Shown piece after piece: positions 1 through 64,000 of a stretch of 64,000 nt of DNA (position 1 is its first letter; each line of letters opens with the position of its first letter). The stretch lies in NCBI RefSeq assembly GCF_014205845.1, contig NZ_JACHCR010000002.1, positions 331,078 to 395,077 of the forward strand, written 5' to 3'. Origin of the DNA: Mucilaginibacter cryoferens. GTDB lineage: Bacteria > Bacteroidota > Bacteroidia > Sphingobacteriales > Sphingobacteriaceae. The position numbers and the translations under genes are program-made. Under the pieces are notes generated by a model. The model saw only the letters and a list, made by a program, of their open reading frames with translations, ran no database searches and was not told where the DNA came from.

Positions 1-2
1 TT

Positions 3-95
3 CTGTCACAGCATTATTGGTTGCCAATACCATTATCTGAAATTCTGACTTCAAACGGACAGTTAAAACAAAACCCAGGTTATACTAATCAATAG
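3..95 (+). CDS. SusD/RagB family outer-membrane lipoprotein, C-terminal end only
   Basis: Partial gene entering from the left edge; only the last 30 codons and a TAG stop are present. The frame reads WLPIPLSEILTSNGQLKQN followed by PGY near its end, which is the signature closing motif of SusD-like proteins (W-P-I-P-x-S-E-I ... N-x-x-L-K-Q-N-P-G-Y). SusD proteins sit on the cell surface and bind glycans for uptake through a SusC TonB-dependent channel. Its place just before a run of secreted glycosidases marks the window start as the tail of a polysaccharide utilisation locus. Frame and family are clear; the ligand cannot be read from this fragment. Confidence 0.8.
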   Translation: MSQHYWLPIPLSEILTSNGQLKQNPGYTNQ

Positions 96-179
96 AAATT
101 TCTCAAATATCTGTATCAATAAAGAAGTCTCTGCGGGGCCTTCTTTTAAACCTCATATAAACTTAAAAACCATACAATT

Positions 180-560
180 ATGAAAACTAAAATGTTTGTT
201 CTTCTCCTTTGTTTTTCTTCGTTTTTCTTTTCTCAGTCTATGACAATTGAAAAACATGCAGTGGCCCGCCCATTCACTATTGGTGTCAATTACTATAATA
301 CAACGTCTTACACGTGTACTATAGAATTGAGTGGTCCTACAACCCATACTATTACTGTTGCGCCCGGAACCACTGGTAGCTACGGCCCGATAACTCCAGG
401 CCAATATACAGTAGGTATTTATACTACCGGTCCTGGTACTTACAATTATCATTTAGATGGCGGCAGCAACTCTCCAACATTTATCAACAATGATAACGGT
501 CACGGAGCTTTATATTCTATAAATGCCCAAACCAACCTTACGGTAAGTATTACCAATTAA
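180..560 (+). CDS. Small secreted protein of unknown function
   Basis: A 126-residue protein with a typical Sec signal peptide (Lys-rich start, then a Leu/Phe-rich core to about residue 20-29). The mature part is rich in Thr, Gly, Tyr and Asn with alternating hydrophobic residues, suggesting a small beta-sandwich domain. No cysteine-based lipobox is seen, so it is probably periplasmic or released. I recognise no family. It lies between a SusD tail and a GH5 lipoprotein gene, on the same strand, so it is probably a member of the glycan locus, perhaps a carbohydrate-binding accessory protein; that role is inferred from context alone. A hairpin with a T-run follows the gene. Confidence 0.7.
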   Translation: MKTKMFVLLLCFSSFFFSQSMTIEKHAVARPFTIGVNYYNTTSYTCTIELSGPTTHTITVAPGTTGSYGPITPGQYTVGIYTTGPGTYNYHLDGGSNSPTFINNDNGHGALYSINAQTNLTVSITN

Positions 561-686
561 TAGCAAGGCGCATATAGTGCAGCGTAGTTAAGTTAACACT
601 ATTGTTAAAATTTGACTACCATTTAACAGCAATCCAGGCATGGAGAGTTAGTTACAACAGAAAGAGGCTATTAATAATATTATACA

Positions 687-719
687 GGGGGAGAAACAGG
701 TTTTCATCCCCCTTTTTTT
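687..719 (+). terminator. Intrinsic terminator after the small secreted protein gene
   Basis: A stem of GGGGGA pairing with TCCCCC, extended by GAAA/TTTC with one bulged A, is followed directly by seven T. It separates the small secreted protein gene from the GH5 gene and could end transcription or attenuate it within the locus. Confidence 0.65.
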
Positions 720-743
720 AACCTTATACTAACCGTACCAATT

Positions 744-2246
744 ATGAAAAAGAACCGAATTTTATTATTAGTGGTGTGTTGCCTTGCGGCGGGGTGTAAG
801 AAAGGTGGGATAGTAACCAAGCAAGCCACAACTCAAACCGAAGCACAAACAGGGAATACCAATATTAAATTGGATTCGACACCGGCAAGCGCGCTGAAAG
901 GCGTGAACTGGGCAGCCGATGGCGATAATTTTAGTGATAGCATTTTAGTATTGAGTGGCTTAAGCTCGACAGACAGTTATGCAACCGTATCGGCAAAGGC
1001 CGATGCTGTGTTAAGTGGCATTCAAACCAATACAGGGGCAAACACGGTAAGGATTCCTGTAAATTATTCAACCGTATCACAAGCGTGGTGGAACTCTTAT
1101 ACCGGTGTTATTGATAAGGCGGTGAGCAAAGGAATGAATGTAATTTTGGGCTGCTGGGAAGGCAGTTCATCTGAAGATGGCAAAATTGATAATACTACAC
1201 AGTTTTGGTCAATGTGGCAAACCATTGTTACCAAGTATGGCAGCAATACACACGTGTACTTCGAAATTTTTAACGAACCTCATGGCTATTCATTAACCGA
1301 CTGGACAACCATTTGCGCCCAATGGCTCAGCAATTACCCATCTGTGCCGCAGGGAAGGATATTAATTAGCGGTACATCTTATTCACAGGATATTACCGGC
1401 GTAGGCGCAGATAGCCGTTTTTCGGGCTGTTTGTTATCTATACATGATTATACTTTTTTTAGTGACGGCACCAATACCACTGCCGCTAAATGGGAAAGCA
1501 GGCTAAGGGGTAATATTGGCAGCTATAGCAGCCGCGCAGTATTAACCGAGTTTGGCGTACCCATGAATGGCGGTAAAAATTATACCGGCGCCATAGGTGG
1601 CGACCAAGAGATTGCCTACTTACAAGGCTTAACCAACCAGGTACGTTCTTTTGGTATGGGGGCAGTTTACTGGCCCGGCATCCGCACCGGCGATAGTTAT
1701 GCTATGGAAATATTGGGTGGTTCAGGTACAAGCCTCACCGTATCAAACACCAACACAAGCGGTTTAAGCCGGCTTAAATATGGTTGGGGCGTAGGTACCG
1801 GCGGTACAGATGTATTTTATACCGGCGCTTACTACCGCTTACTCAATTTAAACAGTGGGCAGGCGCTTGATGTTAACGCGGCCTCAACCGCCAATGGCGC
1901 GGGCATTATACAATGGCCACAAAACGGCGGTAATAACCAGCAATGGGTAATAACAGATAATGGTGGAGGGTATTACAAAATTACCAACCGCAACAGCGGG
2001 GAGGCGCTTGATGTTAACGCGGCTTCAACCGCTAATGGAGCAGGTATTATACAATGGCCATGGAATGGCGGTAACAATCAGCAATGGGCGCTTACTTCAA
2101 CCACCACCGGCGTTTATAAAGCTATTAACCGCAACAGCGGGCTTGCGCTTGATGTTAATGGTGCATCTACAACCAATGGCGCAGGCATTATTCAGTGGCC
2201 GTATAGTGGTGCCAATAACCAGCAATGGCAAATTGTACAACAATAA
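744..2246 (+). CDS. GH5-family glycoside hydrolase lipoprotein with C-terminal ricin-type lectin domain
   Basis: A 500-residue lipoprotein: signal peptide with lipobox LAAGC (Cys18), then a (beta/alpha)8 GH5 domain at about residues 50-350. The acid/base Glu178 lies in EIFNEPHG and the nucleophile Glu269 in LTEFGVP, both canonical for family 5. Residues about 360-500 form a ricin B-like beta-trefoil with three 47-residue repeats, each holding ALDVN and NNQQW motifs (QxW type). It probably cleaves a plant or microbial polysaccharide backbone at the outer membrane while the trefoil binds sugar. It sits in a glycosidase run with GH30, GH2 and GH35 genes. I do not assign a GH5 subfamily or substrate. 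Confidence 0.85.
   Translation: MKKNRILLLVVCCLAAGCKKGGIVTKQATTQTEAQTGNTNIKLDSTPASALKGVNWAADGDNFSDSILVLSGLSSTDSYATVSAKADAVLSGIQTNTGANTVRIPVNYSTVSQAWWNSYTGVIDKAVSKGMNVILGCWEGSSSEDGKIDNTTQFWSMWQTIVTKYGSNTHVYFEIFNEPHGYSLTDWTTICAQWLSNYPSVPQGRILISGTSYSQDITGVGADSRFSGCLLSIHDYTFFSDGTNTTAAKWESRLRGNIGSYSSRAVLTEFGVPMNGGKNYTGAIGGDQEIAYLQGLTNQVRSFGMGAVYWPGIRTGDSYAMEILGGSGTSLTVSNTNTSGLSRLKYGWGVGTGGTDVFYTGAYYRLLNLNSGQALDVNAASTANGAGIIQWPQNGGNNQQWVITDNGGGYYKITNRNSGEALDVNAASTANGAGIIQWPWNGGNNQQWALTSTTTGVYKAINRNSGLALDVNGASTTNGAGIIQWPYSGANNQQWQIVQQ
1863..2234 (+). repeat. Three 141-bp tandem repeats encoding the ricin trefoil
   Basis: The string GCGCTTGATGTTAA recurs at 1863, 2004 and 2145, an exact 141-bp period (47 codons). 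The three units are very similar at DNA level, including synonymous positions, which points to recent internal duplication or gene conversion rather than old trefoil symmetry only. Confidence 0.8.
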
Positions 2247-2297
2247 ACTATTGTAGAAGAACGGTGCTGTAAAGCGTCGTTCTTCTACTAATTATAC

Positions 2298-3836
2298 ATG
2301 ATGATAAAACGATATACTATAACAAAAAATACATTGGTGGTTATGCTTGCCCTGGCGCTTGAAAGTCTGGTAGCCAATGGTCAAACTAAACAAGTTACTA
2401 TCGATATTAACTTTTCTAAAACCTACCAAACCATCAGTAATTTTGCTGCATCGGATGCGTGGGCATGCCAGTTTGTAGGCAACTGGCCCGATGCAAAGCG
2501 GGACAAAATTGCCGATCTGCTTTTTAGCCTCGATAACGGCGCCGATGGATCTCCTAAAGGGATCGGCCTCTCTTTATGGCGATTTAATGTTGGTGCGGGC
2601 AGCACCCAGCAGGGTGCCGAAAGCGGCATTAAAGATGAATGGCGCAGGGTCGAATCATTTACAAATAATGACGGAAGTTATAACTGGCAAAACCAGGCAG
2701 GGCAGGTGTGGTTTTTAAAAGCGGCCAAACAGCGCGGTGTAAAACAGTTTTTAGGATTTTTTAATAGTCCGCCGGTACAGTTTACGCTTAACGGAAAAGC
2801 TTTTGCCAATGGTGGTAAAGTAAATATCGGCCCCGATAAGTATGATGCCTTTGCAAAGTACATTTATGATGTTGTAAACGGCGTGCAAAAAGTAAGTAAA
2901 GTAAAGTTTGATTATATAAGTCCCATCAATGAACCTCAATGGGACTGGAGCGATGGCGGGCAGGAAGGCAACCCATATACCAATACCCAGGTTGCAGGCG
3001 TGGTACGGTCAATTAACAAAGAGTTTGTAGCTAATAAGCTGGATTCAAAGATCCTGGTAGGCGAGGCTGGAAGTATCAATTACCTGTTTACTCCCGGGGA
3101 TAAATCGGGCAAAGGCAACCAGGTAAATGATTTTTTCAGGCCGGGATCTGCCAATTATATTGGGGATTTGCCTGCCGTAAGCAAAACGATAGCGGCCCAT
3201 AGCTATTTCACTACATCGCCAATGGCTTCGGCCGTTAAAGCCCGCAAGGCCCTGGCCGATACCGTGACAGGTATCAAAGGGTTAAACTTTTGGCAATCTG
3301 AATATTGCATTTTAGGCAATAATGCCGGCGAAATAGATGGCAACCACCGCGATTTGGGTATCAACGCGGCGCTATATTTAGCATCCGTTATCCAAACCGA
3401 TCTGACTGCCGCCAACGCATCGGCTTGGCAATGGTGGACGGCGATATCAGCCTATGATTATAAAGATGGGTTGATCTATATTGATAAAAACAAAACCGAC
3501 GGCAATTTTTACGCCAGTAAAATGCTTTGGGCATTGGGCAATTACAGCCGCTTCATCAGGCCGGGCGCGGTAAGGGTTGATGCCGTATCATTATCAATCC
3601 AAAAACAATCATTGTTAGTTTCGGCTTATCAAAGCGGAAAGAATGTAACGGTGGTTATCATCAATCCTAATCCCGAAAACATTACGGCATCATTCAATAC
3701 CGGTAAATCAAAAGTGCAGTTCACAACATCGTACCTTACATCGGCAGATGCTGAACTGAAGCCTGCTAAAATAACGGGCGGCAGTAACGTTGTACCGGCG
3801 CGGTCGGTTATTACGCTTACCGGTGTTATCAAATAA
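2298..3836 (+). CDS. GH30-like glycoside hydrolase, endo-beta-1,6-galactanase-like
   Basis: A 512-residue secreted clan GH-A enzyme. An N-terminal signal peptide is followed by a (beta/alpha)8 barrel: the early strand motif NFAASDAW, SLWRFNVGAG near residue 92, acid/base Glu212 in ISPINEPQWDW and nucleophile Glu335 in FWQSEYC. The C-terminal 90 residues (VDAVSLSIQKQSLLVSAY onward) form the side beta-sandwich typical of GH30. The family includes glucuronoxylanases, beta-1,6-glucanases and beta-1,6-galactanases; overall pattern and the neighbouring GH2 and GH35 galactosidase genes favour galactan, but substrate is inferred. It lies 51 bp after the GH5 gene and 15 bp before the GH2 gene, so probably one operon. 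Confidence 0.8.
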   Translation: MMIKRYTITKNTLVVMLALALESLVANGQTKQVTIDINFSKTYQTISNFAASDAWACQFVGNWPDAKRDKIADLLFSLDNGADGSPKGIGLSLWRFNVGAGSTQQGAESGIKDEWRRVESFTNNDGSYNWQNQAGQVWFLKAAKQRGVKQFLGFFNSPPVQFTLNGKAFANGGKVNIGPDKYDAFAKYIYDVVNGVQKVSKVKFDYISPINEPQWDWSDGGQEGNPYTNTQVAGVVRSINKEFVANKLDSKILVGEAGSINYLFTPGDKSGKGNQVNDFFRPGSANYIGDLPAVSKTIAAHSYFTTSPMASAVKARKALADTVTGIKGLNFWQSEYCILGNNAGEIDGNHRDLGINAALYLASVIQTDLTAANASAWQWWTAISAYDYKDGLIYIDKNKTDGNFYASKMLWALGNYSRFIRPGAVRVDAVSLSIQKQSLLVSAYQSGKNVTVVIINPNPENITASFNTGKSKVQFTTSYLTSADAELKPAKITGGSNVVPARSVITLTGVIK

Positions 3837-3851
3837 TCTTACACATCTATC

Positions 3852-6284
3852 ATGAAAAATAAAGTGTACCCCCTTTTTTTCGCCCTTGTGCTCCTCCTTT
3901 CACCCTGTGTGTTAAAGGCGCAAACGGGCACACCTCAATTATTTAATTCGGCCTGGAATTTCCACAAAGGCAACATCGCCAACGGTATCACCGGTGTGAA
4001 AACAGAAACCCAATGGAAAACCGTCGACCTGCCACATGACTGGAGTATTGAAGGCCCCTTTAGTGATGAATGGGCAAGTGCCACCGGCTACCTGCCCGGC
4101 GGCATTGGCTGGTATACCAAAAGCTTTGCTGGTAACAGCAGCTGGCAGGGTAAACAGGTATATGTTTACTTTGATGGCGTATATAAAAACAGCGAAGTAT
4201 GGCTTAACGGGCATTTGTTAGGCAAGCGCCCTAATGGATTTATTTCATTTCAGTATGAGTTAAGTCCGTATTTGAATTTAAAGGGTATAAACACTATTGT
4301 GGTTAAAGTCGACCATAGTGAATTTGCCGATTCGCGCTGGTATACAGGTTCGGGCATTTACCGTAATGTTTACCTTATTGTAAAAGATCCTGTGCATATT
4401 GGTCCGTGGGATGTGGCATTCACTACGCCCGAGGTATCGGCACAGAAAGCGCTTGTGAAAGTTAAGGTAACGGTAACCAACAGCACTAAAGTTACGGCAT
4501 TGGTCACCGCAAAAATTAACCTGCTTGATGCCAATGCTAAAGTGGTTTTAGCGCTTCAAAAACAGGTAAGCTTAAAGCCGGGTAAGCAGGATGTTGAATT
4601 TGAGCAGGCTTTAACATCGCCTAAATTATGGGATACAGAAACGCCCACCCTGTATCAACTACAGGTATCTATAAACCGCAACGGCAAACTGGCCGACCTG
4701 GTTACACAACCGGTAGGCATCCGCAGTATCCGTTTTGATAAGGATAAAGGGTTCTTTTTAAACGATAAAAGTACCAAGCTAAAAGGTGTATGTATCCATG
4801 ACGATGCAGGTGCGCTGGGTGTTGCCGTTCCGGAGGAAGTTTGGGTGCGCAGGCTGAAGATATTGAAAGATGCAGGCGTAAATTCATTAAGGCTGAGCCA
4901 TAACCCGCATGCCGATTATTTATATAACCTGTGCGATCAGATGGGCTTTTTAGTAATGGATGAAGCTTTTGATGAGTGGGAAGTTGGCAAAAATAAATGG
5001 GTTGCCGGCTGGAATGTAGGTACACCATCAAAAAACGGCTATCATGAATATTTTAAAGAGTGGGCCGATAGGGACGTGAGCGATATGGTGTTGCGGGCCC
5101 GCAACCACCCGTCTATTATAATGTGGAGCATAGGTAACGAAATTGATTACCCTAATGACCCGTACACCCACGAAGTTTTAAATACCGGCCGCAACCCGCA
5201 GATCTACGGCAAAGGCTACCTGCCCGATCATCCGGCAGCCAGCGGACTTACACCGATAGCTCATCAATTAGTAAAGGCCGTAAAAGCGGTTGATACTACC
5301 CGCCCTGTAACAGCGGCATTGGCAGGCGTGGTGATGTCGAACGAAGTAGGCTATCCCGAAGAGCTGGATGTAGTAGGCTATAATTACCAGGAATACCGCT
5401 ACCCCGATGATCATAAAAAATACCCTAACCGTATTATTTATGGCAGCGAAAACGGGATGGCCCAGCAAGCCTGGAACGCGGTTGACAGTAACGAATACAT
5501 TTCGGCCCAATACCTGTGGACGGGCATCGACTACGTGGGCGAGGCAGGTAAATGGCCGCAGCGCAGTAATGGTGCCGGCTTGATCGATTTAGCAGGCTTT
5601 AAAAAGCCCGAATATTTTTACAGGCAAAGCTTATGGGCATCAAAACCAATGGTGTACATAGGTGCCCGTGAAATTACCAGTGCCGATGATAAAGGCATCT
5701 GGAGCCACCGTACTGCCGAACCTGTTTGGAACTGGCAAGCAGGCAGCAAAGTAAAAGTGGATTGCTTTACCAATTGCCAGGAAACAGAACTGTTCCTGAA
5801 TGGCAAATCGCTTGGCCGCCAATCACGAGGCGCGGCAAAAGGCCATGTACCCACATGGGAAGTCGACTACCAGCCCGGAGAACTTGTAGTTAAATGCTAT
5901 AACAACGGCCTGGAGGCCTGTAGCAGTACTATAAAAACAGCCGGCGATGCTTATCAGTTGAGTACTGTAACAGATCATGCTGTATTTGGTGGTAAAACAA
6001 AAGGCCTAAGCCAGGTTGAGGTATATATCACCGATAAAAATGGCAACCCGGTGTTTACTGCCGATGATGAAATTACGGTAGCCATTAGCGGCCCGGCCCG
6101 GCTGTTGGGCTTGGAAAGCGGCAGCAACAGTAGTCATGAAAGCTACCAGGCCAATCAGCGTAAAGCTTTGCATGGGCGTTTAATAGCGTACGTGCAAACA
6201 ACCGGCAAGCCTGGCACTGTAACATTGCAGTTTAGCGCCGGTAGGCTCAAATCATCAACCGTAACATTAACTATAAAAGAATAA
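3852..6284 (+). CDS. GH2-family beta-galactosidase-like enzyme
   Basis: An 810-residue secreted enzyme with signal peptide (cleavage near residue 23) and the GH2 order: jelly-roll sugar-binding domain (LPHDWSIEGPF at 60-70), immunoglobulin-like domain (about 180-295), TIM barrel (about 296-600) with acid/base Glu430 in WSIGNEI and nucleophile Glu533 in YGSENG. A DUF4982-like domain (about 610-690, ELFLNGKSLGRQ) and a last beta domain follow. Members hydrolyse terminal beta-linked galactose, or sometimes glucuronic acid or mannose. It is placed between GH30 and GH35 genes with short gaps (15 and 41 bp), supporting cotranscription and a role in trimming oligosaccharides released by the endo-acting enzymes. 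Confidence 0.87.
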   Translation: MKNKVYPLFFALVLLLSPCVLKAQTGTPQLFNSAWNFHKGNIANGITGVKTETQWKTVDLPHDWSIEGPFSDEWASATGYLPGGIGWYTKSFAGNSSWQGKQVYVYFDGVYKNSEVWLNGHLLGKRPNGFISFQYELSPYLNLKGINTIVVKVDHSEFADSRWYTGSGIYRNVYLIVKDPVHIGPWDVAFTTPEVSAQKALVKVKVTVTNSTKVTALVTAKINLLDANAKVVLALQKQVSLKPGKQDVEFEQALTSPKLWDTETPTLYQLQVSINRNGKLADLVTQPVGIRSIRFDKDKGFFLNDKSTKLKGVCIHDDAGALGVAVPEEVWVRRLKILKDAGVNSLRLSHNPHADYLYNLCDQMGFLVMDEAFDEWEVGKNKWVAGWNVGTPSKNGYHEYFKEWADRDVSDMVLRARNHPSIIMWSIGNEIDYPNDPYTHEVLNTGRNPQIYGKGYLPDHPAASGLTPIAHQLVKAVKAVDTTRPVTAALAGVVMSNEVGYPEELDVVGYNYQEYRYPDDHKKYPNRIIYGSENGMAQQAWNAVDSNEYISAQYLWTGIDYVGEAGKWPQRSNGAGLIDLAGFKKPEYFYRQSLWASKPMVYIGAREITSADDKGIWSHRTAEPVWNWQAGSKVKVDCFTNCQETELFLNGKSLGRQSRGAAKGHVPTWEVDYQPGELVVKCYNNGLEACSSTIKTAGDAYQLSTVTDHAVFGGKTKGLSQVEVYITDKNGNPVFTADDEITVAISGPARLLGLESGSNSSHESYQANQRKALHGRLIAYVQTTGKPGTVTLQFSAGRLKSSTVTLTIKE

Positions 6285-6325
6285 TTCCCTGATTACTGTA
6301 AACTATATCCTGTATTTTTTAATTT

Positions 6326-8158
6326 ATGAAACTGATAAAATTATTGTTCCTGTTTGTTATCCTGTTCAAATCGGCAGGGTTGCAAGCTCAAAATGCTAAA
6401 CACACCTTCGCCCTTGGCGATAGCACCTTTTTGCTTGATGGCAAACCTTTGCAAATCATTTCGGGCGAAATGCATTACGCCCGTGTACCCCGCGAAGCAT
6501 GGCGGCAGCGCATGCGCATGGCCAAAGCCATGGGCTTGAATACTATTGGCACTTACGTTTTTTGGAACGTGCATGAACCACAAAAAGGCCATTACGATTT
6601 TACCGGCAACAACGATATCGCCGCCTTTGTAAAAACCGCGCAGGAAGAAGGCCTTTGGGTAATACTAAGACCAAGCCCTTACGTTTGCGCCGAATGGGAG
6701 TTTGGTGGCTATCCTTACTGGTTGGAAAAAGAAAAAGGCCTGGTAGTGCGCAGCAAAGAGTCTAAATATCTGGAGGCCTATAAAAAATATCTTACCCAGG
6801 TAGGTAAACAATTATCGCCATTACTGGTAAACCACGGCGGTAATATTTTAATGGTGCAAATTGAAAACGAGTATGGCTCATATGGCAGCGATAAAGAGTA
6901 CCTGGCGCTCAACCAAAAGATGTTCATTGATGCCGGCTTTGACGGCCAGCTGTATACCTGCGACCCGGAAGCAGCGATTAAAGACGGCCACTTGCCGGGC
7001 TTGCTGCCTGCTATTAATGGCGTGGATGATGTAGCCAAAGTAAAAAGGCTGATAGGCGAAAACCACCGTGGTAAAGGCCCTTACTTTATAGCAGAGTGGT
7101 ACCCGGCATGGTTTGATTGGTGGGGAACCAAACACCACACCGTACCGGCCGAAAAATACCTGGCGCCGCTGGATGCCGTATTAGGCGCAGGCCTTTCCAT
7201 CAACATGTATATGTTTCATGGCGGTACTACCCGCGGTTTTATGAACGGTGCTAATTATAACGACAAAGAGCCGTACGAGCCGCAGATCAGCAGCTACGAT
7301 TACGATGCCCCTCTTGACGAAGCCGGCAACGCTACGGATAAGTATATGAAATTTCGCGCGGTAATAGCTAAGCATCTACCTGCCGGTCAAACCCTGCCCG
7401 CGGTGCCACAGGCTAAGCCGTCAATGAACTTGCCGGTTGTTAAGCTTACCCAATCGGCAAGCGTCTTTAGCCTGTTGCCTGCTCCTAAATTAAATGCTAC
7501 ACCACTAACTTTTGAAGATATTAACCAGGCATATGGCTTTGTATTGTATCGTACAACACTTAATGGCAATACATCAGGTACACTTAAAATTAATGGCCTG
7601 CGCGATTACGGATTGGTATATGTAAACGGCAAACGCGTAGCGATATTGGACAGGCGTAGTAAGTTGGATAGCGCATCGCTTACCCTGCCCAAAGGCAAAG
7701 TGGTACTTGATATACTGGTTGAAAACCTTGGCCGTATCAATTTTGGTCCGTATCTACTCAAAAACACTAAGGGCATTACAGAAAGTGTGGTATTTGCGGG
7801 AAAGGAGCTTAAAAACTGGAAAATGTATGGCTTGCCTTTTGACAATATTACTAAAGTCGGTTTAAAAACAGCTTCAAAAATTGCAGGCCAACCCTCGCTG
7901 AAAAAAGGAACGTTTAGCCTTAACAAGGTTGCAGATACTTACCTGGATATGAGCAAATGGGGTAAGGGAATCGTTTGGATAAACGGGCATAACCTTGGGC
8001 GGTATTGGTATGTTGGTCCGCAGCAAACATTATACGTACCTGCCGAATGGTTGAAAAAGGGTAATAATGAAATTGCCGTACTTGAGCTTATTAAACCTGA
8101 TCAGAATGAAATAAACGCGATTGATCATCCCATACTGGATGCTATCAACAACAATTAA
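6326..8158 (+). CDS. GH35 beta-galactosidase
   Basis: A 610-residue secreted enzyme with signal peptide to about residue 22. The GH35 catalytic barrel spans about 28-350: the early motif ISGEMHYARVPREAW, acid/base Glu182 in VQIENEYGSYG and nucleophile Glu257 in FIAEWYPAWFDWWG. C-terminal jelly-roll domains carry GLVYVNGKR and GRYWYVGPQQTLYVP, the usual galactose-binding-like folds. It releases non-reducing terminal beta-galactose and closes the glycosidase run. Together with GH30 and GH2 it suggests a beta-galactan or arabinogalactan target, which is inference. Confidence 0.9.
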   Translation: MKLIKLLFLFVILFKSAGLQAQNAKHTFALGDSTFLLDGKPLQIISGEMHYARVPREAWRQRMRMAKAMGLNTIGTYVFWNVHEPQKGHYDFTGNNDIAAFVKTAQEEGLWVILRPSPYVCAEWEFGGYPYWLEKEKGLVVRSKESKYLEAYKKYLTQVGKQLSPLLVNHGGNILMVQIENEYGSYGSDKEYLALNQKMFIDAGFDGQLYTCDPEAAIKDGHLPGLLPAINGVDDVAKVKRLIGENHRGKGPYFIAEWYPAWFDWWGTKHHTVPAEKYLAPLDAVLGAGLSINMYMFHGGTTRGFMNGANYNDKEPYEPQISSYDYDAPLDEAGNATDKYMKFRAVIAKHLPAGQTLPAVPQAKPSMNLPVVKLTQSASVFSLLPAPKLNATPLTFEDINQAYGFVLYRTTLNGNTSGTLKINGLRDYGLVYVNGKRVAILDRRSKLDSASLTLPKGKVVLDILVENLGRINFGPYLLKNTKGITESVVFAGKELKNWKMYGLPFDNITKVGLKTASKIAGQPSLKKGTFSLNKVADTYLDMSKWGKGIVWINGHNLGRYWYVGPQQTLYVPAEWLKKGNNEIAVLELIKPDQNEINAIDHPILDAINNN

Positions 8159-8162
8159 GAAG

Positions 8163-8201
8163 AGGAGGCTGTATCATAAATCATGATGCAGCCTCTTTTT
8201 T
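8163..8201 (+). terminator. Terminator of the glycosidase operon
   Basis: GAGGCTG-ATCAT pairs with ATGATGCAGCCTC (8165-8195, one mismatch) and is followed by a run of T. It starts 6 bp after the GH35 stop. Confidence 0.85.
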
Positions 8202-8293
8202 ATTATTAAGGGATTGTTGCTATAAATTCAAATAACTATCCATTGTTTTAATGATATGATTTTCATATACTATAAGGTATAGGTATATGAGAT

Positions 8294-8386
8294 ATGGCAA
8301 TTAGGAAACCTGTTTTCAAACACCATGATCAGCAGCAAATATTAGCTATTCCGCCCACCTTGGAGGAGTTAACAAGCCATTCGTAG
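8294..8386 (+). pseudogene. Truncated transposase N terminus (IS1182-type)
   Basis: A 30-codon frame encodes MAIRKPVFKHHDQQQ then ILAIPPTLEEL before running into a stop. This closely resembles the conserved start of IS1182/IS5-like transposases (F-K-x-Y-x-Q-x-Q-x-x-L-L-P-P-x-L-x-E-L). The similarity ends at about 8373, exactly where a 17-bp inverted repeat begins at 8378, which supplies the stop. No other part of the transposase and no terminal inverted repeats of an insertion sequence were seen nearby, so this is a relic. Family assignment rests on about 25 residues. Confidence 0.55.
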
Positions 8387-8431
8387 CGTCTTTTAGTTTT
8401 TTAGTGCGATTTTGAAAAGACGCTACGAATG
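8378..8431. repeat. 17-bp perfect inverted repeat with 20-bp loop
   Basis: CATTCGTAGCGTCTTTT (8378-8394) is the exact reverse complement of 8415-8431. There is no T-run beyond the right arm, so it does not look like a simple terminator. It abuts the transposase relic and is probably a dispersed palindromic element. The rest of 8206-8483 shows no gene. Confidence 0.75.
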
Positions 8432-8483
8432 ACGCAATAGAGTTTTGCGATTATTTGCGAGTTTTGGTAGGTAGTGTAAAAGG

Positions 8484-8516
8484 AAAAGCCCCTTAATTTG
8501 CAATTAAGGGGCTTTT
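8484..8516. terminator. Bidirectional terminator next to tRNA-Ser
   Basis: A perfect 15-bp stem, AAAAGCCCCTTAATT with AATTAAGGGGCTTTT, separated by a 3-base loop. It has A/T tails on both sides. It lies 24 bp beyond the 3' end of the minus-strand tRNA and would end its transcript. Confidence 0.8.
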
Positions 8517-8539
8517 GACACTTTTGTTAATGTAATCAG

Positions 8540-8626
8540 CGGAGAGCTAGGGATTCGAACCCCAGGAACCTTTCACAGTTCAACAGTTTTCAAGACTGCC
8601 GCAATCGACCACTCTGCCAGCTCTCC
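8540..8626 (-). tRNA. tRNA-Ser (anticodon UGA)
   Basis: An 87-nt class II tRNA on the minus strand. The acceptor stem GGAGAGC (from 8626) pairs with GCTCTCC (8541-8547) and the discriminator is G (8540), as expected for serine. The D arm begins TGGCAGAGTGGTCGA, the anticodon loop CTTGAAA gives UGA, a long variable arm follows, and the T loop GGTTCGAATCC is canonical. CCA is not encoded. A consensus promoter lies directly upstream. Confidence 0.95.
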
Positions 8627-8631
8627 GGGGA

Positions 8632-8661
8632 CAAAAGTACAAATCCCGGGCGGATTGGCAA
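8632..8661 (-). promoter_or_regulatory. Bacteroidota-type promoter of tRNA-Ser
   Basis: On the minus strand TTG, 19 bp, then TACTTTTG matches the Bacteroidota consensus (TTG at -33, TAnnTTTG at -7). The expected start is about 4 bases later, at the very 5' end of the tRNA precursor. Confidence 0.75.
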
Positions 8662-8724
8662 GTATAGAAATGCTTTTTTTTATTTTTTTTAATATTGATA
8701 TTTAAGTTTTTGAGAAACAGGTAA

Positions 8725-9705
8725 TTAGTTTTTAAAATGCTCTGTTTTTTTCTTCCTAAAGCTGTTATAACGTGGTTTTACCACCCTTAAACTGCGTTTT
8801 GAAAGCTCAACCGACGCATTTAATTCGAACCCGATGAGTAAAATTAGCGAGTTTAAGTACATCCAGAGCATGGCAACTATCACCGTTCCTAATGATCCGT
8901 ACACTTTGTTGTACGATGCAAAATTGTTGATATAGTAAGAAAAACCGAGTGAGGTAAGCACCGCCAGCCCTGTTGCCAAAACCGAACCCGGATTTACAAA
9001 TTTCCAGCGTTTTTTATGCGCCGGGGCATACCGGTAAAGAGATGATATAGTGACAAAGAATATCACAATAATCATTAACCAGCGAAACAGCATAATGGGG
9101 TAAATCCAGAAGTGGCTTGCGCTCTCCACATGTTTTTGTATAAAGCTTATCACCGCCTGCCCTGCAATCATGATAGCCACGGCCACAAAAAATGCCATGC
9201 AAATAGATACCGTGATGCCAACGGCAACCATGCGCCGTTTTATCCAGCTGCGCCTGTCAATAATTAATGATGATTTGTTAAATGCCTTCATTAAATTAAT
9301 AACCCCGTTAGTGGCAAAATAAATGGTTAGTAAAAAGCCAAAAGATAGCAATTTGCCATTCTGGTTCTTAATAATATCGATAATAGTGCCCCTGAACGCT
9401 AAATAAGCATTTGTAGGCATTATTGATGCTAAAACGCTAAGTAGATTGCCCTGGAAGTGAGTTATGGGTATATAGGGTATTAGCGTGCATAAAAAGATAG
9501 TGGCCGGAAAAATGGCCATCATAAAACTATACGCCAGAGAATACGCCCGGTTTATGAGCGAACTTTTGGAGATCTCGGTAATAAAGAAGTCAATTACGGT
9601 ATATAGGGGTAGCGGACGAAAACCGGGGATAATGATAAACTTTGTCCACTCTATAATATATTGGTAAAACTTAAAGCGCAGCAAAAAGTGGTGTAGCCAT
9701 CTCAT
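8725..9705 (-). CDS. YihY/BrkB family integral membrane protein
   Basis: A 326-residue membrane protein with about six hydrophobic segments (near residues 55-80, 100-120, 145-165, 190-215, 230-250 and 265-295) and the family motifs RAYSLAYSFMMAIFPA, LAFRG and NNFASYNKVYGSLGTVI. The length and the NxxxYNxxYGSLG element fit YihY/BrkB (once misnamed RNase BN). Its molecular job is not known; members have been proposed to transport or to move lipids. The gene begins 10 bp after the thioesterase stop and is the last of a five-gene minus-strand operon. The tail after the last helix is basic and Lys/Arg-rich. Confidence 0.85.
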   Translation of the reverse strand: MRWLHHFLLRFKFYQYIIEWTKFIIIPGFRPLPLYTVIDFFITEISKSSLINRAYSLAYSFMMAIFPATIFLCTLIPYIPITHFQGNLLSVLASIMPTNAYLAFRGTIIDIIKNQNGKLLSFGFLLTIYFATNGVINLMKAFNKSSLIIDRRSWIKRRMVAVGITVSICMAFFVAVAIMIAGQAVISFIQKHVESASHFWIYPIMLFRWLMIIVIFFVTISSLYRYAPAHKKRWKFVNPGSVLATGLAVLTSLGFSYYINNFASYNKVYGSLGTVIVAMLWMYLNSLILLIGFELNASVELSKRSLRVVKPRYNSFRKKKTEHFKN

Positions 9706-9715
9706 TTAACCAAAC

Positions 9716-10123
9716 TTACTCAAAAAAAAGTAATAATTTATCTATAAAATCCTGCGCTGGCATGCAGGGGCGGTTTGTTTTCATGTTGATGAATACCAGC
9801 AGTGTTTCGCCGGTGTTAATCAATTCGCCCTTTGGGTTGCTCAGCTCGTACCTGAAATGGATACGGATGCCTGGCATTTTATCCATAATAACCTTTACGC
9901 TTATTTCTTCATCGTACAAAGCCGGCTTCAGATACTTGCATTTAAGCTCTAATACAGGCATCATAATGCCAGATTGCTCCATGCCGCTGTACGTTAAGCC
10001 AAGGCTGCGCAGCATTTCTACGCGACCAACTTCGTAAAACTCGGCATAGTTACCGTAGTACATGTAGCCCATTTGGTCTGTTTCGCCATAACGTACCCTT
10101 ATTTTGCTGGTATGCTCAAACAT
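9716..10123 (-). CDS. Acyl-CoA thioesterase, 4HBT hotdog fold (YbgC/FadM-like)
   Basis: A 135-residue single hotdog domain. The N-terminal motif RVRYGETDQMGYMYYGNY contains the catalytic Asp of the 4-hydroxybenzoyl-CoA thioesterase group, followed by the hotdog helix YAEFYEVGRVEMLRSLG. Such enzymes hydrolyse acyl-CoA thioesters in the cytoplasm; the acyl chain preferred cannot be told. Its ATG overlaps the mltG stop by one base (TAATG on the minus strand), a sign of translational coupling. A second protein of the same superfamily lies at 15897-16316. Confidence 0.88.
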   Translation of the reverse strand: MFEHTSKIRVRYGETDQMGYMYYGNYAEFYEVGRVEMLRSLGLTYSGMEQSGIMMPVLELKCKYLKPALYDEEISVKVIMDKMPGIRIHFRYELSNPKGELINTGETLLVFINMKTNRPCMPAQDFIDKLLLFFE

Positions 10124-11175
10124 TATCTTTTAATGTTGCGTTCATCAAGCGCTTTCTGAAAAGCATGGGCGTTAATTAAATGATCGGCCATGTTGGTAGC
10201 AAAGGCATGACGGCCAGAGAAATCGGCTTTAGCACACATATAAATATAATCATTGTTTTGATGATCGAGCACCGAGTTTACGGCGTTAACGGATGGCATC
10301 ATTACCGGGCCCGGAGGCAATCCTTTGTACAGGTAAGTATTGTAAGGCGAATTATAAGAAAGGTACCTTTTTAGCACCCGTTTTATGGTAAAATCGTTAA
10401 GCGCGTAAATTACGGTAGGGTCGGCTTCCAGTTTCATGCCCTTTTTTAGGCGGTTAAGGTATAAACCTGCAATAGCCGGCATTTCATCGTCATATGATGC
10501 TTCGGCATCTACAATGGATGCTAAAACGGATACTTCTTGCTGCGAAAGGTTAAGGGCAGTGGCTTTTTGTTTCCGCTCCGGGGTCCAAAATTTTTCGTAG
10601 TTGGCGTACATCTTTTTAAAGAATTTATCCGGCGATGTATTCCAGTACATTTGGTAGGAGTTGGGCATAAACATGGTGTACACGTTATCGGTAGTAAAGC
10701 CGTATTTGGCCACATAGCTCGATGAATCGAGCAGGTTGATGATAGATGCCGAATCTGGTTCGATCTTTTTCGATACAAAGCCCGCAAACTGTTCTTTTTG
10801 CCTTAAGCCATGAAATTCCAGCTTTACAGACTCCTGCGAACCTGACGCCAGCATGTTAATGAATTTACGGTTGCTCATACCCGCGTGCAGGTGGTACCTG
10901 CCGGGTTTTACACGGTGTGTGTAGTTCATTTTGGTAGCTGCCCAGTTAAAGGTTACGCTATCTTTAACTATGCCCTGGTCTTGTATGGTTTTTATTACAT
11001 CGGCATAGGTTGCGCCGGTGTGTATGTATAAATATTCTTGCTTGCCGGTTACGTTGGGGCCAAAGTATTTATAGTAGTAGTTTACGCCAACACCTGCAAG
11101 TATTACAATAACCACAAGTACAAAGGCGATAATGAATTTTTTTGTTGATCCTGATGTTGACTTCTGTTCAGTCAT
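10123..11175 (-). CDS. mltG: Endolytic murein transglycosylase MltG
   Basis: A 350-residue inner-membrane protein: short cytoplasmic N terminus, one membrane helix (about 13-33), then a LysM-like region and the YceG catalytic domain. Conserved blocks are SIVDAEA (Glu225 the likely catalytic residue), GLYLNRLKKGMKLEADPTV, YNTYLYKGLPPGP and a C-terminal GRHAFATNMADH. MltG cuts nascent glycan strands and so sets the end point of peptidoglycan chain growth. It lies 22 bp after the rhodanese gene and is coupled to the thioesterase gene. The neighbouring PASTA protein and ddl also belong to cell-wall work. Confidence 0.92.
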   Translation of the reverse strand: MTEQKSTSGSTKKFIIAFVLVVIVILAGVGVNYYYKYFGPNVTGKQEYLYIHTGATYADVIKTIQDQGIVKDSVTFNWAATKMNYTHRVKPGRYHLHAGMSNRKFINMLASGSQESVKLEFHGLRQKEQFAGFVSKKIEPDSASIINLLDSSSYVAKYGFTTDNVYTMFMPNSYQMYWNTSPDKFFKKMYANYEKFWTPERKQKATALNLSQQEVSVLASIVDAEASYDDEMPAIAGLYLNRLKKGMKLEADPTVIYALNDFTIKRVLKRYLSYNSPYNTYLYKGLPPGPVMMPSVNAVNSVLDHQNNDYIYMCAKADFSGRHAFATNMADHLINAHAFQKALDERNIKR

Positions 11176-11197
11176 GATGAGTAGATATAATGGTAAA

Positions 11198-11503
11198 TTA
11201 TTTTAGTTTTTGAATGGCTATCAATCCGCCGTTTAAGTTTTTAACGTTTTGATAACCGTTTTGCAGTAATAGTGTTTGTGCGGTTTCGCTGCGCAAACCA
11301 ACTTTGCAAATAACGATTAACTCGTCGGTTTTGTTGTAATTCCAATCGTTTAACCTGCCGGCAAGCGTACTAAGCGGAATGTTGATGCCACCTATATTAA
11401 ATGTATGGTATTCAATAGCTTCGCGCACATCTATTATATTAAGTACTTCGCCGTTGCGGAGGCGGTTAAGTAGTTCGTTTGCGTTAATTTGCTGGCGTTG
11501 CAT
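11198..11503 (-). CDS. Rhodanese-like domain protein
   Basis: A 101-residue single rhodanese domain with IIDVREAIEY near the start, the active-site loop CKVGLRS (Cys66 with this start) and a C-terminal LNGGLIA. Such proteins carry persulfide sulfur or act as regulators. I chose the Met at 11503 (MQRQQINANELL) because an AAGGTG stretch precedes it by about 11 bases and the domain starts soon after; an in-frame Met at 11548 would add 15 residues. Either way the start lies inside the 3' end of the PASTA gene (20-bp overlap), so the two are probably translationally coupled. Confidence 0.82.
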   Translation of the reverse strand: MQRQQINANELLNRLRNGEVLNIIDVREAIEYHTFNIGGINIPLSTLAGRLNDWNYNKTDELIVICKVGLRSETAQTLLLQNGYQNVKNLNGGLIAIQKLK

Positions 11504-12275
11504 TTGTTTTTGCACCTTGTGAAACGGTAAGGTTAATGCGCGTGCCAATGCTGGTTTTGCTTAGCGAGTCGGTCTTCATAGGGTATTGCGCGGTAACTAC
11601 TACATTGGTAGAATCGGTTATTGCCCCAGAGTAGGTAATAGTGCCAATAGTTAAACCTGCACCTTTAACAGCAAAACGTGCGGCATCCAGATCAAGGTTT
11701 ATCAGTTCTGGAATCGCTACTTCGCTGGCTCCTTCGCCATCACCTAAAACCAAATCTACTTTAGAGCCCTTAGGAAGTTTGTACCCTGTTTTAATGATCA
11801 CACCGCCAAAACGAATTTCAAGAATACGGTCGCGCGCAATATCAGAGCGATACGTGGTATCGCCAATTTTTAAGCCATAGTTTGATAGGGTAGCGGTGGC
11901 TTCGCGATAGCTGGCCTGTTCCAGATCGGGCAGGGCTACGTTAGGGGCCTGCAGGGTAACCATAGTAAGGTATATTACCCGACCTTCTTTTACGTTGGTG
12001 CCTGCATCGGGATCTTGCTCCACAATTGTGCCCGGCTCAACATCCTGTACATAAACCGAATCTATCTTATAACCAAAGCCCTGCTCTTTTAACAGCGACA
12101 TAGCTTTATCAATTTTTTCGCCTTTTAATTTAGGTACTGGAATGCCAGAGCCATGGTTGGTATAAGATCCCAGACTGTAAAAGGCAATTAAAACAACAAC
12201 TACTACAGTAGCAATTGCACCTAAAAGATTGTAACGGAATGATTTTGTTTTTAAGTAAAGCCCAAATTTGCTCAT
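11484..12275 (-). CDS. PASTA-domain membrane protein
   Basis: A 263-residue protein with a short cytoplasmic N terminus, one membrane helix (about 19-36) and three PASTA domains outside the membrane (about 44-106, 112-178, 187-254). PASTA hallmarks such as V-x-x-Q-x-P-x-x-G-x-x-V appear as VEQDPDAGTNVKEG and the closing LTVSQG. PASTA domains bind muropeptides or beta-lactams in kinases and PBPs; here no kinase or transferase domain is attached. It heads the minus-strand operon with rhodanese, mltG, thioesterase and brkB, and faces ddl. A wall-sensing or scaffolding role is inferred. Confidence 0.87.
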   Translation of the reverse strand: MSKFGLYLKTKSFRYNLLGAIATVVVVVLIAFYSLGSYTNHGSGIPVPKLKGEKIDKAMSLLKEQGFGYKIDSVYVQDVEPGTIVEQDPDAGTNVKEGRVIYLTMVTLQAPNVALPDLEQASYREATATLSNYGLKIGDTTYRSDIARDRILEIRFGGVIIKTGYKLPKGSKVDLVLGDGEGASEVAIPELINLDLDAARFAVKGAGLTIGTITYSGAITDSTNVVVTAQYPMKTDSLSKTSIGTRINLTVSQGAKTNATPAN

Positions 12276-12311
12276 TGGTATATATAGGGATAATTACAGT
12301 CAAATAAGTAT

Positions 12312-12319
12312 CAAACATA
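12312..12319 (-). promoter_or_regulatory. Possible -7 box of the PASTA-mltG operon
   Basis: TATGTTTG on the minus strand fits TAnnTTTG and lies 36 bp before the PASTA start codon. No TTG is seen at the -33 position, so support is partial. Confidence 0.35.
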
Positions 12320-12331
12320 GTGATAATTTTG

Positions 12332-12502
12332 GATTTCGGATTTGGGATGTTCGATTTCGGATTTAAGAATTTGGAATTTCTTATTTCAATTCGGAATATT
12401 TAAGACTATTATTCTAATTTCGAAATCGAAAATAAAAGCTCGTTGTCGGGTAAATTCAAAATAAAAAACAAATCCCAAATCGAACATCCGAAATCCGAAA
12501 TC
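12332..12502. repeat. 33-bp inverted repeat filling the ddl leader
   Basis: The arms 12332-12364 and 12470-12502 match at 31 of 33 positions as inverted copies and are built from GATTTCGGATTT-like units. The right arm ends two bases before the ddl ATG. Related GATTTCGGATTT strings recur at about 13485, 33337 and 58680, so this is a dispersed family. Confidence 0.75.
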
Positions 12503-12504
12503 AA

Positions 12505-13482
12505 ATGAAGAACATAGCCCTTTTGGCCGGTGGTTTTACCGGTGAATATGAAGTATCTGTAAACAGCGCGAAAAACATAGCATTCAGTTTAGATACCTCA
12601 AAATATAACGTTTACACCATTTATGTAAACCGCGACAGGTGGTTTCATGAAACTGCCGATGGTGATGTTGAGTTAGATAAAAACGATTTTAGTATTACTG
12701 TAGGCGGCAACAAAATAAAGTTTGATTTTGCTTTTATCACCATACATGGCACACCTGGCGAAGACGGTAAAATACAAGGCTACCTGGATATGCTGGGCAT
12801 TCCGTACAATACCTGCGATGCCACAACATCGGCCATCACCATGAACAAGGCTTATACCAAAGCCCTTGTAAACGGCATTCACGGTTTATATACCGCCCAC
12901 TCTATGCGCTTGTTTGAAAAGGATATGCACGATGTGGCTATTATCGCTGCCACGCTTAAATTCCCGCTGTTTATTAAACCCAACAATGGCGGCAGCAGTG
13001 TAGGTATGAGCAAGGTTTATAACGTAGCCGGTTTGCCGGATGCGTTGAAAAAAGCTTTCCATGAAGATGAGCAAATATTGGTAGAAGAGTTTATTAAAGG
13101 CCGGGAGTTTAGTATCGGTATTGCCAGGCTGCACGGCAAAATAACCGTACTCCCCGCAACTGAAATATTAACCACCAAAGATTTTTTTGATTACGAAGCC
13201 AAATACACATCGGGCGTAACCAAAGAGATAACTCCTGCCGACCTGCCCGCTGTGCAAAATGAGCTGATAGCCGATATTGTGACAGAAGTTTACATTCGCC
13301 TTAATTGTAAAGGTATGGTTCGGGTAGATTTTATTTTATTGGAAGGAAGTAACGATTTTTACTTCATAGAGATAAATACTACACCAGGTCAATCGGCCAA
13401 CAGCCTAATTCCTCAACAGGTAAGGGCCGCTGGTATGGATCTGGGCGAATTTTATGGAACGCTTATAGAGGGAGCCATTTAG
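12505..13482 (+). CDS. ddl: D-alanine--D-alanine ligase
   Basis: A 325-residue cytoplasmic ATP-grasp enzyme that joins two D-alanines for the peptidoglycan stem peptide. The N-terminal GGFTGEYEVSVNSA loop, IHGTPGEDGKIQG, the substrate-lid TMNKAYTK, the ATP-binding FIKPNNGGSSVGMSK and the metal-binding EINTTPGQS are all in their expected order. Length is usual for DdlA/B. The gene is transcribed away from the PASTA-mltG cell-wall operon. Its leader is occupied by a long inverted repeat whose right arm ends two bases before the ATG, so the initiation region could be sequestered in a hairpin. Confidence 0.95.
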   Translation: MKNIALLAGGFTGEYEVSVNSAKNIAFSLDTSKYNVYTIYVNRDRWFHETADGDVELDKNDFSITVGGNKIKFDFAFITIHGTPGEDGKIQGYLDMLGIPYNTCDATTSAITMNKAYTKALVNGIHGLYTAHSMRLFEKDMHDVAIIAATLKFPLFIKPNNGGSSVGMSKVYNVAGLPDALKKAFHEDEQILVEEFIKGREFSIGIARLHGKITVLPATEILTTKDFFDYEAKYTSGVTKEITPADLPAVQNELIADIVTEVYIRLNCKGMVRVDFILLEGSNDFYFIEINTTPGQSANSLIPQQVRAAGMDLGEFYGTLIEGAI

Positions 13483-13505
13483 GGATTTCGATTTCGGATT
13501 TTTCT

Positions 13506-13537
13506 ATTGTAGAGACGCATCACATGCGTCTTTTTTG
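13506..13537 (+). repeat. Short palindromic element with T-run behind ddl
   Basis: AGACGCAT and ATGCGTCT pair around a 3-base loop and are followed by six T. It may act as the ddl terminator. The sequence GTAGAGACGCATCACATGCG looks like a dispersed element rather than a gene-specific hairpin. Confidence 0.6.
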
Positions 13538-13580
13538 TTTCGGATGTAACAAAAGAGATCGTTTTACCATCAAACCATCA

Positions 13581-14216
13581 ATGCTGCAATTTATAAAATT
13601 CAAAAAGCTGTACGGTGGTTTTCCTGCGCTTAGGGTAGATGAACTCACTATCAATCCGGGTATCTATTGGATAAAGGGTGTTAATGGCTCTGGTAAAAGT
13701 ACCTTGCTAAAGGCCATAGCCGGGATATTATCTTTTGATGGGGATATTGTTTTGGATAATAACATCAGTATTAAAAAACAACCTGTGGCTTACCGTAAGC
13801 TGGTAAACTTTGCAGAAGCCGAGCCCGTATTTCCTGAATTTTTAACCGGGAAGGAAATGATAGCTTTATTTGCCCAGGCCAAAGATGCACCGACAGGGCA
13901 GGAACAGCATTACATTGAAACCATGCAGATGCAAAGTTACGTTGGTCAGCCGGTGGGTACGTACTCTAGCGGGATGCTCAAAAAACTATCGCTGGTGCTG
14001 GCTTTTATGGGAGATCCAAAGCTTATTCTGCTTGATGAGCCGCTGATAACTATTGATACAGCATCTTTAAAGATCCTCAATAGCTGGATAGCCGAACGCC
14101 ATAATCAACAAGGCACAAGTTTCCTGCTCTCCTCGCATCAAACGTTGGAGTTAAAGGAGCTGCCAACAGCCGGTGAGTTATTGGTTGAAGAGCAAACTTT
14201 AAAGTTTATAGTATGA
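13581..14216 (+). CDS. ABC transporter ATP-binding protein
   Basis: A 211-residue ABC ATPase. Walker A is GVNGSGKST (residues 33-41), the signature is YSSGMLKK and Walker B is LILLDEPL, followed by the H-loop in LLSSHQT. I start at the ATG at 13581 because the longer frame from 13524 would translate the palindromic element and unrelated bases. The next gene, encoding a multi-span membrane protein, overlaps its stop (ATGA), so the pair forms one export-type ABC system like gliding or antimicrobial-resistance exporters. Substrate unknown. The signature motif is degenerate (SSGM for SGGQ), which occurs in this exporter group. Confidence 0.85.
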   Translation: MLQFIKFKKLYGGFPALRVDELTINPGIYWIKGVNGSGKSTLLKAIAGILSFDGDIVLDNNISIKKQPVAYRKLVNFAEAEPVFPEFLTGKEMIALFAQAKDAPTGQEQHYIETMQMQSYVGQPVGTYSSGMLKKLSLVLAFMGDPKLILLDEPLITIDTASLKILNSWIAERHNQQGTSFLLSSHQTLELKELPTAGELLVEEQTLKFIV

Positions 14217-15328
14217 TGAGGCGGCCATTAACTAATGTGCTGCTTAAAGTATTTGCTTTTGGTTTTTACCAGGTACATGCCCCTATCTTATTTTTTGTGT
14301 TTTTTATTTTGGTTGGATGTGTGCCGGGCAATATGCTTATCAGTTATCACGAATCGTTAATGACGGCCATGTGCAGCAGCCCTGCTATGTTGATGATGGT
14401 TATTGGTGGCTGGCTATTGTACATTTTTAAAAGCTGGCATTATGTTTCGGTACAGTTACTTGCACCAGAAAAACAGTTTTTATTTTATAGCAGCAATGCG
14501 CTTAATAGTAAAGAGCAGTTGATAAGTTGGTGCTATATGCAAGCCATTATCTTAAGCCCTATCATTATTTATGCGCTGATGGCCATATCAGTGGGCGTAG
14601 CGCATTACTACTACGTGCTCCCCGCTATCATATTGTTGTTTTTGGCGGGTATGGTTTGGTGCAGTGCTTTAATATATACCCGGATAATAAACCGTTTGGT
14701 TGATGGTGGCAGGCAATCTTTTATGCTAAAGCTGAGCCGTAAATGGCGTAAGCCATACTTTAGTTTATACATTTACCATGTGTTTGATAAACTCAAAGTA
14801 CAGTATTTTATTACCAAAGGTTTATCGTGGTTAATTATAACCGGCGTGTTTTATTTGTTCGCCGATGTGAAGAGTGATATCCGTGTTGCTGGCATAGCTA
14901 TCCTGGCTGTAATAACCGCCCACGTAGTTTTAATATTTGAGGCGAGAAGATTTGAAGAAACGCGTTTGAGTTTTTCGCGCAATTTACCCTACAGCAGGTT
15001 GGGGCTGTTTTTGAATTTTGGTGGAGTGTACTTCTTTTTGCTGCTGCCCGAATGTGTTTGGCTGTTTAGTCGCTTTAATCCGTTTATGGCTGTTGAACTG
15101 TTGTTGGCCGGGTTAAGTATCGCTATGCTTTTTCATAGCCTGCTTTACTGGTTTGGGTTAAATATGGATAAGTACATCCAATGGATGCTGGGCTTGTTTA
15201 TTGTATTGTTTTGGGTTATCATGTTTCACCTGCTTTGGGCGTTGATACCGTTGAATTTAGGTGTGGCTTACTTGTTTTTTTACTTTAACTATTACGTTTG
15301 TGAAGGGATGGTAAAGAAAAATGAATAG
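14213..15328 (+). CDS. ABC transporter membrane subunit (unrecognised family)
   Basis: A 371-residue protein with roughly nine to ten hydrophobic segments and no soluble domain. It overlaps the ATPase gene by four bases (ATGA), the main reason to call it the partner permease. The hydrophobic stretches lie near residues 15-40, 55-75, 105-135, 140-165, 200-220, 230-250, 265-285, 295-315 and 325-365. I do not recognise a named permease family. Whether the complex exports a lipid, peptide or drug cannot be told. Confidence 0.65.
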   Translation: MMRRPLTNVLLKVFAFGFYQVHAPILFFVFFILVGCVPGNMLISYHESLMTAMCSSPAMLMMVIGGWLLYIFKSWHYVSVQLLAPEKQFLFYSSNALNSKEQLISWCYMQAIILSPIIIYALMAISVGVAHYYYVLPAIILLFLAGMVWCSALIYTRIINRLVDGGRQSFMLKLSRKWRKPYFSLYIYHVFDKLKVQYFITKGLSWLIITGVFYLFADVKSDIRVAGIAILAVITAHVVLIFEARRFEETRLSFSRNLPYSRLGLFLNFGGVYFFLLLPECVWLFSRFNPFMAVELLLAGLSIAMLFHSLLYWFGLNMDKYIQWMLGLFIVLFWVIMFHLLWALIPLNLGVAYLFFYFNYYVCEGMVKKNE

Positions 15329-15340
15329 CATTGAATGGAG

Positions 15341-15916
15341 TTAATTTTTAAAGGCTACAAATTCGTCTGGATTCGATTTAGCATATTTCTCAATTAAATG
15401 CATCGTTTTATCATGCAGTAAAAAGTAAGTGTCATCAATCTCTGAAAATACTGTTAGTTTGTCATAAATAGGAATTTGGTCACCTTTTATGATCTTCTGG
15501 TTGAAAAATGATTGGTTTATTAAGTATTCGTTATCAGCTTTAATAACAAGGTCTAAAAGATCAGTGTCGCTTATTAATTTTAACCCTTCTTTAATAGTGG
15601 GTAAGTACTTTCTGTATTCGTTAAAATAAAATTGTATAAAGCCGCCATTTGTAACCTGCGCGTCTAAATACCAAAAAAAGTAAAGCGCTTTTTGGCCAGG
15701 AGAGAATCTTTTAGAAAGTTCTTCGTCTTCGTCTCTTGATTCAGCAACATTAATTGTTTCTAAAATTTCCCAACCAAAATCCCAACCTTTAAGCGTATAA
15801 AATTCGTTTTTTTTTAAAGCTGGCCTAAGGTGATTTTCTTTTTCAAATAAATCAAATACCTTCATATAATTAATTCTTAAAACGATTTCATCTTCTTCAT
15901 ATCCCGTAATGCGCAA
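15341..15916 (-). CDS. DUF4375 (DMP19-like) domain protein
   Basis: A 191-residue acidic cytoplasmic protein. The segment ALYFFWYLDAQVTNGGF then IQFYFN is the hallmark of DUF4375, a domain found at the C terminus of the DNA-mimic protein DMP19; function outside that case is unknown. A start at the Met at 15865 (MKVFDLFEKEN) is also possible and would remove the 20-bp overlap with the thioesterase gene upstream. It follows that gene on the minus strand and converges on the ABC membrane subunit gene with only 12 bp between. Confidence 0.7.
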   Translation of the reverse strand: MRITGYEEDEIVLRINYMKVFDLFEKENHLRPALKKNEFYTLKGWDFGWEILETINVAESRDEDEELSKRFSPGQKALYFFWYLDAQVTNGGFIQFYFNEYRKYLPTIKEGLKLISDTDLLDLVIKADNEYLINQSFFNQKIIKGDQIPIYDKLTVFSEIDDTYFLLHDKTMHLIEKYAKSNPDEFVAFKN

Positions 15917-16316
15917 TCACATCTTCTGGGATCTTAGCGCCCCTACCAGTTGCCATATCAATCATTACGTAATCGAAATAACCATCGCAGCATACTTTGC
16001 CGGTGGCTTTATTGTTTAGACTGAATTTTACACGGCAGCCTTTTTCATCGATACTCTCGATACCTGTTTTTACAATGAAGTAATCACCCATGGTGAGGGC
16101 ACGCTTATAATCTACATGGGCAACACGAACAACCCAACCAAAGCCGCGCTCCATAAATTTTTCCATGGCCATACCATAACAGCGCTCCATCTGATCGTAC
16201 CGGGCGGCAAGCACATAATCGAAATATTTGCTGTTGTGTACATGCTGAAACATATCGATATCATCGGGACGTACACGAAATTCCGATTCGAAAGTGGAAT
16301 AGACAGGGATGTTCAT
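15897..16316 (-). CDS. Acyl-CoA thioesterase, hotdog fold
   Basis: A 139-residue single hotdog-fold protein with FRVRPDDIDMFQHVHNSKYF (catalytic Asp in the DIDMFQHVH motif) followed by the central helix and the VAHVDYKRALTMGDY strand. It is related to but distinct from the thioesterase at 9716-10123. A likely cytoplasmic acyl-CoA thioesterase of unknown chain preference. On the minus strand a perfect TATATTTG box ends only five bases before the ATG, implying a leader of no or very few bases. The DUF4375 gene overlaps its 3' end. Confidence 0.85.
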   Translation of the reverse strand: MNIPVYSTFESEFRVRPDDIDMFQHVHNSKYFDYVLAARYDQMERCYGMAMEKFMERGFGWVVRVAHVDYKRALTMGDYFIVKTGIESIDEKGCRVKFSLNNKATGKVCCDGYFDYVMIDMATGRGAKIPEDVIAHYGI

Positions 16317-16321
16317 GGGGG

Positions 16322-16329
16322 CAAATATA
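16322..16329 (-). promoter_or_regulatory. -7 box next to the thioesterase start codon
   Basis: TATATTTG on the minus strand matches TAnnTTTG exactly and is followed by CCCCC and the ATG. Transcription would begin at or just before the start codon. Confidence 0.5.
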
Positions 16330-16384
16330 GTGAGTGGTTGGTTAACTTAGATCATTTAGATAGTGTGCCCCTCAGAATGCAATA

Positions 16385-16444
16385 GGGGTGATTTCTCACC
16401 CCCGAAAACTTTCGCAAGTATGGAAACTCTTGCGAGAGTTTTTT
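16385..16444. terminator. Double hairpin behind the MDR oxidoreductase gene
   Basis: One hairpin is GGGGTGA/TCACCCC (16385-16402). The second pairs AAAACTTTCGCAAG with CTTGCGAGAGTTTT (16405-16444, one G-U pair) and is flanked by A and T runs so it can work in either direction. It lies between the end of the MDR gene and the thioesterase promoter. Confidence 0.6.
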
Positions 16445-16478
16445 AACTGCATTTACTCAATAACCCATCTCTCAAAAT

Positions 16479-17450
16479 TTATATCGTTACAACCAGTCGT
16501 TGGCCGTTGGGCACATCACGATTCCAAAGGGTTGCTATATCTTCTAACTTTACTTCGATGGTTTCTACTTTTAATTTACCATCTGCCGCCAACTGAAACA
16601 TCTCGGGCAATATTTCTGAGAAAAGGGTACGTACTTCATCTTTGCTCCAACTGCCCAGGCCAGAGCCTGTTAGCTGTAAATCAACGCTTCGCATGTTGGC
16701 TGCCGATAGCTGGATCAGATCGCCAGACATGCTGCCTACAGAAACAAACCTGGTTTTGTGGGTAAACGAGCCTTTGCCCATCAGGCTTGCCAATATCATT
16801 TCGGCAGTATGCCCCCACAGGTAATCAATAATAATATCAATAGGGGATGCAGCCTGTATGTCTTTTAATTGTGCTGCAAAATTTTCATCACTCTGTTCAA
16901 TAGTAATGATCTCATCGGCGCCAAGGGTCAACGTGTCCAGTAACGATTGCTGGTTTCGGCCGGTAGCAATCACCTTTTTAGCACCGTAATGTTTGGCAAT
17001 TTGCACAGCTACCCGCCCGGTAAAGCCCGTTGCACCATTTATGAGTACCACATCGCCCGGTTTAATATTAGCTTTAAACCTTAAACCCATAGCGGCCCCA
17101 ATTACAGCGTTTGCCAGGGCTGCTGCGGTTGCATCGCTTATACCGGCCGGTAGTTTTACTATCCGGTGTTTTTCAATTGTGGCCCGCTGCGCCAGCATGC
17201 CACTTATGCCCATGCCGTAAACTCTTGTTCCGTTGGCAAGCAGGCATACACCATCGCCGCCAATTACCCGACCGCTTTCTTTTGGGGCATCACTTGAATA
17301 ATGTTTACCGGTGGCCCTGCCTTTATCAAAATGTTTCAAGGCTACGGCCTTTACGGTTACTAATATTTCATCATTGTTTTGAGCCACAGGCTCGGGGAAA
17401 TCTACATATTGAGGCAGTTCGCCTTTTTGATACATCACAGCTGCTTTCAT
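16479..17450 (-). CDS. Zinc-independent MDR oxidoreductase (quinone oxidoreductase-like)
   Basis: A 323-residue medium-chain dehydrogenase/reductase. The N-terminal GroES-like domain (about 1-120) lacks the zinc-binding cysteines of alcohol dehydrogenases; the Rossmann domain has VLINGATGFTGRVAVQIAK followed by the nucleotide-discriminating IATGRNQQ, where Arg favours NADPH. A quinone or enone reductase activity is likely; the substrate is not identifiable. A Crp/Fnr-type regulator gene lies directly upstream on the same strand, and a perfect palindrome is placed at the -33 region of this gene, so control by that regulator is a reasonable guess. Confidence 0.82.
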   Translation of the reverse strand: MKAAVMYQKGELPQYVDFPEPVAQNNDEILVTVKAVALKHFDKGRATGKHYSSDAPKESGRVIGGDGVCLLANGTRVYGMGISGMLAQRATIEKHRIVKLPAGISDATAAALANAVIGAAMGLRFKANIKPGDVVLINGATGFTGRVAVQIAKHYGAKKVIATGRNQQSLLDTLTLGADEIITIEQSDENFAAQLKDIQAASPIDIIIDYLWGHTAEMILASLMGKGSFTHKTRFVSVGSMSGDLIQLSAANMRSVDLQLTGSGLGSWSKDEVRTLFSEILPEMFQLAADGKLKVETIEVKLEDIATLWNRDVPNGQRLVVTI

Positions 17451-17470
17451 CTTTTTTGTTTTTGTTAAAG

Positions 17471-17478
17471 CAAAATTA
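17471..17478 (-). promoter_or_regulatory. -7 box of the MDR oxidoreductase gene
   Basis: TAATTTTG on the minus strand matches TAnnTTTG, about 20 bp before the start codon. No TTG is present at -33, which fits a promoter that needs an activator. Confidence 0.5.
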
Positions 17479-17502
17479 CAGCGAGCCTAAAGGTGGCGAC
17501 GA

Positions 17503-17514
17503 TAACATATGTTA
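17503..17514. promoter_or_regulatory. Perfect 12-bp palindrome TAACATATGTTA, candidate operator
   Basis: The palindrome lies 24 bp upstream of the -7 box of the MDR gene, over its -33 region, in the short gap behind the Crp/Fnr-family gene. Position and symmetry suit a dimeric regulator. Confidence 0.45.
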
Positions 17515-17529
17515 CCGAATGTTTGCCGG

Positions 17530-18105
17530 TTACTTCTTTTTGGCGAGAGCGCTCTTTATCCTGCTTAAATGAACCCGGCTAATACCCAGGTACGATGCAA
17601 TGTAGTGCTGTGGTATTCGCTGAATGATGTGAGGCCTGGTATTTAACAGGTTTTGATAGCGCTGCTCCGGTGTGTCTCTTATAAAAGAAACAAACTCGTG
17701 CATGTAATGTAATTGCCTTTCGGCCGAAACCTCCAATATCAGGTTGGTAAAGCCGGGATCATGGCTCAATTCGGCCATTAAATTGTTTACGTGTATTTTT
17801 GGGAGCAAATAAACTACCGATGGTTCAATAGTTTCTATGGTAAACAGGCTTGGGGTATTTTTCAAAAAGCTTTCAAACGAGGTTAATCCTTCGTTTTCAA
17901 AGAAAAACTGAACGGTTTTGTCGATTCCATTATTGTTAAAACCCATGCGGACACAGCCTTTTTCTATAAAAATATAATGCCCGGATACTTTACCCTCTTC
18001 CAGTAAAACAGTTTTCGCCCCAACTTCAACCCGTTTCTGAAATTCCCGGTACTTATCCCAATAAGGTGTTAACTGCGGAAATTTATCTTTGAAATGGAAA
18101 AGCAT
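17530..18105 (-). CDS. Crp/Fnr family transcriptional regulator
   Basis: A 191-residue regulator: cyclic-nucleotide-binding-like beta barrel (about 15-125) with the family element EEGKVSGHYIFIEKGCVRMG, a dimerisation helix and a C-terminal helix-turn-helix (IPQHYIASYLGISRVHLSRI). No Cys cluster of an Fnr iron-sulfur type is seen. In Bacteroidota this subgroup commonly controls a neighbouring oxidoreductase gene; here the MDR gene lies 79 bp downstream on the same strand with a palindrome between. The ligand is unknown. Confidence 0.87.
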   Translation of the reverse strand: MLFHFKDKFPQLTPYWDKYREFQKRVEVGAKTVLLEEGKVSGHYIFIEKGCVRMGFNNNGIDKTVQFFFENEGLTSFESFLKNTPSLFTIETIEPSVVYLLPKIHVNNLMAELSHDPGFTNLILEVSAERQLHYMHEFVSFIRDTPEQRYQNLLNTRPHIIQRIPQHYIASYLGISRVHLSRIKSALAKKK

Positions 18106-18284
18106 AAATTAGAGGATTATATGATTTGCTAAGTTAGATTAGTTAGGGGGAACGCTCAATACAATATGCCAATTATTCTTTTAGTTTGGTTATTGTCTGA
18201 TCTGTAAAGTCAACAATTAAAAAGGTAATTACGAGTTGCCTGTTTGTTTTTAAATTAGTTGGCAGTTATCGGTTTGCGAGATTT

Positions 18285-18378
18285 TGCCTGAACCAGGATT
18301 GATCAGATTATCAGGATTTTGATTTGTGGCATAAGTAACCAACCACTCACTTAATCAACCATTCACCACTCACCAATC
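18285..18378. repeat. Mosaic of dispersed-type repeat sequence upstream of rpsO
   Basis: The 366-bp gap before rpsO has no gene. It holds CCAGGATTGATCAGATTATC-like sequence (18294 onward) and a stretch of CCACTCACT / CCATTCACCACTCACC direct repeats. Both styles resemble intergenic repeats common in this group; no second copy lies in this window, so the call is weak. Confidence 0.35.
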
Positions 18379-18393
18379 GTTTTGAATTTTTAC

Positions 18394-18424
18394 TTTTGAA
18401 ATTTCACTTAAAATGCTATCTTTG
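18394..18424 (+). promoter_or_regulatory. Promoter of rpsO
   Basis: TTTTG at 18394-18398, 18 bp, then TATCTTTG at 18417-18424, matching the Bacteroidota TTTG / TAnnTTTG consensus. The predicted start near 18429 leaves a leader of about 43 bases. Confidence 0.8.
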
Positions 18425-18471
18425 CACCCACAATTAACAAAAGTATTTAACGCTTTAATATTATTCAAGTA

Positions 18472-18750
18472 ATGTATTTAGGTAAAGAAGCAAAGGCAGA
18501 GATCTTTGCAAAACACGGTAAAAGCGCCGCCGACACAGGTACAACCGAAGGTCAGGTAGCATTATTCACATACCGTATCGCACATTTAACCGGTCACCTG
18601 AAAAAGAACAAACATGATTTTTCAACCCAGTTATCACTGCAAAAATTAGTAGGTAAACGCCGCGGATTGTTGGCTTACCTGTTCAAAAAAGACATTGGAA
18701 GATATCGTGCTATCATCAAAGCTTTATCGCTTAGGGATATCATTAAGTAA
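18472..18750 (+). CDS. rpsO: 30S ribosomal protein S15
   Basis: A 92-residue protein with the S15 fold: TGTTEGQVALFTYRIAHL and LKKNKHDFSTQ (helix 1-2 with the rRNA-contacting HxxD residues), then LVGKRRGLLAYL and the closing YRAIIKALSLRDIIK. It binds 16S rRNA early in assembly of the 30S platform. Length is normal. As in many bacteria it directly precedes pnp; here a strong terminator lies between the two genes, so pnp probably also has a promoter of its own. Confidence 0.97.
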   Translation: MYLGKEAKAEIFAKHGKSAADTGTTEGQVALFTYRIAHLTGHLKKNKHDFSTQLSLQKLVGKRRGLLAYLFKKDIGRYRAIIKALSLRDIIK

Positions 18751-18768
18751 TTCTCATACTTTTTATTT

Positions 18769-18801
18769 AAAAGCCATCCCAAATTTGGGGATGGCTTTTT
18801 T
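18769..18801 (+). terminator. Terminator between rpsO and pnp
   Basis: AAAAGCCATCCC pairs with GGGATGGCTTTT around a short loop and is followed by T. It stands 18 bp after the rpsO stop. Confidence 0.85.
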
Positions 18802-18880
18802 ACTTTTGCCACAAATATTACACATACATAAAAAACCGGTGTGCTCCGAAAGATGAAAAGTGCACCACAACAAAAAGAAG

Positions 18881-21016
18881 ATGAGTTTAAACGTAATTAA
18901 AAAAATTATCGATTTAGGTGATGGTCGTACCATTGAGATCGAAACAGGAAAACTGGCCAAACAGGCAGATGGTTCTGTAGTTATTAAAATGGGTGATACC
19001 ATGTTATTGGCTACTGTAGTATCATCGCCAGATGCGAAAGAGGGAATTGATTTTTTACCTCTTTCTGTTGATTACCAGGAAAAATATGCTGCCACCGGTC
19101 GTATCCCGGGTGGTTTTTTACGCCGCGAGGCACGTTTATCAGACTATGAGGTTTTAATCTCACGTTTGGTTGACCGTGCTTTACGCCCAATGTTCCCCGA
19201 AGATTATCATGCTGATACCCAGGTGATGATTTCTTTAATTTCTGCTGATAAAGATATTATGCCTGATTGTCTTGCCGGTTTGGCAGCATCAGCAGCGTTG
19301 TCTGTATCAAATATTCCTTTTAACGGTCCTATTTCTGAAGTACGTGTTGCTAAAATTGATGGTCAGTTGGTAATTAACCCAACTTTAAGTCAATTATCAA
19401 AAGCTACTTTAGAATTTATTGTAGCCGGTACCGAGCATGACATCAACATGGTTGAAGGTGAATCGAAAGAGATCCAGGAAGCCGAATTGGTTGAAGCTAT
19501 TAAATTTGCGCACACTGCCATCAAAATTCAGTGTTTAGCTCAAAAAGAATTAACTATTGAAGTTGGCAAAACCGAAAAACGTGTTTACAGCCATGAGCAT
19601 AGCAACGAAGATTTGAAAAAAGCTATCTACGCTGCTACTTATGACCAGGTTTACGCTATCGCATCTTCTGCATCTGCAAAAGATGAGCGTTCTGCCAAAT
19701 TTAAAGAAGTACGTGATACATACATCGCTACCTTAGGCGAGATAGATGATATCACTAAAGGTCTTGCTAAAAAATATTACCACGATGTAGAGTATGATGC
19801 TATCCGTAACCTTGTATTAGACGAAGGCAAACGTTTAGATGGTCGTGCAACTACCCAGATTCGTCCTATCTGGAGCGAAATTGGTTATTTGCCATCTGCT
19901 CACGGTTCGGCGGTATTTACCCGTGGCGAAACCCAGGCATTAACCACCGTTACTTTAGGTGCTAAGGATGATGAGCAAATGATTGATGGCGCGTTCATCA
20001 ATGGTTACCAAAAATTCTTGTTGCACTATAACTTCCCAGGTTTTTCAACCGGCGAAGTTCGTCCAAACAGGGGTGCTGGTCGCCGCGAAATTGGTCACGG
20101 TAACCTGGCTATGCGTTCTTTAAGGCAGGTATTGCCTTCTGAGGATGAAAACCCATACACTATCCGTATCGTTTCCGATATTTTAGAATCAAACGGTTCG
20201 TCATCAATGGCTACGGTTTGTGCCGGTACATTGGCTTTGATGGATGCTGGTATCAAAATTAAATCGCCGGTATCTGGTATCGCAATGGGATTGATCACCA
20301 ACGAAATGGGTACTAAATATGCTATCCTGTCTGATATATTAGGTGATGAAGATCACCTGGGTGATATGGACTTTAAAGTAACCGGTACTACTAACGGTAT
20401 TGTTGCTGTACAAATGGACTTAAAGATCAATGGCTTATCGTACGAAGTGTTAACCAACGCTTTAAACCAGGCTAAAGATGGTCGTTTACATATCCTTGGC
20501 GAAATGGCTAAAACCATTACCGCTCCTCATGTTGATCTGAAACCACACGCTCCGCGTATTGTTACCATTAAAATTGATAAAGAATTTATTGGTGCAGTAA
20601 TAGGGCCCGGTGGTAAAATTATCCAGGAAATGCAACGCGAAACCGGTGCAACTATTTCTATCGAAGAAAAAGACAATCAGGGTATCGTTCAGATATTTGC
20701 TGATAACAAAGCATCTATCGATGCAGCTGTAACGCGTATCCGCAACATCGCTTCTAAACCAGAAGTTGGCGAAATTTACGAAGGTAAGGTAAAATCAATT
20801 ATGCCATTTGGTGCATTTGTTGAGATTATGCCAGGTAAAGATGGTTTGTTACACATCTCTGAGATAGACCACCGTCGTATCGAGAAAATGGACGGTATAT
20901 TTGAAGTGGGTGATGAGGTAAGAGTTAAATTGCTTGATGTAGATAAACAAGGTAAACTTAAATTATCGCGTAAGGCTTTATTACCAAGACCAGAAGCTCC
21001 AAAAACGGATAATTAA
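18881..21016 (+). CDS. pnp: Polyribonucleotide nucleotidyltransferase (PNPase)
   Basis: A 711-residue phosphorolytic 3'-5' exoribonuclease. Two RNase PH domains (about 10-235 and 320-545, the second with [15 protein letters not shown] and the phosphate-site FSTGEVRP), a KH domain ([17 protein letters not shown] near 570) and a C-terminal S1 domain ([17 protein letters not shown] onward). It degrades mRNA in the cytoplasm. I start at 18881 (MSLNVIKKI); an in-frame ATG at 18860 would add seven basic residues not expected in the family. A terminator follows. Confidence 0.96.
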
Positions 21017-21034
21017 TTTTTGGTAATTATATAT

Positions 21035-21061
21035 GCAAAACCCTCTTTATGAGGGTTTTGC
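21035..21061 (+). terminator. Terminator of pnp
   Basis: GCAAAACCCTC pairs with GAGGGTTTTGC around a 5-base loop. The T-tract is part of the stem. Confidence 0.75.
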
Positions 21062-21182
21062 TATTTAAGCCGTGTTTTCGGCACTTTTTTTGAAAAAAAT
21101 TAAAACAAAAGTTGAATGTTTAAACTTTGTATTAGTTGATAGATAGTTGAAAAAAACATAAAGTCCGATCCTGCTTGTAAAC

Positions 21183-21455
21183 ATGACCCCTGCTACTAAC
21201 GATCCTTTAGATTTTCTCAACAATAATCCGCAGGGAATACAATCTGGTGCGCAAACCGATTTGGTTCAGCTGTTGTTATATGAGATTATCCGGGTTAAAG
21301 AATTAATTTTATATTATAACTCCATTCCCAATGGAGGTGGTCAGCTTGGCTCATCTATTTTAAACGAGTTGGTATCAGAAGCCTATCAGTCGCTTGTAAA
21401 CTACGATACCGTGTTGATGAAAAAGTACTACGATCTGTTGCTGAACTGTGATTGA
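21183..21455 (+). CDS. Hypothetical 90-residue protein
   Basis: A small acidic, leucine-rich cytoplasmic protein with no signal peptide. Residues about 25-45 (LVQLLLYEIIRVKELILYY) and 58-88 form two predicted amphipathic helices joined by a Gly/Asn-rich loop. I recognise no family. The strong codon bias typical of the neighbours and the clean start argue that it is real. It stands alone between pnp and rpe; a 28-bp palindromic repeat begins one base after its stop. Confidence 0.6.
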   Translation: MTPATNDPLDFLNNNPQGIQSGAQTDLVQLLLYEIIRVKELILYYNSIPNGGGQLGSSILNELVSEAYQSLVNYDTVLMKKYYDLLLNCD

Positions 21456-21483
21456 GTAGCCCCCTAACCCCCTGAAGGGGGAA
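21456..21483 (+). repeat. GC-rich 28-bp palindromic repeat, copy A
   Basis: GTAGCCCCCTAACCCCCTGA followed by AGGGGGAA. It is identical over all 28 bases to copy B at the serC stop. The core CCCCCT-GA-AGGGGG is a hairpin. Confidence 0.9.
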
Positions 21484-21611
21484 TGATTATTAATATCAAT
21501 TATACCGAATTTATTTCGACGCTCCACATGTCAGATAGCCATCTGCCAATCACTGTATTGTATTAACGTGAAGGAAATTCAGGACATAAACTGATAAAAC
21601 TTTACATTAAA

Positions 21612-21645
21612 TTGCCTTTTGCAGTGCGGGGGATTTATATATTTG
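21612..21645 (+). promoter_or_regulatory. Promoter of rpe, almost touching the start codon
   Basis: TTG at 21612 or TTTTG at 21617, then TATATTTG at 21638-21645, an exact TAnnTTTG box that ends three bases before the rpe ATG. The transcript would be leaderless or nearly so. Confidence 0.6.
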
Positions 21646-21648
21646 CAT

Positions 21649-22299
21649 ATGAACCATCTGATAGCACCCTCAATTTTAGCTGCCGATTTTGCCAACCTGC
21701 AACGCGATATTGAAATGATAAATAACAGCGAAGCCGATTGGGTGCACGTTGATATTATGGATGGCATGTTTGTACCAAATATCTCTTTTGGTTTCCCGGT
21801 TGTTGCAGCTACCAAAAAGCATGCTACCAAACCACTGGATGTTCACCTGATGATAGTGGAGCCAGATCGTTATTTGAAAGCTTTTAAAGATGCAGGAGCT
21901 GATGGGATGACAGTGCATTACGAAGCTTGTCCGCACTTACATCGTACCATACAAGCCATTAAAGAACTTGGCTGCAGGGCAGGAGTGGCCCTTAACCCAC
22001 ATACACCAGTTGCTTTGTTAGAAGATATTATTGCCGATCTGGATATGGTGCTCATTATGTCTGTAAACCCAGGTTTTGGAGGCCAGAAGTTTATTGATAA
22101 CACTTATAAAAAACTCAACGATCTTAAAGAACTGAGCAAAACTAAAAATCCCGGTTTATTGATTGAGGTTGATGGCGGTGTTGATCAGTCAAATATCGGC
22201 AAATTGCTACAGGCTGGCGCAAATGTGCTTGTAGCAGGCAGTTCTGTGTTCTCGTCGGCCAATCCGGCCGTCGCGATTTCTAATCTCAAGCACCCCTAA
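21649..22299 (+). CDS. rpe: Ribulose-phosphate 3-epimerase
   Basis: A 216-residue TIM-barrel metalloenzyme that interconverts ribulose-5-phosphate and xylulose-5-phosphate in the pentose phosphate pathway. Visible are APSILAADFANL, the metal/catalytic DWVHVDIMDGMFVPN, DVHLMI, the MSVNPGFGGQ phosphate loop and IEVDGGV with the second catalytic Asp, and VAGSSVF at the phosphate site. I start at 21649, not at the in-frame ATG at 21619, because the extension has no family match and would include the promoter box. Confidence 0.95.
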   Translation: MNHLIAPSILAADFANLQRDIEMINNSEADWVHVDIMDGMFVPNISFGFPVVAATKKHATKPLDVHLMIVEPDRYLKAFKDAGADGMTVHYEACPHLHRTIQAIKELGCRAGVALNPHTPVALLEDIIADLDMVLIMSVNPGFGGQKFIDNTYKKLNDLKELSKTKNPGLLIEVDGGVDQSNIGKLLQAGANVLVAGSSVFSSANPAVAISNLKHP

Positions 22300-22501
22300 A
22301 AGTTATTACAATTGTAATAATTACTACCAACCTTATAGGATAAATTTAATATTTGCAATCAAAAAGGCTTTTGTTGATTAATTGTATATTTTTTCAAAAA
22401 ACGTAAATTAATCCTATGAATTTTGTCAAATTGATTAACTTCGGCCCAACTAAATACAAAGTTCCTAATCAAGTATTCAGAACCTACAATTCGTTAATTA
22501 T

Positions 22502-23569
22502 ATGAAACATAATTTTGGTGCCGGACCAGGCATTTTACCTCAGGAGGTTTTAAAACAAGCTTCCGAGGCGGTTATTGATTTTAATGGTACAGGATTATCA
22601 TTGCTGGAGATCTCTCACAGATCGAAAGAGTTTGAAGCAGTTTTGGATGAAGCTGTTGCATTAGTGAAAGAATTATTCAGTGTACCAGAAGGTTATTCGG
22701 TATTATTTTTACAGGGTGGTGCCAGCACACAGTTTGCTTTGGCCCCTTATAACCTGTTGCCGTCAACCGGCAAAGCAGCTTATCTGGAAACAGGTGTTTG
22801 GGCAAACAAAGCCTTAAAAGAAGCTAAATACTTTGGCGAAGTAGAAGTAATTGCATCTTCAAAAGATAGCAACTTTAGTTACATCCCTAAAGATTATACT
22901 ATCCCTGCAGATGCGGCTTATTTCCACATCACTTCCAACAATACCATTTATGGTACACAGTTGCAGGAGTTTCCTAAATCACCGGTACCGGTTGTTTGCG
23001 ATATGTCGTCAGATATTTTCAGTCGCAAAATTAACGTTGCCGATTTTGGTTTGATCTATGCCGGTGCACAAAAGAACATGGGCCCTGCAGGTGTTACCCT
23101 GGTAATTATTAAAGATGACCTGTTAGGCAAAGTTGACCGCAAGATCCCAGCTATGTTTAACTATCAAACACAGATAGAAGGTGGATCGATGTACAATACT
23201 CCTCCATGCTTTGCTATCTATGTATCAATGCTTACCCTGCAATGGTTAAAAGCCAAAGGCGGTGTTGACGTTATTGAGCAGGAGAACATTACCAAAGCAA
23301 GAGTTTTATATGATGAGATTGAACGCAATCCATTATTTAAGCCAGTTTGTGCTACCGAAGATCGTTCGAACATGAACGTAACTTTTGTAATGCAAAATGC
23401 AGAATTGGAAAAACCATTCCTGAAACTTTGCGACGAAAGAGGCATAGTAGGCATTAAAGGCCACAGAAGTGTTGGTGGTTTCCGTGCATCAATATACAAC
23501 GCTTTGCCAATAACCAGCGTTTACGCCCTTATCGACGTAATGCAGGAATTTGCAGAAGTAGCCCCCTAA
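22502..23569 (+). CDS. serC: Phosphoserine aminotransferase
   Basis: A 355-residue class V PLP aminotransferase converting 3-phosphohydroxypyruvate to phosphoserine. The N-terminal [10 protein letters not shown], the cofactor-region [17 protein letters not shown], the Asp in [11 protein letters not shown] and the PLP lysine in [15 protein letters not shown] are canonical. The last codons, EVAP and the TAA stop, lie within copy B of the GC-rich palindromic repeat, so the present C terminus is repeat-derived. serA follows 105 bp later, after an inverted second copy of the repeat. Confidence 0.95.
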
Positions 23570-23585
23570 CCCCCTGAAGGGGGAA
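23558..23585 (+). repeat. GC-rich palindromic repeat, copy B, overlapping the serC stop
   Basis: Identical over 28 bases to copy A. Bases 23558-23569 are translated as the serC codons for V-A-P and stop. The remaining half is untranslated. Confidence 0.9.
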
Positions 23586-23632
23586 CAAAAAATATAATAT
23601 TATTTACCTCCGGTGCGCAAGCGAGTTTAATT

Positions 23633-23660
23633 ACTCCCCCTTTAGGGGGCCGGGGGGCTT
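23633..23660 (-). repeat. GC-rich palindromic repeat, copy C, between serC and serA
   Basis: Lies in the opposite orientation to copy B, 47 bp away. It ends 14 bp before the serA ATG. Its reverse complement is identical over 28 bases to copy E inside the cupin gene. Confidence 0.9.
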
Positions 23661-23674
23661 AACTTAATCAGATT

Positions 23675-24625
23675 ATGATCAAAATATTAGCTAATGATGG
23701 TATCGACCCAATTGGAAAACAGCTTTTAGAAGAAGCTGGTTTTATTGTTGATACCAATAATATACCACAGGATGAATTGCCTGTAAGATTACAAGAGTAC
23801 GATGCCATTACTGTACGTAGCGCAACTAAGGTACGTAAAGCACTAATTGATAGCTGTCCAAATTTAAAAGTGATTGGTCGCGGTGGTGTTGGTATGGATA
23901 ATATTGATGTAGAGTATGCAAGGGAAAAAGGACTAAGTGTTTATAATACTCCTGCTTCATCTTCATTATCAGTTGCCGAGTTGGTTTTTGCCAGCTTGTT
24001 TGGCAGCGTTCGTTTTTTACCAGATAGCAACCGCAAAATGCCGGTTGTAGGTGGTACTAAATTTAACGACCTGAAAAAAGCTTATGCAAAAGGTATCGAA
24101 CTGCGTGGTAAAACTTTAGGTATTGTAGGTTTTGGTCGTATTGGCCGCGAAGTAGCTAAGATAGCTATCGGCGTTGGTATGGAAGTATTAGCTTACGACT
24201 TATTCCCTTTTAACCCCGAACTGGATATTGTTTTAGGTGGCGGTACAACTGTTAAAGTAAGTGTAAAAACATCAACTTTAGAAGAAGTAACCAAAGCTGC
24301 TGATTTTATTACCCTGCATACACCATTTATTGACAAAGCGCTGTTTGGCGCCGAAGAATTGGCACTAACCAAAAAAGGTGTAGGTTTTGTAAATATTTCA
24401 CGCGGTGGTTTAATTGACGAGCTGGCTTTGGTCGACGCGTTAAACAGCGGTCAGGTTTCATTTGCAGCTTTAGATGTATTTGATAACGAGCCAACGCCTC
24501 GCGAAGAGATTCTGACACATCCCAAAATTTCTTTAACCCCTCACATTGGTGCAGCCACCAACGAGGCACAGGAAAGAATTGGTGTTGAATTGGCTAATCT
24601 GATCATCGATCACTTTAAAAAATAA
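23675..24625 (+). CDS. serA: D-3-phosphoglycerate dehydrogenase, short form
   Basis: A 316-residue D-2-hydroxyacid dehydrogenase, the first step of serine synthesis. It has the substrate-side TVRSATKVRK, the Rossmann motif GIVGFGRIGREVAKIA, an Arg in NISRGGLIDE, the Glu of DVFDNEP and the His of TPHIGAATNEAQ. There is no C-terminal ACT or ASB domain, so serine feedback through ACT is not expected. It pairs with serC on the same strand, with a repeat-filled gap that may form a long hairpin between them. Confidence 0.92.
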   Translation: MIKILANDGIDPIGKQLLEEAGFIVDTNNIPQDELPVRLQEYDAITVRSATKVRKALIDSCPNLKVIGRGGVGMDNIDVEYAREKGLSVYNTPASSSLSVAELVFASLFGSVRFLPDSNRKMPVVGGTKFNDLKKAYAKGIELRGKTLGIVGFGRIGREVAKIAIGVGMEVLAYDLFPFNPELDIVLGGGTTVKVSVKTSTLEEVTKAADFITLHTPFIDKALFGAEELALTKKGVGFVNISRGGLIDELALVDALNSGQVSFAALDVFDNEPTPREEILTHPKISLTPHIGAATNEAQERIGVELANLIIDHFKK

Positions 24626-24653
24626 TTGAACACGAAATTTTCGAATAAAAACG

Positions 24654-24685
24654 AATGGCACTAATTCTTAAAGAGTTGGTGCCAT
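24654..24685 (+). terminator. Probable terminator of serA
   Basis: AATGGCAC-TAA pairs with TTGGTGCCATT (one mismatch) and the downstream side is T-rich (TTTGCTTTT). Confidence 0.6.
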
Positions 24686-24715
24686 TTGCTTTTATTGTCT
24701 TTTGTTAAGCCACCG

Positions 24716-24840
24716 CCCGCGAGGTTAGCGTAGTGTAACTCGTGGGTAATATGGTTGCAGCTTTTAGCTGCCCTTTATTGTTCTTGTACGTAAGTTGAAA
24801 GTTTACTCCATGTTTGCCCCGCGAGTTACGACCTCGCGGG
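24716..24840. repeat. Inverted pair of a CCCGCGAGGT element
   Basis: 24716-24746 (CCCGCGAGGTTAGC onward) and 24817-24840 (CCCCGCGAGTTACGACCTCG onward) are imperfect inverted copies with a 70-bp spacer. The 335-bp gap between serA and the beta-CASP gene contains this and the serA terminator but no gene. Confidence 0.6.
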
Positions 24841-24960
24841 AGGTAGAGTTAGTGTATCTGTCTCGGTAGGTTGGATTAGATATTTTCAACAAAAAAGTAA
24901 GGATAAACTTGTTGATTTTTAAAAACATCAACAAGTTGTGCCAATTCGATTTGTATTCAT

Positions 24961-26361
24961 TTAAAGTGTGTACGTCACATCCCTCTCCGGTATCGTAACT
25001 GCATATCCTTCTTCCTTCAGAGACGCTGCCAATAGCTTCATGCTTTCGCCCTCGCCATGTACCAAAAAGACGTTCTTCAATTTTGCTTTATCCTGGTGTT
25101 TTACGTTATCCAACAAATCCTGATGGTCGCCATGGGCGCTTAGTACATCGGTTTGTTTAATGGTGGCGTAAACTGCCAGTTCGCGGTCTTTAATATGAAC
25201 GATAGAATCGCCCCGTAATAAACGGTGGCCTAAGGTTCCCTTGGCGCAATAGCCAATGAATAGGATGGTACAATAGTAATTTTGGATATTATAAAACAAG
25301 TGATCCTGGATACGGCCACCCTCCAGCATTCCTGCCGAGGAGATGATGATGCAGGGCTCATAATAATTAGAGATCTGGCGACTGTCTTTCAGGTTTTCTA
25401 CATAGGTAAGGTTGTCAAATTCAAATTCGTCGCCTTTATCCTTGTAAAAATCCTGCGCTTCCTGATTCACCAGACTATGATATTTACGAAAGATACCAGT
25501 CGCCATATTGGCCATTGGGCTATCAACAAATACTTTTACCGGCGGCAACAATCCTTCAGTGAAAATTTTATTTAAAGAATATACTAATGATTGTGTACGG
25601 CCAATACTAAATGCCGGTATAATTAAACGGCCTTGTTCGCGTACGCAGGTTTTATCAATAACCTCGATGAGGGTTTCTTCTACAGATTTGCCTTTGGTAT
25701 GATAACGGCCTCCATAGGTTGATTCTGAGACCAGGAAATCAACAGGGGGCAATTGCTGCGGATCATTCAGTACAGGGTAGTTTTTCCGGCCAATATCGCC
25801 TGTAAAAGCAATTGATTTTTCTTCGCCGTTTTCCGTTACTTTTAAAACTGCCGCGGCGGCACCTAAAAGGTGACCAACCGGGATAAAGGTAACCTCAATA
25901 TCACCGTTAATACGGAAAGGGCGGTTAAAGCCAATAGTAACAAACCTATCCACCGTATCCATTACATGCTTTTGCAGGTAAAGCGGTTGTGCGCCGCCAC
26001 CGGAGTTGAACTTGCCTTTGCCGCGTTTACGGTTACCTTTGCCTGCTTTGTTCATAAAGATACTAACCGAATCCATCAGTAATAATTCCGTAAGATCGGC
26101 AGTGGGAGGGGTGCACAAAATTTGGCCGTTAAAGCCAAGCCTTACCAGTGTAGGCAAGTTGCCAGAGTGATCTATGTGTGCATGGGTAAGTATTACCACA
26201 TCGATCTCTTCCGGCCTGAAGGGGAAGTTTTCGTTTGATTGTATGCTGCGGTCCTTCTCATAATCTAACCCGCAATCCACTAAAATTTTATATTGGCCAA
26301 CCTCAAGCAAATGCATGCTGCCGGTTACCTGTTGGGCCGCCCCGTGTATGGTTAATTTCAT
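24961..26361 (-). CDS. MBL-fold beta-CASP RNA-processing hydrolase
   Basis: A 466-residue metallo-beta-lactamase with beta-CASP insert. Zinc ligands are in LTHAHIDHSG (His60, His62, Asp64, His65), then VGHLLGAAA, FTGDIG, the beta-CASP acidic SESTYGG, ISSAGMLEGGRI and the C-terminal LSAHGDHQDLL of the RMMBL part. The family includes RNases and the YSH1/CPSF-73-like enzymes; a 3'-end or degradative RNA nuclease is the likely role in the cytoplasm. It is a single gene facing serA. Which RNAs it cuts is unknown. Confidence 0.87.
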   Translation of the reverse strand: MKLTIHGAAQQVTGSMHLLEVGQYKILVDCGLDYEKDRSIQSNENFPFRPEEIDVVILTHAHIDHSGNLPTLVRLGFNGQILCTPPTADLTELLLMDSVSIFMNKAGKGNRKRGKGKFNSGGGAQPLYLQKHVMDTVDRFVTIGFNRPFRINGDIEVTFIPVGHLLGAAAAVLKVTENGEEKSIAFTGDIGRKNYPVLNDPQQLPPVDFLVSESTYGGRYHTKGKSVEETLIEVIDKTCVREQGRLIIPAFSIGRTQSLVYSLNKIFTEGLLPPVKVFVDSPMANMATGIFRKYHSLVNQEAQDFYKDKGDEFEFDNLTYVENLKDSRQISNYYEPCIIISSAGMLEGGRIQDHLFYNIQNYYCTILFIGYCAKGTLGHRLLRGDSIVHIKDRELAVYATIKQTDVLSAHGDHQDLLDNVKHQDKAKLKNVFLVHGEGESMKLLAASLKEEGYAVTIPERDVTYTL

Positions 26362-26482
26362 TTTATAAGTCGATGTACTATGGTCAAATTTTCCATAGCC
26401 TCCATGTACCTTATTATAAGGCTTCGGTTAATATCCGAACTTTTATTTAAATAATGATAATCGTGATGCAGATAATCGTCAA

Positions 26483-28315
26483 TTAACTGGTAGCCGCGTC
26501 AAACTGCAGCTGGCTTAAGTAACGGTAAAGCCCCTGTTCGTTACCAATGAGTTCCTGGTGGCTGCCACTCTCTATGATCTCGCCTTTTTCTAATACGATG
26601 ATCTTATCTGCCTCACGGATAGTTGATAAACGGTGCGCAATAATGATAGATGTACGATCTTTCATCAACTCTTCTAAAGCTTCCTGCACCAGGCGTTCTG
26701 ATTCAGAATCTAAAGATGAGGTAGCCTCATCCAATATCAGTATAGATGGGTTTTTTAATAATGCTCTTGCGATAGCTATGCGCTGGCGCTGACCGCCGGA
26801 AAGTTTTACACCACGCTCTCCCACAATAGTTTCATAACCTTCGGGGAACGACATGATAAATTGATGTGCGTTGGCACGTTTAGCTGCCTGAATGATGTCT
26901 TCTTTTGAAGCGTTCAACCGGCCGTAAGCGATGTTTTCCAGTATAGAGCCGCCAAACAGTAACACATCCTGCGGAACAATGGCAACCTGGTTACGGATAT
27001 CGGTAATAGAATACTCACCAGCCGCACGGTCATCAAATAAAATGGTGCCGTTTTGTGGATGGTAGAACTGCAGTATCAATGAAGCCATAGTGGATTTACC
27101 CGAGCCGCTTGGCCCAACAATGGCCACTTTTTGTCCGGCCGCAGCGTCGAAAGAGATACCTTTTAAAATAGTTAGTTCAGAACGGGAAGGATAAGCAAAA
27201 ACAACATTGTTGAATGACAGATCGCCTTTAATTGGCTGATCTATTTTATTATTGCTTTCAACCATCGAGATATCTTCGCCTTTTTCGGCCAGTATCTCCA
27301 GTACACGTTCGCTTGCGCCTACAGCTTTTTGCAGGTTGGCGTACAGATCAGGGAAACTGCCCATGGCTGCACCAACAAAAATGGAATACATGATAAAGGT
27401 TGTCAGGTCTCCAACCATAATCTCGCCATGGCTAACCAATACCGATCCGTACCATATAACGCCTACAAATGTGCCGAACAAACAAAATACGATGAACGAA
27501 GCAAAAATACCACGAAACTTAGCTCCCTTAACAGCTATATCAACTACGTTACGTAATATTTTATCATAACGGGTGGCTTCATAAGCCTCATTTACAAATG
27601 CCTTTACATTGGCAATACCCTGAAGCGTTTCTTCAACAATGGTGTTTGATTCGGCCAGTTTATCCTGTGCCTGGCGTGATAACTTGCGAATAAATTTTCC
27701 GAAAAATACAGCGAATGCAACCAGGAACGGTAAAACCGCAAGTAAAGCAAGTGTTAGCTTAATTGATACTACAGCAAGGAGAATAACACTACCTACCATG
27801 ATCACCAATTGCCTGATGATTTCGGCAATGGTAGTAGTTAACGTATCCTGGATCTGCGAAAGATCGGCAGAAATGCGGCTATTTAATTCACCAACGCGAC
27901 GGTTGGCAAAAAAGTTCATTGGCAGCGTAATCAGCTTAAAATATGTATCCCGGCGGATGTCGGCTAAAGACCGTTCTGCAACTTGTACAAACCATACTAC
28001 CCTGAAAAAGGATATAAATGCCTGCCCGAATAATATGATGAATCCTGCTATAGCTATGGCGTTTAAGCTGTGAGGTAAATAGGGGTATTTGTACTTGCCT
28101 TGCGCGGCATCTATCAACGCGCCTAATATGGCTGGGAAAGCCAGGCCTACCAAACTTGATATAAATAAAAATACCATACCTGCCATAAACTTGCCCCGGT
28201 ATGGTTTTATGTAAGAGAGCAGTTTGCGAATATTCTGGATGCTCTGCCTGTTTATTTTTGCTTTGGGTAGTTCGGTCTCGGTCTTAGCGCCACTGTTCAG
28301 TCTTCCTCGTGCCAT
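26483..28315 (-). CDS. ABC exporter, fused membrane and ATPase domains (MsbA-like)
   Basis: A 610-residue half-transporter: a six-helix type IV exporter domain (about 45-340) and a nucleotide-binding domain with Walker A VGPSGSGKST, Q-loop VPQDVLLFGG, signature LSGGQRQRIAIARALL and Walker B ILILDEATSSLDSESE, then the switch His in IAHRLST. It acts as a homodimer in the inner membrane; similarity to lipid A flippases is general and the cargo cannot be fixed. It lies between the beta-CASP gene and a small membrane protein gene, all on the minus strand. Confidence 0.9.
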   Translation of the reverse strand: MARGRLNSGAKTETELPKAKINRQSIQNIRKLLSYIKPYRGKFMAGMVFLFISSLVGLAFPAILGALIDAAQGKYKYPYLPHSLNAIAIAGFIILFGQAFISFFRVVWFVQVAERSLADIRRDTYFKLITLPMNFFANRRVGELNSRISADLSQIQDTLTTTIAEIIRQLVIMVGSVILLAVVSIKLTLALLAVLPFLVAFAVFFGKFIRKLSRQAQDKLAESNTIVEETLQGIANVKAFVNEAYEATRYDKILRNVVDIAVKGAKFRGIFASFIVFCLFGTFVGVIWYGSVLVSHGEIMVGDLTTFIMYSIFVGAAMGSFPDLYANLQKAVGASERVLEILAEKGEDISMVESNNKIDQPIKGDLSFNNVVFAYPSRSELTILKGISFDAAAGQKVAIVGPSGSGKSTMASLILQFYHPQNGTILFDDRAAGEYSITDIRNQVAIVPQDVLLFGGSILENIAYGRLNASKEDIIQAAKRANAHQFIMSFPEGYETIVGERGVKLSGGQRQRIAIARALLKNPSILILDEATSSLDSESERLVQEALEELMKDRTSIIIAHRLSTIREADKIIVLEKGEIIESGSHQELIGNEQGLYRYLSQLQFDAATS

Positions 28316-28349
28316 TTATAGTTTTATAGTTACAGGCGCGAAAGTACGC

Positions 28350-28859
28350 TTAAACTTTATTTTTTTTGTAGATAAGGTACAAAATTGACGCAAGCATGAG
28401 GACAATTATAGTTATATAAACTGGTTGGAGGGTGTTTGTTTTGCCTGCATCGGCCTTAAGCTGTGCGTTTTGTTGCTTTAATTTGCTTATGGTAAGTAAA
28501 AAATTATGGTTTATTTCTTCGGCCTCTTTTGAGTGGCTTTGACTTTGCCTTTGCTGAAAAGCGCTGTACTCGAACAGTATTTTCAATTCTTTAAAAATGG
28601 CATCATCAGTTTTGGCAATATCCATCAAAATACTGTTGGATCTGCGAATGTCATCTTTGGTTTGAAAACCGAAAATGCCGGTATGCTGACTTAAACTTTG
28701 ATCATACTGACCAAATTTTTCTTTACGTGCCGCAAGCATCGTGTTGATTTTTTTACGCTGCAACTGGTAGGCAGCAGAATCTGCATTATCCTGCGTTTGA
28801 GCAAATACGTTGCCCATGGTAAAAAAGCACAGCAGGCCAAGCAGTATCCATTTTTTCAT
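28350..28859 (-). CDS. Hypothetical protein with signal peptide, coiled coil and C-terminal membrane helix
   Basis: A 169-residue protein: signal peptide (1-20, ending VFA-Q), a charged helical middle with many Gln/Lys (coiled-coil-like, 30-135), then one membrane helix (about 145-163) and a short basic tail KKNKV. The topology places the helical part in the periplasm. No known domain. It begins 8 bp after the SAM hydrolase stop and ends 34 bp before the ABC exporter start, so all three may be cotranscribed. Function unknown. Confidence 0.65.
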   Translation of the reverse strand: MKKWILLGLLCFFTMGNVFAQTQDNADSAAYQLQRKKINTMLAARKEKFGQYDQSLSQHTGIFGFQTKDDIRRSNSILMDIAKTDDAIFKELKILFEYSAFQQRQSQSHSKEAEEINHNFLLTISKLKQQNAQLKADAGKTNTLQPVYITIIVLMLASILYLIYKKNKV

Positions 28860-28867
28860 ATCGTATT

Positions 28868-29644
28868 TTACTGAAATTCAATAATTACCTTATCGTTAAG
28901 ATTTAAGCCCAGCAAACCACTGGCGTTTCCCTTGTTAATGGCAATCTCTAAATGATCGCTTATACCAAACAGGCACAATTTTTCGCCCACAGGTACTTCG
29001 TTGTAATGCCAGCTTAGTTGGTTAATGGTTTCATTGCGTTTAAAATTGAGTACAAATTTGCGCCCCTGCTGTACACTGTTAAAAAACTCCTTGGTAATAT
29101 TGGTTATCACATTCTGAAAAGAGTCTATATATATCACTACGCCTTTGATCAGGTTTTTTTCAATAACAGGCTGCAGATTCATTTTGTTTTCAATGTCATG
29201 TACCGGCAAGCCAATTTCGCTGAGTTTTTCTCCCCGGGCAAGGTGGCAGGCAGCCTTAACAAAAATATCCGCCAGGGGGAAGTGCAAAAACTTCAGATCC
29301 TGCATAATGTTTATCTCCACAATCTCTTCAGGGTCGGTATCAAACATTAACGAAAAAATTCCATTATCGGCCCCCACAAAATAATGTTTTTTGTACCTTA
29401 CAGCCAGGTACTTTGTATGATCGTTATAAACGGTATCAATACCAATAAGGTGCACGGTATCCTCGGGGAAGTAATAAAAGCTGTTCTTTAATATAAACGC
29501 GGCCTGCTGCACATTAAAGGCCGCCACATTGTTTGTAATATCAACAATATTAACTGAAGGCAACAATTTGTAGATGCTGCCTTTTAAAGCGGCCTGGTAA
29601 ATATCCTTATCGCCCAAATCAGTAGTTAATGTTATTATTGCCAT
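28868..29644 (-). CDS. S-adenosyl-L-methionine hydrolase (adenosine-forming), DUF62
   Basis: A 258-residue protein of the SAM hydroxide adenosyltransferase / chlorinase / fluorinase family. The N-terminal TLTTDLGDKDIYQAALKG, the IDTVYNDHTKYLAV segment, GADNGIFSLMF and the Asn/Asp-rich C-terminal barrel (FQNVITNI, LFGISDHLEIAINKGNA) are the family blocks. It most likely splits SAM with water to adenosine and methionine; halogenase activity is confined to a few actinomycete members with an extra loop not visible here. It is transcribed away from phoH. Confidence 0.85.
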   Translation of the reverse strand: MAIITLTTDLGDKDIYQAALKGSIYKLLPSVNIVDITNNVAAFNVQQAAFILKNSFYYFPEDTVHLIGIDTVYNDHTKYLAVRYKKHYFVGADNGIFSLMFDTDPEEIVEINIMQDLKFLHFPLADIFVKAACHLARGEKLSEIGLPVHDIENKMNLQPVIEKNLIKGVVIYIDSFQNVITNITKEFFNSVQQGRKFVLNFKRNETINQLSWHYNEVPVGEKLCLFGISDHLEIAINKGNASGLLGLNLNDKVIIEFQ

Positions 29645-29744
29645 TAATTTTATAATATTTATTGCTAATCTTGTAGTAGCATTTGAAGCTACAAATATTC
29701 AATTTTTAATTCATAAAAATCCGTAACTAAAAAATCAATTAGTA

Positions 29745-30704
29745 TTGAACGAACTTAAGCTATCAATTGAAAACGTAAATCCAGCCGTATTGTGGGGGCC
29801 TAATAATGATCATTTTGAGATCATTAAGAAACAATATCCCAAACTAAAAATAGTTGCACGGGGCAGCGAAGTAAAAGTTTTGGGTGATGATCACGAACTA
29901 AATGTTTTTCAGGAAAAATTCTCTCATTTACTAAGTCACGTAGAGAAATTTGAAAACCTGAACATTACAGACCTTGAACGTATTTTAGGGTCGAAAGTTT
30001 CTGCAGCTTCATCTTCGGAGCCGGTTACTGATAAATTTGCCAGCGGCGAGGTGATCGTTTTCGGTCCTAACGGCGTTATGGTAAAGGCGCGTACAGCCAA
30101 CCAGCGCAAGATGGTTGATAGCATAAACGAAAGCGATATTTTATTTGCCATTGGGCCTGCAGGTACCGGTAAAACTTATACCGCAGTTGCTTTAGCAGTA
30201 CGAGCATTAAAGAATAAAGAAATTAAACGCATTATTTTAACCCGCCCGGCGGTTGAAGCTGGGGAGAACCTTGGCTTTTTACCCGGAGATTTAAAAGAGA
30301 AGATAGACCCGTACCTAAGGCCATTGTATGATGCGCTTGATGATATGATTCCGGCAGAAAAATTGAAATTTTACCTGGAGAACCGTACCATTGAGATTGC
30401 ACCATTGGCATTTATGCGTGGCCGTACATTGGATAATTGCTTTGTGATATTGGATGAGGCCCAAAACGCAACCGATATGCAGTTAAAGATGTTTTTAACA
30501 CGTATGGGGCCATCGGCCAAGTTTATTGTTACAGGCGATGTTACCCAGATAGATCTACCAAAAAAACAACAGTCGGGCTTGCATACAGCCTTGCGCATAT
30601 TAACAGATATAAAAGGAATAGAAATAGTTTACCTAAGTGGTGAAGATGTTGTGCGTCACAAACTGGTGCGCAAAATTTTAGCAGCTTACGGAGATATACA
30701 ATAG
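29745..30704 (+). CDS. phoH: PhoH family ATPase
   Basis: A 319-residue protein. The N-terminal part (1-95) is a KH-like RNA-binding region; the PhoH P-loop domain has Walker A GPAGTGKT (137-144), TRPAVEAGENLGFLPGDL, Walker B in FVILDEAQNAT and the sensor TGDVTQIDLP. It is a cytoplasmic nucleoside-triphosphatase, probably RNA-associated. The start codon is TTG; no ATG lies between the upstream stop codons and the conserved region. purC follows after a repeat-filled 141-bp gap. Confidence 0.9.
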   Translation: MNELKLSIENVNPAVLWGPNNDHFEIIKKQYPKLKIVARGSEVKVLGDDHELNVFQEKFSHLLSHVEKFENLNITDLERILGSKVSAASSSEPVTDKFASGEVIVFGPNGVMVKARTANQRKMVDSINESDILFAIGPAGTGKTYTAVALAVRALKNKEIKRIILTRPAVEAGENLGFLPGDLKEKIDPYLRPLYDALDDMIPAEKLKFYLENRTIEIAPLAFMRGRTLDNCFVILDEAQNATDMQLKMFLTRMGPSAKFIVTGDVTQIDLPKKQQSGLHTALRILTDIKGIEIVYLSGEDVVRHKLVRKILAAYGDIQ

Positions 30705-30706
30705 AT

Positions 30707-30839
30707 ATTAGATTTGAGATATGAGAAGCCTTTACGTTGTCTTATACTTAAATGAATATAATGGTATCAGTAGATTTGAGATATAGATTTTGATTGGTTT
30801 TTCAGTCTCAAATCTCATATCTCAAATCTCAAATCTAAT
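30707..30839. repeat. Inverted AGATTTGAGATATGAG repeats between phoH and purC
   Basis: ATTAGATTTGAGATATGAG at 30707-30725 pairs with 30814-30839, where the right arm holds one extra TTTGAGA unit. A third partial copy sits at 30771. This is the GATTTGAGAT version of the AT-rich inverted-repeat style in the ddl leader. Confidence 0.7.
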
Positions 30840-30845
30840 TCAACA

Positions 30846-31814
30846 ATGAACGCGATAAAAGAAACACATTTTAACTTTCCCGGCCAAACGGGCTATTATA
30901 AGGGTAAGGTACGTGATGTATATACGATAGATAATAAATACCTGGCCATGGTAGTATCCGACAGGATCTCGGCCTTTGATGTGGTATTGCCCGAAGCAAT
31001 TCCTTATAAGGGACAAGTACTAAACCAGATAGCCGCCCGCTTTTTAGAGGCTACCAGTGATATTGTGCCTAATTGGGTACTATCAGTGCCCGACCCAAGT
31101 GTTACCATTGGCCGCATTTGTGAGCCTTTTAAGGTAGAGATGGTAATTCGTGGATATTTAGCGGGCCATGCCGCACGTGAATATGCCGCTGGTCGCAGGC
31201 AGGTTTGCGGCGAGGCATTGCCAGAGGGTTTAAAAGAAAACGATATTTTGCCAGAGCCAATCATTACGCCAACTACAAAAGCATCTGTAGGGCACGATGA
31301 GGATATTTCGAAAGAAGACATTCTTGCAAAGGGAATTGTAACTGCCGCTGATTACGCTCAATTAGAAACATATACCAAAGCCCTGTTTAAACGCGGTACA
31401 GAAATTGCCGCCAGGCAAGGATTAATATTGGTTGATACCAAGTACGAGTTTGGCAAGGTTGACGGTGTTATCTATCTGATAGATGAGATACATACGCCAG
31501 ATTCGTCGCGCTATTTTTATAAAGAAGGTTACGAAGAACGTCAGCAAAGCGGCGAGGCTCAAAAACAACTTTCAAAGGAGTTTGTACGTAAATGGCTGAT
31601 TGAAAACGGTTTCCAGGGTAAAGACGGACAGGAAGTGCCGGCAATGACACCCGAAATAGTTGAGTCTATATCTGATCGTTATATTGAACTCTATGAGCAG
31701 ATTACAGGTGCGAAGTTTGAAAAGCCCGATAATCAAGATGTTATAGAAAGAGTGAAAGGGGCGATAATTCAGGAGTTAAGGCTTCCTAAGTTTAAGATAC
31801 TTTTAGACGAATAA
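30846..31814 (+). CDS. purC: Phosphoribosylaminoimidazole-succinocarboxamide synthase
   Basis: A 322-residue SAICAR synthetase that adds aspartate to CAIR in purine synthesis. It has the ATP-loop [45 protein letters not shown], the [13 protein letters not shown] motif and [13 protein letters not shown] with [10 protein letters not shown]. The length and insertions match the longer class common in Bacteroidota and fungi. It stands alone between two repeat-filled gaps. Confidence 0.95.
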
Positions 31815-31822
31815 CCAATAGG

Positions 31823-31908
31823 GTTAAGTTACCAGTAGTAAGTTGGAAGTCATAAGTTAAAAGAGAAAAACGGACTTGTGACTTCCGACTTACTACTGGT
31901 GACTTAAC
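31823..31908 (+). repeat. 35-bp hairpin with G-U-compatible arms after purC
   Basis: The arms 31823-31857 and 31874-31908 pair over 35 bp around a 16-base loop. The three differences between arms are all T/C and on the plus strand become G-U pairs, so the RNA stem is unbroken. There is no T-run next to it. CCAGTAGTA occurs again just beyond the right arm. Confidence 0.8.
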
Positions 31909-32003
31909 ACCAGTAGTATTAGGGAGGCTTTGGTAAAGGGCTTGATGTAATTTTTAATTACACATAAAATAATCTTATCTTAGCATAATAATTTTTAATA
32001 AGA

Positions 32004-32381
32004 ATGAAATTTTCTGTCGATAAACACGAGAAATACATTTTAGTGAAGCTTAACGAATCGAAACTCAATTCATTAGTTACGCCTCAATTAAAATCTGAAC
32101 TGATATTGATCAATACAGAAGGCCAAAGAAACATCATTCTTGATCTTTCACAAGTGAAATTTGCCGATTCATCTGGCTTAAGCAGCTTACTGGTTGGTCA
32201 CCGTTTATGCAAAAACGCGTCTGGTGTATTTATTCTTTGTGGTTTAAACGATGCGGTTGCCCGCCTGGTTACCATTTCACAACTGGATAATGTATTAACT
32301 GTTGTTCCTACTCCTGAAGAAGGTATCGACCTTATTTTCATGGAAGAGATTGAAAAAGAACTTAAAAAAGAATCAAGATAA
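32004..32381 (+). CDS. STAS-domain protein, anti-sigma factor antagonist-like
   Basis: A 125-residue STAS domain, like SpoIIAA/RsbV. The motif ILDLSQVKFADSSGLSSLL carries the serine (in DSSG) that partner kinases phosphorylate, and ends with an extra acidic/basic tail (EEIEKELKKESR). It probably switches between bound and free partners in a regulatory pathway; no anti-sigma kinase or sigma gene is next to it. It is 21 bp before the RNase Z gene, so the two are probably cotranscribed. Confidence 0.87.
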   Translation: MKFSVDKHEKYILVKLNESKLNSLVTPQLKSELILINTEGQRNIILDLSQVKFADSSGLSSLLVGHRLCKNASGVFILCGLNDAVARLVTISQLDNVLTVVPTPEEGIDLIFMEEIEKELKKESR

Positions 32382-32402
32382 ACCCAAAATTGCTTACCCA
32401 TT

Positions 32403-33317
32403 ATGAAATTTGAGGTAACAATACTTGGAAGTAGCTCCGCAACCCCCATTTTTAACAGGAATCCTACAGCACAGGTACTCAATATTAATGAGCACTTGTA
32501 CTTAATAGACTGCGGCGAAGGTACCCAGCAGCAAATGCTGCGTTTTGATATCAAAGCCAGCCGTATAGATTATATTTTTATTAGTCACTTGCATGGCGAT
32601 CATTACCTTGGGTTGGTTGGCCTGCTCTCGTCTATGCACCTTAATGGGCGCAAAAAGCCATTATATCTTTTCGGTCCGCCGCATTTAATGGAGATCATAG
32701 ATCTGCAATTAAAATATTCTGAAACTACGCTGCATTTTCCTTTAGAATTTACCCAAACGCATACCCAGCATCCCGAGGTAATTGTAAGTAACAATGATAT
32801 TATTATTGAAACAATTCCACTAAACCACCGTATTGATACCACGGGTTTTATTTTCAGGGAGAAAAAGCGTTTGCGTAAATTACGTAAAGATGTTATTGAG
32901 CAATTGCAAATTCCGGTACCCTATTTTACCGCCCTCAAAAAGGGTTTCGATTATACATCCGAAACCGGGAACGTTTATAAAAACGAAGACCTTACTATAG
33001 ATTCTGATCAACCCAAATCATACGCCTATTGCTCCGATACCCTTTATGGCGAACAATATTTTGAACAAATAGCCAATGCCACATTGTTGTACCACGAAGC
33101 CACATTTTTAAACGATATGCTGGATAGGGCCAACGATACGTATCACACCACCGCTTTACAAGCCGGTGATGCAGCTCTGAAAACCAATGCCAAACGATTG
33201 CTTATAGGCCATTTTTCGGCGAGGTATAAAACGTTGACTGAATTGCTGGACGAAGCAAAGAGTGTTTTCCCGGCCACAGAACTGGCCATTGAGGGGCGTA
33301 CTTTTTATATCGAATAA
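32403..33317 (+). CDS. rnz: Ribonuclease Z
   Basis: A 304-residue metallo-beta-lactamase endonuclease that matures tRNA 3' ends. Zinc-binding SHLHGDHYLGL (His62, His64, Asp66, His67), the early LGSSSATP and CGEGTQQQ, the PxKxG-type exosite region at about 170-185 (VPYFTALKKG), Asp in YCSDTLY, HEATF and the closing IGHFSARY with its His are all in place. Length suits the short, homodimeric form. A bidirectional terminator follows. Confidence 0.95.
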   Translation: MKFEVTILGSSSATPIFNRNPTAQVLNINEHLYLIDCGEGTQQQMLRFDIKASRIDYIFISHLHGDHYLGLVGLLSSMHLNGRKKPLYLFGPPHLMEIIDLQLKYSETTLHFPLEFTQTHTQHPEVIVSNNDIIIETIPLNHRIDTTGFIFREKKRLRKLRKDVIEQLQIPVPYFTALKKGFDYTSETGNVYKNEDLTIDSDQPKSYAYCSDTLYGEQYFEQIANATLLYHEATFLNDMLDRANDTYHTTALQAGDAALKTNAKRLLIGHFSARYKTLTELLDEAKSVFPATELAIEGRTFYIE

Positions 33318-33365
33318 ATTTTGTAGATGTGCAGATTTCGGATTTCAGATGTGCAAATTTTGATA

Positions 33366-33404
33366 GCAAAAAGCCGAATGGATATTTTCCGTTCGGCTTT
33401 TTGC
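33366..33404. terminator. Bidirectional terminator between rnz and the MlaD-like gene
   Basis: GCAAAAAGCCGAA pairs perfectly with TTCGGCTTTTTGC around a 13-base loop. It lies between convergent genes. Confidence 0.88.
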
Positions 33405-33444
33405 ATTTTCTCTTAATTCTTGATTCCTTTCAGATTCTTTTCCC

Positions 33445-34389
33445 TTAGTCTTTTTTACCTCCAAAAACCGAGAAGCTTACGTAGCGTTTTGGATGGGCTT
33501 TAAGATCAATCAACAGGTTGTTTAGGCTGTTGGTGGCATTATCCATGTTGCGGTAAACCTTATCATCATTCATTAACAGGCCTAATGTGCCCTTAGTAGA
33601 GTTGATGTTGGCTATGGTAGCCTGCAGATCTGCCATGGCTTTGTTAGCGTTATCCAAAGTGTTTTTGATGTTTGAAGCAGCAATATCGGCGCTAACTTTT
33701 TCAAAGTTACTGGTAATGCCATTTACATGTACAGTACTGGTTTTTAAATTGGCCGATACTACTTCTGCATTTGATAATATGCCATCAATATGTTTGGTTT
33801 GTGAGCCCACCAGGTTATCAATTTTTTTGGTTACACCCTCTAACGTTTGTAACGAGTTGGCAATACTCATAAAGCTGCGGTCGACGTTTTTCTGAAAGTT
33901 GGGGTTTAAAATTTTATTGATAGCTGCAAGCGACGAATCTAACCTGGACATCAATTGCTCGGCCTTTTTTTGTATTGGCTGTAAGCTCTCGGCAAGGCTG
34001 CCTTGTATATCTGCTTTTAAAGTATCTTTATTTTCGGCCAGTATTTTACTGTTGCCAAGCTCAAAAACAATGGCTTTACTGCCTAAAAGATCGGTGCTTT
34101 CCAATTTAGCCAGGGTGTTATTGGGTACATCGTATTTTTCTTCTATCTTAAATTCAACAATGGTACGGCCATCTGGCTGTAGTTCCATTTTTGAGATACG
34201 GCCAATCTGGAAGCCATTTACCAATACTGGTTTTGATACACCCAAGCCTTCTACGCTGTTGTAAACAGCATAAAATTTATTGGAGCCCGAAAAAATATCA
34301 TTGCCTTTTAAAAAGCTATATCCTAATACAAGTATGGTTATGGCAATTACGGTAAGTGCGCCTATTTTTGTTTCGTTTGAAATTTTCAT
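33445..34389 (-). CDS. MlaD/MCE-domain protein
   Basis: A 314-residue protein with one N-terminal membrane helix (about 8-28, ALTVIAITILVLGYSFLKG) and an MCE domain (about 37-115: FYAVYNSVEGLGVSKPVLVN then GFQIGRISKMEL). The rest is a long helical, coiled-coil-like segment with repeated Asn/Ser/Lys. MCE proteins form periplasmic rings that move phospholipid between membranes, usually with an MlaE permease and MlaF ATPase; neither is adjacent here. It lies downstream of the amidase gene on the same strand. Confidence 0.87.
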   Translation of the reverse strand: MKISNETKIGALTVIAITILVLGYSFLKGNDIFSGSNKFYAVYNSVEGLGVSKPVLVNGFQIGRISKMELQPDGRTIVEFKIEEKYDVPNNTLAKLESTDLLGSKAIVFELGNSKILAENKDTLKADIQGSLAESLQPIQKKAEQLMSRLDSSLAAINKILNPNFQKNVDRSFMSIANSLQTLEGVTKKIDNLVGSQTKHIDGILSNAEVVSANLKTSTVHVNGITSNFEKVSADIAASNIKNTLDNANKAMADLQATIANINSTKGTLGLLMNDDKVYRNMDNATNSLNNLLIDLKAHPKRYVSFSVFGGKKD

Positions 34390-34520
34390 TAAGGTAATTA
34401 TGTATTATATATAATGTTTTGCAGGGAACGCCTGTACCACAGGTAATGTTTTTTTATTTTTATAAGATACGTTTAAACAGCTTATTAAGTTTGGCTGTAA
34501 ACGTAGCATAGGTGTTTTTA

Positions 34521-35423
34521 TTATTGAGATATTTGCTCTACCGAACTTTTGTAGCTTAATAAGGCACGTGTAATTGAATTTGCAACTTCATTTTGCCCTG
34601 CCTCAGAGTTCAGATATTCTTCATCCTTTGGATTGTTAATGTATCCTGTTTCTACCAAAACAGAAGGCATCGCACTATGGCATAGTACATATATACCCTG
34701 CTCTCTGATCCCTTCACTGGGTCTTCCATCGGTTTGTACAAACTCGTTGTTGATCAGGTTTGCCAGGTTTATACTTTGCTGTCTGAATTTCCTCTTGTAT
34801 TCGTTTGCCAAAATGGCCGTAACCGGATCGTTCGGGTCGGCATCAACATCTGTTTCAGATTCTTCTACCTGGTTGTTCCGTATAGAGTTTTCCTGTTCTT
34901 TTAACCGCCACAAGCCATATACCAGTATTAATACGCCTTTGCCAGAGCGGTCTGGTACGTCAACCGTACGATAAACTGCTTTATGGTGCTTGGTGCCAAT
35001 CTTTTCGCGTACTCTTCTGTCTGATAATGAGTTGCAGTGCAGCGAGATAAACAAATTGCCTTTGTTTTGGTTGGCAATTTCTGCACGCCTTTCCCAGGCC
35101 ACATCATCTTCGGTTGTACGTGTTAAAACTACCTTTACCCCAGCCATATCTTTTTCTATCGCTTTTTGCAATTTAAAGGCAATGGCAAGCGTTACATCTC
35201 TTTCGAGCGAATAGGAGCCGGATGCACCTGGAGAAAAATGCCCCGCGCCGCCTGTATGTTTGGCCCCATGGCCCGCATCAATAATAATAGTTTTAATTTT
35301 AAAGCCACTATTAACAACCGTATCTGTTTTTATGAAACCATAAGATGAAACCGGAAAACATGAAAGGGGTAACGCTAATAAGGATAAACTGTAAATGAAT
35401 CTTTTCAATGCCCTATTTTTCAT
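34521..35423 (-). CDS. N-acetylmuramoyl-L-alanine amidase (Amidase_3)
   Basis: A 300-residue secreted zinc amidase. After a signal peptide (to about residue 30) come IIIDAGHGAKHTGGAG (first zinc His), a Glu in SYSLERDVTLA, NLFISLHCNS (second His) and the catalytic Glu in SVLVETGYINNPKDEEYL. It cleaves the bond between MurNAc and the stem peptide, typically at cell separation. It faces the lptD-like gene (52 bp between starts) and is followed by the MlaD-like gene, so all three concern the envelope. Confidence 0.9.
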   Translation of the reverse strand: MKNRALKRFIYSLSLLALPLSCFPVSSYGFIKTDTVVNSGFKIKTIIIDAGHGAKHTGGAGHFSPGASGSYSLERDVTLAIAFKLQKAIEKDMAGVKVVLTRTTEDDVAWERRAEIANQNKGNLFISLHCNSLSDRRVREKIGTKHHKAVYRTVDVPDRSGKGVLILVYGLWRLKEQENSIRNNQVEESETDVDADPNDPVTAILANEYKRKFRQQSINLANLINNEFVQTDGRPSEGIREQGIYVLCHSAMPSVLVETGYINNPKDEEYLNSEAGQNEVANSITRALLSYKSSVEQISQ

Positions 35424-35475
35424 TATTTTTGAACGCTGTTAACTATATCTGCAAAAATACTATTCATAATCAATT

Positions 35476-38331
35476 TTGAAATTCATAACTCTTTTTTTTC
35501 TACTTGCAATTATTTTAACGGTAAATGTACGCGTTGCTACCGGCAAAGGTACATATAACAGGGATAGCCGCAAGGCCGTTGCAGATACGATCATTAAACT
35601 CGATACTACTAAGGCAAGAGATAAGAAACTTCTTAAAGTTAAGAAATCTAAGCAATCTACGCCAAATCAAAATGCAGATGGCACCGGGTTAAGCAATACA
35701 TATAACATTACGCCGGTTACAGATACTGTTGCCGCGGCCGATACCAGCAAAAATAAAAAGGTAGCAGTGAAGCCTTTACCTGCAAACACTAAGAAGGGGG
35801 CCTTGCCGGTAACTGATACTACAAAAAAGAAAAAAGATCAGATAGAATCTGAAGTTAAGGCAGTTGCCGAAGATTCTACGGTGGTTGATAACGTACATAA
35901 TATTTTATACCTGTATGGCAGGGCACGTGTAACTTACGAGGATTTTGAGCTGGATGCCGACTATATACGGGTTGATCAAAAAAATCACCTCATTTTTGCC
36001 AGTGGCAGTATCGATCCACGAACAAAGCGATACGTGGGCAGGCCATTATCTAAATCAAAAAACGAAAAACCTATTGCTTCAGATTCGCTGCTGTTTAACT
36101 ACACCACCAAAAAAGGAAAGCTTTACAATCCTGCATCCGAGCAGGAAGGTAATTTTATTTCGGGCGGGCAGGCTAAAAAACTGAACGAAACTGAAGTGGC
36201 TTATCGCAACGTAATTTTTAGTACCTGCGATCTGCCTTATCCCGATACCCACTTTGGTATTGTGATAACCAAGGGAATTGGCGAAAAAAACAGGATCATA
36301 TCCGGTCCGGCTTACCTGGAGATAGAGGGGGTGCCATTACCATTGGCCATTCCTTTCGGCTTTTTTCCAAAACCCAATTCGCGAACATCCGGGGTTATAC
36401 TGCCTACTTTTGGCGAAGATGCAAAACTTGGCTTTAAACTGGCTGGCTTTGGGTATTACCTGGGTTTAAGTGATTATATGGATCTAACCACAACCGGTAC
36501 TATTTACTCCAAGGGATCGTATGAGATAAATTCAACCGCCCGTTACCTGGTGCGTTATAAATACACCGGTAACTTATCGTTAAGTTACGGTTCACATAAT
36601 TACAATTTGCCTGGTGATCCGCCGGTAAAGGATATTCACATTGATTGGACGCACTCACAAGACCCTAATGCTAACCCCGGCTCAACGTTTAGTGCTTCGG
36701 TAAATGCAGGTACATCAGGATATTTTTCACGTAACCCGTCAACCTCAAACTATAATGTTACAACTGCTGCTCAAAGTAGCTTACGTTCAAGTATTTCGTA
36801 TGGCAAAACCTGGGCCGGCACTCCATTTAACTTAAGCATAGGTATTGGGCATAGCCAGGATATAGCCAGTAAAACAATTACCCTCGAATTACCTACTGTC
36901 GCATTTGGTATGTCGTCTATAAATCCATTCGACTCTAAAGATAGGGTAGGCGAGCAAAAGTGGTATCAAAAAATCACCATAAGCTATAACCTTAATGCTA
37001 CCAACAAACTGAATAATATTCCTGAGTCGGATTTATTTAAAAGTACTGTTACCAAGCGTTTACAGAACGGATTTCAACACCAGATACCAGTTAGTTTAGG
37101 CTTAAACGTACTTAAATATTTCCAGTTTAACAGCAGCATGAATTATACCGAACGCTGGTATTTTCAATCGATAAATAAAAGATTCGAACGCGGAAGTATC
37201 TCCAGTTCAGACCAATTGATAGTTGATACTGTGCAAGGCTTTAAGCGTGCAGGTAACTACAGTTTAAGCACCGGCTTATCAACCAAAGTATACGGTACCC
37301 TCAATTTTAAGCATGGTAACTTAAAGGCCATCAGGCACGTAATGACGCCTTCTATCGGCTTTGGTTATACTCCCGATTTTTCTGATCCAAGCTATGGTTA
37401 TTATAAAACCGCGGTAAGCCAGGCTAGTGTGCCTTATCCTTATACCTATCAAAAATATTCTATTTTTGAAAATGGAGTTTACGGGTATCCATCAAGCGGT
37501 AAACAGGCGGGGATAAGTTTTGCGCTCGATAATACCATCGAAGCCAAATTAAAGCCGAGAAGTACCGATACCTCTGGCACGGATAGAAAGATCACTTTAT
37601 TGCAGGGCCTTTCATTTTCAACGTTCTACAATTTCGCTGCCGATACTATGAAGCTGTCTAACATTCAGTTTTCTGGTCACACGGCTTTATTTAAGCAAAA
37701 AGTAAATGTTAGTTTCAGCGGTTCACTTAACCCTTACGTTGTAAGTGTACATGATTCTATAGCCAATAATACCATTGTACGTACCAGTACACTTATTAAT
37801 AAGTACAGGTGGGCAAACGGTCAGTTTCCGCAGTTAAATCAGCTCAGCATCTCTTTAAGTGGCAGTTTAAACTCCACAACGGCTAAGGCGCCCGGAACCC
37901 CCAATGTTAATACATTGCAAAACATAGGGGCGCAGCAGGCACAGCGGTTAGCCCTGATAAACAGCGACCCTAACTCTTATGTGGATTTTAACGTGCCCTG
38001 GAACATATCCTTAAACTATAGTTATAGCTATAATAATTACCTTAACCAAATATCTACCAGTAATACAATGATGATAAGCGGTGACGTAAGTATTACCCAA
38101 AAGTGGAAGATCCAATATTCAACCAACTACGATTTTAAGGCTGCTAAACTGAGCAGTGCCACTTCGTTTTCTATTTATCGGGATCTGCATTGCTGGGATC
38201 TGTCGTTTCAGTGGGTGCCTTTTGGTTATTTAAAATCATATAATGTCACTTTAAGAGTGAAATCAACTATTTTGCAGGATCTGAAGTTGAGTAAACGAAA
38301 CGACTACTCAAGCAACAGAACTTTTTATTAA
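35476..38331 (+). CDS. LptD/OstA-like LPS assembly outer-membrane protein
   Basis: A 951-residue outer-membrane protein with signal peptide (about 1-23), a Lys/Thr/Asp-rich linker (25-120), an OstA-like periplasmic domain (about 125-230: NILYLYGRARVTYEDFELDA) and a large beta-barrel with alternating Tyr/Ser/Asn strands ending in an aromatic residue (NRTFY). Members insert lipopolysaccharide into the outer leaflet. The start is TTG. The last 90 bases before cinA are tight: cinA starts 5 bp after the stop, so the two are probably coupled. Confidence 0.82.
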   Translation: MKFITLFFLLAIILTVNVRVATGKGTYNRDSRKAVADTIIKLDTTKARDKKLLKVKKSKQSTPNQNADGTGLSNTYNITPVTDTVAAADTSKNKKVAVKPLPANTKKGALPVTDTTKKKKDQIESEVKAVAEDSTVVDNVHNILYLYGRARVTYEDFELDADYIRVDQKNHLIFASGSIDPRTKRYVGRPLSKSKNEKPIASDSLLFNYTTKKGKLYNPASEQEGNFISGGQAKKLNETEVAYRNVIFSTCDLPYPDTHFGIVITKGIGEKNRIISGPAYLEIEGVPLPLAIPFGFFPKPNSRTSGVILPTFGEDAKLGFKLAGFGYYLGLSDYMDLTTTGTIYSKGSYEINSTARYLVRYKYTGNLSLSYGSHNYNLPGDPPVKDIHIDWTHSQDPNANPGSTFSASVNAGTSGYFSRNPSTSNYNVTTAAQSSLRSSISYGKTWAGTPFNLSIGIGHSQDIASKTITLELPTVAFGMSSINPFDSKDRVGEQKWYQKITISYNLNATNKLNNIPESDLFKSTVTKRLQNGFQHQIPVSLGLNVLKYFQFNSSMNYTERWYFQSINKRFERGSISSSDQLIVDTVQGFKRAGNYSLSTGLSTKVYGTLNFKHGNLKAIRHVMTPSIGFGYTPDFSDPSYGYYKTAVSQASVPYPYTYQKYSIFENGVYGYPSSGKQAGISFALDNTIEAKLKPRSTDTSGTDRKITLLQGLSFSTFYNFAADTMKLSNIQFSGHTALFKQKVNVSFSGSLNPYVVSVHDSIANNTIVRTSTLINKYRWANGQFPQLNQLSISLSGSLNSTTAKAPGTPNVNTLQNIGAQQAQRLALINSDPNSYVDFNVPWNISLNYSYSYNNYLNQISTSNTMMISGDVSITQKWKIQYSTNYDFKAAKLSSATSFSIYRDLHCWDLSFQWVPFGYLKSYNVTLRVKSTILQDLKLSKRNDYSSNRTFY

Positions 38332-38336
38332 CTACT

Positions 38337-39584
38337 ATGCTGGCAGAGATCATAACCATTGGCGACGAAATATTAATAGGACAAATTGTTGATACCAATT
38401 CGGCCTGGATGGCCAAAGAACTTAATAAAACGGGCATAAGGGTTAAACAGATCTCGTCGGTATCTGACGATAAAGACCATATTTTAAAAGCTTTGGCCGA
38501 AGCTGCCCGACGTGCAGAAGTGATTTTTATAACAGGCGGCTTAGGCCCCACAAAAGATGATATTACCAAAAAAACACTGGCCGAATATTTTGGCGTAGGG
38601 ATGGTTGAAAATAAAGCCGCGTTAAAAAATGTGGAGCTTATTTTTGCCAAATACAACCGGCCCTTATTGGAAGTGAACCGGCAACAAGCTTTTGTGCCGG
38701 CAAACTGCGAGGTAATACCCAATAAAAACGGTACCGCTCCGGGTATGTGGTTTAACCATAACGGGGTTATATATGTATCGATGCCAGGGGTTCCTTTTGA
38801 GATGATGTATATGATGGAAGACGAGGTGCTTCCAAAACTAACGAGTACTTTAAAGCTCCCTTCAATTATTCATAAAACGCTTTTAACTGTAGGAGAGGGC
38901 GAATCATTTTTAGCCGAAAGAATAGCGGATATTGAAGACGCGCTACCTTCGTATATTAAACTGGCATACCTGCCAAAGTTGGGACAGGTAAGGTTACGCT
39001 TAAGTGCTTTTGGCGATGATGTAACTTTATTACAAAAGGGCGTTGATGAATTTGCCCAAAGGATAGTTGAAAGAATAGGTAAAGTATTTGTTGTGGCCGA
39101 GGATATTCCATTAGAAAAGGCTATTCTCAATAAAATGGCAGAAAGAGGCTTTACTTTATCAGTAGCAGAAAGTTGTACCGGTGGCTATCTTTCGCACCTG
39201 TTTACACAACATGCTGGCTCGTCGAAGGTGTTTTTTGGCGGTGGGATAGTATATTCGTACGAGCTGAAAGAGAAGATTCTGGGGGTAAAACCCGAAACTT
39301 TGGCCAATTTTGGGGCGGTTAGCGAGCAAACGGTAAAAGAAATGGTGGAGGGCGCGCTATTAAATTTCAAATCTGATTTTTCTATTGCCATAACCGGTAT
39401 TGCCGGGCCCGATGGCGGAACCCCGGACAAACCCGTTGGTACTGTGTGGATTGCGGTTGCAGGTCGAGGTGATTTGTTAATAAAGAAATACACATTTGGT
39501 GCCAAAAGGCAGCAAAACATCGAAAGAAGTGCCGTGATGGCCTTATCAATGTTGAATACTTTACTAACAGATGTTGCAGATTAA
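38337..39584 (+). CDS. CinA-family protein (nicotinamide-nucleotide amidohydrolase / competence-damage inducible)
   Basis: A 415-residue two-domain protein. The N-terminal MoaB/MoeA-like domain has ITIGDEILIGQIVDTNSAWM and ITGGLGPTKDDITKKT; the C-terminal amidohydrolase (PncC) domain has SVAESCTGGYLSHLFT, GGIVYSYELK and SIAITGIAGPDGGTPDKPV. It recycles pyridine nucleotides by removing the amide from NMN and may hydrolyse ADP-ribose. It lies 5 bp after the lptD-like gene. The stop lies inside a hairpin that spans 39581-39613. Confidence 0.93.
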   Translation: MLAEIITIGDEILIGQIVDTNSAWMAKELNKTGIRVKQISSVSDDKDHILKALAEAARRAEVIFITGGLGPTKDDITKKTLAEYFGVGMVENKAALKNVELIFAKYNRPLLEVNRQQAFVPANCEVIPNKNGTAPGMWFNHNGVIYVSMPGVPFEMMYMMEDEVLPKLTSTLKLPSIIHKTLLTVGEGESFLAERIADIEDALPSYIKLAYLPKLGQVRLRLSAFGDDVTLLQKGVDEFAQRIVERIGKVFVVAEDIPLEKAILNKMAERGFTLSVAESCTGGYLSHLFTQHAGSSKVFFGGGIVYSYELKEKILGVKPETLANFGAVSEQTVKEMVEGALLNFKSDFSIAITGIAGPDGGTPDKPVGTVWIAVAGRGDLLIKKYTFGAKRQQNIERSAVMALSMLNTLLTDVAD

Positions 39585-39613
39585 GCGTCAAAATGTATAA
39601 TTTTGATGCTTAA
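39581..39613 (+). promoter_or_regulatory. Hairpin spanning the cinA stop, upstream of the E2 gene
   Basis: TTAAGCGTCAAAAT pairs with ATTTTGATGCTTAA around a 5-base loop, with one G-U pair. No T-run follows, so a role as 3' barrier or leader structure is more likely than termination. Confidence 0.45.
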
Positions 39614-39628
39614 GTATAATCTGTAAAT

Positions 39629-41209
39629 ATGGCCCAATACCAACTGTTATTGCCAAAAATGGGGGAGAGCGTTGCAGAAGCAACCGTAATTAAATGGAAC
39701 AAAAATCCAGGAGATCATGTTGATGCCGATGAAGCAGTAATGGAAATTGCGACCGATAAAGTTGACTCTGATGTACCATCGCCGGTGGCAGGTAAATTAA
39801 TAAAGCAGCTTTACCAGGAGAACGACGTAGTGCAGGTAGGAGCAGTAATTGCCATTATTGAAACTGAGGAAGCAACATCAGCAGTTGAGCCGCAAATAAC
39901 TCCTGCACCCGTGGTTGAAGAAACTCCCGAACCACATTATACTGCTTTTGAAGAAACCGTTCCTGTTGCGGCGGCTCCGGTAGTTGCGGAGTCTTTTGCA
40001 TCCGAAAAGCAGCCGGGTATAGCTGCATCTGCAGATATTCCGGGCATTAGCCAATTGCAGGAAAAGATTGCTTCTGCCTACGACCCAACGTTTAAAGGAG
40101 AAGGTCGCTTTTACTCGCCGCTTGTACGCAACATTGCAAGCCAGGAAGGTATTAGCATAAGCGAACTGGATGGCATCCCGGGAACGGGTTCTGAAGGTCG
40201 TTTAACTAAGGACGATCTGTTAAGTTATGTTCAATATAAACATTCGCCTGCGGCTGTACAAAAAACGGCAGCTCCGGTTGTAGAGGCGCCACGTGTTAAT
40301 GTCTCAGAAACAGTAGCGGCTGCAAATGTTGCAGTGCCAGACAAGGCCCCTGTAAGCGAACCTGCTATTGAGCCAATAGCAAAGCCAGAGCCTGTAATAG
40401 CTGCATCAGCACCTGCAAATACTCCAGAACCAAAGGTGGAAACGCCGGCCGTAAAAGCTGTGGAAAGTAAGCCTTCATCGCCTGTAAGCTCTGTATCGGG
40501 TACCGACGAGATCATTGAGATGGATAGAATGCGCCGCCTGATTGCCGATCATATGGTGATGAGCAAGCAAACCTCGCCACACGTTACCTCATTTGTTGAG
40601 GCAGATGTAACCAGCCTGGTATTGTGGCGCGAGAAGGTGAAAGCCGGTTTTGAAAAGCGCGAAGGAGAGAGGATAACCTTTACCCCAATATTTATTGAGG
40701 CCGTAGTTAAAGCCATCAAAGATTTTCCGATGATCAACGTAACCGTTAATGGCACGCAGATCATCAAAAAGGCGGCAATTAATATCAGTATGGCAACAGC
40801 TTTGCCAAGTGGTAATTTGATTGTACCAGTTATAAAAAAGGCAGATGAGTTAAGCCTGCTGGGCATCACCAAGGCTGTTAATGATCTGGCTAATCGCGCC
40901 CGTATAGGTAAGCTATTACCAGATGATGTACGTGAAGGTACATTTACCATCACTAACGTAGGTTCGTTTGGTAATGTAATGGGTACGCCTATCATCAACC
41001 AGCCACAGGTAGCTATACTTGCTGTTGGTGCTATCAAAAAGAAGCCAGCAGTAATAGAGACCAAGGAAGGTGACGTTATCGCTATCAGACATATGATGTT
41101 CCTGTCGCTGTCTTACGATCACCGTGTAGTCGACGGCGCATTAGGCGGCTCATTTGTTCGTCGCGTAGCAGATTACCTGGAGAAGTGGGATTCGAACAGG
41201 GTTATATAA
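39629..41209 (+). CDS. 2-oxoacid dehydrogenase E2 (dihydrolipoamide acyltransferase)
   Basis: A 526-residue multidomain protein: lipoyl domain (1-80) with the lipoylated Lys44 in EIATDKVDSDV, an Ala/Pro/Glu-rich linker, a peripheral-subunit-binding domain (about 162-205, FYSPLVRNIASQEGI), a second Ala/Pro-rich linker (205-290) and the catalytic domain with the active-site SYDHRVVDGALGGSF near the C terminus. It transfers acyl groups to CoA from lipoate. No E1 or E3 gene is adjacent, so whether it serves pyruvate, branched-chain or 2-oxoglutarate oxidation is open; branched-chain type is my first guess. Confidence 0.9.
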   Translation: MAQYQLLLPKMGESVAEATVIKWNKNPGDHVDADEAVMEIATDKVDSDVPSPVAGKLIKQLYQENDVVQVGAVIAIIETEEATSAVEPQITPAPVVEETPEPHYTAFEETVPVAAAPVVAESFASEKQPGIAASADIPGISQLQEKIASAYDPTFKGEGRFYSPLVRNIASQEGISISELDGIPGTGSEGRLTKDDLLSYVQYKHSPAAVQKTAAPVVEAPRVNVSETVAAANVAVPDKAPVSEPAIEPIAKPEPVIAASAPANTPEPKVETPAVKAVESKPSSPVSSVSGTDEIIEMDRMRRLIADHMVMSKQTSPHVTSFVEADVTSLVLWREKVKAGFEKREGERITFTPIFIEAVVKAIKDFPMINVTVNGTQIIKKAAINISMATALPSGNLIVPVIKKADELSLLGITKAVNDLANRARIGKLLPDDVREGTFTITNVGSFGNVMGTPIINQPQVAILAVGAIKKKPAVIETKEGDVIAIRHMMFLSLSYDHRVVDGALGGSFVRRVADYLEKWDSNRVI

Positions 41210-41222
41210 ACTCTTACACTAA

Positions 41223-41268
41223 CTATAACGAGAAAAAGCCGGGCATGCCCGGCTTTTTCTCGTTATAG
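41223..41268. terminator. 46-bp perfect palindrome, bidirectional terminator
   Basis: CTATAACGAGAAAAAGCCGG pairs with its perfect mirror over 23 bp per arm with no mismatch. It lies between convergent E2 and S9 peptidase genes. Confidence 0.92.
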
Positions 41269-41279
41269 GGTGCCACTTT

Positions 41280-44090
41280 CTACCTTTCCAACTCAAATCC
41301 CCAATCTTTACCCTTATCAACTGCTGGTACACCTTTGGCCATCCAAACCGGCATAGGCGCGCCTTTTAAAAAGTGATCAAAATATTGCTGTTCGCGTATA
41401 GTTATATCTTTCCGGTTCTGACGTAGCACAAGGTTATGGGCCTCGCCATTGTATTGGAGCAGCCATACCGGTTTACCAAGCCGGCGCAGGGCGGTAAACA
41501 TTTCTATACCCTGGTACCAGGGTACAGCTCCATCAGCATCATTGCTCATGATCATTACGGGGGTTTGCACTTTGGGTAACTGAAACAGGGGAGAGTTTTC
41601 GATGTATAATTCTGGTTTTTCCCACAAAGTTGCGCCTATCCGACTTTGTGTTTTCTCGTACTGAAATTGCCTGTTAACACCCGATTCCCAACGAATACCA
41701 CCGTAAGCAGAGGTCATGTTGGCCACGGGCGCACCGGCCCAGGCGGCAGCGTACATGTTGGTTTGGGTAACAAGATACGCAACCTGGTAGCCTCCCCAAC
41801 TTTGCCCCTGGATGCCTATATGAGCGGCATCAACCCACGCATTTTTCTTTAATGACTCGACGCCCGAGTTGATAAATTCTACCGCCGAAGCGCCAGGATA
41901 ACCTACTTCATAGCTAATATCCGGTGCAAAAACCAAATAACCATTGCTTACAAAAAAGGATATAGGTAAACGCGATGGAGTAGGTGCGGGCGGTATGTAA
42001 TTATAAAGTCCTTCAGATAGTTTTTCGTAGAAATAGACAATCATCGGATATTTTTTATTGGGGTCGAAATCTTCGGGCTTGTACAGGATGCCTGTTGATT
42101 TATATCCTTTAGGTGTTGTCCAATGTATTAACCCGGCTGTGCCCCAATTGTATTTGTCCTGCTGCGGATTAATGTCGCTCAGTTTGATCTCAGATTTAAG
42201 ATCTGTAGAAACAAAAAGATCGGGAGATGATTCGTAATTGCTTTTGGTATAGATATATACAGCCGCGTTTTTAGCCCTGATTAAATCGCCATAACTAAAT
42301 TTGCCCATGTTTATTTTCTCGGGAGCGTTTTTGCTCTCAGGCGTTTTTACAAAATAACCCCATTGTTTTGTTTCCTCGTCTTGTGCGGATAACCACATTA
42401 CCTGTTTAGAGGGAATAAACTTTTGCTCAGCATCCGTGGCATCGTACCTGATGGTTAATTTATTTTTACGACCTATACCATTGGTAAAGTTGGTTGCTTC
42501 GCCCGTAGTGGGGTCAATGCTCCATATGTCGTAACGGTCATATATAAATACGGTTCTGTCATCTTTAGTCCAGCCGGCTAAACCATAGTCAGAAGCATAA
42601 TTGGGCACATCGTTTAGCTCGTCGCCCATTTTTGTACCGATGGATTTGGTAAGGTTAGTTTTAGTGCCTGTAGCAATGGTGTAACTATACCATTGCTGAT
42701 CGTTATAATCAAACCATGTTAGGTACTGGCCGCCCGGCGATATGCGATAACGGGCTTTAAGTTTTTGGCTGATGAGGCGTTTGTTGCCGCTTTTGGTGTC
42801 TATTAAAATAGCCTGCTGCTTAGTGTCGCCTTCCCACTGCGATTGAACGCGTGCACCTGTATCAGTTATTCCCAATACATAGCGTGCATCTTTGTTTTCG
42901 GCGACAAAAATTTCGGGAATAGCTTTGCTGCCCAATTGTACCTGTTTTGAGGAAGGATCTTCGGGACGGATAACGGCGAGGTAGCTGCGTTTAAGTTCTG
43001 TTTGCAGGTTTTTGAGTTGCTGAGGTTGCAGGTAATCGTCTTTATAGTTCCATATATCTAATTTGGCCACTTCAAAATCAACAATTGTTGTGTCGGTGGG
43101 CTTGGGAATGGGAGCCGTGCCGAAAAATAAATTTGTGCCGCTTTTACTGAAATATACTTTGCCATCGCCACTTACTGCCCATTTATCGGGCATGGTTTCT
43201 AATCCCTCGGCCGCCATAACGGTAGCACTATCCCTTGTTAAGTTATAATAGTACAATTTAAAGGGTTTTACCAAAGCTTTTTCTGGATTTTTCTCGGCGG
43301 TAAAAGCCACCTGTTTGCCCGCATCGTCAATGGCAATGTTATGATAGTTTCCGCGACCGGTGCTGATAGGCTTAACTACGTTTTTATCGACGTCAAATAC
43401 ATACAACCCAGAGGTTATCTCCTTTTGTTTTTTGGGTGCGGTAACGGCAAATGCCAATAATTTTCCATTTTTACTTAGCTGATAATCGGTTACATACTTA
43501 AACGTGCGGGTTATTTTGCCGGCCAGTTGTTTGATGGTTAAATCGGCTCCCTCATGTGCCGTCGGGGCTATAGTTTCTTTAATCGCTTTTTTAGAAGTAT
43601 CAGCCGGTAAAGGTTTCTTTAGCGTGTCGCTAACAGCGAGATAGGCTATTACGTTGGCACTTTCTGCTATCTTAAAGTTTCTTACCGCAGGTATTTTTGT
43701 AATACTTTGTGTTGCCAATGTGATGAAGCCTAAAGTATCTTTCGGAAATTCTGCCGGCTTTTTCTTTTTGATTCTGGCCTGGCGCGTGTCCTTAAAAAAG
43801 GGCCTTATCTGAAATACTGCAAATTTACCGTCGCTGCTAAACCGGGCGGTATCTGCACGAGGTATCTGTATTTTATCTGTATTTTTTGAATTGGTGATCA
43901 CCAGGTCGGCATCGCCCTGTTGTGGCTTTATAACATATAAAATCCATTTACCATCGTTACTGATGCGTTGCGTACTGATACTTTGCCAGCCATCAAAAAC
44001 AGAATGATCTAACGGCTTTTTTGAAACTTTTTGGCCAAATGCGCTACAGCATGTAACGGATAAGAAAAGCATTAGTAAAGTTTTACGCAT
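41280..44090 (-). CDS. S9-family peptidase (prolyl oligopeptidase-like)
   Basis: A 936-residue secreted protein with signal peptide (to about 20). A long N-terminal beta-propeller-like region (SNDGKWILYVI, DGKFAVFQI, and similar repeated blades to about 640) precedes an alpha/beta hydrolase domain. There the nucleophile Ser lies in IQGQSWGGYQVAYL, the Asp in MSNDADGAVPWYQG and the His in NGEAHNL. It probably degrades peptides in the periplasm or at the outer membrane. It is a single-gene unit with a strong shared terminator. Confidence 0.87.
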   Translation of the reverse strand: MRKTLLMLFLSVTCCSAFGQKVSKKPLDHSVFDGWQSISTQRISNDGKWILYVIKPQQGDADLVITNSKNTDKIQIPRADTARFSSDGKFAVFQIRPFFKDTRQARIKKKKPAEFPKDTLGFITLATQSITKIPAVRNFKIAESANVIAYLAVSDTLKKPLPADTSKKAIKETIAPTAHEGADLTIKQLAGKITRTFKYVTDYQLSKNGKLLAFAVTAPKKQKEITSGLYVFDVDKNVVKPISTGRGNYHNIAIDDAGKQVAFTAEKNPEKALVKPFKLYYYNLTRDSATVMAAEGLETMPDKWAVSGDGKVYFSKSGTNLFFGTAPIPKPTDTTIVDFEVAKLDIWNYKDDYLQPQQLKNLQTELKRSYLAVIRPEDPSSKQVQLGSKAIPEIFVAENKDARYVLGITDTGARVQSQWEGDTKQQAILIDTKSGNKRLISQKLKARYRISPGGQYLTWFDYNDQQWYSYTIATGTKTNLTKSIGTKMGDELNDVPNYASDYGLAGWTKDDRTVFIYDRYDIWSIDPTTGEATNFTNGIGRKNKLTIRYDATDAEQKFIPSKQVMWLSAQDEETKQWGYFVKTPESKNAPEKINMGKFSYGDLIRAKNAAVYIYTKSNYESSPDLFVSTDLKSEIKLSDINPQQDKYNWGTAGLIHWTTPKGYKSTGILYKPEDFDPNKKYPMIVYFYEKLSEGLYNYIPPAPTPSRLPISFFVSNGYLVFAPDISYEVGYPGASAVEFINSGVESLKKNAWVDAAHIGIQGQSWGGYQVAYLVTQTNMYAAAWAGAPVANMTSAYGGIRWESGVNRQFQYEKTQSRIGATLWEKPELYIENSPLFQLPKVQTPVMIMSNDADGAVPWYQGIEMFTALRRLGKPVWLLQYNGEAHNLVLRQNRKDITIREQQYFDHFLKGAPMPVWMAKGVPAVDKGKDWGFELER

Positions 44091-44260
44091 ATCAACTATG
44101 TTAAGTGTTAAATATGCTTAAAATAGCTTAGCAATAGAAATTAGTTACGGGAAAGTTACAATTGATGAGAAGGAGGGGGGGCTTAGGGCCAAAAAGCAAA
44201 GGGTTAGGTGATTTAGTGTAAATTGTTAAAATTCAGATCGATTTTACACGTATTCTAAAA

Positions 44261-44315
44261 AGAAAAAAGTCTTTATGATCAGCCCCAATTGTGTAAAGGC
44301 AGATCGTAAAGACTT
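44261..44315 (-). terminator. Terminator of the aspartate kinase gene
   Basis: AAGTCTTTATGATC pairs with GATCGTAAAGACTT (one mismatch) and on the minus strand is followed by six T. It lies 44 bp beyond the stop. Confidence 0.75.
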
Positions 44316-44358
44316 GTTTCAATATACTGGCTCTTGAAATTCAAGAGAGAAATAATTT

Positions 44359-45735
44359 CTATATCATCGCCTTATTCAAAGCCTTTATAGCCTCGGCAAA
44401 ATCTTCTCTTGCAACCAAAAACTGGATGTTAACTTTGCGCAAGGCAAAGCCGCAACTTTTTATGTTTATCCCTTGTTGGGCCAACGCTGTTGCAGATTTG
44501 GCCAGTAAGCCTGGTTGATCCATGTTAGAACCTATCAGGCAAACCATCGCCATTTTTTCTACAGCTACTTTTTCGTAATCGTCCTCAAGCTCCTGTACCA
44601 GTTTTTTGTTGTAATCTTTCTCCCATATCACTATCGAGATACTATTGGCACTGGTAGCCTTAAAAGTATAGCTAACACCGTATTTATAAAACAGCTGCAT
44701 AATATGAAAATCGGTGCCTACGTTGCCAACCATCGAAGGATCGTAGATGTCAATCATCAACACGTGCTCTGTACCGGTAATTACTTCAACCCGTTTTTTA
44801 TCGCAAATGTATTCGCGGGTTATCAGTGTGCCGGGGTGTTCTGGCTGAAAGGTGTTTTTGATACGCAGGTCTATATCATTTATCTCCAAAGGTTTTGATG
44901 CCTTTGGATGGATAGCTTCCATGCCTACGTCTGCCAGCTGATCGGCAACATCGTAATTAGTATTACCTACGGGAAAGCAATTTTCAACGCCAACCAGTTG
45001 CGGGTCTGCCGTACATAAATGATATTCTTTATGGATGATAGCCTCTTGTGGTTTTACCTCAACGGCTATTTTACTAAAAGTAACTTCGGAGTAACCACGG
45101 TCAAATTCACGCATAATACCCTCGGTGCCTTTGGCGTAGCCCGTTACAACGGTGATGGTATTGGCAAAATCAATGTGCTGCAGATCTTTCCTGATGCGTT
45201 GATCAATGGTTAGCGATCTATGATCGTGAAAACCGCTCAAATCAACAAACGTGGCATTAATACCCATGCTTTGCAGCACGTTGGCAAACACAAATGCCGA
45301 ATGACTTTCGCCTATCGATGCCAGAATTTCGCGTGCTGCTAACAAAACATCAGCCTTATTTACATAGCCCGATGCCAGGATATTGGCTATATTTTCGAGA
45401 TAAGTTTGCGCATCTTTAAGGCGCTGCTCAATAAAAGTATCTGCTGCGGTAAGGTTTAACCCAAGGGGTTCATAGTTTTTATTAAGCTGCTTTAGCTTAA
45501 CAATGAGTTCCTTCAGTGGTTTGTGAAAATCCTTATAAGTGGCCAGGCGATGATATACGCCCGGTGCCTTGGTCTTTTTATTCTCCAGCAGGAGGTTGGT
45601 TACCCCAGAAAATGCCGATACTACAAATATGCGATTGTATAACTGGTCGCCGCTACGTTCAAACAGGATGATGTTTTTGATCACATCGCCCAATGCGGTC
45701 ATGGATGTACCGCCTATTTTTTCTACTGTTAACAT
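44359..45735 (-). CDS. Aspartate kinase
   Basis: A 458-residue monofunctional aspartokinase: VEKIGGTSMT at the start, the catalytic-domain IGESHSAFVFANVL, VVTGYAKG and SEVTFSKIAVEVKPQEAI, then two ACT domains (about 300-458, with VLMIDIYDPSMVGNVG and MVCLIGSNMDQPGLLAK). It phosphorylates aspartate for lysine, threonine and methionine synthesis and is probably feedback-controlled through the ACT domains. It lies on the same strand 150 bp downstream of proC, with its own terminator. The ASKHA-type second-domain fusion of E. coli ThrA is absent. Confidence 0.92.
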   Translation of the reverse strand: MLTVEKIGGTSMTALGDVIKNIILFERSGDQLYNRIFVVSAFSGVTNLLLENKKTKAPGVYHRLATYKDFHKPLKELIVKLKQLNKNYEPLGLNLTAADTFIEQRLKDAQTYLENIANILASGYVNKADVLLAAREILASIGESHSAFVFANVLQSMGINATFVDLSGFHDHRSLTIDQRIRKDLQHIDFANTITVVTGYAKGTEGIMREFDRGYSEVTFSKIAVEVKPQEAIIHKEYHLCTADPQLVGVENCFPVGNTNYDVADQLADVGMEAIHPKASKPLEINDIDLRIKNTFQPEHPGTLITREYICDKKRVEVITGTEHVLMIDIYDPSMVGNVGTDFHIMQLFYKYGVSYTFKATSANSISIVIWEKDYNKKLVQELEDDYEKVAVEKMAMVCLIGSNMDQPGLLAKSATALAQQGINIKSCGFALRKVNIQFLVAREDFAEAIKALNKAMI

Positions 45736-45885
45736 TTTAAACTAAACGCTTTTTAGGCGTATGTGCCAAAACTATACCAATGTTTTTACATTGAGATAAG
45801 CACTTTTAAATAATTGTATATTAGGTTATTATAATTGGTTAGTATTTTAACAAAAGAGTATCAGATTGATAGCCTGTTTATCAAA

Positions 45886-46707
45886 TTAATGCTCTTCTTT
45901 CTTATAAAGGTCACCGGCTTTTTCGGCAGAGAGCTTAATACCCTTTATCATGGCCGAGCTGAAACCATTGTGCTCCATTTCATTTAAGCCTGCAATTGTA
46001 CATCCGCTTGGCGAGGTAACTTTATCAATCTCCTGCTCCGGATGCGATGATAATTGCAATAATAGGTCTGCCGCGCCTTTAGCGGTCTGCGCAGCCATTT
46101 TTAAGGCGTCACCGGCATGAAAACCAATTTCGGTACCACCCTGGGATGCTGCTCTTATAGAGCGGAGGAAGAAGGCGATGCCGCAAGCGCACAGTGCAGT
46201 GGCAGAGGTCATCAGTTCTTCGTTTATCTGGATGCTTACGCCAACGGTATCAAAAAGTGATTTTACCAGGTTAATATTTTTATTGGTGCCAGTATCGGTA
46301 GCAATACAGGTCATGGAGTGCCCTATAGCTATAGCTGTATTAGGCATGGCACGTATTACCTGCACGTTTAAGTCCAGTTGCTGGCGAATATCGCTACAGC
46401 TAACACCCGATATTACCGAGATCAGAAGCTGTTTTTCGGCCTTAATTGCAGGCCGTATTTCGTCTAACAGTTTATTAAGCTGTTGCGGTAACACAGCCAG
46501 AACTACAATGTCAGACTTTTTAACGGCTTTTAAATTATTATCGGTGGTGTGATAGCCTAATTCGGCATAGTCTGTTAACGCGCCTACATTTCTGCGCGTA
46601 AGCGTAATTTGCTGTGGTTTACAAATACCTGCTTTAACCAACCCTTTGGCTAATGACAGCCCGATGTTTCCCGAGCCTAAAATGGCTATTTGCTGTGATG
46701 CGTTCAT
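45886..46707 (-). CDS. proC: Pyrroline-5-carboxylate reductase
   Basis: A 273-residue Rossmann-fold enzyme forming proline. The N-terminal IAILGSGNIGLSLAKGLVKA, VVLAVLPQQL, VIRAMPNTAIAIG and the C-terminal dimer domain motif KVTSPSGCTIAGLNEME are canonical. Its ATG overlaps the argB stop (four bases, ATGA), so the two are translationally coupled. The pairing joins glutamate routes to proline and arginine. There is no sign of truncation. Confidence 0.93.
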   Translation of the reverse strand: MNASQQIAILGSGNIGLSLAKGLVKAGICKPQQITLTRRNVGALTDYAELGYHTTDNNLKAVKKSDIVVLAVLPQQLNKLLDEIRPAIKAEKQLLISVISGVSCSDIRQQLDLNVQVIRAMPNTAIAIGHSMTCIATDTGTNKNINLVKSLFDTVGVSIQINEELMTSATALCACGIAFFLRSIRAASQGGTEIGFHAGDALKMAAQTAKGAADLLLQLSSHPEQEIDKVTSPSGCTIAGLNEMEHNGFSSAMIKGIKLSAEKAGDLYKKEEH

Positions 46708-47549
46708 GTGGTTTTACTTAAACGTGTTCCAAATGGTTTGTTATTCTTAATATTTCCCAGATCGTTGCTTTTACCAATTATTACGGCTTTTACGCCGCAG
46801 GCTATTGCAGTAAATGCATTGTCGAGTTTAGGCAGCATACCGCTGTGTATAATACCTTGTTCCTTTAACTTTTCGTAGTGTTCGGGATCAATCTCCTGTA
46901 TCAGCGAGTTTTCGTCATCAATATCCTGCAATACTCCTTTTTTCTCAAAGCAGTAAATCAGTGTAGTATTGTACAGCGATGATAAATTTACCGCCAGCGC
47001 CGAAGCTATGGTATCGGCATTGGTGTTTAGCAATTGCCCTTCACCATCGTGCGTTATAGCACAAAAAACGGGGGTAAACCCTGCTTCCATTAAACGGCTT
47101 ATATTGCCCGGATTGATAGAGTTTTCATCAATATCGCCTACAAAACCATAGTCGATAGTTTTTACCGGGCGTTTTTTGGCGCGGATAAAATTACCATCGG
47201 CACCGGTTAAGCCTATGGCATTATTGCCAAAACGTTGTAACTGGGCTACTATATTTTTATTAATAAGGCCGCCATAAACCATGGTAACCACCCTTAAAGT
47301 TTCAATATCGGTTATCCTCCGGCCATCAACAAGTCGCGCTTCAATTCCCAGGTCCTCAGCTACTTGTGTAGCAACTTTGCCACCACCATGTACCAATATT
47401 TTATATCCGTCAAGGGATTCAAAATCTTTTAGAAAATGATACAGGTTTTCGGAGTTATCTATTACATTTCCACCTATTTTTATAACGTGCAGACTTTCTT
47501 TTGCTGCTATTTCGGTCGATTCTATAGAAACTGTATCTGTTTTGTTCAT
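46704..47549 (-). CDS. argB: Acetylglutamate kinase
   Basis: A 281-residue amino-acid kinase: VIKIGGNVID (ATP loop), ILVHGGGKVATQVAEDLG (substrate loop), VDGRRITD, GLTGADGNF and LNTNADTIASALAV with LDNAFTAIACGVKAVIIG at the end. It phosphorylates N-acetyl- (or in this phylum possibly N-succinyl-) glutamate. It lies 3.5 kb from the rest of the arg operon, on the same strand, with oxidoreductase, antiporter and PaiB genes between. It is coupled to proC. The N-terminal 18 residues before the fold are extra. Confidence 0.93.
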   Translation of the reverse strand: MNKTDTVSIESTEIAAKESLHVIKIGGNVIDNSENLYHFLKDFESLDGYKILVHGGGKVATQVAEDLGIEARLVDGRRITDIETLRVVTMVYGGLINKNIVAQLQRFGNNAIGLTGADGNFIRAKKRPVKTIDYGFVGDIDENSINPGNISRLMEAGFTPVFCAITHDGEGQLLNTNADTIASALAVNLSSLYNTTLIYCFEKKGVLQDIDDENSLIQEIDPEHYEKLKEQGIIHSGMLPKLDNAFTAIACGVKAVIIGKSNDLGNIKNNKPFGTRLSKTT

Positions 47550-47752
47550 TCTTTACAATAATTTAACAGTTGATTTGCTAATTTACTATCAATTTAAATA
47601 GAAATCTGTTAAAAATAAGAAATTATAGTCTATTTCTTACTAAAATGATTCAAAAATGATTGTTTGCTTACCGTATTGTAAGTTTACAATTTGATTATGA
47701 AATAATTAGTATACTTGAATTTAAGGCATTAAACTTGCTATAAAATTTACCT

Positions 47753-49051
47753 ATGGATCAAAAGAAAAGCGCTAAACCCCGTGTAGTAATAATTGGCGGC
47801 GGTTTTGGCGGCCTCGAATTAGCTAAAAATCTTAAAAATGCACCGGTAGATGTATTATTGCTCGATAAACATAATTACCACACTTTTCAGCCCCTGCTTT
47901 ACCAGGTGGCCGCCGGTTCAATAGCAGCCGATTCTATTGGTTTTCCTATCCGGCGGATTTTTACAAAACAGGATAATTTTCGGTTCGCGCTGGCGGAGGT
48001 TCAGCAAATTCACCCTGAAACCAATACACTTACAACTAATATTGGTACTATATATTACGATTACCTGATTATAGCTACAGGTTCAAATACCAATTTTTTT
48101 GGCAATAAAGAGATAGAGCATTTTGCTATGCCGATGAAGAACATCCCGGAGGCCTTAAACCTGCGGAGCTTGATATTGCAAAACCTGGAGATGTCATTAG
48201 TAACTGATGAGCCTCAGGAAAAAGCTGCTTTAATGACCTTTGTGGTAGTAGGCGGAGGGCCAACGGGCGTAGAGTTATCAGGGGCACTGGCAGAAATGCG
48301 TCAGCTTATATTGATGAAAGACTATCATGGCTTACGCAAACATAATATGAAAGTTTACCTTGTAGAGGGTAAAGCCGAATTGCTGGCTGCCTTTTCTGCA
48401 GGGGCATCTGCTAAAGCCAAAAAGTTTTTAGAAGATATGGATGTTACCATTCATAACAGCGCACATGTACAAAGCTATGACGGTGTACAGCTTAAAATTG
48501 ATGACGGTACCACTATACTTACCCGCAATGTTTTATGGGCTGCCGGCGTAAAAGGAGAGATGCCGGAGGGATTGCCGGCAACAAATATTACCAAAGGCAA
48601 CCGTATACAGGTTGATGAAATAAGCCGGGTAAATGGTTATGCTAATGTTTTTTCTATAGGCGACGTAGCGGCAATGATAACGCCCGATACCCCAAACGGG
48701 CACCCAGGGGTGGCGCCTGCCGCTATGCAACAAGGCGAGTGGTTGGCTAAAAACCTTATCCGGATTATTAATAACCAGCCTACGGTTCCGTTTAAATATA
48801 AGGATAAAGGCTCCTTAGCTACTATAGGGCGTAATAAGGCGGTTGCCGATTTGGGCAAACTTCATTTTCAGGGATTTTTTGCCTGGCTGCTATGGGGATT
48901 TGTACACCTGATGACTTTGGCCGGCTTTACCAACAAAGGAACCGTGTTTTTAAGCTGGGCAATAAATTACTTTAGCAAAAACAGCGATAACCGCTTGATA
49001 GTGCGTTATTTTGATATTAAAACCCGGATGACCGACCCCGAATCGAAATAA
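47753..49051 (+). CDS. Type II NADH dehydrogenase (NDH-2)
   Basis: A 432-residue flavoprotein that passes electrons from NADH to quinone without pumping protons. FAD site VIIGGGFGGLELAKNL (15-20 GGGFGG), DKHNYHTFQPLLYQVA, NAD site VVVGGGPTGVELSGALAEM (167-172) and the second FAD segment VFSIGDVAAM. The C terminus (about 370-415: FFAWLLWGFVHLMTLAGF) is amphipathic to hydrophobic and anchors it to the membrane. It faces argB-proC across a 203-bp gap and precedes the antiporter gene by 58 bp, so the two may be an operon. Confidence 0.9.
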   Translation: MDQKKSAKPRVVIIGGGFGGLELAKNLKNAPVDVLLLDKHNYHTFQPLLYQVAAGSIAADSIGFPIRRIFTKQDNFRFALAEVQQIHPETNTLTTNIGTIYYDYLIIATGSNTNFFGNKEIEHFAMPMKNIPEALNLRSLILQNLEMSLVTDEPQEKAALMTFVVVGGGPTGVELSGALAEMRQLILMKDYHGLRKHNMKVYLVEGKAELLAAFSAGASAKAKKFLEDMDVTIHNSAHVQSYDGVQLKIDDGTTILTRNVLWAAGVKGEMPEGLPATNITKGNRIQVDEISRVNGYANVFSIGDVAAMITPDTPNGHPGVAPAAMQQGEWLAKNLIRIINNQPTVPFKYKDKGSLATIGRNKAVADLGKLHFQGFFAWLLWGFVHLMTLAGFTNKGTVFLSWAINYFSKNSDNRLIVRYFDIKTRMTDPESK

Positions 49052-49109
49052 AAAGCACTGAAAGCTAAAACATTGCAACGTTTATTTTATTAGTTAAGGA
49101 TAAACGTTT

Positions 49110-50354
49110 ATGGATCTGTTTGTTGTAATTGCTTTATTGGTTATTATCAGCGCGTTTTTTTCGTATCTAAACGCGCGTTTCATTAAACTTCCCGGTACAA
49201 TAGGGACAGTGCTGATAGCCACTATAGTTTCCATAATAATATTGGTTGTTGATAAATTAGATCCATCAACAGCCAAATACCTAACCACTCTCGCTAAAAA
49301 TATCGATTTTTCGAAAGTTGTGCTCAATATTATGTTGGGCTTCCTGCTTTTTTCGAGTGCCTTTAATCTGGATGGAAAAAAGCTTAAAAAAGAGATGCGC
49401 CCGGTATTTATGCTGAGTACACTGGGCGTAATACTCTCAACTGCCATTTTTGGTTTTTTACTGTATTACGTGGCCCCTTTGTTCCACATTCACATGCCGT
49501 TAATTTATTGCCTGCTATTTGGGGCATTGGTATCTCCAACAGATCCGGTAGCGGTTTCTGCCATAGTTAAAAACTCAAAGTTGCCTGCCCACCTCGAAAC
49601 TATTATCTCGGGCGAATCGTTGTTTAATGATGGGGTAGGTTTGATCTTATTTGTAATTATATTGGAGATAACCGATGTTGGCGAAAAAAATATTGAGGCA
49701 TCCAAAGTACTGGTGCTTATTTTAAAAGAAGTTTTAGGCGGCATTATTACCGGGGCCATATTTGGCTACCTTGCGCAGCGGCTAATGAAATCGGTAAAAG
49801 ATTTTCAGACCATCGTACTTATCTCATTGGCATTGGTAATGGGCTTATCGGTATTAGCAACCATTTTTGAGTTCTCCATACCATTGTCTGTTGTTACCGC
49901 CGGCTTATTTGCCGGTAGTCACTCCATTAATCAGGATAGTAAAGAAAGATCGCACGAAGCATTGGAGAAATTTTGGCAATTGGTTGACGAAATGCTCAAC
50001 ACTATTTTATTTGTGATGATAGGACTGCAACTTATTAATTTGCCTTTTGTAAATAATTACTGGGTAACGGGCAGTATCTCTATAGTGATGATACTAATTG
50101 CCCGTTGGTTAAGCATTATGCTGCCGCTTACATTTTTACGGCAATCGTTAAAAGTAAACTATAGTAACATCAACGTAATGACCTGGGCTGGTTTAAGAGG
50201 AGCTATCTCTATTGCCCTGGCCTTAACTTTACCCGATACACCATATCGGCATTTGATACTCTCAGGAAGCTATTTTATTGTGATATTTTCGGTAATAGTA
50301 CAGGGACTAACTTTAAACGCGATGATAAACCGCAGCTCCCGGCATATTGAATAA
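49110..50354 (+). CDS. CPA1-family sodium/proton antiporter
   Basis: A 414-residue membrane protein with about 12 helices. The family residues are in GALVSPTDPVAVSAIV (the DP motif), SGESLFNDGVGLILFVII (the ND motif) and MTWAGLRGAISIALAL. It exchanges sodium or potassium for protons across the inner membrane. It follows the NDH-2 gene closely, and a link between respiratory electron flow and ion homeostasis is plausible, though inferred only from order. Length is at the short end for the NhaP group because there is no large cytoplasmic tail. Confidence 0.9.
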   Translation: MDLFVVIALLVIISAFFSYLNARFIKLPGTIGTVLIATIVSIIILVVDKLDPSTAKYLTTLAKNIDFSKVVLNIMLGFLLFSSAFNLDGKKLKKEMRPVFMLSTLGVILSTAIFGFLLYYVAPLFHIHMPLIYCLLFGALVSPTDPVAVSAIVKNSKLPAHLETIISGESLFNDGVGLILFVIILEITDVGEKNIEASKVLVLILKEVLGGIITGAIFGYLAQRLMKSVKDFQTIVLISLALVMGLSVLATIFEFSIPLSVVTAGLFAGSHSINQDSKERSHEALEKFWQLVDEMLNTILFVMIGLQLINLPFVNNYWVTGSISIVMILIARWLSIMLPLTFLRQSLKVNYSNINVMTWAGLRGAISIALALTLPDTPYRHLILSGSYFIVIFSVIVQGLTLNAMINRSSRHIE

Positions 50355-50356
50355 GT

Positions 50357-50965
50357 TTATTTTAGTTTAGCCATGTAGTTGGCTATCTCCCGCTCGTTTG
50401 CATCTTCACTTTTGCCTAAAGTGTTAATGATATTTTCCTTTTCAATTGCCGATCGGTTTTGACTTAACTTTTGTTTACCCTGCAGGTCCTCAATCACTAT
50501 TTCAAAAGCTACGATGCCTTTCATCATTTTCTGCCTGTAATCGGCTGTTAAGCTATTCCAGTTTTGCAGATAGTCAGTTTCATAATTATTGATCGTTTTA
50601 GCTAAAAGATTGGCTGTTTGTTCACCTTCAGTCAACAGCGTGGCTTTGCCATAGGCATGTACCGCTAAATAATTCCAGGTAGGCACATCGGTTGTTTTCT
50701 CGTAATTAGCAGGCGATATGTAGGCATGCGGCTCGGTAAAAATAACCAACACCGGCTTGCCTATTAAAGATGATGCCTGCGGATTTGCTTTAGCAAAATG
50801 CGATAACAATACCACTTTATCATCTCGCTGTTCAACCAGAAAGGGTAGGTGGGTTGCAACAGGTAAATCATTATCGGCAGTAACTATGGTTGCAAAACTA
50901 TAGCGCTGCATAAAGCTTATTGCCTCTCGCTGATTTGGGAATTGATTAAACGATGGTATATACAT
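50357..50965 (-). CDS. PaiB-family FMN-binding protein
   Basis: A 202-residue split-barrel flavin-binding protein. The N-terminal YIPSFNQFPNQREAISFMQR, then FATIVTADNDLPVATHLPFL, the AKANPQ loop and VPTWNYLAVHAYGKA are typical of PaiB (FMN-binding negative transcriptional regulator). Despite the name, a DNA-binding role is unproven for most members. Its stop lies only 2 bp from the antiporter gene stop (convergent). Confidence 0.87.
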   Translation of the reverse strand: MYIPSFNQFPNQREAISFMQRYSFATIVTADNDLPVATHLPFLVEQRDDKVVLLSHFAKANPQASSLIGKPVLVIFTEPHAYISPANYEKTTDVPTWNYLAVHAYGKATLLTEGEQTANLLAKTINNYETDYLQNWNSLTADYRQKMMKGIVAFEIVIEDLQGKQKLSQNRSAIEKENIINTLGKSEDANEREIANYMAKLK

Positions 50966-51044
50966 AGGAAAAAACTAAGGATATTAGAACTCGTTTAGAA
51001 ATGAAAGAAAGCATCGGGTGGTAAATTCCGAGTATTTAAAGGTG

Positions 51045-51077
51045 AAACTTACGAAGTGTTTAAAACTTCGTAAGTTT
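51045..51077. terminator. 13-bp perfect inverted repeat after argF'
   Basis: AAACTTACGAAGT and ACTTCGTAAGTTT pair around a 7-base loop, 59 bp beyond the arg operon's last stop. There is no T-run, so it may act as a 3'-end stabiliser or be another dispersed palindrome rather than a true terminator. Confidence 0.5.
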
Positions 51078-51135
51078 GGGATCTACAGTTTCTCATGAGT
51101 AGATACCTTGGAATAATGTTTCTTATGGCTACTAC

Positions 51136-52083
51136 TTACAAACTTTCCAGCATTTGCTTTAACACCGCCTGTGCAGCCCAAACACGGTTGCCAGCTTCGT
51201 GTACCACAATACTGTTAGGCCCATCCAAAATTTCATCTGATAATTCGAGGTTACGACGAACGGGCAGGCAGTGCATCACCCTGGCATCATTGGTTGCTTT
51301 CAATTTTTGATTGGTGAGCATCCACTCTTCGTTTTTACCTAATATGTTGCCATACGGCTCGTAAGCCGACCAGTTTTTTACATAGATAAAATCGGCACCA
51401 GCCAAAGCCTCATCCTGATCATGTATGATTTTAGCCCCATTTGTAAAATCGGGGCAAAGTTCATAGCCTTTGGGCTGTACAATGGTAAAATCCACATCGG
51501 CCTTACACATCCATTCGGCAAATGAATTTGGAACAGCTTGTGGCAAAGGTTTAATATGCGGAGCCCAGGTCAATACAACTTTAGGGCGGGCAGTGTTTTT
51601 TAGTTCGGTTATGGTAACTAAATCTGCAAGGCTTTGCAAGGGGTGGCGGGTAGCAGATTCGAGGCTAACTACCGGTACCTTGCAAAACTCTACAAACTTA
51701 TTAAATATCATTTCGCTATAATCCTCCTCGCGGTTCCGTAAGCCGGGGAATGAACGTACGCCAATAATATCGGCATATTGGCCCATTACACCTGCTGCCT
51801 CGCGGATGTGTTCAACTGTAGTTCCGTCCATGATCACACCATCGCGCAATTCCAATGCCCAGCCTTCTTTATCAATATTAAGCACCATCACATTCATCCC
51901 CAGGTTAAGGGCTGCTTTTTGGGTGCTCATACGGGTACGTAAACTTGGGTTTAAAAACACCAACGCCAGTGTTTTATTTTTACCCAAATCCTGGTGAGCA
52001 TACGGGTTTTGCTTAAGTGCTAATGCTTCTTTTACAAGGGCATCAATATCGGTAACGTCATTTACAGAAGAAAATAATTTCAT
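51136..52083 (-). CDS. argF': N-acylornithine carbamoyltransferase (ArgF')
   Basis: A 315-residue transcarbamylase of the N-acetyl/N-succinylornithine type. Carbamoyl-phosphate site SLRTRMSTQKAALNLGMNV, the DGTTVEHIREA loop, SLESATRHPLQSLADL, KVVLTWAPHIKPLPQAVPNS and MHCLPVRRNL are all present. In Bacteroides the enzyme acts on N-succinyl- and in Xanthomonas on N-acetylornithine; the residue reported to decide this (Pro in the former, Glu in the latter) aligns with Val90 here. Acyl group therefore open. It is the last gene of the minus-strand arg operon. Confidence 0.92.
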   Translation of the reverse strand: MKLFSSVNDVTDIDALVKEALALKQNPYAHQDLGKNKTLALVFLNPSLRTRMSTQKAALNLGMNVMVLNIDKEGWALELRDGVIMDGTTVEHIREAAGVMGQYADIIGVRSFPGLRNREEDYSEMIFNKFVEFCKVPVVSLESATRHPLQSLADLVTITELKNTARPKVVLTWAPHIKPLPQAVPNSFAEWMCKADVDFTIVQPKGYELCPDFTNGAKIIHDQDEALAGADFIYVKNWSAYEPYGNILGKNEEWMLTNQKLKATNDARVMHCLPVRRNLELSDEILDGPNSIVVHEAGNRVWAAQAVLKQMLESL

Positions 52084-52123
52084 GGCCTATTTAATATCGA
52101 TTTAACAAATTGACTTTTATTTA

Positions 52124-52158
52124 AGTCTCCCCCTTCAGGGGAGATTTAGAGGGGCTTC
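52124..52158 (-). repeat. GC-rich palindromic repeat, variant H, between argD and argF'
   Basis: AGTCTCCCCCTTCAGGGGAG then ATTTAGAGGGGCTTCT. It is a longer variant of the 28-bp family with a different centre. It is intergenic and ends 2 bp before the argD stop. Confidence 0.75.
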
Positions 52159-52160
52159 TG

Positions 52161-53288
52161 TTATTGATTTAAAACATCTACAAAGGCTTCCAAAAACCTA
52201 TCGGCATGGGCCTTAGTTAAATTTAAAGCAGGTAACAGCCTTACTACGTTTGGTTTGGCCTCACCAGTAAAAATACGGTGTTTAAATAAAAGCTCTTTAC
52301 GCGCGTGAGCTAATTCTTCGGGTAATTCTATACCTATCATTAAACCACGACCTCTTACTTCTTTTACTTGTTCCAGCTTTTTAAGTTCTTTAATAAGGTA
52401 TTCGCCAATAGTGGCTGCGTTTTGCATCAGGTTATCCTGCTCCATTACTTCCAATACTGCCAAGCCTGCCGCACATGCCAAATGGTTACCACCAAATGTA
52501 GTACCCAACATGCCATAAGCCGGTTGTATTTTAGGAGAAATGATGATACCGCCAACAGGGAAACCATTACCCATGCCCTTGGCCATCGAATAAATATCGG
52601 CATCGATGCCCGCAAAATCCTGCGAGAAGAATTTGCCGGTACGGCCGTAACCACATTGAACGGAGTCGGCTATAAAAACTGCATTGTGCTCATCACATAA
52701 TGAACGGATCTTTTGCAGGAAGCTCTCCGGAGCTACCTGGATACCGCCAACGCCCTGAATGCCTTCGATAATAACAGACGAAATTTCGTTGTCGGCAAAA
52801 GCCTGTGTTAAAGCTGCCTCATCGGCCCATGGCAAAAATATTACATTGTCAGTTTCGTTTATTGGAGCTACAATCTTCGGGTTATCTGTAACAGCAACCG
52901 CTAAAGATGTACGGCCATGAAATGCTTTTGTGAACGCTATAACTTTCTTTTTCCCGTTGTAAAATGATGCCAGTTTCAAAGCATTCTCATTTGCTTCTGC
53001 ACCAGAGTTGCACATAAATAACTGGTAATCTTCTTTCCCAGATACTTTGCCTAATTTACTTGCAAGCTCTTTTTGAATAGGAATCTCGATTGAGTTAGAA
53101 TAGAAGCCCAATTGGTGTAACTGATCTTCTAAACGTTTTACATAATGTGGGTGAGTATGCCCAATGGATATAACAGCGTGACCACCGTACATATCAAGAT
53201 ACTCGTTATCCTGGGCATCATAAACCAGGCTACCCTGGCCTCTTACTATATTTATTGGATTTATTGGATATACGTCGAACAGTTTCAT
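52161..53288 (-). CDS. argD: Acyl-ornithine aminotransferase (ArgD)
   Basis: A 375-residue class III PLP aminotransferase making N-acylornithine. SGAEANENALKLA, the AFHGRTSLAVAVT segment, FIADSVQCGYGRTG and the PLP-binding Lys237 in SMAKGMGNGFPVGG are canonical. It lies between argC and argF' on the minus strand with 60- and 77-bp gaps, one of them occupied by a palindromic repeat. Some members also accept lysine-pathway intermediates; arginine synthesis is the clear context here. Confidence 0.93.
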   Translation of the reverse strand: MKLFDVYPINPINIVRGQGSLVYDAQDNEYLDMYGGHAVISIGHTHPHYVKRLEDQLHQLGFYSNSIEIPIQKELASKLGKVSGKEDYQLFMCNSGAEANENALKLASFYNGKKKVIAFTKAFHGRTSLAVAVTDNPKIVAPINETDNVIFLPWADEAALTQAFADNEISSVIIEGIQGVGGIQVAPESFLQKIRSLCDEHNAVFIADSVQCGYGRTGKFFSQDFAGIDADIYSMAKGMGNGFPVGGIIISPKIQPAYGMLGTTFGGNHLACAAGLAVLEVMEQDNLMQNAATIGEYLIKELKKLEQVKEVRGRGLMIGIELPEELAHARKELLFKHRIFTGEAKPNVVRLLPALNLTKAHADRFLEAFVDVLNQ

Positions 53289-53348
53289 TGTTAGTTAGAT
53301 CTAAATTTTAATACTTAATTATAACAGGTTGCGGATGTGGCTCGCGGC

Positions 53349-54392
53349 TTAAAAGCCGGTCGCCTTAAGTCGTAGGCCTGTGCGCTCGTCCAGCCCGAAC
53401 ATTAAGTTCATGTTCTGTACTGCCTGGCCCGAGGCGCCTTTAAGTAAATTATCCATAATGCTGACAATGAATATTTTATTGTCGTGTTTTTGTACCTGTA
53501 TAAAGCATTTGTTGGTATTTACAATCTGCTTTAAATCTATATTCCTGTTGGTTACGTGGGTAAATGGATGCCCCTCGTAATAGTTTTGATAAAGTGCTAA
53601 AGCCTCATCTTCGCTCAAATCACTTTCTGTATATATCGATGCGATTATACCGCGTGTAAAATCGCCGCGATATGGTACAAAGTTGATAGACCTCTCAAAA
53701 TCAGGTTGTAACTGCTTTAACGATTGGCCAATCTCATTTAAATGCTGGTGATTAAATACCTTGTAAACAGATAAGTTATCATTTCTCCATGTAAAGTGTG
53801 ATGTAGCAGCCAAACTCTGACCAGCCCCGGTAGAACCCGTAGTGGCAGTAATATGTACTTCGTTGTTCAATAAGCCTTTTGAGGCCAAAGGCAATAAACC
53901 TAACTGTAAACAAGTGGCAAAGCAACCGGGGTTAGCGATGTTATGGGCTGTTTTAATAGCCTCCCTGTTCAATTCTGGTAAGCCGTAAACAAAGCTTTTG
54001 CTTTTTAGTGTTGAATTTTGATTTAAACGGAAATCCTGACTTAAGTCGATGATTTTTACGCTATCTGGAATTTGGTTTGCATCCAAAAACTTTTTAGCAT
54101 CGCCATGGCCAACGCAAAGAAATAATACATCTACATCCGTGGTGAATTTCGCTGCGAATTTCAGATCGGTATCTCCAAACAAGTCGGTATGTACCTCGTA
54201 AATATAGTTACCTGCATTACTGTTGCTGTGCACAAAAGCGATATCCACATTAGGATGATTGATGAGGATACGCAGCATTTCGCCGCCGGTATATCCTGCA
54301 CCGCCAATGATGCCCGCTTTAATAGCCGCCCGGCCTCCGTTAGCTAACGGAGGAGTTGAACTATTTGTTATGTCTTTTATGTTCTCAGTCAT
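53349..54392 (-). CDS. argC: N-acyl-gamma-glutamyl-phosphate reductase (ArgC)
   Basis: A 347-residue enzyme with the nucleotide-binding GIIGGAGYTGGEML (28-40) and the catalytic Cys157 in NPGCFAT. The normal protein begins just before the GIIGG motif; here about 25 residues precede it, of which TPPLANGGRAA is encoded by a diverged palindromic repeat at 54325-54357. There is no in-frame ATG after the repeat and before the fold, so either the extension is translated or initiation uses another codon. The gene follows the cupin gene with a repeat copy in the 30-bp gap. Confidence 0.92.
   Translation of the reverse strand: MTENIKDITNSSTPPLANGGRAAIKAGIIGGAGYTGGEMLRILINHPNVDIAFVHSNSNAGNYIYEVHTDLFGDTDLKFAAKFTTDVDVLFLCVGHGDAKKFLDANQIPDSVKIIDLSQDFRLNQNSTLKSKSFVYGLPELNREAIKTAHNIANPGCFATCLQLGLLPLASKGLLNNEVHITATTGSTGAGQSLAATSHFTWRNDNLSVYKVFNHQHLNEIGQSLKQLQPDFERSINFVPYRGDFTRGIIASIYTESDLSEDEALALYQNYYEGHPFTHVTNRNIDLKQIVNTNKCFIQVQKHDNKIFIVSIMDNLLKGASGQAVQNMNLMFGLDERTGLRLKATGF
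54325..54357 (-). repeat. Diverged palindromic repeat, copy G, inside argC
   Basis: GCCGCCCGGCCTCCGTTAGC onward; its centre CCTCCGTTAGCTAACGGAGG is a perfect palindrome. In the argC frame it encodes TPPLANGGRAA, closely similar to the TPPLGGRGA encoded by copy E. Confidence 0.75.
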
Positions 54393-54407
54393 AATATCAA
54401 TTATTAT

Positions 54408-54435
54408 TCCCCCTTTAGGGGGTTAGGGGGCAACA
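54408..54435 (-). repeat. GC-rich palindromic repeat, copy D, overlapping the cupin stop
   Basis: On the minus strand it matches copy A/B at 26 of 28 positions. It supplies the cupin codons V-A-P and the TAA stop, just as copy B does for serC. Confidence 0.9.
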
Positions 54436-54824
54436 TCAATCCTGTCATTGTTTGTTGATGGATACGAGTATAAAATAAACTCCAGGTCGCTCCGGTCGTG
54501 ATTGCTGATGAAGTGTTTTTGACCTGGTAATATTTCGATGCCTTGCTCTGGTTTCAAAACTGTTGTTTCTCCATTGATAGAGAAAGTTGCCCGCCCTTTC
54601 AAAATAAAAAACACCTGGGTAGCTTTTTCATGATAATGCAAAGCCTCGGCAGTATCCGGTGGCATTAATTCCTGTTTTACAGATAATGCCTCGGTATCAA
54701 TAAAAGTCCAGCCGTGGCAATCATCGCCCCAGTTATAGTGCTTCAGGCATTCTCCTTTTGAAAAAGCCCCCCGGCCCCCTAAAGGGGGAGTTGGAACGGC
54801 GTTTATATTGTCTTTGTCTGCCAT
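54423..54824 (-). CDS. Cupin-domain protein within the arg operon
   Basis: A 133-residue single-domain cupin: metal-binding motif 1 LHYHEKATQVFFILKG and motif 2 with PGQKHFISN, in a small conserved barrel (about 28-125). Both ends carry palindromic-repeat sequence: residues about 12-20 (TPPLGGRGA) come from copy E and the last three codons plus stop come from copy D. It starts 2 bp after argG and ends 30 bp before argC. Cupins of this size bind small metabolites or metals; a link to arginine synthesis is inferred from position only. Confidence 0.82.
   Translation of the reverse strand: MADKDNINAVPTPPLGGRGAFSKGECLKHYNWGDDCHGWTFIDTEALSVKQELMPPDTAEALHYHEKATQVFFILKGRATFSINGETTVLKPEQGIEILPGQKHFISNHDRSDLEFILYSYPSTNNDRIDVAP
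54764..54791 (-). repeat. GC-rich palindromic repeat, copy E, in frame inside the cupin gene
   Basis: On the minus strand ACTCCCCCTTTAGGGGGCCG then GGGGGCTT, 28 of 28 bases identical to copy C between serC and serA. It is read without a stop as TPPLGGRGA. Confidence 0.92.
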
Positions 54825-54826
54825 AA

Positions 54827-56053
54827 TTAGTTTTGAGCATTGGTTGCTCCCTCTTCAGGGGGCTGTGGGGTATTTACTTTATGATAGATCATTACTTGAT
54901 TACCAAATATTTTAGAGAAACCTTTAACGTCTTCACCGCTCCAGGCATTGTTCATCTCGCCGTAGCTTCCAAATTTGTTCGACATCAGATCGTGATCCGA
55001 TTCAATACCTATAACCTGGAAACGGTATGGATTTAATTGAACAAAAACTTTGCCACTTACATTTAACTGCGTATCGGTTAAAAAGGCCTCCATGTTACGC
55101 ATAATAGGATCATGGAATTGACCTTCATGCAGCCAGTTGCCGTAGAAGGCAGATAACTGATCTTTCCATGATAACTGCCATTTGGTTAACACATGTTTTT
55201 CTAAGGTGTGGTGAGCTTTGATAATTACCATTGGCGCGGCAGCCTCAAAACCTACACGGCCTTTAATGCCTATAATGGTATCGCCAACATGGATATCCCT
55301 GCCGATGCCATAAGGCTGGGCAATGGCCTGTAATGCCTGGATAGCCTTGGTTGGATGATCATATCTTTCGTTATCGATGCCAACCAGTTCTCCTTTTTCA
55401 AATATCAACTCCAGGTTTTTAACTTCAGATTCGGTTACTTGTGTAGGCCATGCTTCTTCTGGCAATCCTAAGTTAGATGTTAGCGTTTCTTTACCACCTA
55501 CAGATGTACCCCAGATACCCTTATTGATAGAATACTTTGCTTTCTCGAAGTTCATTTCCACACCATGATCTTTCAGGTATTGGATCTCTGCCTCACGACT
55601 TAATTTTAAATCGCGGATAGGGGTGATGATCTTTACTTCGGGAACCAAAATGTTAAAGATCATATCAAAACGCACCTGGTCGTTACCGGCGCCGGTGCTA
55701 CCGTGGGCAACAAATTCGGCACCAATTTCTTTAGCGTAATTAGCAATAGCTGTAGCCTGGCTCACACGTTCGGCACTTACCGAAAGTGGATAGGTATTGT
55801 TTTTTAACACATTACCATAAATCAAAAAGCGAACGCAGGTGTTATAAAAGTTTGTAGTTTCATCAACCACGTGGTGCGATGTTACGCCCATTTGGTAAGC
55901 GCGTTCTTCAACTCCTTTTAATTCTTCGTCGCTAAAGCCACCGGTATTAACAATTACCGAATGTACTTCGTAACCAAGATCCTGTGTTAAATATATACAG
56001 CAAAATGAGGTGTCTAATCCGCCGCTGTATGCTAATACTACTTTCTTTTTCAT
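54827..56053 (-). CDS. argG: Argininosuccinate synthase
   Basis: A 408-residue ATP-dependent enzyme joining citrulline and aspartate. The ATP loop AYSGGLDTS (8-16), HGSTGAGNDQVRFD, the IWGTSVGGKE segment and GNWLHEGQFHDP are in place. The body is complete to about residue 393; the last 15 residues (NTPQPPEEGATNAQN) have no family counterpart and match a palindromic repeat (copy F). It follows the S23-type gene in the arg operon and is separated from the cupin gene by two bases. Confidence 0.95.
   Translation of the reverse strand: MKKKVVLAYSGGLDTSFCCIYLTQDLGYEVHSVIVNTGGFSDEELKGVEERAYQMGVTSHHVVDETTNFYNTCVRFLIYGNVLKNNTYPLSVSAERVSQATAIANYAKEIGAEFVAHGSTGAGNDQVRFDMIFNILVPEVKIITPIRDLKLSREAEIQYLKDHGVEMNFEKAKYSINKGIWGTSVGGKETLTSNLGLPEEAWPTQVTESEVKNLELIFEKGELVGIDNERYDHPTKAIQALQAIAQPYGIGRDIHVGDTIIGIKGRVGFEAAAPMVIIKAHHTLEKHVLTKWQLSWKDQLSAFYGNWLHEGQFHDPIMRNMEAFLTDTQLNVSGKVFVQLNPYRFQVIGIESDHDLMSNKFGSYGEMNNAWSGEDVKGFSKIFGNQVMIYHKVNTPQPPEEGATNAQN
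54844..54874 (-). repeat. Palindromic repeat, copy F, forming the argG C-terminal tail
   Basis: On the minus strand TACCCCACAGCCCCCTGAAG then AGGGAGCA, a diverged copy of the copy A type. It is read in the argG frame as T-P-Q-P-P-E-E-G-A. Confidence 0.7.
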
Positions 56054-56059
56054 TCTTTT

Positions 56060-56127
56060 TAGAGGTAAAAGGTTAAAGGCGAAAGGTTTTCGCCCCGTAA
56101 TTTTTGGTAAAAGGTAAAAGGCAAAAA
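56060..56127. repeat. AAGG-rich repeat 5' side of the S23-type gene block
   Basis: Iterated AGGTAAAAGG / GGTTAAAGGC units, including two copies of GGTTTTCGCC. The inverted counterpart lies on the other side of the S23-type gene at 56495-56545. Confidence 0.6.
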
Positions 56128-56128
56128 G

Positions 56129-56494
56129 TTAAAGGTTTTCGCCTCGTAAAAATTTTATAAAGCCAATTAACATGGCTTTTATTTCGTTTATTGCTGTGTT
56201 TGTTTTATGGTAAATTTCCGTTGATATAAATCCCAGGTCGTAAATCAAATAGCAGGTGTATTCCACTTCGTGAGCAGACCCCAAAGCATTGTCAAGGTAA
56301 TGAACAAAATCTTTATCAGTGTTTTTTCCGCGCCCCGCCACGATATTTAAAGGAATTGAGTAGGTGGATCTGCGTAGTTGATTGGTTAACGCAAATCGTT
56401 CGTCGGCTGGCATTATGGGCAAGATATCGGCATACACTTGCTTTGTAAGCGAGTGCGATTTTTTCCAAACATCTAATTTTTTATAATCCCTCAT
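56129..56494 (-). CDS. Four-helix-bundle protein of the S23 / 23S-rRNA intervening-sequence family
   Basis: A 121-residue helical protein with MRDYKKLDVWKKSHSLTKQV at the start, LRRSTYSIPLNIVAGRG in the middle and DFVHYLDNALGSAHEVEYT, the signature of the S23 / IVP family (also related to Avd of diversity-generating retroelements). Function is unknown. It is inserted between the GNAT gene and argG and is flanked by inverted AAGG-rich repeats, so it looks like a small acquired module. On the minus strand it could be cotranscribed with argG. Confidence 0.85.
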   Translation of the reverse strand: MRDYKKLDVWKKSHSLTKQVYADILPIMPADERFALTNQLRRSTYSIPLNIVAGRGKNTDKDFVHYLDNALGSAHEVEYTCYLIYDLGFISTEIYHKTNTAINEIKAMLIGFIKFLRGENL

Positions 56495-56545
56495 TTTACC
56501 TTTACTTCTACCTTTTGCCTTTAACCTTTATCCTTTCACCTTCTT
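56495..56545. repeat. CCTTT-rich repeat on the other flank of the S23-type gene
   Basis: TTTACCTTTACTTCTACCTT then TTGCCTTTAACC, roughly the inverse of the AAGG-rich block at 56060-56127. Confidence 0.6.
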
Positions 56546-56547
56546 AA

Positions 56548-57189
56548 TTAATCGTGGTGAATGCGTTTTTTTATGGCATTTTCTATCCGCTCAAGCAGTG
56601 TGGCTTTGTGCGTAATTCGTTTCATTTTTTCGGCATCTTGCTTTAGTTTTTCGGCAGGGTCAAAGAGCATGGCGGTGCACATGCAGTTTTTGCGGCCTTT
56701 ACTCATCAGTATATCGTAGTTTACGCAGCTTTTACAGCCGGCCCAAAAGTTTTCATCCTGGGTAAGCTCAGAGTAGGTAACAGGTTCGTAACCTATTTCT
56801 GAGTTAATGCGCATTACCGCTAAACCGGTGGTTAACCCAAATATTTTAGCTTCGGGATACTTTTTACGGGATAGTTGGAAAATGGCATGTTTAATGGCTT
56901 TTGCTAAACCCACTTTACGAAAGTTTGGATTAACAATAAGGCCCGAGTTAGCTACGAAATCGCCGTGGCTCCAGGTTTCTATATAGCAGAAACCTGCCCA
57001 GGTGCCGTCTTTATGCAAGGCTATTACGGCTTTGCCTTCCAGCATTTTGTTGGCAACATATTCTGGCGAGCGTTGTGCAATACCTGTACCGCGTGCTTTT
57101 GCAGATTCGGCCATTTCATCGCAAATCATTGTGGCATAATCTACATGCTGTGCTGTAGCAACCTGAATATCAAAATCTTGTATGGTCAT
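56548..57189 (-). CDS. GNAT acetyltransferase, likely first enzyme of arginine synthesis
   Basis: A 213-residue GNAT protein. The CoA-binding segment is in NPNFRKVGLAKAIKHAIFQ, and substrate-side strands include AGFCYIETWSHGDF. A Cys-rich C-terminal part (CKSCVNYD, KNCMCTAM) is unusual for a GNAT. It is the first gene of the arg operon, upstream of the S23-type gene and argG, in the place an N-acyl-glutamate synthase would occupy, and no ArgA or ArgJ is otherwise visible in the window. The arginine role is inferred. Confidence 0.75.
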   Translation of the reverse strand: MTIQDFDIQVATAQHVDYATMICDEMAESAKARGTGIAQRSPEYVANKMLEGKAVIALHKDGTWAGFCYIETWSHGDFVANSGLIVNPNFRKVGLAKAIKHAIFQLSRKKYPEAKIFGLTTGLAVMRINSEIGYEPVTYSELTQDENFWAGCKSCVNYDILMSKGRKNCMCTAMLFDPAEKLKQDAEKMKRITHKATLLERIENAIKKRIHHD

Positions 57190-57634
57190 TTAAATAGATA
57201 ATTACCGTTAAATTAATTGGCTTTTGCAGGCCTTAATAATTAGATGGCTTTTTTACAAAGAAGTTTAACAGATCTTTGTGGGGTTAGTACGGGAAATTAA
57301 TTCAAACCCTTGGCATATAGGGCCTTCGTCGGGGAGGGCAGCATAAAAAAACAGTCGAACCCAAAGCAGCGGCAGCCGGAGCAAACGTTGCTCTTATTGC
57401 GGGCTTATTTAAGCTTGGTTGATTCATTTTTTTTGCGGTATTACTGTGTTTTTAATTTGGGTGCAAATTAGGCCATAAATTTTTACTTATACAAGAAAAA
57501 AGTTATATTAAAGCATTAAAATTAAGTTACTAAATGAGAATAATCTGGAATAAATAAAGAAAAAGAGGAGAAAGGTGCATAAATTAGCTTTTTAGGTATC
57601 AAAAACAGCATTTTATTATGCTAACAAAATGTTG
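57190..57634. other. 445-bp gap upstream of the arg operon
   Basis: No convincing gene. It holds a weak hairpin that could end ypdA transcription (57600-57622, minus strand), a GAGCAA/TTGCTC hairpin near 57378-57392 and, on the minus strand at 57245-57344, two short in-frame stretches separated by one stop. The arg promoter must lie here, but no full TTG/TAnnTTTG pair is seen. Confidence 0.5.
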
Positions 57635-58600
57635 TTATTTATCCTGCTTTTTTGCCAGTATATCATCCAAAATCATATCCGCATGGATGCGCGAATTTTC
57701 GATGAACCAAAGGTGTGTATCCATCCCGCCGCACACTACGCCGGCAAGGTAAAGGCCGGGGAGGTTGGTCTCCATGGTTTCGGGATTGTATTGCGGAACA
57801 AATTTATCTTCGGACAGGATGATGCCCAACTTTTTCAGAAAAGCAAAATTGGGTTTATAACCGGTCATGGCCATTACAAAATTATTGGGGATGGTAATTA
57901 ACCCGTCCGGAGTTGCAATATCTACATCGTGCTCACGTACTGCCAGCAGGTTGGAATTGAAGTAGGCTTTAATGCTGCCCTCTTTTATCCTGTTGATAAT
58001 ATCCGGGCGTACCCAATATTTAACCCTGCTGCTAATCTCTGGCCCGCGCACCACAATAGTAACATCGGCGCCTTTACGATAGGTTTCCAGGGCTACATCA
58101 ATGGCCGAATTACTGGAGCCTACCACCACTACCTTTTGTGAAGTATAGTAATGCGGGTCTTGGTAATAGTGTTTTACCTTCGGCAAATCTTCACCTGGAA
58201 TATTGAGGTTAACGGCAATATCATAAAAGCCGGTAGATACGATTACTTTTTTTGCCTCATAACTTGTTTTGCTGGTTGTAATAGTATAGCTGCCATCTAC
58301 GGCTTTTACATTGGTTACTTCCTCAAATAAGTTTAGCGGCAGGTTATTTGATAAAGCTACGCGACGGTAATACTCCAATGCATCATTACGGGTAGGTTTG
58401 TTGTGAACGGTTACAAATGGCACACCGCCAATTTCCAGTTTCTCAGATGTGGAGAAAAACGTCATGGTTGAAGGGTAGTTGTATAACGAATTAACCAGGC
58501 ATCCTTTTTCTACAATAACAAAACTTAAACCTGCTTTTTGAGCGGCCAGGCCGCAAGCTAAACCAATTGGGCCGGCACCTATAATGAGTATATCGAGCAT
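57635..58600 (-). CDS. ypdA: YpdA-family bacillithiol disulfide reductase
   Basis: A 321-residue FAD/NAD(P) protein: ILIIGAGPIGLACGLAAQKA (FAD), VVVVGSSNSAIDVALETYRKG (NADPH) and a C-terminal GLYLAGVVCGGMDT. It lacks the CxxC of thioredoxin reductases, the feature that sets YpdA apart. It reduces bacillithiol disulfide, a thiol used by many Bacteroidota and Firmicutes. Single gene next to the SRP RNA. Confidence 0.87.
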   Translation of the reverse strand: MLDILIIGAGPIGLACGLAAQKAGLSFVIVEKGCLVNSLYNYPSTMTFFSTSEKLEIGGVPFVTVHNKPTRNDALEYYRRVALSNNLPLNLFEEVTNVKAVDGSYTITTSKTSYEAKKVIVSTGFYDIAVNLNIPGEDLPKVKHYYQDPHYYTSQKVVVVGSSNSAIDVALETYRKGADVTIVVRGPEISSRVKYWVRPDIINRIKEGSIKAYFNSNLLAVREHDVDIATPDGLITIPNNFVMAMTGYKPNFAFLKKLGIILSEDKFVPQYNPETMETNLPGLYLAGVVCGGMDTHLWFIENSRIHADMILDDILAKKQDK

Positions 58601-58758
58601 GGCGCTAAGATAGGCAGTTTTTGAGAGAGAATTGTGGACAGATTTAGGATTAACTTTGTTACGGACTTCGTTGTTTCGGAATTTCGATTTGGGATTTTCC
58701 TTTGGAATAATTTACTTTGGAGGCTTCCCTGCCCGGAAAAATATAGGCATAAAAAAAA

Positions 58759-58856
58759 GGGTAAGCTACTTTTATCGCGCCGCTCAACTCTCTACCCTTG
58801 CTGTGTTCCCACCCTGGGGGAGTTCAAGAGGAGCTGGCCGTAAAAGACTTACCCCG
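58759..58856 (-). ncRNA. ffs: SRP RNA, small bacterial type (4.5S)
   Basis: On the minus strand the RNA begins GGGTAAGTC near 58855 and ends AGCTTACCC, closing a long hairpin, followed by eight T. The apical loop region CAGGGTGGGAACACAGCAAG matches the conserved Ffh-binding domain (GGAA-type tetraloop and symmetric loop). A TATATTTG box sits directly upstream. Size of about 98 nt is usual for this phylum. Plus-strand reading frames here are shadows of the RNA. Confidence 0.87.
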
Positions 58857-58859
58857 GGG

Positions 58860-58867
58860 CAAATATA
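58860..58867 (-). promoter_or_regulatory. -7 box of the SRP RNA gene
   Basis: TATATTTG on the minus strand, an exact TAnnTTTG match, ends about four bases before the RNA 5' end. No good TTG at -33. Confidence 0.6.
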
Positions 58868-58868
58868 G

Positions 58869-59135
58869 AAAAAGGATGCGTTTTTGGTTAATAAATTGTT
58901 AAAATAGATAAATGGCTATCTTTTAGATTATTATAATTGTTTTGCATCCAAATAAGCCAAATAATTGCTTGTGCCGCCGTTAGTTTTTGCCAGAAAATAT
59001 CTTTTTATTCACTTTACAGTCGTGATATTTGGTTTCGCGCTCCTTTTCAAGTAGGGCTCTATACCATATGCTACAAACAAATCCAGGTATTCAATTTTAA
59101 CAAAGCACGGCCAAAAGTGCACCTTGCTTTATTTT
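58869..59135. other. Gap between the SRP RNA and a hypothetical gene
   Basis: AT-rich sequence. No gene, repeat or hairpin of note beyond the SRP RNA promoter. Confidence 0.5.
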
Positions 59136-59669
59136 CTATTTGGTAAGTATCAGATCAAGTTCCTTCTTTATCAGGTCGGCGTTTTTAGGCTTTATCTCAT
59201 AATCGAAATTCGCAGCTCCGGTGGTTGCAATCCGGACAATTGATATAGACTTTGTTCGTAGTGTTTCAATATCTTCCTTTTCAAGACTATAGAATACAAG
59301 GTTGATAATTCGGTTGGCTTCCGTATTATAAGTTACATGCGAATCGCCGCCAACGGTAGGTGAGAGGTTGATAACGCTGTTATCGGTAAATTTAATATTG
59401 GTAATGTTTTCTGCCCCTATAGAAAATATTCGAGGACCGTTCATATTATCTATTTTGAGCACTAAAACATAGCTTTTCCCAATTTTTTCCATGTGCGTGT
59501 AAAGTAATCGCGCGGTAACAAGGCCCAGCTGGGTGTAGATGCGTTCGTCGGATGTTTGCCAGGTGGTGTCGCCCTTGATCTTATCTATATTGGGTTTCTC
59601 CAATTTTTGGGCTGATACCGATGCGGCAATACAAGCCAGCAAAATAATAGTTAAATAAGCTTTTTTCAT
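59136..59669 (-). CDS. Hypothetical secreted protein
   Basis: A 177-residue protein with a signal peptide (to about residue 20, ending VSA-Q). The rest alternates hydrophobic and polar strands (RIYTQLGLVTARLLYT, SYVLVLKIDNMN, VTYNTEANRIINLVF), suggesting a single beta-rich periplasmic domain. No recognised family. It stands alone between the SRP RNA and the 2H phosphoesterase gene, 54 bp from the latter on the same strand, so the two could be cotranscribed. Confidence 0.65.
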   Translation of the reverse strand: MKKAYLTIILLACIAASVSAQKLEKPNIDKIKGDTTWQTSDERIYTQLGLVTARLLYTHMEKIGKSYVLVLKIDNMNGPRIFSIGAENITNIKFTDNSVINLSPTVGGDSHVTYNTEANRIINLVFYSLEKEDIETLRTKSISIVRIATTGAANFDYEIKPKNADLIKKELDLILTK

Positions 59670-59723
59670 TGTGATTTTAAGGTTAGCAGGTGGTTGATAA
59701 TTATCAGTGATAAGGTTTAGGTT

Positions 59724-60347
59724 TCAAAAAAGATTAATTTGATTTTGGTTAGCCGATCGGATGTGCTCTTTAATAAGTACATCCATTTGGTGCTCAAACC
59801 CCGCCGGATTTTTAAACCGGAATGTTTTAAATGGTTCCCATTTGGGCAGATAGCCAAACGTTTCGCGCTTTACAATTTTTAGCTCATTGATCCAGAAAGG
59901 TTCAACCATTCGCTTGTTTTTAAAATTTGGCCAAAGGGTGTTAAAATCCTTCTCTGGTATATCCCGGGCAATAGTGATGTGTGGAAGTAACGTTTTTTTT
60001 ATTTTCAATACCGCCTTTAAATGTCTGAACCATTGGTCGACCGATGGTGTAGACCTAATATGCGCGTAAATGGTCATCCTGTTATGCAAATGAGGGAAAT
60101 AATCAAACCCATCTACATGCAATAAAACGGGAGGTAAAGCCGCAAAGGCTGTTTCCATCAACAGGATGTTTTTATCTTCCATCAATGGTTTCTGGCGCTC
60201 CAGGTGCTGTATGGAGATGTGTGCCGGCGAATCCATACTTTTATAATCCCCAATCAGTTTTGCTGATGCCTTTTTGTAGCGCGCAATTTCTTGTTTCACC
60301 GTTTCGGGCGGTGATAGCAGCATCAGGTAATCTTCGTACATCCGCAT
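59724..60347 (-). CDS. 2H phosphoesterase (2'-5' RNA ligase-like)
   Basis: A 207-residue protein with two HxT/S motifs: HISIQHL (about residue 43) and HITIAR (about 142), spaced as in the 2H family (LigT/ThpR/CPDase). It probably acts on 2',3'-cyclic phosphate or 2'-5' bonds in RNA. The gene is divergent from dinB with a 74-bp gap, so the two may share a control region; the physiological substrate is unknown. Confidence 0.8.
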   Translation of the reverse strand: MRMYEDYLMLLSPPETVKQEIARYKKASAKLIGDYKSMDSPAHISIQHLERQKPLMEDKNILLMETAFAALPPVLLHVDGFDYFPHLHNRMTIYAHIRSTPSVDQWFRHLKAVLKIKKTLLPHITIARDIPEKDFNTLWPNFKNKRMVEPFWINELKIVKRETFGYLPKWEPFKTFRFKNPAGFEHQMDVLIKEHIRSANQNQINLF

Positions 60348-60421
60348 AACATCATTGTTTTGTTATTTCAAAATTGCTAATAATATTAGTAAAATACCAA
60401 ATTTATTTTCATATTTGTTTC

Positions 60422-61606
60422 ATGGATCAAAAACGAACTATCGTACATATCGATCTCGATTCATTTTTTGTTTCGGTGGAGCGTAAGTTTAATCCGGCGC
60501 TTATTGGCATTCCTGTACTTATTGGCGGCTCGGCCGATAGAGGAGTGGTGGCATCATGCAGCTATGAGGCACGTAAGTTTGGTATCCACTCGGCAATGCC
60601 TATGAAACAGGCCATGAAGCTTTGCCCGCATGCAACTATTATTCGTGGTTCGCATGGCCGCTATTCGGAGGCTTCGCGCGAGGTAACAGAGATCATTGAG
60701 GATTCGGTGCCTCTTTTTCAGAAATCATCTGTTGATGAGTTTTATATCGACCTTACAGGTATGGATAGGTTTTATGATTGTTACCAGATAGCAAGCAACC
60801 TAAGGCAGCGGGTTATTAAAGAAACAGGGTTACCTATTTCTTTTGGGATGGCATCGGGCAAAACGGTGGCAAAAATGGCTACCAATGCTTCTAAGCCCAA
60901 CGGCCAGCTATTTGTAAAGCACGGCCAAGAGATGCAGTTTCTGGCACCGCTCGCTATAAATAAGATCCCCGGCCTTGGCGAAAGTACAGCGCAGAAGTTG
61001 TATCAATACGGTATCGAAAAAATTGGCGATCTGCAACGTACCAATATTCGTTTTCTGGAAACGGTTTTTGGTAAAGCCGGCACATTTCTTTGGGAGCGGG
61101 CTCATGGAATAGATCATAGTGAGATAGTACCCCATTCTGACAGGAAATCTATCTCTACAGAACATACCTTTGATATAAACGTGAACGATCAGCGAACATT
61201 GGAAACTATCCTGGTATCGATGACAGAAGAGCTATCGTCCAAACTTCGCCGGGAAAATAAGCTGGCGTCCTGCCTGGCCATAAAAATCAGGTATGCCAAT
61301 TTTGAAACCCACACCCAGCAGCAAAAAATAGCGCTGACGGCCGCCGAGCATATATTGTTACCAGGTGTAAAAAAACTACTAAAAAAAGCCTGGAACCAGC
61401 ACCGTCCAATTAGGCTGATAGGAGTACGGTTGAGTAATTTAACCAGTGGCCGCTATCAGATAAACCTGTTTGAAGACAATGAAGAGCGTATCCGCCTTTA
61501 CCAGGCCATGGATAATATCAACTTTAAGTTTGGCGATAAAACGGTTTGCAGGGCTGCAGGTATGGAGATTGGAACAAGGAATTTTAACCCGTTTTTGAAG
61601 GGGTAA
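60422..61606 (+). CDS. dinB: DNA polymerase IV (Y-family)
   Basis: A 394-residue translesion polymerase. HIDLDSFFVSVERKFNP with catalytic Asp, GGSADRGVVASCSYEARKFG, the catalytic DEFYID pair, SFGMASGKTVAKMATNASKP, IPGLGESTAQKLYQYGI (HhH) and a C-terminal little-finger domain. Start at 60422 (MDQKRTIVHIDL); an in-frame ATG at 60374 would add 16 hydrophobic residues. No SOS box of known type is identified. A palindromic-repeat variant follows the stop. Confidence 0.94.
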   Translation: MDQKRTIVHIDLDSFFVSVERKFNPALIGIPVLIGGSADRGVVASCSYEARKFGIHSAMPMKQAMKLCPHATIIRGSHGRYSEASREVTEIIEDSVPLFQKSSVDEFYIDLTGMDRFYDCYQIASNLRQRVIKETGLPISFGMASGKTVAKMATNASKPNGQLFVKHGQEMQFLAPLAINKIPGLGESTAQKLYQYGIEKIGDLQRTNIRFLETVFGKAGTFLWERAHGIDHSEIVPHSDRKSISTEHTFDINVNDQRTLETILVSMTEELSSKLRRENKLASCLAIKIRYANFETHTQQQKIALTAAEHILLPGVKKLLKKAWNQHRPIRLIGVRLSNLTSGRYQINLFEDNEERIRLYQAMDNINFKFGDKTVCRAAGMEIGTRNFNPFLKG

Positions 61607-61609
61607 AAG

Positions 61610-61645
61610 GCCTCACCCAACCCTCTCCAAAGGAGAGGGCTTTTG
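61610..61645 (+). repeat. Palindromic repeat variant after dinB
   Basis: GGCCTCACCCAACCCTCTCC then AAAGGAGAGGGCTTTT. The CCCTCTCC/GGAGAGGG core forms a hairpin with a T-run and may also terminate dinB. Confidence 0.65.
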
Positions 61646-61752
61646 ATTTGCAAATTTAACATCTATTTGTTATTTGATGTTTTCCAATATATAAAACGCC
61701 TTTAAAGTGCCTTGTCGTTACTCTTGATTCTAACCTCTTGACTCTTTTTTCA

Positions 61753-61787
61753 ACCGTTGGTCAAAGCTTTAATACCATTGGTCAAAG
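61753..61787 (+). promoter_or_regulatory. Two direct repeats, candidate LytTR-type operator
   Basis: ACCGTTGGTCAAAG (61753) and ACCATTGGTCAAAG (61774), 21 bp apart, that is two helical turns. The first nine bases of each fit the LytTR-domain consensus (A-C-C-G-T-T-N-R-K). The second copy abuts a TAATTTTA -7-like box at 61788. It lies upstream of an acyltransferase and a LytS-type kinase. Confidence 0.6.
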
Positions 61788-61838
61788 TAATTTTATAGGG
61801 TAAGCCTAAGTGGGTTTCTTTGAATTAAAATTAAAGAA

Positions 61839-63062
61839 ATGGAAACCACACAACGACAAACATACCTTGATTGGCTGAGGATCATATCCATCATAGGTGT
61901 GCTATTTTTCCACTCGGCCATGCCCTATGTTGCCGAAGATGGCTGGCACATTAAAAACGCGGAAACCAGCTATTTAATGATGGAATCAAATATGTTTCTG
62001 CACCTTTTTCGCATGCCGCTGCTCTTTTTTATTTCTGGTACCGTGAGTTATTACATGATGCAGCGGCGATCTACTTTAAACTTCATCGGCTTACGTTTCC
62101 GCAGGTTGTTTATTCCGCTTTTGGTGGGCATGTTTATCATCGTTCCGCCTCAAATTTATATGGAGCGGCTGGCACATGGTTATACAGGCAGCTTTTGGGA
62201 TTGGTATCCAAGTGTATTTGACTTTGTGCCCTACCCTAAAGGTAGCTTTAGCTGGCATCACCTATGGTTTATTGCCTATTTGTTTATTTACGACCTGATA
62301 TTCGCCCCCCTGTTTGCGTGGCTGATATCACCCAAAAGCGATGCCTTTAAAATAAAATTGGCTGCATTGGCTACAGGAAAATGGGTATATGTGTTGATGT
62401 TACCCGGCATTATCTGGTATGCGCTGATGAGCCGGAAATTTCCTGAAACCAATGATCTTGCACACGATGGTTGTTATTTTGTATACTGGTTATTTTTTCT
62501 GCTGGCAGGGTTTATATGTATACTGCAACCTAAATTAATGGATAGCCTGCAACGTAACCGCCGCTTTGCCTTAACTATCGGCTTTTTAGGGATATTACTC
62601 CTTGATTACTTACGATGGAATAAAATTGAACCCAACCATGAGCAATGGCATGTTCAAGCCGAATTATTTACGTATTTATTTGATGCCTTAAAGCCCATAA
62701 TTGCCTGGAGCTGGGTGTTGGCTTTGGTTGGATATGGCAAACATTACCTTAACCGTAAGCATATAGTATTGAATTATTTAAACCAGGCGGTATATCCATT
62801 TTACATACTGCATCAAACAGTTATAGTGATATTGGTTTACTATTTTGTTCGGGTACCTAACGAGAGTATCTTGTCTAAATACATCTACACGGTAGGTACT
62901 ACGTTTTTCATCACCGTATTAACTTACCATTTGTTTATCCGTCCGTTTGCGCTTACCCGCTTTCTATTTGGTATGAAACCAAAAGAAAAACCAAGGCAGG
63001 CAGAGATTGAGACGATAGAAATAAAGCCAGGGGTATTACATTCTTCCTTAAATTTGGAATAA
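61839..63062 (+). CDS. Acyltransferase family 3 membrane protein
   Basis: A 407-residue membrane protein with about ten helices. RQTYLDWLRIISIIGVLFFH and FLHLFRMPLLFFISGTVSYY are the acyltransferase-3 / OpgC-type signatures, and HHLWFIAYLFIYDL holds conserved His. It probably acylates a cell-surface glycan or another exported molecule. The kinase gene begins 6 bp after its stop, so they form an operon. Confidence 0.85.
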   Translation: METTQRQTYLDWLRIISIIGVLFFHSAMPYVAEDGWHIKNAETSYLMMESNMFLHLFRMPLLFFISGTVSYYMMQRRSTLNFIGLRFRRLFIPLLVGMFIIVPPQIYMERLAHGYTGSFWDWYPSVFDFVPYPKGSFSWHHLWFIAYLFIYDLIFAPLFAWLISPKSDAFKIKLAALATGKWVYVLMLPGIIWYALMSRKFPETNDLAHDGCYFVYWLFFLLAGFICILQPKLMDSLQRNRRFALTIGFLGILLLDYLRWNKIEPNHEQWHVQAELFTYLFDALKPIIAWSWVLALVGYGKHYLNRKHIVLNYLNQAVYPFYILHQTVIVILVYYFVRVPNESILSKYIYTVGTTFFITVLTYHLFIRPFALTRFLFGMKPKEKPRQAEIETIEIKPGVLHSSLNLE

Positions 63063-63068
63063 AATAAC

Positions 63069-64000
63069 ATGAAATTTTTCAGGAAATATATTTCCCCCGC
63101 TTTGTACGGCCTGTTGGTATATTTTACCGTCAGGCTGCTGCATGATACCGAACATGATGAAATGTTTTGGAAAAGAGATTGGGGTTTAAATATACTTGAA
63201 ATGAGCTGTAGTGTATTGGTGGGCTATTTAGGCATATATCTTTTTGAGTGGCTCTTTCGGTTTTATGACAGGCGCTGGCCGCTGCAATTTAATTACCAGG
63301 GAGTAGTAAGAGAATTAATTATACTGGTGTTTGCTAACTTAGTTTTGGTAAACCTCATATTTACTCCAATGGCTGCATTGACTGACGACGGTCTCTCCTG
63401 GGGCGATTTTGCGGACCTCACCATGATACCAACCTTATATGCCATTATTTATTACGGCATTGCGCGCAGCAGCACGTGGCTAAAGGCCTACGTGGTTAGT
63501 AAGGTTCAGTTAGAGAAACTGACTAACGATCAATTAGAAACCGAACTTAAGTTTTTGAAAGCTCAGTATCATCCCCACTTTTTGTTTAATGCTTTAAACA
63601 CTATTTATTTTCAGATGGATGAGGATGTACCGGCGGCCAAGCAAAGCACCGAACTGCTATCCAGTTTGTTGCGGTACCAGCTTTACGATCAGCAGCAGCA
63701 GGTACCTATAAGCCAGGAACTGGAGTATTTGCACAACTATATCAGGTTTCAGCAAATAAGAGTGAGCGACAGGTTGCGCCTGAGTGTTTGCTTTGATAAG
63801 CTACTTGCAGAGCAGCCTATTTATCCTTTATTATTATTACCCTTAGTAGAAAATGCCTTCAAATATGCCGGTGGGGATTATGAGATCAGCATCAACGCTA
63901 AAATTACGGATGGCGTATTTAATTTTACAGTACTTAACGATGTACCCGCGCAAATACAGGCAAAAGATAATTATACAGGTATAGGCCTGGAAAACTTGAA
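63069..64000 (+). CDS. Sensor histidine kinase, LytS/YehU type, cut by the window edge
   Basis: The window holds the first 310 residues. About four hydrophobic segments (from residue 10 to 140) are followed by the His_kinase domain: LKAQYHPHFLFNALN (phospho-acceptor His170) and the N-box LLLPLVENAFKYA, and at the edge GIGLENL of the G box. Such kinases pair with LytTR response regulators, whose gene should be just outside on the right. The stop codon is not in view. Confidence 0.88.
   Translation, partial: MKFFRKYISPALYGLLVYFTVRLLHDTEHDEMFWKRDWGLNILEMSCSVLVGYLGIYLFEWLFRFYDRRWPLQFNYQGVVRELIILVFANLVLVNLIFTPMAALTDDGLSWGDFADLTMIPTLYAIIYYGIARSSTWLKAYVVSKVQLEKLTNDQLETELKFLKAQYHPHFLFNALNTIYFQMDEDVPAAKQSTELLSSLLRYQLYDQQQQVPISQELEYLHNYIRFQQIRVSDRLRLSVCFDKLLAEQPIYPLLLLPLVENAFKYAGGDYEISINAKITDGVFNFTVLNDVPAQIQAKDNYTGIGLENL

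Follow-up and report, generated by a model that had tools for sequence, protein, structure and literature searches.

A REPIN-like repeat pair at gene junctions of Mucilaginibacter that probably supplies stop and start signals and is probably read into protein ends

How does a palindromic repeat that also lies between genes come to be read in frame near the start of a gene for a cupin? The question arises in the window, the whole 64,000-nt stretch of DNA analyzed here, which belongs to a 6.95-Mb genome, in 64 contigs, of the soil bacterium Mucilaginibacter. Exact copies of the 28-bp repeat occur in it at 23633-23660 (+) and 54764-54791 (-) (n=2), and the 28/28 identity reported for them in an earlier sequence-only reading was borne out against a chance expectation for a 28-bp repeat of 0.00 on average (100 dinucleotide shuffles, up to 3 mismatches allowed). 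Read on the minus strand, 54764-54791 is ACT CCC CCT TTA GGG GGC CGG GGG GCT, or TPPLGGRGA; these are codons 12-20 of the cupin gene, in frame between the ATG at 54824-54822 and the core sequence FSKGEC, which confirms the position between cupin start and barrel that had been proposed.

The same reading took the repeat for a single palindromic element. The 28-bp unit is real, but it is one half of a REPIN-like composite (54764-54873) in which two inverted copies flank a 54-bp spacer, with the cupin start codon between the halves. A scan of the window revealed further copies of inverse orientation near 54764-54791, one of them (54846-54873) within the final codons of argG, and a second composite (54324-54356 plus 54406-54433) that extends across the cupin-argC junction, over the last part of one gene and the beginning of the other. 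No Rfam family matched the element in the window. The features are as follows.

54764..54791, minus strand: right-hand REP of composite 1, which supplies TPPLGGRGA in frame to the cupin N-terminus
54792..54845, minus strand: spacer of composite 1, in which argG stops and the cupin gene starts (ATG 54824-54822)
54846..54873, plus strand: left-hand REP of composite 1, a degenerate copy with 7 mismatches, supplying the argG C-terminal tail NTPQPPEEG...
54423..54824, minus strand: gene for a Cupin_2 protein of 133 aa, whose conserved core excludes residues 1-20
54827..56053, minus strand: argG; relatives align to about residue 394 and the remainder is an element-derived tail
54406..54433, plus strand: left REP of composite 2, supplying the last cupin codons (AP) and the stop
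54324..54356, minus strand: right repeat of composite 2, with a different hairpin stem (CCTCCGTTAG/CTAACGGAGG); in the ArgC frame, TPPLANGGRAA
53349..54392, minus strand: argC, residues 1-23 ahead of the fold common to solved ArgC structures
23559..23586, minus strand: left REP of the serC-like/serA-like composite, supplying the stop of the upstream gene (EVAP, then stop)
23633..23660, plus strand: right REP of the serC-like/serA-like composite, untranslated; the downstream gene begins at 23675
21457..21484, minus strand: single REP, without a partner in the scan
52127..52156, minus strand: lone left REP, degenerate, immediately after the argD stop

The right repeat of composite 2 (54324-54356) and a second site, around position 1501 of locus L273, are the two places in this genome where the palindrome CTCCGTTAGCTAACGGAG occurs; at both it takes the place of the stem of the right REP, as though one hairpin had been exchanged for another. 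Stems similar to the swapped hairpin were also seen at L175 and L119, where they are on the left side.

Elsewhere in the genome, a 27-base core of the repeat has 43 matches with up to 3 mismatches and a sister form of this core has 67, the two sets overlapping. In the stretches of this genome that were examined there are 80 distinct copies with up to 7 mismatches, which as hairpins fall within the 20-40 bp of REPs. Neighboring copies no more than 160 bp apart form 27 pairs, and in 27/27 the two members share a single outward orientation, which is the inverted pairing of REPINs and also gives the composite the terminal inverted repeats of a MITE. A simple ORF script placed 26 of the 27 pairs, one remaining unplaced: the flanking genes are tandem in 15, convergent in 10 and divergent in 1, and 0/26 pairs lie within a gene. 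When 30 copies were checked by eye for a REP tag, the bases beyond the palindrome were variable; GTAG precedes two copies of the window (21457, 23559) and CTAC stands behind the copy in L018, but neither GTAG nor CGTC is the rule. The composite is essentially confined to one genus. A strict pattern matched 55/69 genomes of the genus, including the window's own, with up to 79 copies. Elsewhere in the family it matched 12/232 genomes, at 1-5 copies per genome, and it matched 1/292 extra-genus genomes of a phylum sample that has some genomes in common with the family sample. The backward control of the pattern gave 0 in every sample.

We consider it probable that this element is a REPIN-like junction composite which supplies stop and start signals and is translated at gene boundaries, with a start codon that it either brings along or captures. 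In the arg operon, related loci can be compared with and without the element. Among 81 arg loci (the window and the best 80 of 90), the argG-cupin junction could be judged at 80, L132 having no argG, and carries an intact composite in 20, a degenerate one in 4 and none in 56. The cupin-argC junction is intact in 14, degenerate in 4 and empty in 57, and in the other 6 (L114, L127, L133, L157, L167, L168) it is a gap of about 470-506 bp, seemingly with an extra gene, in which a REP was sought and none found. Filled junctions measure 94-146 bp and empty ones 10-32 bp. At empty argG-cupin junctions, argG stop and cupin start overlap in 41/56, and the cupin start follows at 0-7 bp in the other 15; at empty, directly adjacent cupin-argC junctions the two genes overlap in 57/57, with the argC start in the cupin codons for NDR at the 12 sites inspected. 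By eye, the filled sites have native bases replaced, unlike a clean insertion, and show no constant target-site duplication. The empty junction is probably the ancestral state, because the argG-linked cupin genes of other genera of the family (L183-L187) are without the extension; at L183-L186 a native ATG is followed by the core within a few codons.

The distribution of the element over these loci is scattered. On a tree of argG, cupin and argC, which was built from the neighboring genes themselves (85 rows, 5 of them outgroups, L132 omitted) and on which the six long-gap loci were scored empty at cupin-argC, presence requires at least 15 changes at argG-cupin and 11 at cupin-argC when degenerate rows are excluded, and 16 and 14 when they count as filled. 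Shuffling the labels 1000 times gave means of 18.0 and 13.2, and shuffles were as low as the observed values in 5.0% and 4.6% of cases, respectively. Both junctions carry the composite in the window, and neither does in L111, its nearest relative by path; L183 and L170 are identical across the tree columns. A single old insertion with simple descent is rejected by this scatter at both junctions. Gains, losses and recombination are mixed in it, and the change counts do not separate the three; similar spacers in the window, L096 and L097 suggest a common insertion in those loci.

This scatter bears on the possibility that the composite is a selected RNA element, an intercistronic hairpin that stabilizes or uncouples the operon mRNA, with the translated tail as a side effect. 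The three window composites do fold better than shuffles (z of -3.7, -3.0 and -4.3, the outermost 9 bases having been left off for the second), the stem-loop form is retained at 54324-54356 by way of a replacement hairpin, and divergent neighbors are found in just 1/26 pairs. However, GC-rich inverted pairs fold well by construction, and a near-random distribution on the tree argues against a needed role at the two arg junctions. We regard a selected RNA function as a rather unlikely explanation.

Whether the repeat is translated was approached by comparison of orthologs. Among the 120 listed of 248 cupin homologs, which include one from M. ginsenosidivorax with 93% identity to the window cupin, a short form of about 115-124 aa has a few residues ahead of FSK, and a long form of about 130-151 aa has M, some 10 or more residues and mostly a PP(L/S)GGxGA-like stretch before FSK; some homologs end C-terminally in PPNPLKGE. 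In the comparison of orthologs that the sequence-only reading had proposed, the short orthologs are without the repeat residues and the long ones have them. All intact arg composites (34/34) have an ATG in the spacer that is in frame with the downstream gene, although the spacer lengths vary; by comparison, this is the in-frame reading of a Rickettsia palindromic element (RPE). A start beyond the repeat, which could have undone the proposed cupin N-terminus, was looked for in the window, but between the end of the repeat and the tenth core codon no ATG, GTG or TTG occurs in frame. Such a later start is likewise absent in 14/20 cupin composites and 12/14 ArgC composites. Because the repeat is present in long orthologs but not in short ones, and an alternative start is mostly lacking, the comparison supports a reading of the repeat as protein, each of its strands being read somewhere. 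Changes in the extensions lean weakly to synonymous (36 to 42 in 232 codons, 11 non-independent pairs), a weak hint of coding. In the window cupin model pLDDT is below 50 at residues 1-21 and the barrel is confident, and the first 23 residues of ArgC, MTENIKDITNSSTPPLANGGRAA, precede the fold, since alignments to the 14 PDB sequences matched by ArgC begin at query residue 19 to 27. A translated cupin extension would be expected to yield peptides such as ADKDNINAVPTPPLGGR.

It could be argued instead that the element is intergenic and untranslated, the annotated starts being wrong and the true ones being unusual codons or lying past the REP; NH2-terminal REPs of several species are often suspected to be untranslated (PMC3733652). 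Copies in this genome are mostly intergenic, some genes begin right behind the element (L033, L075, L088 and L027 among them), and a possible later start is retained in 6/20 cupin composites (5 with a TTG that codes for a core leucine, L114 with a GTG) and 2/14 ArgC composites (GTG in L116 and L155). Against this explanation stand the composites in which no later start precedes the core, the preservation of frame in 34/34 despite differing spacer lengths and the synonymous excess in the extensions, weak as it is, so that we consider it improbable.

Composites resembling those of the arg operon were found at other genes. A search of 61 genomes of the genus for an ATG shortly before a REP led to 40 regions, hand-picked by eye (L248 among them is an arg locus again, and L271 is from the window's own genome), and a script found an in-frame cassette in 28/40 and none in 12. 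NCBIfam names could be given to 10 of the cassette proteins: MurD, MurG, LeuB, the TrpG/PabA type, TrpC, HisD, HisIE, HisC, HisH and the 2-phosphosulfolactate phosphatase type, the last with matches below the curated cut-offs. The best family match starts no more than 2 residues from the end of the REP in 8/10, the exceptions being the phosphatase type (at 38) and HisD (at 52). Besides the cupin gene and argC, the window's own genome has the cassette at MurG-, PabA- and ComB-like genes. Right-hand copies are read in three frames, TPP(L/S)GGxGA, KLPLQGAGG (the stretch in MurG) and (N/S)SPFRGxGG, and left-hand copies, which lie at the 3' end of the gene before, give C-terminal readings such as RPPGPLKGE and KPPSPLKGEF. 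Reading direction is set by position, the left copy entering the end of the upstream gene and the right copy the start of the downstream gene, and both strands are therefore open, as had been noted; the opposite strand, for which the open reading KPPGPLKGE had been given, is indeed read, but at 3' ends and C-termini. An element of the Rickettsia type, mobile, palindromic and inserted in frame anywhere in ORFs as a portable peptide, is very improbable, for in spite of in-frame reading in cupin, ArgC, MurD, MurG and others and of two open strands, all coding copies examined sit at N- or C-termini, the three right-hand frames give three different peptides, and none of the 26 placed composites of this genome is a mid-gene insertion, so that the parallel with Rickettsia drawn earlier is not supported.

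For a REPIN-like junction composite, the following account may be given. Two outward REP hairpins around an AT-rich spacer of about 20-110 bp lie in the gaps separating genes, for the most part tandem or convergent ones, and usually just after a stop codon. Where genes overlap or nearly touch, as in argG-cupin-argC of element-free relatives, the composite would split or replace the native stop/start region; the upstream ORF would obtain a stop from the left REP or the spacer, and reading from the spacer ATG through the right REP would give the downstream gene a disordered N-terminal tail. Left REP and spacer stop, together with the spacer ATG, could thus leave the gene pair usable. Translation in the cell would begin at the spacer ATG, and the tail is presumably tolerated rather than useful.

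Some starts seem to be carried by the element and others to be native. In the genome G610, the murD and ftsW-like junctions are alike over about 57 bp but for 2 differences, a stretch that takes in the ATG and the N-terminal codons. At murD the reading frame runs on into the enzyme, and at the ftsW-like junction it stops after 23 codons. At L248, the locus of L119, both arg junctions have the same spacer with its ATG, and at 1600-1690 the ArgC N-terminus runs through two tandem REPs in two frames (KLPLQGAGGQ, then TPPSGGWGA). The spacer of L104 seems to retain native start sequence, which argues against a start that is always borne by the element. Two genomes have a start-bearing spacer at a second junction; as a tentative extension, the composite may be a mobile junction cassette with its own stop and start signals that spreads among operon junctions, parts overlapping genes and creates new downstream N-termini.

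Such an element would have spread by transposition or gene conversion. A link to RAYT transposases is unsupported, since no RAYT flanked by this REP was found: this REP is absent from the flanks of the Y1_Tnp loci of this genome (0/5) and from 30 Y1-transposase loci of the genus (0/30), which were the best-scoring hits, so that weak RAYT-like ones are underrepresented. Genome G201 has 25 strict REP matches, yet no match to the Y1-transposase family. No mobilizing enzyme was found among the Y1 transposases examined. A 142-aa Y1 transposase gene of the window's own genome (L091, about 1241-1916) has around it three copies of a different palindrome, with the core CCCATCGC/GCGATGGG or CCCATCATTATGG, which may represent a REP or IS200-like family of its own.

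REPINs and BIMEs, known from Pseudomonas and E. coli, consist of REPs paired in inverted orientation. The composite resembles them in its two GC-rich inverted hairpins with a spacer, in its tens of copies and in its intergenic position with mostly tandem or convergent neighbors, and differs in that no flanked RAYT was found at the 5 own-genome and 30 genus Y1 loci, in the lack of a general GTAG/CGTC tag in 30 copies and in a spacer with an apparently used start codon at operon junctions. It is like MITEs in being short, with terminal inverted repeats and no internal transposase gene, and unlike them in that no clean target-site duplication was seen and no parent transposon was identified among the Y1 transposases examined. 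RPEs are described as in-frame insertions within ORFs (PMC10969869); the present repeat shares with them a palindromic sequence and in-frame reading in unrelated metabolic genes, and differs in its position at gene ends and junctions rather than in the ORF interior, in its structure as a pair of 28-bp units of about 100 bp and in its gene-dependent frames. PMC3733652 reports REPs that overlap or sit within ORFs of several species and lists a CGTC class for Bacteroidetes. Like the intragenic and terminal REPs it describes, ours overlap ORF ends, supply stop codons and are in some cases read as protein; its NH2-terminal REPs are thought often to be untranslated, whereas filled Mucilaginibacter sites, set against empty orthologous ones, are mostly without a later start. 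The earlier statement that no such system is described in this phylum stands in so far as nothing relevant to Mucilaginibacter or the phylum was found in the open-licence literature searched, but must be narrowed in view of these REPs in and at ORFs.

The same operon junctions with and without the repeat in closely related species amount to a natural experiment, in which start codon and N-terminus are changed in central enzymes (ArgC, MurD, MurG, HisD). The route from repeat to protein, the parting of overlapping genes and the acquisition of N-terminal tails from mobile repeats can thereby be tested. They are also a warning, in that many predicted starts in the genus fall inside repeats.

Two other places in the window deserve mention. 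Just upstream of argG, 56129-56494 encodes a four-helix protein of the 23S rRNA intervening-sequence type (PF05635), and two 38-bp repeats that are 84% alike lie around 56063-56149. At 1832-2228, three 115-bp repeats with 141 bp spacing, 75-78% alike, lie at the end of a secreted hydrolase-like gene and presumably code for repeated QW-rich lectin-like units.
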